Of a stretch of 41,880 bases of DNA, positions 1 through 41,880 are shown in pieces. The DNA comes from Treponema sp. GTDB lineage: Bacteria > Spirochaetota > Spirochaetia > Treponematales > Breznakiellaceae. Every line of letters starts with the position of its first letter. Position 1 is the first letter of the stretch. Location of the stretch: NCBI GenBank assembly GCA_031275325.1, contig JAISOX010000082.1, positions 1 through 41,880 on the forward strand. Reading direction: 5' to 3'. The translations under genes and the position numbers were made by a program. The notes beneath the pieces were generated by a model, which was not told where the DNA came from, did no database searches, and was given only the letters and a program-made list of their open reading frames with translations.

Positions 1-72
1 TTATCCGGATCAGGTTCAAGGGTTCGGCGCTTCAATTCACGCCATCTCAGCCGGAACGATCCAGCTCCCCGA
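1..72 (-). promoter_or_regulatory. TPP (THI-box) riboswitch; the controlled gene lies left of the window
   Basis: Reverse complement reads GGGGAGC...CGGCTGAGATGG...CCGAACCCTTGAACCTGATCCGGATAA, matching the conserved CUGAGA and CCCUUGAACCUGAUC(C/U)GGAUAA THI-box segments. Confidence 0.9.
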
Positions 73-163
73 TTAGGAGACCCGCTGAAAATCCCGCTTG
101 GATTTTCAGGAGTCTTATATGCCTATACTAGGGTGTATAAAATCATTTGTCAATGGGGATACT

Positions 164-279
164 GGGAAGGATCGCGTCTCGATCCTGGGAAGGATCGCGC
201 CTCGATCCTGGGAAGGATCGCGCCTCGATCCTGGGAAGGATCGCGCCTCGATCCTGGGAAAGGATCGTACCTCGATCCT
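164..279. repeat. Tandem array, five copies of a 23-bp unit gggaaggatcgcgcctcgatcct (last copy 24 bp)
   Basis: Units 164-186, 187-209, 210-232, 233-255, 256-279; each contains the inverted repeat AGGATCG-N5-CGATCCT. Confidence 0.95.
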
Positions 280-395
280 GGGCGTCTGCGGCGGGCATTA
301 TGGGAGCGGAGGAGTATGAAGGAACGGCTTACGTCCCTTCGTTCCTGCCTCCGGCGGTGCGTTCTCACGTATACCGTGGTCAAGTACCGTGTGTT

Positions 396-475
396 TGGCT
401 CCAAAGTAACAAAGACAGGAAGCAAGGGGCGGCCCGCTTTCTTACTGCCCCGGCTATATAGGGGTAGGAAGCCTT
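396..475. repeat. Dispersed repeat copy 1 (second copy near 19290-19368)
   Basis: tttggctccaaag...aaggggcggcccgctttcttactgccccggc matches cttggctccaaag...aaggggcggcccgctttcttgctgccgcggc. Confidence 0.8.
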
Positions 476-813
476 CTGTCGGGCGGGAAGGCGCGGTCCT
501 TCCAGGAGGGCCGAAACCCCTCTCCCCAGACCAGGCAATTTTATGCAAATTAAAGAATACCCCCTTGACTTTCAGGGAAATAATTGTTATATAAAGCCAT
601 GTATAGAAGCGGTTGGCTCCTCCCCCTTTTTATTGTATTCCTTATCTAGCAAAGACTTTTGCCCTGTTGGGTGCCTGTCTTTCCGCTTGTTACCCCATGA
701 AGGCAGGACAGAGGAAGCGGCTTTTTTGTGGTCCGACCGGCTTCTGTCTTAGAGAGCCATCCGAAGCGCGGGCCTACGCCCGCGTATATGGCTGTAATGA
801 AAGGAATATAGAG

Positions 814-2304
814 ATGAAAAAAGCCCTGTTTCTGGGAGGTCTGGTCCTTTTGGCGTTTGCCGTCATATTTAGCGCTTGTACCTATGTGTATGACCTGAAC
901 AACCCCCCGAATAAGGAGACAGAGACAATCCTCTCTTTAGCGGGGCCGGAGAACTTGAAGGCCGTCAATGAGCAGAAAGGGGTCATTACCGTAACCTGGG
1001 ATCCGGTGTATGACGCAGCGGGCTATGAGGTATGGCGGAAGACCGGTGAGACGTCTGCGGTAAAATTAAACAGTCCCCAAAATCCTCTGATGACTGCTGG
1101 GCCCAACCGGTATGATGACGTCATCTCCACTACCAACCTCTTGGTAGCGGGTAGGGAATATACTTATACGGTGGTGGCTATTAGCAGTATGTCTACGAGT
1201 ATCCCCCGGAGCGTTGAGATAATACAGAACGGGACCTCTAGTACTACGATTACCCCTACTGCCAATCTTCCTCCACAAGGCTCTTCCGTTGTATCGCCCG
1301 TTACGGGCCTGGAGGTGAAGCAGGAAACCCGACCACAGGATGGGACAAAGGTGGTGCGCATATCCTGGGATAAAGATGATAACCCTGGGGTAGTCTATGA
1401 GGGGGAGTTCAACGGGAACCATTTTAATAAGGATGCCGTTTCTCTTTCTCCCGATGGAAGCAAAGTGGTGTATGATTATACGCTGAACAATTTAACTCCC
1501 GGGGAAAAGTACACGGCCAAGGTTACTGCCTATTATTCCACCGGGTACTACCCGGCTGCAGCGGCAGCGGAATCCCCTGCGTATACCCACGAGCCGACTA
1601 TCTTCTCTGACTTTAGCGTCTCTGTAGAGAAGAGCCAGGGAAACGGAAATTATGAGATTAGTTTCTCCTGGAACGAAAAGTCTGGGTTTACCAATGTTAT
1701 GTATGAGCTGTATGTGCGTGAGTATACTTCTTCCCCATCAGATTACGCGGCATGGACACAGGTCAAGAGCAACGTAAGCCCAACGGCCAGCGCCATTAAT
1801 CCTAAAATATTCAGCCTTACTGATCCTCTTCTGCCGGCCTATCGGCGGCAGTGGACCTATAAGCTGGTTGCCAAGGCAGACGGCAAAGAGACTAGTGCGA
1901 CAGCCGACTTGAAGGAGGCGCCGCCGTGGTCAGATGCTGTTATCACTGCTTGCACTTTAGCATTTGATGAGCTTAATACCTTGCCATTTACGGCAGGGCA
2001 AGGTACCGATCTCTTGGTTGCCAAAGAGCAGGTGGAATTCTATGCGGTGCTTAAGGAGTACCCTGGTACTGCTACCCTCCTAGGCTCCTTGTCTAAGGAG
2101 GACTTAGAGAGTGCGGATGAGGATGAGAGGGCGATTCCAAAGGCAGAGACTTCGATTCCCGCTGGGGAGTACCTGATTAAGGTCTTTGTGCTGAATGGAA
2201 CCGAACGGACAGAGGTCAACTACGAGGTGTCCTCTGATACCTATGGCCCTTCTAATAAATCTTACCATTCAGTTACTGTTTCCGATGAAGCTGAACCCGA
2301 TTGA
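814..2304 (+). CDS. Lipoprotein with fibronectin type III-like domains
   Basis: ORF; ATG at 814 gives MKKALFLGGLVLLAFAVIFSACTYV (lipobox FSAC) followed by Fn3-like segments (ITVTWDPVYDAAGYEVWRKT; VRISWDKDDNPGVVYEGEF). Confidence 0.75.
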   Translation: MKKALFLGGLVLLAFAVIFSACTYVYDLNNPPNKETETILSLAGPENLKAVNEQKGVITVTWDPVYDAAGYEVWRKTGETSAVKLNSPQNPLMTAGPNRYDDVISTTNLLVAGREYTYTVVAISSMSTSIPRSVEIIQNGTSSTTITPTANLPPQGSSVVSPVTGLEVKQETRPQDGTKVVRISWDKDDNPGVVYEGEFNGNHFNKDAVSLSPDGSKVVYDYTLNNLTPGEKYTAKVTAYYSTGYYPAAAAAESPAYTHEPTIFSDFSVSVEKSQGNGNYEISFSWNEKSGFTNVMYELYVREYTSSPSDYAAWTQVKSNVSPTASAINPKIFSLTDPLLPAYRRQWTYKLVAKADGKETSATADLKEAPPWSDAVITACTLAFDELNTLPFTAGQGTDLLVAKEQVEFYAVLKEYPGTATLLGSLSKEDLESADEDERAIPKAETSIPAGEYLIKVFVLNGTERTEVNYEVSSDTYGPSNKSYHSVTVSDEAEPD

Positions 2305-2317
2305 TAAAACCTCCTAT

Positions 2318-2358
2318 CGGATGGTTCCGCTGCGCCAAAGCGGAACCATCCGTTTTTT
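2318..2358 (+). terminator. Rho-independent terminator after the lipoprotein gene
   Basis: CGGATGGTTCCGCT/AGCGGAACCATCCG 14-bp stem followed by TTTTTT. Confidence 0.92.
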
Positions 2359-2452
2359 CCCCTGCCGCCAGGAGCAGTAAAGGGGGTGAGCCTTTCCCAT
2401 CTTAGGGCAGCCTCCTCCCCTGACCGCGGCGTTCCAGGGGTCTAAACCATAC

Positions 2453-2590
2453 CCCTATGTCTCCAGGAACCGGTTCCCTATGTCTCCAGGAACCGGTTCC
2501 CTATGTCTCCAGGAACCGTACCTCTATGTCTCCAGGAACCGTACCCCTATGTCTCTAGGAACCGGTTACCTATGTCTCCAGGAACCGTAC
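2453..2590. repeat. Tandem array, six 23-bp units ccctatgtctccaggaaccggtt
   Basis: Six units in exactly 138 bp; some junctions form the palindrome GGAACCGGTTCC. Confidence 0.95.
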
Positions 2591-2674
2591 CAATTCCTAG
2601 GCTAACTACACCTGGGTTTTCTAAGGGGTTTAGGTAAAAGAGGTAAAAGAGGTAAAAGGCCCGCCCTATATTAC

Positions 2675-2703
2675 TTGACGCAGTGATTTCAAGTTGGTAT
2701 ACT
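2675..2703 (+). promoter_or_regulatory. Sigma70-type promoter for tRNA-Pro
   Basis: TTGACG, 17 nt, TATACT, about 60 nt before the tRNA. Confidence 0.7.
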
Positions 2704-2762
2704 AGATTCAGTTACTGACAAAAAGTAAAGGGAAGCGCCCCTTGACGCTCAGATCCTTGAGC

Positions 2763-2836
2763 CGGGCAATAGCGCAGTTGGTTAGCGTACAAGTCTGGGG
2801 GACTTGGGGTCCCCGGTTCAAATCCGGGTTGCCCGA
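2763..2836 (+). tRNA. tRNA-Pro (anticodon GGG), CCA not encoded
   Basis: Acceptor CGGGCAA/TTGCCCG, anticodon arm CAAGT-CTGGGGG-ACTTG, T arm CCCGG-TTCAAAT-CCGGG. Confidence 0.92.
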
Positions 2837-2853
2837 CTCAAGGATTTGGCAGG

Positions 2854-2890
2854 AAAAGCTCCTTCTTTAAGAGAAGGGGCTTTTGTTTTT
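2854..2890 (+). terminator. Terminator after tRNA-Pro
   Basis: AAAAGCTCCTTCT-ttaag-AGAAGGGGCTTTT then gttttt. Confidence 0.85.
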
Positions 2891-2944
2891 TATAGCAATC
2901 CCTCTAGGGTCCCGGTGTACTTCACGGGTGATGGTCATGCGCCC

Positions 2945-4186
2945 CTACAAGCTCATCCCGAGGCTAAAGGATCCCTGGAGATAATCCGCTGGGACGTTAT
3001 AGGCGATCCCGATCTCCAGGGCAGGGATGGCGAGTTTACTCAGATAAAAAGAGAGCGCCCCTGCAATGCCGTGATCGAATTGGTCTCCCAGAATCGACCC
3101 TTGAGAATAGACCGCCTGATATGAAACCACCCCGGACAGGACCCCTGCTGAAATCTTAACCAGGTACTTTTCTAGGCCCAGAGAGGCCCCCCCGTAATGC
3201 CTGGCGGAAAAGGAACTGGGGAGTATCGCAACCTGAACTGCGGCAGGGGATGATTCAGAGAGCAGGGTAACCCCCGGTTCATAGAGCGCCCCAGTATGCA
3301 GGTTGACCCTGAATCCTGGAACCAGGGATTTTTTATAGATCCCCTGGAAGTGGAGTACCTGAAAGGAAGGGCCTTCCAGTCCTGCCTTAAACGTATAGCC
3401 CCCGTATAGACTTTCCTCTGAAAGCAGGAAACCGTCCCAGCGGCTCTTTCTCAAGGATACCTCCGCGCTTATACCGATAACCCGCTCTCCTGATTCGGGC
3501 GCGGCTAAAGGGTTGCCGGTCTCCCGAAGCATCCGCTGCTCATAGGAAATCCCCAGAGAACCCTTCAGGTGATCCGTGAAGGGATAGGTAAGCCCCGCCG
3601 AAGTGCTGAGGTTGTCCAGGTTAAAGCGCCGTAAGTCCTGGTTGCGCTGATCCGTATGATGCAGTTCCGCTTGGGCAAACATCGCAAAAAGGCGCCATCC
3701 AGGAAACCCTTCTGGAACTGGGGTATGGCTATACCCCAGCCCGGTCATCCAACTGTCGCTGCCATACATGCCGCCGATAAAAAAGTTATCGCTTAACCCA
3801 AAGGCGTTGGTATCTATAAAGAATCCTCCAAAACGCGTACTTCCTGAGCCCACGAAAATCACCGGTAGGGGGAATATGGACCATTTTTCCCGGACCTCCA
3901 CCATGAGTATTTTTCCGTTTCCATCTTGGGCGTCTTGGATTTCCACTTTAAGGGGTTCCAGAATCCCGGTGTCCATCAATGCCGCATGGACCGCATCCCT
4001 ATCGAGGCGATCCGCGTCCTGACCAATGAATTGTTTCAAGGGCCGTTCTGCTACTTGCGGCTTGGTCCTTTTGAGGCCAGAAATCTCTAGCCCAGTAATC
4101 ACACCCCCTGGTTCCAGGGTTTGGGAATAGGTCTCAGGGATCAGAACTACGAGCCAGGAAAGGGCCAACCAGCGCATGATTTTCAT
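2945..4186 (-). CDS. Outer-membrane protein, BamA/TamA-like (POTRA-like segment plus surface antigen beta-barrel)
   Basis: Signal peptide; 'ITGLEISGLKRTKPQVAERPLKQFIGQ' resembles POTRA, followed by alternating amphipathic barrel-like segments. Confidence 0.65.
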   Translation of the reverse strand: MKIMRWLALSWLVVLIPETYSQTLEPGGVITGLEISGLKRTKPQVAERPLKQFIGQDADRLDRDAVHAALMDTGILEPLKVEIQDAQDGNGKILMVEVREKWSIFPLPVIFVGSGSTRFGGFFIDTNAFGLSDNFFIGGMYGSDSWMTGLGYSHTPVPEGFPGWRLFAMFAQAELHHTDQRNQDLRRFNLDNLSTSAGLTYPFTDHLKGSLGISYEQRMLRETGNPLAAPESGERVIGISAEVSLRKSRWDGFLLSEESLYGGYTFKAGLEGPSFQVLHFQGIYKKSLVPGFRVNLHTGALYEPGVTLLSESSPAAVQVAILPSSFSARHYGGASLGLEKYLVKISAGVLSGVVSYQAVYSQGSILGDQFDHGIAGALSFYLSKLAIPALEIGIAYNVPADYLQGSFSLGMSL

Positions 4187-4367
4187 TGTTTTTCTCTCTT
4201 GCTTAATGAGATGTTCCGGCTATACCAGCTTGTACGGCTCCGTTCTTTAATACTCTTCCGCGGACTCTTGCATGAGCTTGCGGCAAAGAATTGGCAGTTG
4301 GGGCAGTTGTCTATAATATGGCCGCCTTGTACGATGAGCCTAGTTTACCGGATTTTCCACCGACAAA

Positions 4368-4412
4368 AAAGGGGATGTCCGGGAAGCAGCCAGCTTCCTG
4401 GACATCCCCTTT
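4368..4412 (-). terminator. Strong terminator downstream of fdhF
   Basis: AAAGGGGATGTCCGGGAAGC/GCTTCCTGGACATCCCCTTT, 20-bp stem with one mismatch; the minus strand continues with a T tract. Confidence 0.85.
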
Positions 4413-4448
4413 CACGGGCTTCCATGTCTCAGCAAGGTACGCAGACCC

Positions 4449-6632
4449 TCATCCGACGTGCCGTTTAATTCCCATCTGTCCGCGAATCTCCGCGTATTCC
4501 TCAAGGATTTGCTTTTCCGCCCAGGCTTGGTCGATGATTTTTTCCACCCGGCAGGCCGCGTACTTGTACTCCGGCGTGTTGCTCACCGGATCCAGGGAAG
4601 CCTGGGTCAGCTCGTTACACGCGCCTATCCACCACTGGTAGGTCATGTAAACCGCGCCCCGTTTTACCCGGTCAGTAGGCAGGCAGCGGGTTATACAGTA
4701 CCCGCGCTTGGAAAGCACTTTAACCAGTTCGCCTTTCCGGGCGCCGATGGCCTCGCAGTCTTCGGGATTCATCTGGGCCCAGCCTGGCTCATCCTCAAGG
4801 TTGCGCAGCAGCCGGCAGTTGCCGCTCATGGTACGCACCGAGTAGTGGCCAACCTCGCGCACCGTGGAAAGCACCATGGGGTACTCGTTGTTTTCCAGTT
4901 CCTTGGGCGGACGCCAATCCGTACCGTAGAACTTCGCCTTTCCGTCCGGGTGGGCAAACTTGGCGCCCTTGTGAAGGTAAGGCGTCCCCTGGTCGGTCAT
5001 GGCCTTGTCCCTGCAGGGCCACTGCACACTGCCGAATTTTTCGATCTTTTCGTAGGTCGCGCCAGCAAAACTTGGACACAAATCGATCAACTCATTCCAG
5101 ATTTCCTCGGTGTTGTGATAATGCATGGGGTAGCCCATGGCGGTAGAAATGGCGCAGATGATTTCCCAATCGGTCTTCACATCCCCCTGAGGCTCAATGA
5201 GCTTGCGCACACGCTGAAAACCACGGTCGCAGCAGGTATAGACGCCGTCATGCTCACACCATCCCGTCGCGGGAAGGATCACATCCGCGTGGCGGCCGGT
5301 CTTGTTCATAAAAATATCCTGCATCACGACAAAATCGCATTTATCCAGCGCCTCTCGCACCTCCGCAAGGTCCGGGTCTGACTGCGCGGGATCCTCCCCG
5401 AAGATGTAGTACGCGTGAATCTGTTTCGCGGGATCCTTTTCGTGTAGCACCCGGTGGGGCACATGGGTAATGGGACAGCCCACTTGTCCTGATAGTTTAG
5501 CGCCCCAGGCTTTTTCGAACTTTTCCCGTATGACCGGGTCGGTTACACTCTGGTATCCGGGGAAGCAATTCGGCAGCGCACCCATATCACACGCGCCCTG
5601 CACATTGTTCTGGCCCCGCACTGGGCCGATGCCGGTTGATGGACGGCCAAAGTTGCCGGTCATGATCGCAAGATTCGCAAGCCCTTTGACTACATCCACT
5701 GCCTGGGCAAACTGACAGACGCCCATGCCGTAAAGTATCATGGAACACCCCGAAGTCGCGTACATCCGGGCGGCCTTCCGTATATCCTCCGGGTCAACCC
5801 GGGTGATTTCCGTTACATACTCCGGCGTGTATTTCTCCACAATGGCCGCGAATTCGTCAAACCCCGTTGAATGCTGCTCGATAAAATCCCGGTCGATAAG
5901 ATCTTCTTTGATAATTACCTGGGCGATAGCATTCACCAGAGCGAGATTAGAGCCGTTTTTAAGCTGAAGATGCATATCCGCGATACGCGCGGTCTCAATC
6001 CTGCGGGGATCAACGCAGATGATTTTTGCGCCTTTTTCCTTGGCCCGGACTATCCTGCGCGCGACGATAGGATGGGAATCAGCCCCATTGTAACCAAAAA
6101 TGAACAGAAGTTTAGCGTCCTCAATTTCTGGAACGCCCATTGACATTGCGCCTGAACCCAATGAATACTGTAGACCCGCTACAGAAGGCGCGTGTCATAT
6201 TCGCGCGCAGTGGTCAACATTATTAGTGCCGATACATGCGCGCATGAATTTCTGCATGATGTAGTTGGCCTCGTTGCCCGCCCCTCGTGCGGAACCGGTA
6301 CCCATAATGGAATCGGGACCGTATGTATTCTTGATTTCAGTAAAACGGTCGGCCACATAGGAAATAGCCTCCGCCCATTCGACTTCTTCGAGGGGGCTGC
6401 CCTTGCCGCGTTTGCGAATCATCGGCTTTTTCAGCCGCTTCGTAAGAATCTGCGGATCATTAAGATAATCCCAGCCATACCAGCCTTTCAGACACAGGGT
6501 CCCCTCGTTAGTACGGCCCTTCGCCGGCGCTGCTTCCAGAATTTTGTTCTGTGCAGTATCCACCGAGAACCGGATCTGACATCCCGCGCCGCAATACGCG
6601 CAGGTACTCTGAATTTCTTTTATATTCGACAT
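4449..6632 (-). CDS. fdhF: Selenocysteine-containing formate dehydrogenase H (about 727 aa), Sec at the in-frame TGA 6195-6197
   Basis: ORFs 6195-6632 and 4449-6161 are in one frame, separated only by TGA: ...[32 protein letters not shown]..., cf. E. coli FdhF GTNNVDCCARV-U-HGPSVA. N-terminal CAYCGAGC iron-sulfur motif. Confidence 0.96.
6168..6197 (-). promoter_or_regulatory. Bacterial SECIS element (UGA plus hairpin)
   Basis: TGA followed 10 nt later by CTGTAG-CGGGT-CTACAG, a 6-bp stem with GG in the loop, at bSECIS-like distance. Confidence 0.85.
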
Positions 6633-6657
6633 ACACTACTCTCCTTCACCTTAAAGC

Positions 6658-6686
6658 ACCATAGCATAAAACGCGTGGCTTGTCAA
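6658..6686 (-). promoter_or_regulatory. Sigma70-type promoter for fdhF
   Basis: Minus strand TTGACA, 17 nt, TATGGT. Confidence 0.7.
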
Positions 6687-6705
6687 AGTGATTTTTTTTC
6701 GTCAT

Positions 6706-6734
6706 TTGACAATATGGTTTCCATCTGTTATAGT
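6706..6734 (+). promoter_or_regulatory. Sigma70-type promoter for tRNA-Sec and the sel operon
   Basis: TTGACA (6706-6711), 17 nt, TATAGT (6729-6734). Confidence 0.85.
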
Positions 6735-6742
6735 AACTGCAC

Positions 6743-6836
6743 GGAGGTGAATGTCGCCTGGTGGCGGCTGCGGACTTCAAATCCGTCAAAGAGTGGAAAC
6801 GCCCTTGGTGAGTTCGATTCTCACACGCCTCCGCCA
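6743..6836 (+). tRNA. selC: tRNA-Sec (anticodon TCA), CCA encoded
   Basis: 94 nt including CCA; long extra arm; CGGACTTCAAATCCG anticodon arm; GGAGGTG...CGCCTCC acceptor; GAGTTCGATTCTC T arm. Confidence 0.96.
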
Positions 6837-6864
6837 ATTTTTTAATATTTTAATGTGGGGGAAC

Positions 6865-7938
6865 ATGATGCAAGACAAAAAATGGCCGGTTTTACTAGTG
6901 GTCGCGGGCGGCGTTACCGGAATCCTTGCGGTGCTGCTCACGGTATTTGGAAATCCTGCTAATATGGGGGTGTGCGTGGCCTGTTTTATCCGGGACACTG
7001 CCGGCGCGCTGGGACTGCACGGCGCGGCAACAGTTCAGTACATTCGCCCTGAAATACCGGGCTTTATCGCAGGGGCCTTTATCCTTTCGCTGGCCCGCCG
7101 GGAGTTCAAGCCCTCTGGCGGCTCGGCTCCCTTACTGAGATTTTTCATCTCCCTGTTTGTCATTATAGGCGCTCTGGTGTTTCTGGGCTGCCCCCTCCGT
7201 ATGGTACTGCGTTTGGCCGGCGGCGATCTGAACGCGCTGGTAGGGCTGGCGGGCTTTGTGGCCGGTATTGCCTTGGGTTCGGTGATGCTGAAACAGGGGT
7301 TTTCCCTGGGACGCGCCTATGAACAGCCCAGGGTATCAGGTTTTGTGATGCCTACCTTCGCGGCAGTGCTGCTCCTGTTCCTGCTGGTAAGGCCCGCATT
7401 CATCCGCTTTAGCGAAACCGGCCCTGGTTCCATGCATGCGCCGGTTCTGCTTGCTTTGACCGCGGGTCTCGTCATAGGCGGCTTTGCCCAGACCAGCCGT
7501 ATGTGCATGGCCGGCGGCTTTCGGGATATGATCCTTATCAAGAACCCTTCCATGTTGCTGGTCTATGGGGCGGTGTTTGTTGCGGCCCTTATCGGCAACC
7601 TGCTGACAGGCAGGGTACACGCCGGTTTTGAGGGACAACCCATAGCCCATACCAATTTTGTGTGGAACTTTTTGGGCATGGCCCTCGCGGGTTACGGCTC
7701 CACCCTGCTTGGGGGCTGCCCGCTTCGTCAGAGTATTATGGCCGGAGAAGGCAATGCGGACGGGGCGGTCTGTGTTTTGGGCCTGCTCGTGGGGGCGGCT
7801 ATCAGCCACAATTTTGGACTGGCGGCTTCACCCTCTGGTGTGCCTCTTAACGGCCAGATTGCCGTTGTCATTGGTTTTGCGGCGCTTACCTGCATAGCGC
7901 TGTTCAACATCGGGCAAAAGGCCGTGGTCAAGGCATGA
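6865..7938 (+). CDS. yedE: YedE-type selenium/sulfur membrane transporter
   Basis: Polytopic membrane protein with repeated GCPLR motifs (FLGCPLRMVLRLAGGD; LLGGCPLRQSIMAGEG) and CVACFIRD. Start trimmed because the ORF track start overlaps the tRNA. Confidence 0.88.
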   Translation: MMQDKKWPVLLVVAGGVTGILAVLLTVFGNPANMGVCVACFIRDTAGALGLHGAATVQYIRPEIPGFIAGAFILSLARREFKPSGGSAPLLRFFISLFVIIGALVFLGCPLRMVLRLAGGDLNALVGLAGFVAGIALGSVMLKQGFSLGRAYEQPRVSGFVMPTFAAVLLLFLLVRPAFIRFSETGPGSMHAPVLLALTAGLVIGGFAQTSRMCMAGGFRDMILIKNPSMLLVYGAVFVAALIGNLLTGRVHAGFEGQPIAHTNFVWNFLGMALAGYGSTLLGGCPLRQSIMAGEGNADGAVCVLGLLVGAAISHNFGLAASPSGVPLNGQIAVVIGFAALTCIALFNIGQKAVVKA

Positions 7939-8156
7939 GCGGCTCAAACGTAGTGGACGCCCGGGGCTTGTCCTGCCCGGAACCTGTTCTTATGGCCCAA
8001 AATGCGTTGAAAGAATACGGTTTGGCGGCTTTTTCTGTGGAGGTGTCCTCAGCCTCAGCGCGGGACAATGTGGAAAAATTCCTGAAAGAAAAAGGCCGGA
8101 CCGTACGGGTGGAAAGTTCCGCGGGAGGGTGGCGTATAGAAGCGGGAGCAGGCTGA
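7935..8156 (+). CDS. TusA/SirA-like sulfurtransferase family protein
   Basis: VDARGLSCPEPVLMAQNAL matches the TusA CPxP motif; 4-bp overlap with yedE. Confidence 0.88.
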   Translation: MSGSNVVDARGLSCPEPVLMAQNALKEYGLAAFSVEVSSASARDNVEKFLKEKGRTVRVESSAGGWRIEAGAG

Positions 8157-8164
8157 CCTTGCGA

Positions 8165-8425
8165 ATGGTGGTTACTTTCGATTCGATAAGTTCGAGTCTG
8201 CGCTTCCAGGCAGCATCCGCTTCAGGCGGAGGACCGGGTTTTTCCTGCGCGCTTATACCGTCGCCGGGAAAATTAAGCGCTTCCTGCGGCTATGCCGCCG
8301 AGGTAGAGATGGAAGAACCGGAAAAACTGCTGAAACTGTTGCGGGAACTGAACGTGGAATGGGACGCTGTGTACAGTTCCTGCGGAAAGAACTATCAGGT
8401 GATTTACCGGTACGAAGCAGATTGA
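8165..8425 (+). CDS. DUF3343 (putative Se/S carrier-like) protein
   Basis: Small Cys-containing protein MVVTFDSISSSLRFQAAS...CGYAAEVEMEEPEKLLKLLRE downstream of a TusA-like gene; start codon uncertain. Confidence 0.65.
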   Translation: MVVTFDSISSSLRFQAASASGGGPGFSCALIPSPGKLSASCGYAAEVEMEEPEKLLKLLRELNVEWDAVYSSCGKNYQVIYRYEAD

Positions 8426-8593
8426 TCGCCGCCAGAGGGTTTTATCCATAAGGTTCCGAGTAAAATTGGCCGGTTGACTAAGGAGCGGCCGCCGGGGTTT
8501 TGCCTTACCCCAGAGTCATCGCGGTAACTCAAACCGCAAAGCGCTGGAATTCAAAAATTATCATGGTATAGGGTAAGCGGATGGTAAAGACAG

Positions 8594-10015
8594 ATGACTG
8601 ATTCCACTATACACAATGCGCTGCGTTCCATTCCGGCAATGGATGAACTGCTCAATACGCCCTGGGCGCTTGCATTTTCAGGCAGGCTGGGGAGGGAGAC
8701 GGTAAAAAAAATAATAGCAGAGGCGCTGGACGGGTTAAAGCGGGATATATGCGCCGGCGCGCAATTCAATATGCCGGTGGATGGGCTTGCCGCGTTTCGT
8801 GCGGAAAATCTGCTCCGCGCGCGGGCGTCGAGTACGCTTAAACCGGTGATAAATGCTACGGGCGTGGTGGTGCATACCAACCTTGGCCGGTCGCCGCTTG
8901 CCAAGGAGGCCCTTCGCGCGGTACATGAGATTGCAGGCGTTTACAGTACCCTGGAATATGCACCGGAAAAAGGCGGACGGGACGGGCGCAATGCTCATGT
9001 TGAATGGAGCGTCTGCCAGATGACCGGCGCTGAAGCCGCGCTGGTGGTGAACAATAATGCCGCGGCGGTACTGCTGGCGTTGTCCGCGACGGCTGCGGGA
9101 CGGGAAGTGATCGTATCCTGCGGGGAGCTTGTCGAGATAGGCGGCTCTTTCAGAATTCCCGAAATAATCTCTTTTTCGGGCGCAAAAATGACCGCTATTG
9201 GCTGTACAAACGTAACCCGTATAAGGGACTACCGTAACGCAATCACGGAAAATACCGCGGTTTTGCTCAAGGTTCACCCCTCAAACTACCGGATAGACGG
9301 TTTTGTAAAACCCGTTCCCCGTGAAGAACTGGCGGAACTGGCGGCTTCCCGGGCGCTGGTATTCATGGAGGATCTTGGCAGCGGCCTCCTCTGTCAGCCT
9401 GGCGTCTCCTTTGCAAACCGGGAACATCAGGTCAGGGATTGTCTTAAATCTGGCGCGGGCGTGGTAACTTTTTCGGGGGACAAATTACTTGGCGGGCCGC
9501 AGATCGGCGTAATCGCCGGTTCAAAGCATCTGATAGACACGATGAAGCGCCACCAGCTTTTGCGGGCGCTGCGGGTGGATAAAATGACCCTCGCGGCCTT
9601 TGAAGCGACGCTCCGGATGTATCTTTCCGGCAGGCAGGGTGAGATTCCGGTGATCAGGATGATAGAAGCGGACAAAAAGACGCTTCTTAAAAAAGCCCGG
9701 GCTTTGTGCCGTATGTTGAAGGACGCCGCGGCCCGGGTGAACGCCGTTGCTCTTGTCATTTCTGTTGTGGAGACCTGTGACGCGGTGGGCGGCGGCGCGT
9801 ATCCCACGGACAAACTTCCTGGTTACGGCGTTGCGGTCCGGGCCGCTTCCGGCAGCGCCGAAGGACTCGCGCTGGGTCTCAGAACAGCCCCTATTCCGGT
9901 GATTCCGGGGCTACGGGACGGCTGCGTCATCCTTCATGTCCGCGCGCTGTTACCCGGCGATGAGCAGTCAATCGCTGCGGCATTTACCGCGGCATTGTCC
10001 GCTATGGGCAGGTAA
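8594..10015 (+). CDS. selA: L-seryl-tRNA(Sec) selenium transferase
   Basis: KPVINATGVVVHTNLGRSPLAKEA and VTFSGDKLLGGPQIGVIAG (PLP lysine region) are SelA hallmarks. Confidence 0.97.
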   Translation: MTDSTIHNALRSIPAMDELLNTPWALAFSGRLGRETVKKIIAEALDGLKRDICAGAQFNMPVDGLAAFRAENLLRARASSTLKPVINATGVVVHTNLGRSPLAKEALRAVHEIAGVYSTLEYAPEKGGRDGRNAHVEWSVCQMTGAEAALVVNNNAAAVLLALSATAAGREVIVSCGELVEIGGSFRIPEIISFSGAKMTAIGCTNVTRIRDYRNAITENTAVLLKVHPSNYRIDGFVKPVPREELAELAASRALVFMEDLGSGLLCQPGVSFANREHQVRDCLKSGAGVVTFSGDKLLGGPQIGVIAGSKHLIDTMKRHQLLRALRVDKMTLAAFEATLRMYLSGRQGEIPVIRMIEADKKTLLKKARALCRMLKDAAARVNAVALVISVVETCDAVGGGAYPTDKLPGYGVAVRAASGSAEGLALGLRTAPIPVIPGLRDGCVILHVRALLPGDEQSIAAAFTAALSAMGR

Positions 10016-10284
10016 GCAGGGAGTACAATACGGCGATTTCGATAGAAACATACAATTATACTATGCCAGGATCAACGTTATGGGACTTGGAAAGATGAAC
10101 CGGTTTGCTGCGGTTGACCTTTGTCCGATACAAGCGGTCAATAGCTCCTCCTTTTTGTTCAAGAGATACCGATTTATTACTTAACATAAAGGGATCAGTG
10201 AAATTAAACAACATAACAAACAAAATTGGTGCGAAATGATTGCCTTCTTATAATACCTTATGGTTTAAATAAGCGTCATGGACC

Positions 10285-10396
10285 GGTTCGGAAACCTCCA
10301 CTGCTGAACCCCAGCCCCTTAGCACATGCAGCAGGTTCAGTGTTTTGTAAGGCCGGTACTGGGCTAAAGCCTCCGGCAGCCAACCGGGTTGCCGGG
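10285..10396. repeat. Composite multi-hairpin element, copy A (between selA and the HU-like gene)
   Basis: Ordered short inverted repeats GGTTcggaAACC, CTGAACC...GGTTCAG, GGCTaaAGCC, CGGCAG-CCAACCGGG-TTGCCG; same order near 24947-25098. Confidence 0.6.
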
Positions 10397-10523
10397 CCAA
10401 GTCCTCGAATCTTCTAAAATCGTCCGGTTATTTTGAAAAAAGCTCCGATAATTTCGATAAAGACTTGATAAAAATAAATTTCTACCCCTATGATTAGCTA
10501 ATTTTCCCTGAAAAGGAGTATAT

Positions 10524-10838
10524 ATGCCGGTTAAACTGAAGAAAATCAAGCGGAAAAGCCCGCTTAATACGGCGCTTTCCAAGTGGTATCGTACTCAGGA
10601 GACCACCGGAAGCGTGGGCTTACAGGAAATCGAGGGACGGGCCGCGCTTTCCCTGGGGGACATACAGAGCGTCAAACTGGAGGATTTGGGGACATTCCGC
10701 ATTACCCTATCCAGTGAGGGCATGGCAACCCCGGATGAGTTGAACGCCCGTCATGGTAAAGGGACAAAGCTGGTGTTTTTGCCGAGGGTTGAACTGAAAC
10801 GCAGCCTTGGGGATATTTCTTTTGAAAGGGCGCCGTAA
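10524..10838 (+). CDS. Short HU/IHF-superfamily-like (Bacteroidetes-type 'HU-HIG' style) DNA-binding protein
   Basis: 104 aa with [12 protein letters not shown]...[21 protein letters not shown] resembling FGSFrltlSSEG...F.PgkeLk..L..i.Fek of that family; RBS aaaaggag. Confidence 0.65.
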
Positions 10839-10843
10839 AAATA

Positions 10844-12793
10844 ATGGAGTACCCCTTTATATTTGGGACTGCCGGGCATATCGACCACGGTAAAACCGCG
10901 CTTGTACGGGCTCTCACAGGAGTAGACTGCGACCGCCTTGAGGAAGAAAAGCGCCGGGGTATCACCATTGAGCTGGGTTTTGCCCCATTGACCTTGGCTA
11001 ACGGGAAGACCGTGAGCATCGTGGATGTCCCCGGACACGAGCGCTTTATACGGCAAATGGCGGCAGGCGCTGCCGGTATGGACGCGGCCATGCTGGTAAT
11101 TGCGGCAAGCGAAGGGGTCATGCCCCAGACCCGGGAGCACCTGGATATTCTCCATATTCTTGGCGTCAAATTCGGTTTGGTGGCTCTGACCAAGAAAGAT
11201 TTGGTTGACGGCGAAACCCTGGAACTGGCGATTGCGGAAGCAGTGGACGTAATCCGGGGAACCTGCCTTGAGGCCGCGCCCATCATTCCTGTTTCATCGG
11301 TAACCGGAGAAGGGGTCTTACGCATACGGGAGGAAATGGAACGGATCCTGGATACCATACCGCCGAGAAAGGGGTTCGGCGCGTTTTTCCTTCCCATTGA
11401 CCGGGTCTTCAGCCAAAAGGGGTTCGGGACGGTGGTAACCGGAACTTCCTATCAGGGGAGTATTGCCGTAGGGGATGAAGTGGCTATTATGCCTTCCGCT
11501 GCGGTGGGAAAGGTCCGTTCCCTCCAGACCCATGGGGCGAATATCCATACGGTTCCCGCAGGTCAGCGGGTGGCCGTCAACCTCTCTTCCGTTTCCCAGG
11601 CCCAACTGGAGCGGGGGGATGCGGTCTGTGCAAAAGGGGCTTTTATCGCCACCAACTGCATGAATACCTGGCTTGAGGTCCTGCCCTCCGCGCCAAAGGG
11701 CGTAACTCACTGGCAGCGGGTGCGGCTCCATGTGGGGACCGCGGATGTTATCGCCAGGGTTTCCCTGCTCGACATGAAGGGGGACAAGAAAAAATCAGCC
11801 ATCCTGCCGGGAAGCGGCGGGCCTGCGCAGCTGCTCACCGAATCCAAAATAACCGTTACTGCGGGACAACGATTCGTGATTCGCTTCTACAGTCCGCTGC
11901 TCACCATAGGCGGGGGACGGATTATGCTGCCCAATGCGGAAGCGGTAAAAGGCAGGGCAGAGCGTGAAGCCAAAGCAGCCATAATCACGGCACTGTCAGG
12001 CGATTTCGGTCCGGTTTCCCTGCTTGCGGCAATCCTTTGGGATAAGGGCATCCTGAACGTATCCGGCCTGTTCGCGCTGTCCCAGATGGATAAAAAGGTA
12101 TTCCAGGAGAACCTGGGCTTACTGTCCGCTGCAGCGGAGAAATACGGACTTTTGGAATTCGGCTCATCCCGGAATTTCATCTCCGCGGCCGCGTTCGACC
12201 GGGCGCTCCATGGGGTGCTGCGGATTCTCCGGGACTTCCATGCCAAGTATCCTGAACGCGCGGGAATAGACGCCGAGAAATTACATGCCTCCCTGGGCGA
12301 TGGGGCGGCTAAAATTACCAGCGGGGATTTCAAAGAACTCATCCGCCTCATGGCGGCAAAAAATAGCATTGTGTCTGTTGAGGCCCAGGGAAAAACCTGT
12401 TACCGGATGGCAGGATACAGCCAGTCTCTGGATAAAAAACTCATGGACCTTGTGGAGCGTATCAGGGATGAGAGCGCGGGCGCGCGCTTCAATCTGGTAA
12501 AACTTTCGGAACTGGAAGAGAAACTAAGGGCTTCCCCTTCCTATATAAAGCGGGCGCTTGTCTTTTTGCGGGAAAGCGAGGACCTCAGGGTACTGGAAGG
12601 GGGCCTCTTGTTCCCCCGTGAGACCAGGGAACAGCTCCTTAGGGAGATTGCTTCGATGAACGGCGATATAACCGTGGCCTCCCTGCGGGACGCTCTGGGG
12701 GTGAACAGAAAATACAGCCTCGCGATGCTTGATTTCCTGGACGCCCAGGGATTGACCCAGCGGGTCGGGGATAAAAGGATTCTGAAAAGATAG
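10844..12793 (+). CDS. selB: Selenocysteine-specific elongation factor SelB
   Basis: [65 protein letters not shown]-terminal winged-helix region. Confidence 0.97.
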
Positions 12794-12815
12794 GGCTTAT
12801 CGTTCCCGCGGCGCG

Positions 12816-13952
12816 CTACAGATCGGACAGCGCTTCAAGGACCGCGTCAATGTCTTCCTCGGTTGTTTCCCTGCCAAAACTGAAACGAACCGTGCCGCCC
12901 GGATAGGTCCCGGCGGTTTTATGGGCCAGGGGAGAACAGTGCAGCCCGCTGCGGGTAATGATGCCCCGGGTTTCAAACAACTGTCTTGCGGCTTCTCCTG
13001 AGTCGTATCCCTGGACAACCACTGAAACAGGCGCTGCCCTGCGATCCGGGTCGAGGGGGCCGTAGCGTGTTACTTTTTTTAGTTCCCCCAGCCCCGCGAT
13101 GAAGCGCGCGGTGAGGGAGCGTTCCCGTTCCCGTATGTTTTCCACGCCGGCGCGTAAAATCTCCTCTACGGATACGGCAAGGCTGAGTATGCCTATGGTG
13201 TTTTGCGTGCCTGGTTCGAACTTGTCCGGCATGAACTGCGGCATATCAAGGGAACCGGACGCGCTGCCGGTGCCTCCCGACGCCCAGGGCCGCATTTCAC
13301 GGGAAGCCCCATCCCCAATCACGAAGCCGCCAATGCCCGCAAGACCGCCAAGCCCCTTATGACCGGTAAACACGATAACATCGGCAATGCCCCAATCTCC
13401 TCCCGTAACCGGCAAGACGCCGGCAGTCTGCGCCGTGTCCAAAATAGAAAGAACGCCGTACTCCCGGGCAATCCTGCAACATTCCGCTGCAGGCAATAGC
13501 GTACCGAGCACATTTGACGCATGGGACATGACGAGGAGCCTGGTGTTTTTTCGTATAGCCTTGCGGAGGGTTTCGGCGTCCAGCGAACCATCGGAATCGC
13601 ACTGAAGCCAGCCTATCTCTATCACGCTGTTTTTTCGCAGAGCCTCAAGCGGCCGCGCGGACGCGTTGTGTTCCACCATCGTGGCCAGTACGTGGTCTCC
13701 CGGCCTGATCAGGCCGTTTATCGCCATATTCAGCGACTGGGTTGCGCCGCTGGTGAACAGCACCTGCAAGGGATCAGCCGCATTGAAAAGCCTCGCGAGG
13801 GCTTTGCGGGCCCGCAGGGCTATCGCCCCCGCCTCAAGCCCCTCAAAATTCCGGGCCGCGTTAAGGTGTGTTCCGCCAAGGTATTCGCAGAGTTCTTTGA
13901 CCACCCCAGGGGACAAGGCAGGAGAGGTGGCGGCATAATTGGCGTATATCAT
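12816..13952 (-). CDS. NifS-like cysteine desulfurase family protein (aminotransferase class V)
   Basis: IYANYAATSPALSPGV; HKGLGGLAGIGGFVIGDG PLP-lysine region; RSGLHCSPLAHKTAGTYPGGTVRFSFG. Confidence 0.88.
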   Translation of the reverse strand: MIYANYAATSPALSPGVVKELCEYLGGTHLNAARNFEGLEAGAIALRARKALARLFNAADPLQVLFTSGATQSLNMAINGLIRPGDHVLATMVEHNASARPLEALRKNSVIEIGWLQCDSDGSLDAETLRKAIRKNTRLLVMSHASNVLGTLLPAAECCRIAREYGVLSILDTAQTAGVLPVTGGDWGIADVIVFTGHKGLGGLAGIGGFVIGDGASREMRPWASGGTGSASGSLDMPQFMPDKFEPGTQNTIGILSLAVSVEEILRAGVENIRERERSLTARFIAGLGELKKVTRYGPLDPDRRAAPVSVVVQGYDSGEAARQLFETRGIITRSGLHCSPLAHKTAGTYPGGTVRFSFGRETTEEDIDAVLEALSDL

Positions 13953-14590
13953 ATGGTAAGCACGACAGACGCCTTGGCCAAACGGTTTACTATGTGCATC
14001 ATGTCCACAATGCTTCCCACCGCCAGGGATTCGGTCAAGGTATAGTAATTGGCGCAGGTTCCACAGGTGTATATTCCCGTGCCTTTCTCTTCCAGCGCCT
14101 TGAGGTCAGGGACGGTATTTGCCCCTGCCGTGGTGAGCCGCGCCCCGCCGTTTAAAAACATGACCGCTTCAGGCAGGGGGTTTAATTGGGTCAGTGAAAA
14201 GATAAACCCTTTGATAAGCATACGCCCAAGTTCATCTGAGCCTCTGCCCATAGTATCGGAGGTTATCAGCACGACCGGCCCCTTCTTCGCCCCATCCCCG
14301 ATGGCGGGGAGAGTTTCCGGCGGACTGTCCGGCTGCGGTTCCGGCGGAGATTCCGTGGTAAAAATGCGGCCGGCCTCTGGGTTTTTCACGATACGTACCC
14401 GGTACGCGTGCCCCTCCTCAACATACGAAAAACCGCAGCCGGTTCCCTTTGCCATCTTTTCGAGGTTTTGCACCGCGGCCGTGTTGTCCACCAACACCAT
14501 AACCCCCGCTGCATCCTGTTCGGCAAGGATTTCTTGTGCTTTTACCACCGGAATGGGGCAGGGCTGCCCCAGCATATCCAATGTTTTCAT
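13949..14590 (-). CDS. yedF: YedF-type selenium metabolism protein (TusA domain plus DsrE-like domain)
   Basis: MKTLDMLGQPCPIPVVKAQEIL N-terminal TusA domain; VVLITSDTMGRGSDELGRMLIKGFIFSLTQ C-terminal region. Confidence 0.9.
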   Translation of the reverse strand: MKTLDMLGQPCPIPVVKAQEILAEQDAAGVMVLVDNTAAVQNLEKMAKGTGCGFSYVEEGHAYRVRIVKNPEAGRIFTTESPPEPQPDSPPETLPAIGDGAKKGPVVLITSDTMGRGSDELGRMLIKGFIFSLTQLNPLPEAVMFLNGGARLTTAGANTVPDLKALEEKGTGIYTCGTCANYYTLTESLAVGSIVDMMHIVNRLAKASVVLTI

Positions 14591-14642
14591 ACAAACCTCC
14601 TGTTACTATGGGTGAAGCGCAACAAATCCCTAGTGTAACGGT

Positions 14643-15674
14643 TCATCCGAATACTATCAAGTCTTCTGATCGGGGCAAGATTTCCCCTATGATCGCAGCG
14701 GATCCGTCTCCCCCGTTTTTTATGCGCCGGATAAGTGCATCCGCTTCATCGGGCGGCGCGGCTATCAAAAGCCCGCCCGATGTCTGGGGGTCGAACAGCA
14801 ACTCCTGGACGGCAAAGGGGAGCGGGTTTACGTTGACGGCCTTTTCCACACGGTTGCGGTTGCGCTGTCCCGCAGCGGTCAAGAGATACGCATTGGCGTA
14901 GTCCGCTGCCTCGGGAATACGGGGCAGCGCGTCAGGGTAGAGCATAATTGATACTGCGTCCCCTGCCATCTCCAGGGCATGAACAAGCAGCCCGAAGCCG
15001 GTAACATCGGTACAGGCGCTTACCTCAAAACCCGCCATGGCTTCGCAGGCATAGCGGTTCAGCCTTTCCATGGATGCAACCGCCTGCTGGACCGCCTGCT
15101 CCTCCGCCATCCCCACCCGGAGCGCGGCCATCACGATGCCTACGCCCAGGGGTTTGGTGAGCAGCAATGTATGCCCGGCTTTGGGCGTATTGTTGCGCAG
15201 GATCTTCGCGGTTTCAACCGTGCCGGTAACGGCCAGGCCGTATTTTGGCTCCCGGTCGTATATGGAGTGTCCGCCGCCCAGCACCGCGCCGGCTTCCGCG
15301 ATTTTTTCCGCGCCTCCGGCCAGTATATCCGCCAGAATCTTGGTATCCAGGGCTTCGGGGAAACACACCAGATTCAGCGCAAGAACCGGCCGTCCGCCCA
15401 TGGCCCACACATCGCTGAGGGCGTTTGCCGCGGCGATCCGCCCAAACCTGCGGGCCTCATTGATCATGGGGGGGAAAAAATCAACCGTGAATATGAGGGA
15501 CTGTTTCTCATCAAGTTGATAAACCGCCGCGTCATCGGAAGCGTCGTATCCCACGAGCAGCCGTTTATCCTTACTCCCTGGGATCCCCGCGAGCAGGCGC
15601 AGAAGCCCCTCGCTTTCTATCTTGGCCCCGCAGCCGCCGCTTACGCAGTTTGACCACAACGTACCCTGTACCAT
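14643..15674 (-). CDS. selD: Selenide, water dikinase (Cys form)
   Basis: SGGCGAKI catalytic Cys/Lys motif; TVDFFPPMINEARRFGRIAAANALSDVWAMGGRPVLALNLV; ACTDVTGFGLLVHALEM. Confidence 0.96.
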   Translation of the reverse strand: MVQGTLWSNCVSGGCGAKIESEGLLRLLAGIPGSKDKRLLVGYDASDDAAVYQLDEKQSLIFTVDFFPPMINEARRFGRIAAANALSDVWAMGGRPVLALNLVCFPEALDTKILADILAGGAEKIAEAGAVLGGGHSIYDREPKYGLAVTGTVETAKILRNNTPKAGHTLLLTKPLGVGIVMAALRVGMAEEQAVQQAVASMERLNRYACEAMAGFEVSACTDVTGFGLLVHALEMAGDAVSIMLYPDALPRIPEAADYANAYLLTAAGQRNRNRVEKAVNVNPLPFAVQELLFDPQTSGGLLIAAPPDEADALIRRIKNGGDGSAAIIGEILPRSEDLIVFG

Positions 15675-16020
15675 ACATGCTCCTTCTTACCGCTTACAAA
15701 GCATCTCCTGGGCCAGTATACTTGGTATTGCAAACCATGTCTTGTATCCATGCCTTGCATGAAAGGTTAGGGCTATACTGCTGGTAAAGCTCCATCCGGC
15801 CGCCCCTATTGGAAAGGTCCTTATTAGCGTGTCTTTTTGCCGGTCAGCGGGTTTGGTTCTTCCCCAAAATATGCGGCAGCAAGCCCTGCGGGTACCTTGC
15901 GCGGTGCGGCTGCGCGGTGAAGGGCTGGCATAAAACAAAAGGACATGGGCAAGGATACAAGCCTATGCCCTTCCGCAGAACGTCGATAAGGCCCCTGCCA
16001 AGAGGTTACCCCTGCTTGTC

Positions 16021-16083
16021 CGCAGATTTCACGGATTTTCACCGGTTTAAGCGGGCTTTAGTTCAAAAATCCGTGTAATCTGT
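16021..16083. repeat. Long imperfect inverted repeat
   Basis: CGCAGATTTCACGGATTTT...AAAATCCGTGTAATCTGTG; arms about 19 nt with 17 matches. Confidence 0.85.
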
Positions 16084-16102
16084 GAACCCTTATGCGCTTG
16101 GT

Positions 16103-16765
16103 TTATCCGATGATGGCGGAAACCACCGGGGACCACTGCCCCTGGTCGCCCTTGCTGTTTTCGTAGCAGGAAGCGTAGTACGCGGTCTTTCCCTGGTCCG
16201 CTTCCGTGTGCGGGATGACAAGGCTCGTGCGCCGGCTGAAACGGGACTTGGGCAGGTCCTCCCCGGCAGGAGGCCGCTCCCCGCCCACCTGCCAGGCGTA
16301 ACGCACCCCGTACGCGTCCCCTGGTTTGGCGGTGTCCTTCCGCCCCCGGTTCAGGGCCCGTACGCGGTGCTCGTAGTGGTTGACCGTGTTCTCCACCACG
16401 GTCTCAGGCTGGGATGCAGGCGCCGGGTGGGGCGTGGGTTTCGTATCCGCGGGATGAATCCCCAGGGTCTGTTTCACGTCGTCCGGGATTTTTTTGTTGT
16501 ACCGGACGCTCGTCCTGGCAAAATCCCGCAGCGCGCTGCTGACCGCGTCCTTGGCCTCTTCCTTTAACAGCCGTTTCGCGGATGAATCGTCCGCCTCGAA
16601 CCCGCTTCGGGCGTTCAAGAACGCGTCGATCTTCCCCAAAACAGCGGTAACCTCCGCCTGTTCCCAGCCGTACGCGGCGACGCTTTGGGAGTCCGACAGA
16701 ACCGCCTTCCATTTCCCGCATAAATCGACTAAATCCTGTTCTCGTTTGGGCATCCAATCCGCCAT
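16103..16765 (-). CDS. Hypothetical protein (220 aa)
   Basis: Complete ORF with RBS-like aggagg upstream (minus); coherent composition; no family recognised with confidence. Confidence 0.6.
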   Translation of the reverse strand: MADWMPKREQDLVDLCGKWKAVLSDSQSVAAYGWEQAEVTAVLGKIDAFLNARSGFEADDSSAKRLLKEEAKDAVSSALRDFARTSVRYNKKIPDDVKQTLGIHPADTKPTPHPAPASQPETVVENTVNHYEHRVRALNRGRKDTAKPGDAYGVRYAWQVGGERPPAGEDLPKSRFSRRTSLVIPHTEADQGKTAYYASCYENSKGDQGQWSPVVSAIIG

Positions 16766-16809
16766 TTTTACCTCCTTATGGCTTCCCCTTGGAATGAACC
16801 GTTACCGAA

Positions 16810-16893
16810 CCCAAGTCTCTTGCGCGGAGACCCGGCTCTCTGAACCGGAAACCCGGGTTTCTTGCGCGGAGACCCGGCTCCGCAAGCTCAAGA
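16810..16893. repeat. Tandem array, four degenerate 21-bp units
   Basis: cccaagtctcttgcgcggaga / cccggctctctgaaccggaaa / cccgggtttcttgcgcggaga / cccggctccgcaagctcaaga. Confidence 0.85.
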
Positions 16894-17251
16894 CCTCAGT
16901 CCCACGCCTTTCGATTGTACTACGGGTTCCTCAAAACCGCAAGCGCGGGAACAGTGCAAAGGGCCGGGAATTACCCGGTTTCTTCAAGCCTTGAACCGGG
17001 CAGGCCCTGTCCCGCAGGCGATGCCCCTTCAGTTTCCTGCGCAAAATCCGGCGCTTTACCCTTCCGCAGATCCCCCCTGCCGGTAACTGCATCGGTGATG
17101 AAGCCAAGGCGGAACTGGTCAGGCGGTATCAAAACTACAACCCGGTCTTGCTCCAACAGGCGGTTCACCGGGCAGTGTGATGCGCAGGATGGAGCGGAAC
17201 CGCGGAGCGGTCCTCCTGCGCCTCATCAAGAAGAAACGGCCCGTGAAAGCC

Positions 17252-19129
17252 TCAGGCCGCGTGCTGGTTTTGTCCGGCTAATTGCTTCGCCTTATCCAGG
17301 GACGCTTCAATATGGCGGCTCGCCAGCCGCACCTCTTGCACCTGTTCCCGTACTTCTTGGGAAATACGTTTCAGGGATTCCACTTCTTTATGGATCACAT
17401 CACTCCCCTGGTGTATGGCCCCGGTTCCCTCCCGGACCTGCTCTGTCATGTGTTCGATTACCTTCAAGCCTTCAAGAATCCGGCTTCCTCCTGCAGACTG
17501 TTCCTCCACTGCCTGGTATATGAGCCCGAAGGAACGGTTCATGGCGTTTATTTCATTGAAAATACGCTCCATGGCGATCATGGTTTCACCGGAGGCTTCC
17601 GTTACCTGTCCGATAGCCCCTTCCATGGCCTTGATTTCCCCGGAGATGTTTCCGGACTCCTTACTGGAAAGCTCCGCCAGCTTACGGATTTCCCCTGCCA
17701 CTACGGCAAACCCCCGGCCTGCTTCCCCGGCATGAGCCGCCTCTATGGCCGCGTTCATGGCTAAAATATTGGTTTGGGCCGCAATATTGGCAATGGTCAG
17801 GTTTGCATTCCCCAGGGCTTTGGACTGGCTCTGAATCTGTTCCACTTCGTTGTTGAGCCGGCGGAGTAACTTTTGCCCTGCTTCGGAGGAAGCGCTGAGG
17901 ATGGCGATCGTCTCTCCCCCCTGGGTAGCTGCCGAACGGACCGAGGCAATGTTTTTCACCATAAGGGCTATAGCCGCAGAAGATTCGTTAATCTGGGAAC
18001 CCTGGGTCTTGACCGCCTGGTCGAGGGACCTGATGTGGGCAATAATGTCCGCGATGGAACCCGCGGTCTGCTTGACCGATTGCAGCTGGGAATCGGCCTT
18101 GGTCTGTACCGCATCCATAGAACCGGTAATGAGTTCCAGATCTGCCGAGGATTGGGTTACGATGCTGGAGAGGCCCTTGCTGGTAGCGGCTATCTGGGCC
18201 AGATGGTCATTGCGGCTGTCGTCCATAGCTTTGCGGAGGCTGTCCCGTATGAGTACCAAGGCCCGCTGCATACTGCCGATTTCATCAGCTCTCAGGCGCT
18301 GTACGGCCACCTCAAAATTGAGGGCTGCCAGGGATTGGGCAATATGTTCCACCTCTTTTATGGGGGTGATGAGGGAGGAAGCCACGAGAAACGCCAAGGC
18401 CCCTGCCACGATAATCATCACGAACAAAGCCAGGGCCAATGCGGTTTGCGCGCGCTGTTCCAGGGCTTTTATGAAGGATATATCGTAATCCAGCCCTAAG
18501 ATGCTTACTACCGCGCCGTCTTTGATTATGGGGAGGAACCCGGATACCAAAACCCCCCACTGGCTCGTTACCGGAGTTTGGCTTACCTGTATGGTTTGGG
18601 TTTGGCATACCGTATCCAGCTCTGCCCCTAAAGCGTCGGTCCCATACAGCTCGTTGAGCCGCTGGAGGCCGTCATCGTTGTACACCTGGCCCAGGTGATC
18701 CTCCCCTAATAAGACCAGATCTGAATCCACCAGGAAGCGGTATTGGCCGTTCACCGGTTCCAGCACATAAATAGAAGCAAGCCCAAAGGCTTCCGCGATA
18801 GCGCGGAGATCCTGGTTGGTTTTCCAGAACGCCCCGGAGGCTCTCTCTGGTTCCGCGGCCAGGTATGCCCGGACATGCTGCTGGGGATGGGTAGTTTTCC
18901 ACAGGATGTACTCTTCCCGGGCCGCGGTTCCCTGCGCCCTCAGATAGGCAGGATCCGCCAATACCGGGTATTGGACCGTAATCATGGCCCCGGTCCGCTT
19001 CAGGGTATCCTGGTAGCTTTCTTTGATATAATCACGATAGGGGAAATACAGGATCAACCCCGCCCCCAACGCAGAAATCGTACTTAATCCGATAAAAATC
19101 ACAAAAAACCGTGTTTTAAGGCTCCTCAT
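17252..19129 (-). CDS. Methyl-accepting chemotaxis protein
   Basis: N-terminal TM and sensor domain, HAMP-like region, signalling hairpin [37 protein letters not shown]. Confidence 0.96.
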
Positions 19130-19289
19130 GGCACCCTCCTTGACAACACTTTTAGTATAGTAAGACCTGGTTCACTATGCTACCTGTTTTATCAAAAAAG
19201 GGGATGTTCTTTATCTCTAAAACAGGGAACAGGCCGGGGCATCCCCCCAGGCTGGATTCCCGACGCGGCAGTGCAGAGCGGCTGATCCC

Positions 19290-19368
19290 TGGCTTGGCTC
19301 CAAAGCGGCAAAGACCAGAGCCAAGGGGCGGCCCGCTTTCTTGCTGCCGCGGCCTACAGGGGGAGGAA
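19290..19368. repeat. Dispersed repeat copy 2 (pair of 396-475)
   Basis: See copy 1; core aaggggcggcccgctttcttRctgccScggc shared. Confidence 0.8.
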
Positions 19369-19435
19369 ACCCGCCTGCATCCATGAAATGACCCCCGGTA
19401 TTGTCAAAACCGTTTTTTCCTATCATAGTATAACC

Positions 19436-20878
19436 ATGACCTTAACCGATTTTGAGCAGTGGTACCGGCTTCGATACCACCGGACCAGCTCATCTTTTAT
19501 TGCAGGGGCCTTGATTTTGTCTGATCTAGCGGGGGTGATGCTGTGCTTTGGCGCGGGGTTTTTCTGTGTAAACGCCTATGATATGGGGGTCATCAATTTT
19601 AAGTCCTTTGTTACCTATTGGCCCTATCTGCCGGTATTTATTCTGATTTTCCAGATTAGCAGCCTTTATCCCGGGGTTTCCTTGGCCCCGGCGGAAGAGC
19701 TTCGGCATTTGATTATCGCCTCGGTCATGGCTCATGGGGGGATCATTTTTTCACGGTACATTGAAGACCAGGAATTCGACGCGATTTCCGCGGCCTTTAT
19801 CATCAGCTGCGGCTTTTCTATGGTTATGCTGCTCTCCTGCCGGGGCATGATGCATATCCTGCTCCATAAAACCAGGCTGGGGGGTATTCCCGCGGTGATT
19901 TATGGAGGAGGAACCCTGGGGCGCCGCATTGTTGACCGCTTACTCCAAAGCGATCGGTTAGGATACGTGCCGGTCCTTATCCTGGATGACCGGCATGAGG
20001 AAGAAAACGCGTATCAGGACATCCCCATAATCCATGATACCCGAATCGGGCCTGAAATTGTCCGGCGTTTTAACATCAAAATGGCCATTGTCGCGATGCC
20101 TGAACTGGACCCAAAAGCCCTCACCCGCCTGATGAATCACTCCATAGCGGCCTTTCGTTATAACGTGGTGATTCCGGATTTTTTTAATGTTACCAATATC
20201 TGGATGTCCATTCGGGATTTCGATGGTATTCTGGGCTTTGTTACCAGCAATAAGCTCAAAATGCCCTGGAATTGGGCTATCAAACGGTTTATGGATATTA
20301 GTCTCATTATCATCGGCGGGCCGCTGCTGCTGCCTTTATTCGGGGTAACCGCCTTACTGGTCAAAATCAGTTCCCCAGGGCCGGTTTTATACGGCCATAC
20401 CCGGCTGGGCTTACAGGGCGTCCCGTTTAAGGCCTATAAATTCAGGTCCATGGTCATGGATGCGGATCAGCGTTTACAGGCCATCTTGGCCTCGGATCCC
20501 GCGAAGCGGGAAGAATGGGAGGCAAGCCATAAGCTGAAAGATGATCCCCGGGTAACGGGGATCGGTAAATTCCTGCGGAGAACCAGCCTGGATGAATTCC
20601 CCCAACTGATCAACATCCTCAAAGGCGAGATGAGCCTGGTGGGACCCCGGCCCATTGTGCAGGATGAGGCGCATAAATACGGCGAAGATTTTAGCCGCAT
20701 ATTTTCGGTCAAACCAGGCTTGAGCGGACTGTGGCAAGTCTCAGGCCGTTCTGATACGGACTATGGCGAGCGGGTGGCCTTGGATACCTATTACCTGCAA
20801 AGCTGGTCCGTATGGCTTGATTTATGGGTATTATACAAAACCCTGGGCGCGGTTATCCGGGGCAAAGGGGCGTATTAA
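19436..20878 (+). CDS. Polyprenyl-phosphate sugar phosphotransferase (WbaP/WcaJ family)
   Basis: C-terminal [17 protein letters not shown]...[26 protein letters not shown]...[45 protein letters not shown]-terminal membrane and Rossmann-like region. Confidence 0.93.
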
Positions 20879-21018
20879 GGATCGCCATGGGGCTTTTTCG
20901 CCAGATCAGATGTTGGAACCGTAACCGTGGGGGTCAAGGAAAAACCGCTGCGTTGACGAGGGTTGTCCGGAACCTTCAGTTTCCGAACAGGCCGCATACA
21001 TTACATTTAAGGAAGAAC

Positions 21019-21813
21019 ATGATGAATCTAAGGGGTTTCCGCGTGTGCGCCCTCCTGGGGATCCTCCTCATAGGCAGGGTCCCCCTCAAGGGGGAGCATC
21101 GTTCTTTTGACCTGCTCTTTCCCCGGCTTGATGAAGCTGCCAAAAGGCAGGTCTTTTCACCGGAAGGCTGTGTGGTATCTACCCGAACCGCTGCAGGCTT
21201 GACCTTATTAGCTGCCTCCGCATTGGACCCGGCTATTTCCGGTTCCGTACTTAATCAGGATCCTGCATACCTCACTGAATCCCTGCTGGTTATTCCCACG
21301 GCTAAACCGGTTTCCTTTATCCGTATTTATAATGCCATGGGCAATATCCAGGATTTGAAAGGCCGTTTATACTATTCCGATAGTCGGCATGAGGATATCC
21401 CCCTGTTTGAAGACGCCACCCGGATTGCCAGTTCCAAGAAGCTTTCCCCCATTCCCGATCCGCCTCAGGCCGCATCAGTACCAGCATCGGAAACCATGTA
21501 TATTCGCCTCAAGGATGTTAATTTCGGGAATTCCTACTACCGGGCTGATATTACCGTGAATGGATGGGGTTTAGTATACACCTTATCCAATTTTAAGAGT
21601 CTCACCTACCTATTTATCCCGGTAATTAAAGAAAATAAATTCATCGCCCAACTGTATTTTGAACCCATTGCCGAAGGGGTATTAGTGTACAGCCTTGCAG
21701 GTACGGATGTATCGGACTTTATCGCCTCCAAGATTGACATCCCTTCGGCTATCAGGAAACGATTGGACGTCATCGTTCAATGGATGACTGACGGCATCAC
21801 CGCGGCCCCTTAG
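21019..21813 (+). CDS. Conserved hypothetical exported protein (Treponema-type, DUF6675-like)
   Basis: Start trimmed to MMNLRGFRVCALLGILLIG; soluble exported protein. Family name is tentative. Confidence 0.6.
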   Translation: MMNLRGFRVCALLGILLIGRVPLKGEHRSFDLLFPRLDEAAKRQVFSPEGCVVSTRTAAGLTLLAASALDPAISGSVLNQDPAYLTESLLVIPTAKPVSFIRIYNAMGNIQDLKGRLYYSDSRHEDIPLFEDATRIASSKKLSPIPDPPQAASVPASETMYIRLKDVNFGNSYYRADITVNGWGLVYTLSNFKSLTYLFIPVIKENKFIAQLYFEPIAEGVLVYSLAGTDVSDFIASKIDIPSAIRKRLDVIVQWMTDGITAAP

Positions 21814-22925
21814 CAATACAACCGGGGAACCCGTTTATTGATAGTACAGGTAATCTCATAAGGAATGGTATGGAGTTTTACCGCGAGATCCCCGGCGCTC
21901 AAGGCTCCCTGGGTACCGCCAAAGATGATCACCGGATCCCAGCGGCGCACCTCAGTATCCTGCCCAAGATCCACCATACATTGATCCATACAAATCCTTC
22001 CTGCCACAGGGTATAGGGTTCCCCGGATAAGGACCTGAAGCGTACCGCTTAATCCCCGAGGCAGCCCATCACCGTACCCTACCGGCAGGGTGGCAATCAT
22101 CCGATCCGTTGGGGCAATCCAGGTTCCTCCATAGGAAAGGGCTTCTCCCTGGGCAACTTTTTTGATAAACCCCACCGAAGTAACCAGGTCCATCACCGGT
22201 TCCAGCTGCGCCAAGGATGCTAATGCTGCAGAAGGAGGGTATCCGTACAGGAGGATTCCGGGCCGTACCATATCGAAATACGCATCCTCATGCAACAAGA
22301 CCGCCCCTGAGTTGGCGGCGTGTACTATGCCGGTATCAAAACCAGCCTTTCTGATGGCGTCCAGGGCTTCATTAAACCGGGCAAGCTGTTTTTGGGTATA
22401 GGCGAGGCCATCCGTTGCAGGCGAATCTGCCTTGGCCAAATGGGTGGCAGTACCCCTGTAGTGTAACGACGGAAATGAGGCGATATAAGCAGCCAGCGCT
22501 GCCGCGGCTTCAGGAGGGCAGCCTATCCGGCCCATACCAGTATCGATCTTGAGATGCACCTGGAGGCGTACCCCTGCCCGGTCAGCTGCCGCAGCAAGCG
22601 CCTGCGCGCATTCCCTATCCGCGATAAAGGGGCTGAGCTTATATGCCGCGAGTTCGTCCAGTTCTTCTGGGAGGGGAATGGAAAAGAGCAGGATAGGGGC
22701 GTCTATTCCCGCCTTCCGCAGCTCCGCTCCTTCCTGGACCGTGGCAACTGCCAGAACCGCGGCCCCTAAGCGCAGGGCTTCTTGCGCAATGGGTATTGCC
22801 CCATGGCCATAGCCATCGGCTTTGACGGGCATACAAAGCAGCGGCTTTGAACCTATACGATTCCGGACTGTTTCGATGTTCTTTCTCAAGCGGTCCACAT
22901 GTATCAATGCTCGGGTGGCTCTCAT
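21810..22925 (-). CDS. alr: Alanine racemase
   Basis: MPVKADGYGHGAIPIAQEA PLP-Lys motif; VGYGDGLPRGLSG; GRICMDQCMVDLG. Start at MRATRALIHVDRL. Confidence 0.96.
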   Translation of the reverse strand: MRATRALIHVDRLRKNIETVRNRIGSKPLLCMPVKADGYGHGAIPIAQEALRLGAAVLAVATVQEGAELRKAGIDAPILLFSIPLPEELDELAAYKLSPFIADRECAQALAAAADRAGVRLQVHLKIDTGMGRIGCPPEAAAALAAYIASFPSLHYRGTATHLAKADSPATDGLAYTQKQLARFNEALDAIRKAGFDTGIVHAANSGAVLLHEDAYFDMVRPGILLYGYPPSAALASLAQLEPVMDLVTSVGFIKKVAQGEALSYGGTWIAPTDRMIATLPVGYGDGLPRGLSGTLQVLIRGTLYPVAGRICMDQCMVDLGQDTEVRRWDPVIIFGGTQGALSAGDLAVKLHTIPYEITCTINKRVPRLYC

Positions 22926-23039
22926 AAGTATGAGTCTAAAGAATTGTAGCAACAAAGTAAATGTCTTAGGACTTTCCCGGTTCCTTTGGGATTTGTTGAT
23001 TCTCTAGGGCCTTTTTATAGGTTATTAATCGAGTATGCT

Positions 23040-23270
23040 GTGGTGCTTTGAGTGAGGATTGCGGGGCGTTGAGCGGGGGCTGTGATGCTTTGAGTGAAGA
23101 TCAGGCTGCTGCGATAAGCCTTCGCAGGGTGCTGCGATAGGCCTTCGTATGGGGCGTTGAACAGAGACTACGAGGCATTGAGCAGGGACTATGCTTTGAG
23201 TGAGGATTACGGGGTGTTGAGTGGGGACTATGGCGCTTTAAGTGAAGATTGCGGGGCGTTAAGTGAGGGT
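23040..23270. repeat. Degenerate tandem array of about 11 units of ~21 bp (18-24 bp)
   Basis: tgctttgagtgaggattgcggg / gcgttgagcgggggctgtga / tgctttgagtgaagatcaggc / tgctgcgataagccttcgcaggg / tgctgcgataggccttcgtatggg / ... between alr and 23272. Confidence 0.85.
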
Positions 23271-23271
23271 C

Positions 23272-23754
23272 TTATAGTTTTTTGATAAAAAGACTAAAGG
23301 CATGCAAACCTAGCGTGAGCACCACGGTAACTATAGCCCCTGCAGTCATAACCCCCAGGATCACAGCGATCATGGTTTTACCTTTGCTGATACCGAGCAC
23401 CCAGGCCCCCAAGGTTCCGGTCCACGCGCCGGTAACCGGAAGGGGTATGGCCACAAACGCAGCTATCCCAAGCCACCCCCATTTGCGTACCCCTTTATGG
23501 AGTTTGAGCCGAGCTCGCTCCACAAAACGGTCAAAAAAATTCCGGTACCAAGCCATAACAAGCAGGCATTTATGCAGCGTTGAAAGGAAAAGCCAGCACG
23601 CAGGAGCTACCAAGGCGTTGATGGCCACGGCAAAGGGGTAGGCCCAGTACCAGGGTAAACCGGAAGCTATGGCAAAGGGAATTCCTCCTCGGAGTTCGGA
23701 AATCGGCAGGAACGAGAGGAGGGCAGTCCATACCAAGATGGAAGGCGTATTCAT
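23272..23754 (-). CDS. Small multidrug export protein family membrane protein (COG2426-like)
   Basis: LPISELRGGIPFAIASGLPWYWAY; KWGWLGIAAFVAIPLPVTGAWTGTLGAWVLGI. Confidence 0.85.
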   Translation of the reverse strand: MNTPSILVWTALLSFLPISELRGGIPFAIASGLPWYWAYPFAVAINALVAPACWLFLSTLHKCLLVMAWYRNFFDRFVERARLKLHKGVRKWGWLGIAAFVAIPLPVTGAWTGTLGAWVLGISKGKTMIAVILGVMTAGAIVTVVLTLGLHAFSLFIKKL

Positions 23755-23912
23755 TTTATAAACCTACCAGAAAAGCCGGATCGAATCTACTATGGTTCCT
23801 GCCTTTGGAGCGACACCAGTCTTAGGAAAAAACTATTTTCTTGACCCCCTGGAACTTGCATAGTACCTTTAATGAACACAGGTATAATCCTAATAAATTG
23901 ATGGAGCAAAAC

Positions 23913-24929
23913 ATGAAAAAAACGCTTTTATGGGGATTTGCAGGACTGTTGGCCTTCAGCATAGTAGGCTGCAATAAAACCAACCCTGCCGGTTCTGGGA
24001 CAAGGGCAGCAACGGAAACAAAAACCTTTACGTTGAAAATGTCTACCCAGTTGAACGAAACCAGTCCGATTGTAGAAGGTTTTAAGGAATGGGCAAAGAA
24101 CGTGGAAGCCAAAACACAAGGGGGCATTACCATCCAAGTGTATCCTTCCGCCCAGTTGGGGAGCGATGAGGATGTGATCGAGCAGGCGATTCAAGGGGTT
24201 AATGTGGCGGTTCTCACCGACGGCGGACGCATGGGCAACTATGTAAAGGAAATTGGGATTATCGGTATGCCCTATATTGCGGATACCTATGATGAGCTCG
24301 TACAGATTACCCAGACCAAGATTTTTATGGAATGGGAGGAAAAACTGGCATCCGAGAACGGGATCCGGGTGCTTGCCTTTAACTGGTACGATGGGCCCCG
24401 GCATTTTCTCACCAATATTCCGGTTACTACGCCGGCTGACTTAAAGGGCCAGCGAATTCGTACTCCCGGCGCCCCAGTATGGGCGAAGTCGGTGGAGGCT
24501 ATGGGAGCCACCCCCATTGCCATGGGCTGGAATGATTCCTATAACGCCATTCAGTCCAAGTCGATTGACGGCGCTGAAGCCCAGCATACCGCTACTTTTG
24601 GCGCGCGCCTCTATGAAGTAGTCAAATATATCGATAAAACAGCCCATTTCCAGCTTGCCAACGGTATTATTGTTGGGGAAAAATGGTTTTCCAGGCTGCC
24701 TGCCGAGTATCAACAGATTTTGATAGAGGAATGCCGGGCAGCGGCGTCTGAAAATGCCCGGCTGGTGGAGCGGGTTGCGGATGATTACGAAAATCAGATG
24801 ATTGACAAAGGCATGGTGGTAGTTGTCCCAGACCAGGATGCATTCAAAGCGGCGGCAGAAGCGGCGTATACGGCCCTGGAATTTACTTCTTTGCGGGATC
24901 AAATTTACGCTGAATTAGGAAAAGAATAG
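23913..24929 (+). CDS. TRAP transporter solute-binding protein (DctP family lipoprotein)
   Basis: MKKTLLWGFAGLLAFSIVGCNK lipobox; GGITIQVYPSAQLGSDEDVIEQAIQGV; DLKGQRIRTPGAPVWAKSVEAMGATPIAMGW. Confidence 0.95.
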   Translation: MKKTLLWGFAGLLAFSIVGCNKTNPAGSGTRAATETKTFTLKMSTQLNETSPIVEGFKEWAKNVEAKTQGGITIQVYPSAQLGSDEDVIEQAIQGVNVAVLTDGGRMGNYVKEIGIIGMPYIADTYDELVQITQTKIFMEWEEKLASENGIRVLAFNWYDGPRHFLTNIPVTTPADLKGQRIRTPGAPVWAKSVEAMGATPIAMGWNDSYNAIQSKSIDGAEAQHTATFGARLYEVVKYIDKTAHFQLANGIIVGEKWFSRLPAEYQQILIEECRAAASENARLVERVADDYENQMIDKGMVVVVPDQDAFKAAAEAAYTALEFTSLRDQIYAELGKE

Positions 24930-24946
24930 CAATTTGAAAGATGAGC

Positions 24947-25098
24947 GTTGTTCGGAAACTTCCGTTTCCATCGAACCAAAGGTTCGCCCCATTTCGCTCA
25001 AAATACGGCAATTTCGCAGCCGGTGAATCCAAGGTTCGTTGACGGGTAATTGCATGACTTGAAACGGACTTGAGTCCGCGACAACCAACCGGATTGTC
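24947..25098. repeat. Composite multi-hairpin element, copy B (between dctP-like and dctQ-like genes)
   Basis: GGAAAC-TTCC-GTTTCC; CGAACC-AAA-GGTTCG; CGGACT-TG-AGTCCG; CGACAA-CCAACCGGA-TTGTCG. Confidence 0.7.
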
Positions 25099-25291
25099 GA
25101 ACAAGTCTGGTATCTAGGCAGTCCAACGCCTGTTTTTTGTATGCAGCAGGGAAAAGGTACATAACCAAGATAAGGATAGACATAACGGGAACAGGGTATC
25201 GCCAGGTTTATCGCCAGGACTGAATAGGTACTTGAAGAATGGTTGGCTAATTTTTTGGTAATAGGACCAAAGGCTTGGAGAGGAGGCTCTT

Positions 25292-25792
25292 GTGAAGCAG
25301 ATACAAATAGTGTACCGGTGGTTCTGTAAAATCGAAGCATCGATCGTTTCGATATTTGTGGCGGCCATCACCTTTTTAGTGTTTATTTCCGCGGTGGCGC
25401 GAAGCATCAAACATCCCTTGAATTGGGCCCAGGATGTATCGCTGCTCTTATTTGCGTGGGTGGTATTTTTGGGAGCGGATCTGGCGCTTCGGAAAGCAGA
25501 TTTTGTACGGGTGGATATGTTGGTGAGTCATTTTCCCGCAAAAGTGCAAAAAATTTTGTATTACCTTATGTACCTCTTGGCTATTGGCTTCTTGGGAATC
25601 CTCGTGGTTTATGGGTTTCCCTTGAGTATAGACAATGCAAAGCGCTTGTTTCAAACCTTGGGTATCAGTTATTCCTGGGCAACCATCAGCGCCCCGATTG
25701 GTTCAATACTGCTCATCGTTACCATCATATTAAAACTCATCGCTCATTGGAAAGATAAGAAAATCCTGCTTCAGAGTAAGGAGGCGATTTAA
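25292..25792 (+). CDS. TRAP transporter small permease (DctQ family)
   Basis: Four-TM protein with HPLNWAQDVSLLLFAWVVFLGADLALRKADFVRVDM; aggagg RBS and GTG start. Confidence 0.92.
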   Translation: MKQIQIVYRWFCKIEASIVSIFVAAITFLVFISAVARSIKHPLNWAQDVSLLLFAWVVFLGADLALRKADFVRVDMLVSHFPAKVQKILYYLMYLLAIGFLGILVVYGFPLSIDNAKRLFQTLGISYSWATISAPIGSILLIVTIILKLIAHWKDKKILLQSKEAI

Positions 25793-27075
25793 TGGGTGTA
25801 GTGGTTATGGTCTTTTTCTTGCTGTTGCTTTTGGGTATGCCGGTGGCCTTTGCCATCGGTGTTTCAGGGACGGTTTTCTTTCTGGTTACCCCGGATATTC
25901 CCTTTTCTATTGTGGTGCAGAAAGTCGTCAGTTCCAGTCAAAGTTTTACCCTTTTGGCTATTCCCCTGTTTGTGTTTGCAGGGAATTTAATGAATAACAC
26001 CGGTATTACCTCCCGGCTCATCACGCTTTCCAATGTATTAACCGGACACATGTACGGCAACTTAGGCCAAATATCCTGTGTGCTTTCAACATTGATGGGC
26101 GGGGTTTCCGGTTCTGCCAATGCTGACGCTGCCATGGAATGCCGGGTGCTCGGCCCTGCTATGACTAAACGGGGATATACCAAAGGGTATTCGGCAGCGG
26201 TAAACGGTATTACCTCTTTAATTACGGCAACGATTCCACCCAGTATGGGACTCATTATTTATGGTTCCGTGGGAGAGGTCTCTATCGGACGGCTGTTTGC
26301 CGGAGGTTTCCTTCCAGGGTTTATGATGATGCTTGCCTTGATGATTACCATACGGATTACCGCAAAAAAACGAGGGTATCTGCCTGAGCGGGAACATCCG
26401 GCCCATCCCAAGGAAATTGGTAAGGCCTTCGTGGATAGCATCTGGGCCCTCTTTTTTCCAGTCATCTTGATCGTGGGCATTCGGTTTGGAATATTCACCC
26501 CTTCTGAGTCAGGGGCCTTTGCCTGTGTGTATGCGATCTTGGTTGGGGTGGTTATTTACCGGGAACTAAACCTAAAGACTTTTTTTCAAACCCTGCGGGA
26601 CACGGCAAACGACATCGGCATCATTATGATTCTGGTTTCCTTCTCCGGGATATTTGGATACGGTATTGTGTATGATCGCATTCCCCAGGCTATGGCTTCG
26701 TTTTTGGTGAATATCACGTCAAACCCCTATATCCTGCTGCTGATTATCATCCTCCTGCTGGTATGCTGCGGGATGTTTATTGAAACCACGGTAATTGCCC
26801 TGCTGCTTACCCCCATACTGCTGCCGGTGATCACCTCGGTGGGTATTGATCCGGTACAATTCGGCCTGATTATGATGACCGTGGTTACCATGGGGATCAT
26901 GACTCCGCCGGTGGGTATTGCCTTGTATACCACTTCCAGCATCATGGGGTGTAAACCCGAAGAAACTGCCCGGGAATCGGTTCCGTTTATTATGGCAATA
27001 ATTATGGTGATCCTCCTGTGTATCTTTTGTAAGGATCTGGTACTCTTTATTCCCAATCTTATCTTTGGAAAATAA
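25792..27075 (+). CDS. TRAP transporter large permease (DctM family)
   Basis: GMPVAFAIGVSGTVFF; FAGNLMNNTGITSRLITLSNVLTGHMYGNLGQISCVLSTLMGGVSGSANADAAM. Confidence 0.95.
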   Translation: MGVVVMVFFLLLLLGMPVAFAIGVSGTVFFLVTPDIPFSIVVQKVVSSSQSFTLLAIPLFVFAGNLMNNTGITSRLITLSNVLTGHMYGNLGQISCVLSTLMGGVSGSANADAAMECRVLGPAMTKRGYTKGYSAAVNGITSLITATIPPSMGLIIYGSVGEVSIGRLFAGGFLPGFMMMLALMITIRITAKKRGYLPEREHPAHPKEIGKAFVDSIWALFFPVILIVGIRFGIFTPSESGAFACVYAILVGVVIYRELNLKTFFQTLRDTANDIGIIMILVSFSGIFGYGIVYDRIPQAMASFLVNITSNPYILLLIIILLLVCCGMFIETTVIALLLTPILLPVITSVGIDPVQFGLIMMTVVTMGIMTPPVGIALYTTSSIMGCKPEETARESVPFIMAIIMVILLCIFCKDLVLFIPNLIFGK

Positions 27076-27125
27076 GGGGGCGACGCATATTCCGGCTGTT
27101 TACCGCGGGTGGGAGGCGTAGGAAT

Positions 27126-27149
27126 GGAGCGTAGTTGAATGACCTAGCC
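27126..27149. repeat. 24-bp direct repeat, copy 1 (pair at 28150-28173)
   Basis: ggagcgtagttgaatgacctagcc versus ggagcgtagcagaatgacctagcc, 22/24 identical. Confidence 0.85.
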
Positions 27150-27228
27150 AGCCGGAACCTCAGGGCCTTTGGCCCCCTTTGCGGGCCTGCGCGTAAACAG
27201 TCCTGTTATGCAACGAATCCCCTACCTA

Positions 27229-27966
27229 TTATTTTATCAAATATTCTAACCGTGTAGTTATAAATGCTGTTTTATTTTTTGATGATACATCATACGATCC
27301 TTCATAGCTATAACTATCTGTTGAAGAATTTTCTGGCGTTATTTGAAAAACACCAAGATTTGCCGAACGCAATTTTAACAGTTTGGCCCCTGATTCTCTT
27401 ACTATAGTTTCCGCCCTCAGTTTACTGTTTTCCGCTGATTTTGCTATCAAGTCCAATTTAAGCTCATCGAGTTTTGTATAATAGTACTCTGGCGGCATTG
27501 AGAAAAATTCAACACCCAAATCAATCAGTTCTGTTATATCACGGGATATTTTTTCAATTTTATCCACTTCAGTAGATTCTATTGTAATCCTTTGCGTAAG
27601 CGTATATCCAGTAAATATGGTTTTTGTAATTCTTCCATCCTGATTATATTCAGGTTCATAATTTTCGTTTAAGTCAATAGATGAAAACACTATATCCTGC
27701 TCATTAACACCATTTTTTACAAGATAATCTTTAACTGCGGATGTATCATTCCTTAATTTTACAAAAGCATCTTTGGACGTTGTTGCTTTTTTTGAAAAAG
27801 ATCCTCTCCAAACAATTAAATCAGAAATAAATGATTTTGTTGCCGATCCGGTTACAACTATATAATTATTCTGTGCAGTTTTCCAAGTAACCATGCCAAT
27901 AGAAAATATAATTACACATATTATTACGGATAAACATACAATAATCGTATTCAAATGGTTTTTCAC
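27229..27966 (-). CDS. SIMPL domain (DUF541) protein
   Basis: N-terminal membrane anchor; VVTGSATKSFISDLIVWRGSFSKKATTSKDAFVKL...YTLTQRITIESTEVDKIEKISRDITELIDLGVEF; C-terminal ...DVSSKNKTAFITTRLEY. Confidence 0.85.
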   Translation of the reverse strand: MKNHLNTIIVCLSVIICVIIFSIGMVTWKTAQNNYIVVTGSATKSFISDLIVWRGSFSKKATTSKDAFVKLRNDTSAVKDYLVKNGVNEQDIVFSSIDLNENYEPEYNQDGRITKTIFTGYTLTQRITIESTEVDKIEKISRDITELIDLGVEFFSMPPEYYYTKLDELKLDLIAKSAENSKLRAETIVRESGAKLLKLRSANLGVFQITPENSSTDSYSYEGSYDVSSKNKTAFITTRLEYLIK

Positions 27967-28149
27967 AAGAATTCTCCTTATGAATATAAGGTAGTACGAT
28001 AAAATTTATTTGTCAATATTTTTCAAAAAATTTTGATTATTATGGCGCATAGCGTTTCGGTTGTATGCGGCAGCTTGGCGGCCCGAATAAGGGCGCTTTG
28101 CGAATCAGAGTCCATATCTGACAAAATGTGGCGGAGTGAGTCCTGGGAA

Positions 28150-28173
28150 GGAGCGTAGCAGAATGACCTAGCC
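28150..28173. repeat. 24-bp direct repeat, copy 2
   Basis: See copy 1. Confidence 0.85.
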
Positions 28174-28595
28174 GTTGCGGAGATGCCTAATGACAACAGC
28201 ATACTCTTTTTCAGTAGACCTGTTTAATCCCCTTTTAAGTTTTTCCGTCGTAATTTATAATACCCCAAATCAAGGTCATGCTTAGTGAATGCCGGTTACC
28301 GCAATGCCCCGGTAAGGATATGCCATGGTTGATGCTTTTTACATGACTTTACCGGTATGAAACGGTTCGACTGGTATACTTTTATATCCATTTGAGCTAA
28401 TAGAAACGGGAAGGGTTCGCAGATAGAGGAAAAATCTGCCCAAGTAAGATGGTCAAAGATAAGGGTAATTAAACCCATAGATGGGTAAAACGAATTTAAA
28501 TTAAACAGGGTAGGGCAAGAAGGGCAAATCAAAAATGGCTGGAAGAATGGGATACACTAACAAACAATAAAAGCCGCTTTGAGGGGTTGTTATGC

Positions 28596-29186
28596 TCATA
28601 CATTTAATTTCTTTATTTCTTCCCTCACTTCCATTAAAGCAAAACCTAATAAATTTTCCCCTTTCCAATGATTGGGATCATTTATTTTTTTATCATCTTT
28701 CGCAAGTCCAACACCCCATATTGTATCCACCGGGCTGGCCTCAACCAATACCTTATGTTCAGTAGATACTAATAATCGCATCATTTCTTTGTTTTGAGTA
28801 AATTTATAAAAATTACCGTTTAACACTATTGCATATTTTGCCTTATCCCATATTTTTGCATCAAAATTTTTTACTTTCCTACCCAATGATTTTATTTCCC
28901 GGGGATGTACTGCCGATAGTATTTCATCGAATATTTCCTTATCATTAAATAATAATGCTTTTTGTCCCATCATATATTGTTCCGCGCAGCTATACTGATA
29001 AGCGTCTGCAATAAATTTTGATTCCTGCCATTGGCTGAAACAGCCGGTGGATACCGTATTTTTATCTGTCCTCCAGAAAAATACATAATCAAATCTCTTT
29101 CCCAAAGCAATTTCCTCAATCAAGGTATTCACGGTATATTTTTGCTCATTATTTCTATTCAGAAAAGGTGAAACCAGATTATCCAT
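28596..29186 (-). CDS. NADAR (YbiA-like) domain protein
   Basis: FFWRTDKNTVSTGCFSQWQESKF...YSCAEQYMMGQKALLFND...LVEASPVDTIWGVGLAKDD...WKGENLLGFALMEVRE. Confidence 0.93.
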   Translation of the reverse strand: MDNLVSPFLNRNNEQKYTVNTLIEEIALGKRFDYVFFWRTDKNTVSTGCFSQWQESKFIADAYQYSCAEQYMMGQKALLFNDKEIFDEILSAVHPREIKSLGRKVKNFDAKIWDKAKYAIVLNGNFYKFTQNKEMMRLLVSTEHKVLVEASPVDTIWGVGLAKDDKKINDPNHWKGENLLGFALMEVREEIKKLNV

Positions 29187-29280
29187 AATGTTTCCTCCAA
29201 GTGTTACCCATGCGTCTCATGTATTCTCTCCATACCTGCTCTTTTGGTCAACCCATGTATTCCGCCAACCTGCCTTACCC

Positions 29281-30078
29281 CTAGGTCCGCGCCAAAATTA
29301 ACAGGCACAAGGTAAGATGCAGGATTTCGGCAAGCTCTACCGCCGCGCCCAGCGCGTCTCCGGTATAGCCCCCCAGATGCTTCCGGTACAGCCGGGCAAA
29401 AAACACCGACGCCAGGGGACTTACCGACGGTACGGCGAGGAGGATCCCCCAAAGACCGCAGCGCGGTTCATCAACGGCGAAGAGCGCGCTCATTCCCCAT
29501 ACCAGGGCCGTCCAGAGCAAGAGCCCCGTGAGGAGCCCTGCTATTACCCGGTAAGGCCGGGCATCCTTTACCAAGGCGCCAAGCCCCCCGGGTTTGGCAG
29601 ACCCGGTCAAGCCAGGAATCAGCGCCGCGCTGAACCGCCCGCTTATAGGGTAGGCTAAGAGGGGCCCGGGAAAACGGACCAGCCAGGGAAAGAGGGTATA
29701 GAGCAGCCCTGCCTTGAGGCTGAGAACCGCGATACCTGCGAAAAAGCCGTACACCCCGATCCGCGAATCCTTGAGTACCATAATCCGCTTCTCCCGGTCA
29801 AAAGAGCCGAGGAATGCGTCGGCTGTATCCATAAGCCCGTCAAGATGAAAAAGGTTAAACCCCAGGTATTGACCGGTAAGGGTGAAGATAACCGTGAGAA
29901 GGGGGCTTTCCGTCAGAAGATACCCCCCGCCAAGAAGCACGACGCCCAGCAAGGCAGGGACTATCCCGGTAATGGGCAGGTAAAAGTCCATCCGGGAACC
30001 GTCGAATTGTTGCGTACTCCTCCGCTTGATGGGGAACCGTGAAACCAGGCTCAAGGTGGAAAGAAACCGGTTAAACAT
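29281..30078 (-). CDS. cobS: Adenosylcobinamide-GDP ribazoletransferase
   Basis: FHLDGLMDTADAFLGSFDREKRIMVLKDSRIGVYGFFAG hallmark. Confidence 0.95.
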   Translation of the reverse strand: MFNRFLSTLSLVSRFPIKRRSTQQFDGSRMDFYLPITGIVPALLGVVLLGGGYLLTESPLLTVIFTLTGQYLGFNLFHLDGLMDTADAFLGSFDREKRIMVLKDSRIGVYGFFAGIAVLSLKAGLLYTLFPWLVRFPGPLLAYPISGRFSAALIPGLTGSAKPGGLGALVKDARPYRVIAGLLTGLLLWTALVWGMSALFAVDEPRCGLWGILLAVPSVSPLASVFFARLYRKHLGGYTGDALGAAVELAEILHLTLCLLILART

Positions 30079-30087
30079 ACCTCTCGG

Positions 30088-31209
30088 TTAATACTTCTCT
30101 TCCACAATATCCTTCCCGGAAACCTGGGCTTGGGAGAAGGACGCCATGGTACGGGCCGCGTGGACCGCCAGTTCTATGATATAACCGCCGATAACCGCGC
30201 CTGTACCCTCTCCCAAGTGCATATCCAGGGATACAATGGGGGAGAGCCCAAGGTTATCCAATACGGGGCGGTGTCCTGCAACCTTGGATTGGTGCCCTGC
30301 GAACAGGAACTCCTTCACCTGGGGGTTTATCATCGCCGCGAGATAGGCCGCAGCAGTTACCGGGAAGCCGTCAAGGACACAGGGGATCCCCTTGCCCGCA
30401 AGACCCAGGATAAAACCGCTCATCATCCCCAGGTCAAAGGACCCCACCTGTTCTATAATGGCTTCTCCGGTTTGAGCAGGCTTACGCAGGGCCACCGCTT
30501 CCCGAATGATCCGTTTCTTGTGTTCCAGCCGTTCCCGGTCAATACCGGTTCCCCGGTCTACCATCTCCTCCGGGGAAAACCCCGCGGCAATGAGCATGGC
30601 TGCGGCAGTGCTGGTGTTTCCAATCCCTAAGTCTCCGACGGCCACCAGGTCATAGCCCTGTTCCTGCGCGTCATCCGCCAGCTTTTTACCCTGTTCCAGG
30701 GTCTTGACCGCTTCCTGCGCGCTCATGGCCTGGGTCTTATAGAAGTTCCCGCAGCCTTTCCCGATCTTGGCCCGTATAAACCGGCATGACCTCTGAGGGG
30801 GCAGCTCCTCATCCGGGGGAAACTCCCCGGCTACCCCCGCGTCTACGGCGATCACTTCCCAGCCCGTGCGCTGGGCCAGGGCATTGATCCCTGCCCCGCC
30901 GGAAAGCATGTTCAGGACCATCTGATAGGTAACTTCCGACGGGTACAGGGATACCCCTTCTTCGGTGATACCCTGATCCCCGGCAAACACATAAATCCCC
31001 TTCTTCCTGATGCGAGGGGGAACCTGGTTTTGAATCCCCGCCATCTTGATACAATAGGCTTCCAATTTTCCCAGGCTGCCCCGGGGCTTGGTAAGATTAT
31101 CCAGATGGGCAAGCATAGCCTCCTCAACGCGCCGCTTGGCCGGCAGCGCGGCCCCCTCCTCCTGAGGGCTGTGGGGAGAAGGGCCTGTTTCATTGCAATA
31201 AGGTGTCAT
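30088..31209 (-). CDS. cobT: Nicotinate-nucleotide--dimethylbenzimidazole phosphoribosyltransferase
   Basis: LDNLTKPRGSLGKLEAYCIKMAGIQ; VGDLGIGNTSTAAAMLIAA; DMHLGEGTGAVIGGYIIELA. Start trimmed to MTPYCNETG; the ORF stays open to 31812 through the tandem array. Confidence 0.93.
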   Translation of the reverse strand: MTPYCNETGPSPHSPQEEGAALPAKRRVEEAMLAHLDNLTKPRGSLGKLEAYCIKMAGIQNQVPPRIRKKGIYVFAGDQGITEEGVSLYPSEVTYQMVLNMLSGGAGINALAQRTGWEVIAVDAGVAGEFPPDEELPPQRSCRFIRAKIGKGCGNFYKTQAMSAQEAVKTLEQGKKLADDAQEQGYDLVAVGDLGIGNTSTAAAMLIAAGFSPEEMVDRGTGIDRERLEHKKRIIREAVALRKPAQTGEAIIEQVGSFDLGMMSGFILGLAGKGIPCVLDGFPVTAAAYLAAMINPQVKEFLFAGHQSKVAGHRPVLDNLGLSPIVSLDMHLGEGTGAVIGGYIIELAVHAARTMASFSQAQVSGKDIVEEKY

Positions 31210-31327
31210 AGTGGTATGATGATAGGGGAGCCTGGAACTCCTGTCAAGCATTTTTTCACCCCGCTCCCCGGAGGCATACCTGCATGGAGTCCCGGTACGG
31301 GCCGGGCTGCCCCGGAACAGTACCGGC

Positions 31328-31747
31328 GGGAGCCCCAAGGGGGCCTGCTGTATCCCCAATGGAACATTCGGGAGCCCGAATGGAGCATTCGGGAGCCCCA
31401 ATGGAGTATTCGGGAGCCCCAAGGGGGCCTTCTGTATCCCCAAGGGGGCCTTCTGTATCCCCAATGGAGTATTCGGGAGCCCCAATGGAGCATTCGGGAC
31501 CCCGAATGGAGTATTCGGGACCCCGAATGAAGTATTCGGGACCCCGAATGGAGTATTCGGGATCCCGAATGGAGTATTCGGGACCCCGAATGAAGTATTC
31601 GGGACCCCGAATGGAGTATTCGGGACCCCGAATGAAGTATTCGGGACCCCGAATGGAGTATTCGGGACCCCGAATGGAGTATTCGGGACCCCGAATGAAG
31701 TATTGGGGATCCCGAATGGAGCATTCGGGATCCCCAATAGACCGTTC
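31328..31747. repeat. Tandem array, 20 units of exactly 21 bp (consensus gggaccccgaatggagtattc)
   Basis: 420 bp = 20 x 21; most units contain ATTCGGG-N2-CCCGAAT, two or more the perfect palindrome ATTCGGGATCCCGAAT; open reading frames in both strands. Confidence 0.97.
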
Positions 31748-31869
31748 CAGCCCAGGGAATAGCCCATCCCGGGCTGCCATGATACAGGGATGCCGGGAAT
31801 CAAAAAAATCATGCCCTTGCCCTGGGGTAATCCCTGGCATATAGAGCCAAGATATGCTATATACAGAGT

Positions 31870-32655
31870 ATGAAAATTCGTTTATTGCTTTTGACCCAGC
31901 TCTTCGCCTTAGGTTTGCTGTTCAGCGGCTGTAGTGATACGCCAGCCCGTTCCGCCCAGCTTCAGGCTATACGCAAGCGGGGGATCCTGTGTGTAGGCAT
32001 CCAGTCGGACGTGCCCCGGTTCGGTTACTACAATCCTAAGACCGGCGAACTCGAAGGGTTAGAGATCGACCTGGCCCGGAGTATTGCGGAAGCTATCCTT
32101 GGGAATAAGGAGGGGGTTTCCTTTACGGTGGTTACCACCCCGATGCGGGGGCCCATGCTTGACAATGGGGAGGTGGATATGATCATAGCCGCCTATACCA
32201 TCACGGAAGAACGGAAGCGGCTCTATAATATTACCCGCCCCTATTATATTGATGAAGTCGGCTTCCTGGTCAGAAAGGATTCGGGCCTGACCGGATTGGC
32301 GGATATGCAGGGAAAAACCATCGGCGTTATCCGGGGGACCACCACTTCCGAGGCAATTACCCGGGAAGCGGCTAAATACGGCGTGAAGGTACGGTTTTGG
32401 GACTTTCCCAGTAATCCCCCGATCCTGGCGGCCCTGCTGAACAAACAGATTGACGCCTACTCGGTAGATAAATCGATCCTCTTAGGCTACCTGCAGGAGG
32501 ATACCCTGCTGTTACCCGACGGCTTTGATCCCCAGGAATACGGTATCGCCACGAAACTGGGCAATGACAAACTCGCGGCCTATCTTGATACGCTGATCCA
32601 GACGATGCAGCATAACGGTACGTTGGCCACGCTGCGGCATAAATGGGGACTCTAG
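31870..32655 (+). CDS. Extracellular solute-binding protein family 3 (amino-acid ABC type), lipoprotein
   Basis: LGLLFSGCSD lipobox; RGILCVGIQSDVPRFGYYNPKTGELEGLEIDLARSIAEAI; MQGKTIGVIRGTTTSEAI. Confidence 0.93.
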   Translation: MKIRLLLLTQLFALGLLFSGCSDTPARSAQLQAIRKRGILCVGIQSDVPRFGYYNPKTGELEGLEIDLARSIAEAILGNKEGVSFTVVTTPMRGPMLDNGEVDMIIAAYTITEERKRLYNITRPYYIDEVGFLVRKDSGLTGLADMQGKTIGVIRGTTTSEAITREAAKYGVKVRFWDFPSNPPILAALLNKQIDAYSVDKSILLGYLQEDTLLLPDGFDPQEYGIATKLGNDKLAAYLDTLIQTMQHNGTLATLRHKWGL

Positions 32656-32711
32656 GATCCGGTACCGCCCGGGCTTGGGTACCGCCCGGGGGTGCGCTGG
32701 CAGGAGAGGCG

Positions 32712-33113
32712 TCAAAGCCCGTCGTATCCTGAAACAGGGCTCATATTAAGGGCGGCCCATACTTTTTTTTCGAGGATCTCCGGGGTGATGGGTTTTATGA
32801 TATAATCCTTCACGCTGCCGTGCTTGGAAGCGTGCTTAATCAGCTCCGGGCTTGCGTGGGACGAGATAAAGATAATCGGTACGTCCTTTGCATTTGGATA
32901 GTCCTTCATCTTTTCAAGGAACTCGAAGCCGGACATGCCGGGCATTTCAATATCCAGCAAAATCAGGGCCACCTTTTCACTGTCCAGAATGGTAAGGGCC
33001 ATCTGGCCGGATTTAGCCAAACGGACATCGAACTGTTTTTCCAATAATACCTTGATAGTCCTCAGATTCATGGACATATCATCAATAGCCAAAATAACCT
33101 GTTTTTCCCGCAT
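32712..33113 (-). CDS. Stand-alone CheY-like response regulator
   Basis: VILAIDDMSMNLRTIKVLLEKQF...LILLDIEMPGMSGFEFL...IIFISSH...KDYIIKPI. Confidence 0.95.
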   Translation of the reverse strand: MREKQVILAIDDMSMNLRTIKVLLEKQFDVRLAKSGQMALTILDSEKVALILLDIEMPGMSGFEFLEKMKDYPNAKDVPIIFISSHASPELIKHASKHGSVKDYIIKPITPEILEKKVWAALNMSPVSGYDGL

Positions 33114-33194
33114 AAGATCCTCCTCGCGCCTTCGCGTATTCCTTGCTAAACCGTACCGGTCTTTCTTGAACCCTTGACCAGGTTATGTAGATCC

Positions 33195-33614
33195 TTACGG
33201 AAGAAGGTTGATGGCTTTACCGTCTTTGGTAATGTAAATGTCCTGCATATTCAGGGCCGCGTATACTTTTTTCTGCAGAACCGCCGGTTCAAAGGGCTTC
33301 ATCACATAATCTTTCGCCCCTGCTTTGGTGGCCCGGGCAATTAACTCGGTGGACGCATGGGAGGTTACAAAAATAACCGGCACATCTTTAGCCCGGTCAA
33401 GTTTTTGGAGCACATCCAGGAACTCAAATCCCGACATACCGGGCATTTCAATGTCCAATAAAATAAGATCCACTTTGCTGGAACCCAAGATAGATAAGGC
33501 GATTTCCCCTGACTTGGCCAAACGGACATTGAACTGTTTATCCAAAATAACTTGGATGGTCCTCAAATTCATTGACATATCGTCAATAGCTAAAATAACT
33601 TTTCGATCTTCCAT
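33195..33614 (-). CDS. Stand-alone CheY-like response regulator (paralogue of 32712-33113)
   Basis: VILAIDDMSMNLRTIQVILDKQFNVRLAKSG...LILLDIEMPGMSGFEFL...VIFVTSH...AKDYVMKPF. Confidence 0.95.
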   Translation of the reverse strand: MEDRKVILAIDDMSMNLRTIQVILDKQFNVRLAKSGEIALSILGSSKVDLILLDIEMPGMSGFEFLDVLQKLDRAKDVPVIFVTSHASTELIARATKAGAKDYVMKPFEPAVLQKKVYAALNMQDIYITKDGKAINLLP

Positions 33615-33795
33615 GAAAAATACTCCTTTTATAGGGTGATGCTGCTGATGGTTACTGCAATGTTTGTGGTTGTATACTGATTACGTATACTATAGTACTC
33701 TAGGGGCTTCATGACAAGGGATGCGCCCTCATAGGGATTGCCGGGAACAGCCTGTTTTTTCATGTGCTTATGTTTTCCATAGGAGGTCCGGGGCC

Positions 33796-35601
33796 TTACG
33801 GTTCCTGAGGGATCCACCAGGTATGGAGCCCTAAGGCATACCGGGGACGTACCTGCGGTTTGTGGAGCTTGCGGTTATAGGCCACGCGAAACTGGGAGGT
33901 ATGCCATTGGGGAATCACGTAATGGTTCCACGTGAGGACCCGGTCCAAGGCCCGCCCCCAGGCCAACAGCGCGTCCGCATCTTCCTGGTGGGCAATGATG
34001 CCTTCCACAAGATAATCCAGCGCGGGATCCCGGACCCCCGCCAAGTTGTAGGTAGAATCCATATAATCAGAATGCCAGGCAAGGGCTAAAAGCGAACTCG
34101 GATAAGACGCCGCAGAATATCCCCGATCCAGCATATCATAATCCCGGGACCGCATCCGGTTCACAAACTGGCTCACATCCACCATACGGATATGCATAAC
34201 AATGCCGAAACGGGCAAGGTTCCGCTGGAGAGGGATCGCGGTTTTCTCAGAACTGGGGCTGTAGATCAACAGTTCAAACTGCATCTGCTCCCCGCCGGCC
34301 TTATGGACCAGCTTCCCCTGGCGTAATTCCCAGCCCGCCTCGTTGAACAAGGCCATGGCTTCCCGCATCTGGGGACGGATAAACCCGGAGCCGTCGGTTA
34401 TGGGCGGGTTGTACGCTTGGGTGAACACCTCCGCGGGGATCTGGTCCCGGATAGGTTCCAGAATCCGCCGCTCTGCTGCGGAAGGAAGCCCTGCAGCCGC
34501 GTATTCGGTGTTTTGAAAGTAGCTCCTGGTCCGGGTGTACTGATTATAAAAGAGGTTTTTGTTTATCCATTCAAAATCAAGAAAATAATTCAGCGCCATC
34601 CGCACCCGGCGATCCTGAAACACCGGCCGTTCCACATTGAAGTTAAACGCGCTCATGGGACGGGGAATTGCATGGGGTATCTCTTCCTTGATGAGGAGGC
34701 CCGAGGTAAAAGCAGGGCCGGTATACTGGGTGTTCCATTTTTCAATGTCCGATTCGCTGCGAATATCGTATTCCCCGGACTTAAAGGCTTCCAAGGCAAT
34801 GGTGTCATCCCGGTAATAATCGTAACGGATGGCGTCAAAGTTGTACTGTCCCTTGTTGACCGGCAGGTCTGCAGCCCAGTAATCCTTGACCCGTTCCAGG
34901 ATCACGTACTGCCCCATCTTATAATCCTTGACCCGGTACGCTCCCGTACCCAGGGGCGGGGTTGCCAGGGGTTCGGAAAAGTCATGCTCTTCCCAAAAGC
35001 GTTTGGGAAGAATCGCAAGCCCCCCTAAGTCAAGCATTTTTTCCTTGTCCCCTGGTTCAGGCAGATCAAAACGGACCCGGTTCCCTGAAAGGACCTGAAC
35101 GGTTACCCCGTTGTAATAGGTTTTAAAGTGGGGAACCCCTTTTTCATAAAAGGTATTGAAGGAAAAGGCCGCGTCTTCTGCGGTGATGGGCTGGCCTTCC
35201 TGATCCTTTGCCTGGGGATGTATCGAGAAAATGATGAAGGAATAATCCGCTGCATATTCCAGGCTTTCCGCGATAAGGGGATAGAGCGCGTCAGACTCAT
35301 CATAAGAACCGGTCATAAGGGAATCGTAAAAATACTCCCATCCTGCAGCGCAGCTTCCCCGCAGGGCATAACGGTGAAAGTTGTCATAGGTACCAATGGC
35401 ATGGTAGGTAAGGGTTCCCCCTTTGGGCGCGTCAGGATTCACGTAATCAAAGCGGGTAAACCCAGGCTGGTATTTCGGCGTCCCCCTGAGGGATATACTT
35501 GTGGCGCTGATAGTTGGAGGACCCTCAGCCCCTGGGTTTTGCGTATAGAGGGAACTCAGCGCGCTGAACATACAGAAAAAAACAAGACCCCGTGTTTTCA
35601 T
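33796..35601 (-). CDS. Extracellular solute-binding protein family 5 (oligopeptide/microcin C-type)
   Basis: FDYVNPDAPKGGTLTYHAIGTYDNFHRYALRG; RMALNYFLDFEWINKNLFYNQYTRTRSYFQNTEYAA. Start MKTRGLVFFCMFSALS. Confidence 0.93.
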   Translation of the reverse strand: MKTRGLVFFCMFSALSSLYTQNPGAEGPPTISATSISLRGTPKYQPGFTRFDYVNPDAPKGGTLTYHAIGTYDNFHRYALRGSCAAGWEYFYDSLMTGSYDESDALYPLIAESLEYAADYSFIIFSIHPQAKDQEGQPITAEDAAFSFNTFYEKGVPHFKTYYNGVTVQVLSGNRVRFDLPEPGDKEKMLDLGGLAILPKRFWEEHDFSEPLATPPLGTGAYRVKDYKMGQYVILERVKDYWAADLPVNKGQYNFDAIRYDYYRDDTIALEAFKSGEYDIRSESDIEKWNTQYTGPAFTSGLLIKEEIPHAIPRPMSAFNFNVERPVFQDRRVRMALNYFLDFEWINKNLFYNQYTRTRSYFQNTEYAAAGLPSAAERRILEPIRDQIPAEVFTQAYNPPITDGSGFIRPQMREAMALFNEAGWELRQGKLVHKAGGEQMQFELLIYSPSSEKTAIPLQRNLARFGIVMHIRMVDVSQFVNRMRSRDYDMLDRGYSAASYPSSLLALAWHSDYMDSTYNLAGVRDPALDYLVEGIIAHQEDADALLAWGRALDRVLTWNHYVIPQWHTSQFRVAYNRKLHKPQVRPRYALGLHTWWIPQEP

Positions 35602-35692
35602 AGGTTTTCGATGAGGGAGACTATATGATGAAGGGAAAAAATAGTCAATCCCCGGATCCATGGGTATAGACCGGCGCCCTGCAGGAGATCCC

Positions 35693-35776
35693 CGCTGCGT
35701 TATTCTGGGAAAAAAATGATCTATTCTTAACAAGAAATGAACCATTTTTAATCAGAAACGATCCGTTCTTGCCGGG
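35693..35776. repeat. Degenerate array of three to four 21-bp units
   Basis: aaatgatctattcttaacaag / aaatgaaccatttttaatcag / aaacgatccgttcttgccggg, preceded by weaker cgctgcgttattctgggaaaa. Confidence 0.7.
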
Positions 35777-35851
35777 GTATAGGCCCTGGCTATGAGGGCA
35801 TTATAGACAGATGCCCATTATCCTAGTATATTCATGCTATGAGGAGAATAT

Positions 35852-36076
35852 ATGCTTGAAGAACAAATAAAGACCGCGCTTGATAAGGTCCGGCCCTCCC
35901 TCCAGGCGGACGGCGGGGATGTGGAATTCGTTTCCGTGGCCGGTGACGGTACGGTATCATTAAAATTGACTGGCGCATGCGGCGGATGCCCTATGGCTCA
36001 GATGACCTTGAAGATGGGCATTGAAAACCACCTGAAAAAAGAAGTCCCTGAGGTTACCTCGGTTATTGGAGTCTAA
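35852..36076 (+). CDS. NifU-like C-terminal domain (Nfu) iron-sulfur scaffold
   Basis: VRPSLQADGGDVEFVSVAGDGTVSLKLTGACGGCPMAQMTLKMGIE. Confidence 0.95.
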   Translation: MLEEQIKTALDKVRPSLQADGGDVEFVSVAGDGTVSLKLTGACGGCPMAQMTLKMGIENHLKKEVPEVTSVIGV

Positions 36077-36136
36077 GCCGTTTCTTTCGCTATACCAGCT
36101 TCCCAGCTCCGGTTCCTGCCGGTAAGCCCTCGGGAT

Positions 36137-37906
36137 ATGGACAACCGGGGTTGGGAATATTGCGATTTTATTTTTGTTTCCGGCGATGCCTATGTGGATC
36201 ATCCTGCTTTTGCGCCAGCCCTGGTATGCCGGGTCTTGGAAGATGCAGGGTACAAGGTCGGCATCATCCCCCAGCCGGACTGGAAACAGGGGGCTTCCTA
36301 TACGGTTTTAGGCAGACCCCGGCTGGCTTTTCTGGTGGGCGCAGGAAACATGGATTCCATGGTTGCCCATTATACTGCGGCGAAAAAGCCCCGTTCCCAA
36401 GACGCCTATTCCCCAGGAGGCAGGGCGGGTTTCCGGCCTGACCGGGCCATACTTACCTATGTTGGGGGGATCCGTTCGGTTTATAAAAACATCCCGGTTA
36501 TTATCGGCGGCATTGAAGCCAGCCTTCGCCGCTTTGCCCATTATGATTACTGGTCTAACCAGGTGCGGCGTTCCCTACTGCTGGATTCCAAAGCGGACCT
36601 CCTGGTCTATGGCATGGGAGAACGGCCCATCCGGGAAATTGCCCGGCGGCTCAATGCCGGGGAGGGGATTGCCGATATCCGGGATGTCCGGGGAACCTGC
36701 GTCCGTTCCTCCCATGCCGGGGGGCCTGGGATCCGGCTCCCGGATTATGACGCGGTGAAGGGGGAGGATCCGGATTCCTTAAAACGCTATGCAGAACACT
36801 TCATGGTCCAGCGCTTACAGGCAGATCCTTTAAGCGCCCAGCCCCTGATCGAGCGAAGCGACGGGGATCGCTGGGTTATCCAGAATCCTCCTGCCTTTCC
36901 CCTCACCCAAGGGGAATTCGATAGGGTTTACGAGCTTCCCTATACCCGGCGCGGCCATCCTTTGTACGATGCCGCTGGAGGCATACCTGCCATGAAAGAG
37001 GCGGCCTTTTCCCTGGTTTCCAGCCGGGGCTGTTTCGGAGGCTGTTCCTTTTGCGCCATTACCTTTCACCAGGGCAGGGCGGTTACTGGAAGAAGCCCGG
37101 AGAGCCTCCTCAGAGAAGCGAAAACCCTGACGGGGCTTACGGGCTTTAAGGGGTATATCCATGATGTAGGAGGCCCTACCGCGAACTTTTACCGTCCTCC
37201 TTGTACTCGTCAGGCCAAAGGAGGGTTCTGCCCGGACCGGGAATGTCTGCGCCCTGCGCCCTGTCCCCGGCTCCAGGCGGATCACCGGGATTACCTGGAA
37301 ACCCTCAAGGCCCTCAGAAACATCGGGGGCCCAGGGGTCATACAGAAGATCTTTATCCGTTCAGGGATCCGTTTTGATTACCTTTACCTGGACAGCCGGT
37401 ACGGGAAGGAGTTTCTGAAAACCCTCTGTCGCTGGCACGTAAGCGGCCAGCTCAAGGTTGCCCCTGAGCATGTTTCTTCCCCGGTGCTTGCGGCCATGGG
37501 CAAGGGGGATCATGCGACCTATATACAGTTCGCCCAGGATTATGCCGCCATAAACCGCGGCCTGGGATGCAAACAGTACCTGGTCCCCTATTTTATGTCA
37601 GGCCATCCCGGATCGACCCTCCAGGATGGGGTAGAACTGGCCCTGTATCTCAAGAAAAGCCGGTTTATCCCGAATCAGGTTCAGGACTTCTATCCCACTC
37701 CCGGAACCCTTTCCACGGTGATGTACCGTACCGGCCTGGATCCTCGAACCATGAAACCTATCCCTGTACCTGGTGAGCGGGAGAAACGGCTGCAGCGCGC
37801 GCTGGTACATTTCAATAGACCGGAAAACCGCGCCTTGGTTCGGGAAGCGCTTTGTTTGGCCCGCCGGGAAGATATGCTCAGGCCGGGACCTGAGCGGCTC
37901 CTGTGA
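36137..37906 (+). CDS. YgiQ family radical SAM protein
   Basis: CDFIFVSGDAYVDHPAFAPALVCRVLEDAGYKVGIIPQPDW; SSRGCFGGCSFCAITFHQGR radical SAM CxxxCxxC. Confidence 0.95.
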   Translation: MDNRGWEYCDFIFVSGDAYVDHPAFAPALVCRVLEDAGYKVGIIPQPDWKQGASYTVLGRPRLAFLVGAGNMDSMVAHYTAAKKPRSQDAYSPGGRAGFRPDRAILTYVGGIRSVYKNIPVIIGGIEASLRRFAHYDYWSNQVRRSLLLDSKADLLVYGMGERPIREIARRLNAGEGIADIRDVRGTCVRSSHAGGPGIRLPDYDAVKGEDPDSLKRYAEHFMVQRLQADPLSAQPLIERSDGDRWVIQNPPAFPLTQGEFDRVYELPYTRRGHPLYDAAGGIPAMKEAAFSLVSSRGCFGGCSFCAITFHQGRAVTGRSPESLLREAKTLTGLTGFKGYIHDVGGPTANFYRPPCTRQAKGGFCPDRECLRPAPCPRLQADHRDYLETLKALRNIGGPGVIQKIFIRSGIRFDYLYLDSRYGKEFLKTLCRWHVSGQLKVAPEHVSSPVLAAMGKGDHATYIQFAQDYAAINRGLGCKQYLVPYFMSGHPGSTLQDGVELALYLKKSRFIPNQVQDFYPTPGTLSTVMYRTGLDPRTMKPIPVPGEREKRLQRALVHFNRPENRALVREALCLARREDMLRPGPERLL

Positions 37907-37932
37907 AAAGCCGGGCTGGGGGTAATAAAAAA

Positions 37933-38025
37933 CCGTAACCGGGAGGAGGAGAACCGGTTACGGCGACAAAGAAAAGATCCTAATTAAAGGCGCCTTTCCT
38001 AAAACCCCTATTTTTGGAAAGGCGC
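37933..38025. repeat. Two consecutive hairpins after the YgiQ-family gene
   Basis: CCGTAACCGG...CCGGTTACGG (37933-37963) and GGCGCCTTTCC...GGAAAGGCGC (37989-38025). Confidence 0.8.
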
Positions 38026-38215
38026 GCATGATACCTTTTTACATAACCTCTTTTTTCTATAAAGTTTTATATTCCTGTACGGTGCTTTACTATGGATAAC
38101 ATGGCATGGGACTAATAGTTACAGAACCCCTGCGGTTTTTAAGGAAGTGTCTGATAAGAGGGCCTGGCGGGAAAAACCCCGGCGCGCCTTGGGGTCCGTT
38201 CCTGCAGGAACGGGC

Positions 38216-38244
38216 TTGACAATTCCCGTTCATGTATATATGGT
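38216..38244 (+). promoter_or_regulatory. Promoter of SRP RNA
   Basis: TTGACA (38216-38221), 17 nt, TATGGT (38239-38244). Confidence 0.7.
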
Positions 38245-38249
38245 TATAA

Positions 38250-38362
38250 AACCCTGTAGCTAGGAGCCATGCGAACAGGCGCCGCCCAACCCCGCCAGGT
38301 CCGGAAGGAAGCAACGGTCAGCGGAGGCCTGTTGCGCCGTGGTCCATCCTAGGTACGGGGTT
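38250..38362 (+). ncRNA. ffs: Signal recognition particle RNA, bacterial small type (4.5S-like)
   Basis: CCAGGTCCGGAAGGAAGCAACGGTCAGCGG conserved domain IV; terminal stem ACCCTGTAGCTAGGA/TCCTAGGTACGGGGT; T tract after. Confidence 0.95.
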
Positions 38363-38395
38363 TTTTTTGTCTCTGATTCACGGTATACTCAGGAT

Positions 38396-39964
38396 ATGGC
38401 TTATGAAGTAACCGCCACCAGGCGGCGTCCTAAAATCTTTGATGAATTAGCAGGGCAGGATTTTGTAGTAGCCACCTTGAAAAACTCCCTTGAGCAACGG
38501 CGTATTGCCCACGCCTACCTTTTTTCCGGACCCCGGGGCTGCGGTAAAACCAGCGCGGCCCGGATCCTCGCCCGCTCCCTTAACTGTGAACAAGGGCCTA
38601 CCGCGGCTCCCTGCGGGGCGTGTCCTGCCTGTCAGGAAATCAGCCGGGGGGCAAGCCTGGATATTATTGAGATCGACGGGGCTTCTAATACCGGGGTCAA
38701 TGATGTGCGGCAGATCAAGGACGAGGTGCTGTTCCCCCCTAATTCCGGGCGCTATAAGGTCTATATCATCGACGAGGTCCACATGCTTTCCAACAGCGCG
38801 TTCAATGCGCTCCTTAAAACCATCGAAGAACCTCCCCCGTATATCGTCTTTATCTTTGCCACTACCGAGCTGCACAAGGTCCCGGCCACCATTAAAAGCC
38901 GTTGTCAGCAGTTCGCCTTCAGGCTCATCCCCCTTGAGATGATTGCGTCGATGCTCAAGGCTACCTGTGAGGAGATGAATATTCAGGCTGAGGATGAGGC
39001 CCTGTTCTGGATTGCTAAAGAGTCTACCGGCAGTCTCCGGGATGCCTATACCCTCTTCGACCAAGTAGCGGCCTTTTCAGATGGGTATATCCGGTCCGCG
39101 CTTATCCGGGAAAAGCTCGGGTTGGTGGGCCTGGATAATCTCAACGCGCTGGCAGAGGCCTGTGTGGAAAATGATAGCCCCCAAGCCTTTACCTTGATTG
39201 ACGATATGCTCAATGCCGGGGTCGCGGTTGAACAGTTCATCATTGACTTAGCAGGGTATTATCACAGCATGTTGTTCATAAAAGCCGGCATTACCCGGGA
39301 ATCCCTGTTGGATTACAGTCCTGACCGGTTCTCGCCCAAGGTCTTGGAAGGCCTCAATAAGCGGCAACTGGAACATGCCCTGGATCTGCTCCTGACCCTG
39401 TACCGGGATATCCGGTACTCTATTGCGCCGCGATTTGAGTTGGAAACAGTGGTTTCAAAACTCTGCTGGCTGGGACAGTGGATTTCTCCCCTGGAACTCC
39501 GGGCCGCCATTAGTGAAGTCCAGGCGGCGCTGGGCTTCACCGGCGCTTCAGGGATGGCAGGAGGAAATCCCGCTCCTGCCAGCAGGGAACCTCCAGCGGT
39601 TGACCCTTCCCTACCGAACCCTGCTCCTGCACAGGAGAAACTGCCGGAGGAACCAAGCCGAAGATTTAGTTCCAGCCAAGCCGGTTCGCTTACTGAAAAT
39701 TTTGATCGTCTAATGGCCGCGAAAGCATCCGGGGCTCCCCCCTCAGATCTTGCAAAACCCCTATCCCCGGCCCATACTGCAGCGGAACACCCCGGTTCAA
39801 TACCGGAGACGGGGAGACACGCGCCTCAGATAGCTGGTAGTATGGAAGAGGACCCTGTAGGCAGTACGGTTCATCGTAATGGAAGCCCTGATTCGCCTCA
39901 GTTGGCTCCCCAGGTAGAACGGGTGATCCAGGTGTTTCGAGGTACGGTGGTCAGGGAAAAGTAA
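38396..39964 (+). CDS. dnaX: DNA polymerase III gamma/tau subunit
   Basis: RRRPKIFDELAGQDFVVATLKNSLEQRRIAHAYLFSGPRGCGKTSAARILARSLNC; IIDEVHMLSNSAFNALLKTIEEPP. Start at MAYEV. Confidence 0.97.
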   Translation: MAYEVTATRRRPKIFDELAGQDFVVATLKNSLEQRRIAHAYLFSGPRGCGKTSAARILARSLNCEQGPTAAPCGACPACQEISRGASLDIIEIDGASNTGVNDVRQIKDEVLFPPNSGRYKVYIIDEVHMLSNSAFNALLKTIEEPPPYIVFIFATTELHKVPATIKSRCQQFAFRLIPLEMIASMLKATCEEMNIQAEDEALFWIAKESTGSLRDAYTLFDQVAAFSDGYIRSALIREKLGLVGLDNLNALAEACVENDSPQAFTLIDDMLNAGVAVEQFIIDLAGYYHSMLFIKAGITRESLLDYSPDRFSPKVLEGLNKRQLEHALDLLLTLYRDIRYSIAPRFELETVVSKLCWLGQWISPLELRAAISEVQAALGFTGASGMAGGNPAPASREPPAVDPSLPNPAPAQEKLPEEPSRRFSSSQAGSLTENFDRLMAAKASGAPPSDLAKPLSPAHTAAEHPGSIPETGRHAPQIAGSMEEDPVGSTVHRNGSPDSPQLAPQVERVIQVFRGTVVREK

Positions 39965-39966
39965 AA

Positions 39967-40118
39967 GGAGCCCGTTTCAAAATCCGGTGAAACAGGCTCC
40001 CGAAAAAGCGGCCTAACCTTCGCTTTTTCCGTACAGTTCAAGGCGCGGTTTCACCTGGCCGCAGGTGAAACCGCTTAAAAAATAGCCTTATGCAGAAACT
40101 CCAGTTTCCGCATAAGGC
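39967..40118. repeat. Four consecutive stem-loops between dnaX and ybaB
   Basis: 39967-40000 GGAGCCCGTTTC/GAAACAGGCTCC; 40003-40028 AAAAAGCG/CGCTTTTT; 40045-40074 GCGGTTTCACCTG/CAGGTGAAACCGC; 40085-40118 GCCTTATGCAGAAACT/AGTTTCCGCATAAGGC. Confidence 0.9.
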
Positions 40119-40148
40119 CGATTAAGGAATCCCAATTGGAGTTAGGTG

Positions 40149-40499
40149 ATGAATATTAATCCTTTTGACATCCTCAAGAACGCCCAGAAAATTCAGGAAC
40201 AGATGACGGTGTTTCAGGAAAAACTGGGAGCTATTACCGTAACGGGCGCTGCCGGAGGAGGTATGGTAGAGATAGACCTGAACGGACGCATTGAAATGCT
40301 CTCCCTCAGAATCGCCCCGGAACTGATCAATCCTCAGGAAAGGGAAATGCTTGAGGACCTTATCATCGCCGCGTTTACCAATGCCATGGAAAAAGTCAGA
40401 GAAGCGATTAATCGAGAAATGGGCGCTCTTGCCGGGGGTATGCAGATGCCTGGTATAAACCCCGGTTTCCCTGGCCCAGGGTTTCCGGGGAATTCATGA
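40149..40499 (+). CDS. ybaB: YbaB/EbfC nucleoid-associated protein
   Basis: NPFDILKNAQKIQEQMTVFQEKLGAITVTGAAGGGMVEIDLNG; position between dnaX and recR. Confidence 0.95.
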   Translation: MNINPFDILKNAQKIQEQMTVFQEKLGAITVTGAAGGGMVEIDLNGRIEMLSLRIAPELINPQEREMLEDLIIAAFTNAMEKVREAINREMGALAGGMQMPGINPGFPGPGFPGNS

Positions 40500-41080
40500 A
40501 TGTCATCGACAGCCTGGTAATCCTCTTGTCCAAATTGCCGGGACTTGGGAAAAAGAGCGCCCGCCGTATGGTCTATTACCTGCTGGATGGGGATCCCCAG
40601 TATGCCCAGCTCATGGCGGAACAGATTGCGGATCTGCATAGGACGATTATCCGTTGCAGGATCTGCGGTAGTTTTACCGAACAGGATCCCTGCCCTATCT
40701 GTACTGATACCAGCCGGGACACCAGTATATGTGTCGTTGAACGAGCCCAGGATGTGCAGGTCATAGAAGAATCCCGGGAATTTCGGGGACGTTTCCATGT
40801 GCTGGGAGGGCTTATCGCCCCTTTGGAGGGAATAAACCCGGGGGATCTGCGCATCGGCCCGCTTTTAAATCGAGTCCGAGAGGAAGGTATCCGGGAAGTC
40901 ATCCTCGCCCTGAATCCCACGGTAGAAGGGGATACCACGGCCCTGTATATACAGCAGCTCCTCAAAGGGTATCCGGTTGAAGTTACCCGCCTTGCCTCTG
41001 GACTCCCCGTAGGGGGGGACCTGGAATATGCGGACCGGCTTACCCTGTCAAGGAGTTTTAGAGGCAGGACCAAACTGTAA
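40496..41080 (+). CDS. recR: Recombination protein RecR
   Basis: LSKLPGLGKKSARRMVYYLL; CRICGSFTEQDPCPICTD zinc finger; Toprim region; 4-bp overlap with ybaB. Confidence 0.97.
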   Translation: MNVIDSLVILLSKLPGLGKKSARRMVYYLLDGDPQYAQLMAEQIADLHRTIIRCRICGSFTEQDPCPICTDTSRDTSICVVERAQDVQVIEESREFRGRFHVLGGLIAPLEGINPGDLRIGPLLNRVREEGIREVILALNPTVEGDTTALYIQQLLKGYPVEVTRLASGLPVGGDLEYADRLTLSRSFRGRTKL

Positions 41081-41107
41081 GGCTGAGTACGATCCATACC
41101 GGGCCTT

Positions 41108-41293
41108 TTACCGGATTTTTACGTGAAACGAAGGGCAATGACGGCCGGTAGCTAAGAATACTTCCATGCCCGGCAGGTTCCGGCTCTTAATGCCAAAAAT
41201 CCCGCAGGAATGGGGGTACCCGTGTTCCCAGGTCAACTGGTAATAGAGACATTTAAGACAATTCGGCAATCGCTTCTGATTATCCTGATCCAT
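41108..41293 (-). CDS. Small Cys-rich conserved-looking protein (61 aa)
   Basis: NCLKCLYYQLTWEHGYPHSCGIFGIKSRNLPGMEVFLATGRHCPSF; spaced CxxC...C...C. Confidence 0.6.
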   Translation of the reverse strand: MDQDNQKRLPNCLKCLYYQLTWEHGYPHSCGIFGIKSRNLPGMEVFLATGRHCPSFHVKIR

Positions 41294-41310
41294 AGGGTAT
41301 ACCTATCACT

Positions 41311-41354
41311 GGGCTTAAAGCAGGGGGAACTGAAGTCCTCGCTGCTTTAAGCCC
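41311..41354 (-). terminator. Hairpin downstream of leuD
   Basis: GGGCTTAAAGCAG...CTGCTTTAAGCCC, perfect 13-bp arms. Confidence 0.7.
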
Positions 41355-41370
41355 AAAGCAGCCAATGCCC

Positions 41371-41880
41371 TTAATACCGGGCCGCAGCGTACTCCACCCA
41401 GCCTCCGGCTTCCACTAAAGCACGCTCAAAGTCCTTGAGCACAAACGGAAAGACCTGTTCTTTATCCCCTGCTTTGAAGTGTAAGGTACTGGCAGCGGTA
41501 TTGACGGAAAGGACGGTCTTGGTTCCGCCGAATTCCCGAAACAGGGCAGCAAGGCTTGCCGCGGGAAGCTCTGCAGCGATCATGCCGCAGTTGTACATGT
41601 TCTGCCGGAATATCCGGGCAAAACTTTCCGCAATAACGATATGGATCCCCTTTGCTTCAAGCGCCCAAGGAGCGTGTTCCCGGGAACTGCCGCAGCCGAA
41701 ATTCGCCCGGCTTACAATCGCTCCGATTCCAGCAGTATCCCGCAGGGGATCAAACCCAGGAAGGTTTAAATCTTCCAGCAGATAGGGTTTGAGGGCTTCC
41801 TTGGAATTCTCGGTCAAATATTGTGCCGGAATAATCTCATCGGTGTTGATATCCCTACGGTCTAAAAACAACACCACACC
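41371..41880 (-). CDS. leuD: 3-isopropylmalate dehydratase small subunit (partial; N-terminus beyond window)
   Basis: VLFLDRRDINTDEIIPAQYLTE; IVSRANFGCGSSREHAPWAL; ESFARIFRQNMYNCGMIAAEL. Confidence 0.9.
   Translation of the reverse strand, partial: GVVLFLDRRDINTDEIIPAQYLTENSKEALKPYLLEDLNLPGFDPLRDTAGIGAIVSRANFGCGSSREHAPWALEAKGIHIVIAESFARIFRQNMYNCGMIAAELPAASLAALFREFGGTKTVLSVNTAASTLHFKAGDKEQVFPFVLKDFERALVEAGGWVEYAAARY

Follow-up and report, generated by a model that had tools for sequence, protein, structure and literature searches.

An internally deleted HU-HIG gene upstream of selB in a Treponema genome bin, and the repeat arrays that precede its relatives

Directly upstream of selB in a Treponema genome bin lies an open reading frame (ORF) of 104 aa that is probably best explained as a decaying copy of an HU-HIG gene whose promoter now precedes selB. 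It is located in the window, by which we mean the whole stretch of 41,880 nucleotides that was analysed, a complete contig (C79) of genome bin G000, which comprises 178 contigs and is 66% complete. According to this account, an HU-HIG gene with its own promoter and a 21-bp-phased repeat array would have arrived between selA and selB, would then have lost 12 bp and 54 bp through slippage between short direct repeats, and would have piled up changes at conserved sites. The remaining use would be in cis, with the HU promoter and ribosome-binding site driving the selB transcript. The account draws on the following features of the window.

8594 to 10015, + strand: selA, identified by an NCBIfam model, 508 bp before the HU gene
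10402 to 10464, + strand: worn array of three 21-bp units, TCCTCGAATCTTCTAAAATCG, TCCGGTTATTTTGAAAAAAGC and TCCGATAATTTCGATAAAGAC, recognized by lag-21 identity and by a position homologous to that of the clear arrays of paralogues
10465 to 10494, + strand: sigma-70-like promoter, TTGATA and TATGAT with an 18-bp spacer, 10 of 12 matches, its -35 box in 21-bp phase with the array
10513 to 10518, + strand: ribosome-binding site AAGGAG of the HU ORF, read directly from the sequence
10524 to 10838, + strand: internally deleted HU-HIG gene, 104 aa, identified as an ORF with a PF18291 match and by alignment with relatives
10626 to 10632, + strand: junction of the 12-bp deletion, GAAATCG here and GAAATCG-CAAAG-GAAATCG in the intact paralogue
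10664 to 10672, + strand: junction of the 54-bp deletion, ACAGAGCGT here and, in the intact paralogue, ACAAAGTGT and ACAAAGCGT, 54 bp apart
10844 to 12793, + strand: selB, identified by an NCBIfam model, 3' of the HU promoter

The preliminary description of this DNA had called the product HU-HIG-like, and the Pfam model PF18291 (HU-HIG, an HU domain fused to a wHTH, Ig or Gly-rich motif) confirms this, with a match of 2.4e-8 and 34.5 bits against a curated cut-off of 26.2. The NCBIfam model TIGR01201 (HU_rel) gives 33.4 bits, which is below its curated cut-off of 68.6, and a direct search of the PDB with the 104-aa protein found no HU match. Full-length relatives match the whole PF18291 profile, whereas the window copy is missing most of helix 2 and part of helix 1, although positions 58–125 of the profile, the beta-arm and C-terminal part, are well kept. 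It carries no wHTH, Ig or Gly-rich fusion and thus represents the HU part alone; such a fusion is likewise absent from the full-length relatives (about 125–134 aa). Judged by its sequence, the ORF is a degenerate copy and not a full member of the HU-HIG family, in that a complete core with helices 1 and 2 is missing. Similarity to canonical HU/IHF proteins is much lower: the profile of the relatives aligns with helix 2 and the beta-strand GFGTF region of HU-alpha (PDB 1MUL) weakly, with an E-value of about 0.02. The closest relatives in a public collection are Treponema and Spirochaetaceae metagenome bins which, from a reading of their isolate names, originate from termite and cockroach guts. 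In the Bacteroidota members that we examined the HU-HIG gene adjoins a gene for N-acetylmuramoyl-L-alanine amidase, as seen in three Bacteroidota plasmid records (L204, L206 and L207) where the amidase gene follows HU-HIG, while the gene in the window does not.

An alignment of the 104-aa protein with 23 full-length relatives, one of which is a paralogue of 124–125 aa in the window's own genome (G000:C12), revealed two in-frame gaps totalling 22 aa. The larger is of 18 residues after LSLGDI(Q) and removes most of helix 2; the smaller is of 4 residues in helix 1, where EIAKEIEG has become EIEG. Neither gap occurs in any of the 23 relatives. A loss of 20–25 residues from the dimerisation helix had been proposed, and the loss itself is real, but it is split between two helices and the gap in helix 1 had been overlooked. 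At the DNA level, with the nearest intact paralogue (G006:C156) as reference, direct repeats of 7 and 9 bp coincide with the two gaps. These direct repeats originate from repeated codons and are in the same codon phase, so slippage between them needs no selection to keep the frame. In addition to the gaps, the window copy has around ten substitutions.

The surroundings of the HU gene form a selenium island, with genes for a sulphur-transport protein, two TusA-domain proteins, a class-V aminotransferase and a SelD-like protein. The island also holds a molybdopterin oxidoreductase of the formate dehydrogenase type (4449–6632, minus strand) that is read in two frames, 4449–6161 and 6195–6632, with a stop after VDHCARI that is probably a selenocysteine UGA. 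The gene for tRNA-Sec is found just past this oxidoreductase, at 6743–6836; a position between selA and selB is thereby ruled out.

The start signals of the HU gene are well preserved. The intact frame and good ribosome-binding site noted in the preliminary description, and its spacing of 5 nt between the HU stop codon and the ATG of selB, all hold, and the leader at the ribosome-binding site, GGAGTATATATG, is identical in G006:C156. Two such promoter sites were counted where shuffles average 1.3, an excess that carries no significance by itself; the position of the promoter agrees with that of the promoters of paralogues. We found no further promoter between the HU promoter and selB, and transcription of selB most likely now begins from the HU promoter, with the HU ribosome-binding site at the head of the transcript.

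A selB match is present in 34 of 200 genomes of the window's GTDB family, and most of these 34 loci were surveyed for HU sequence with flanks of up to 1.5 kb. HU sequence adjoins selB at only two of them, in the window and in genome G005, and no intact HU gene was found beside selB at any other locus surveyed in the family. The preliminary description had looked to a clade sharing the shortened gene and its linkage to selB; instead, the sole other copy next to selB is a nonsense-mutated, truncated relic, a stub of about 36 codons (114 bp) directly 5' of selB that ends 24 nt before it. The HU start signals upstream of selB are retained in both genomes. In G005, selB (G005:C263:868-2838) has no selA alongside, and the upstream neighbour is an IclR-like regulator. 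Several relatives have selA directly next to selB, or about 75–105 bp from it, with nothing HU-like between; these are sites without the HU gene. Linkage of an HU gene to selA and selB, as a mark of membership in the Sec operon, is not conserved across species at the loci surveyed, and no conserved neighbours of HU copies were found, as the copies are mostly solitary and at differing places.

The 12-bp gap is common to the window copy and the G005 stub and is absent from every other copy. In the selB tree G000, G002 and G005 form one clade (96/89), although selB of G005 is on a long branch (0.55), which makes its placement less sure. A single insertion in this selB clade is suggested, and it would fit the shared 12-bp gap. 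A second slippage or insertion, making two events, is possible instead, because G002 is without HU and the nearest copy to the G005 relic is not the one in the window.

An explanation other than decay, which we consider unlikely, is that the ORF serves as a leader whose frame and length matter while the protein does not, with ribosomes finishing 5 nt before selB and re-starting there. The short distance to selB is in keeping with this, as is the end of the G005 stub close to selB, and the ribosome-binding site of selB in the window (GAAAGGG, 13 nt before the ATG) looks weaker than AGGAGGGG in G002. However, an intact frame would be expected without selection from repeats in codon phase, and the arrangement is known from two genomes only.

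The preliminary description had proposed that the shortened gene encodes a minimal HU-like protein acting as a regulator of the Sec operon or as a chaperone of tRNA-Sec or SECIS RNA. The open frame and good start signals count in favour of such a protein and against decay, and the conserved beta-arm and C-terminal part would also suit it. The 12-bp deletion common to the two selB-linked copies could hint at selection, though no working protein can come from the G005 copy. Nevertheless, we regard a working protein of this kind as very improbable. The losses from the two helices, which take away the greater part of helix 2, probably prevent the 104-aa product from dimerising in the intertwined manner of HU. 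Among 102 compared codons, the window copy differs from the consensus at 8 positions that at least 95% of the other copies share; this is twice the highest figure for intact copies (0–4), and an undoubted pseudogene, G001:C111, has 12. For the window copy, dN/dS against the nearest copy is 0.21, whereas intact pairs have a median of 0.10. As dS is close to saturation in most pairs, the value points at most to relaxed constraint and not to neutrality, and since it is far below 1, much of the divergence of the copy arose under constraint. AlphaFold models are of low confidence for both the full-length and the shortened form (pLDDT 49 and 45, respectively). In Foldseek, all of the top 20 hits of the full-length model are HU/IHF structures, 4FMR of Bacteroides vulgatus among them, with no E-value below 0.001, and the shortened model has none; both models being poor, this contrast serves as supporting evidence only. 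No clade conserves the shortened form, and a full-length paralogue is present in the same genome. A full helix in the homologues together with a recent deletion here, which the preliminary description had itself set against its proposal, is largely what was found, as all 23 relatives keep the helix. Decayed HU copies are moreover frequent in the family: G001, G006, G009, G020 and other genomes have copies that contain stops, are truncated or end in an interruption. That the shortening is an error of assembly is hardly credible, even in a fragmented bin and with both gaps at repeats, given that assemblies of this kind use k-mers much longer than the repeats of 7 and 9 bp, that around ten substitutions accompany the gaps and that the 12-bp gap is independently present in G005.

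The decaying copy in the window also retains traces of a feature that is widespread among its relatives. Tandem repeats with a period of 21–22 bp lie just 5' of the promoter in 23 of the 31 HU copies of the family, which are related and hence are not 31 independent events. By comparison, of 264 control regions upstream of other ORFs at these loci, 10 have such an array, and some of these arrays may themselves be HU-derived; none of 620 shuffles has one. The unit sequence varies among copies (for example GCTTGATCTCCTGGGAAAAAC, CAGTGAGATTTTCTAAAAACT, CCCGGAGAATTTTGAAAAATT and GACTCCCGCATCTCATGGCTAC), while the period is constant at two helical turns. In the window the units start at 10402, 10423 and 10444, and the -35 box at 10465 follows exactly 21 bp further. 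Lag-21 identity in 10396–10472, a region picked by eye after the paralogue arrays were known, is 54% against a mean of 26% in dinucleotide shuffles, and was reached by 0 of 5000 shuffles. Tandem Repeats Finder did not report the window array, which is detected by the phase test alone. In an order-wide sample, arrays precede 6 of 10 diverged HU-HIG genes with enough upstream sequence but none of 14 canonical HU genes. The cultured species Treponema saccharophilum has an array too, ahead of the HU-HIG gene on its plasmid pTS1; the protein encoded there is 38% identical to that of G006:C156. In a literature search mostly outside subscription journals we found no description of arrays linked to HU-HIG genes.

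Related arrays are also dispersed within genomes. Genome G008 (98% complete) has two HU-HIG paralogues (C147 and C13) with unlike arrays, and each type recurs at about eight further sites (L153–L167). A search of six other genomes did not find the first type, whose sites lack HU and have the same left and right ends. The second type is also present in G009, where the HU copy of that subfamily is broken. At four G008 loci (L161, L162, L164 and L165) type-B arrays are followed by the HU promoter, and in three of these by a truncated HU start; the type-B decayed copies share their left end, which lies about 196 bp upstream of the ATG. Because a truncated HU start follows, some of the second-type sites are taken to be decayed copies. 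In G260, a single contig, HU-HIG lies next to a 284-bp array with about 13 units (L175), which recurs at three other chromosomal sites (L221–L223), one of them at the 3' end of an ABC-transporter ORF. Extra array sites are present in G242 and G254, and G000 has more sites that resemble the array of its intact C12 copy; on contigs C53, C97, C80, C165 and C175 of G000, near-palindromic units ATGATCCGTATCAT form short intergenic arrays of this kind. Two sites, G002:C176:14044-14095 and G009:C111:2220-2281, hold an array, or an array and promoter, with no HU gene, the latter being 5' of a ferredoxin-like ORF. Sites within one genome thus share an array family, and each family goes with a particular HU paralogue. 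The dispersed arrays are candidate binding sites or passengers of duplication, and we favour duplication for some of them because a G242 site has the left flank of a relative's HU array and several sites are at gene ends.

HU sequences were also sought on mobile elements. Viral contigs gave no match, and phage and Bacteroidota plasmid records gave distant matches of about 30% identity. Treponeme-type HU-HIG genes occur on contigs binned as Planctomycetaceae or Azoarcus (L120, L139, L140 and L143), which likely reflects binning errors or transfer.

Plasmid iterons and ParB/parS-type sites are tandem repeats spaced about two helical turns apart beside the gene for a DNA-binding protein. The arrays described here resemble them in that such repeats adjoin an HU-HIG gene, with binding being putative in this case; they differ in that the protein is HU-HIG and in that the unit sequence differs among paralogues. 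REP sequences and RAYT genes provide another parallel, with a gene and related dispersed repeats in one genome, as is seen here for an HU-HIG gene and its family of dispersed repeats. Unlike RAYT, HU-HIG proteins are not known to have nuclease or transposase activity.

HU proteins are commonly held to bind DNA with little sequence preference. The arrays suggest that HU-HIG proteins may have candidate cognate repeats, and we tentatively propose, while recognizing that the proposal could well fail, that treponeme HU-HIG constitutes a sequence-specific DNA-organising system in which each paralogue has its own family of 21–22-bp arrays. The arrays would be putative operators or loading sites, or the gene and its array would spread jointly as a repeat element, and the window would be an eroded example whose promoter has been taken over by selB. 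The window offers an HU gene that is crumbling while its promoter may serve an essential part of the selenocysteine machinery. The link between HU-HIG and the arrays is of more general interest than the decayed gene, and reaches two treponeme families and plasmid pTS1 of a cultured species. If each paralogue does have its own array, this would provide a direct handle on sequence-specific HU proteins, and also on why the HU-HIG family multiplies and decays so fast.
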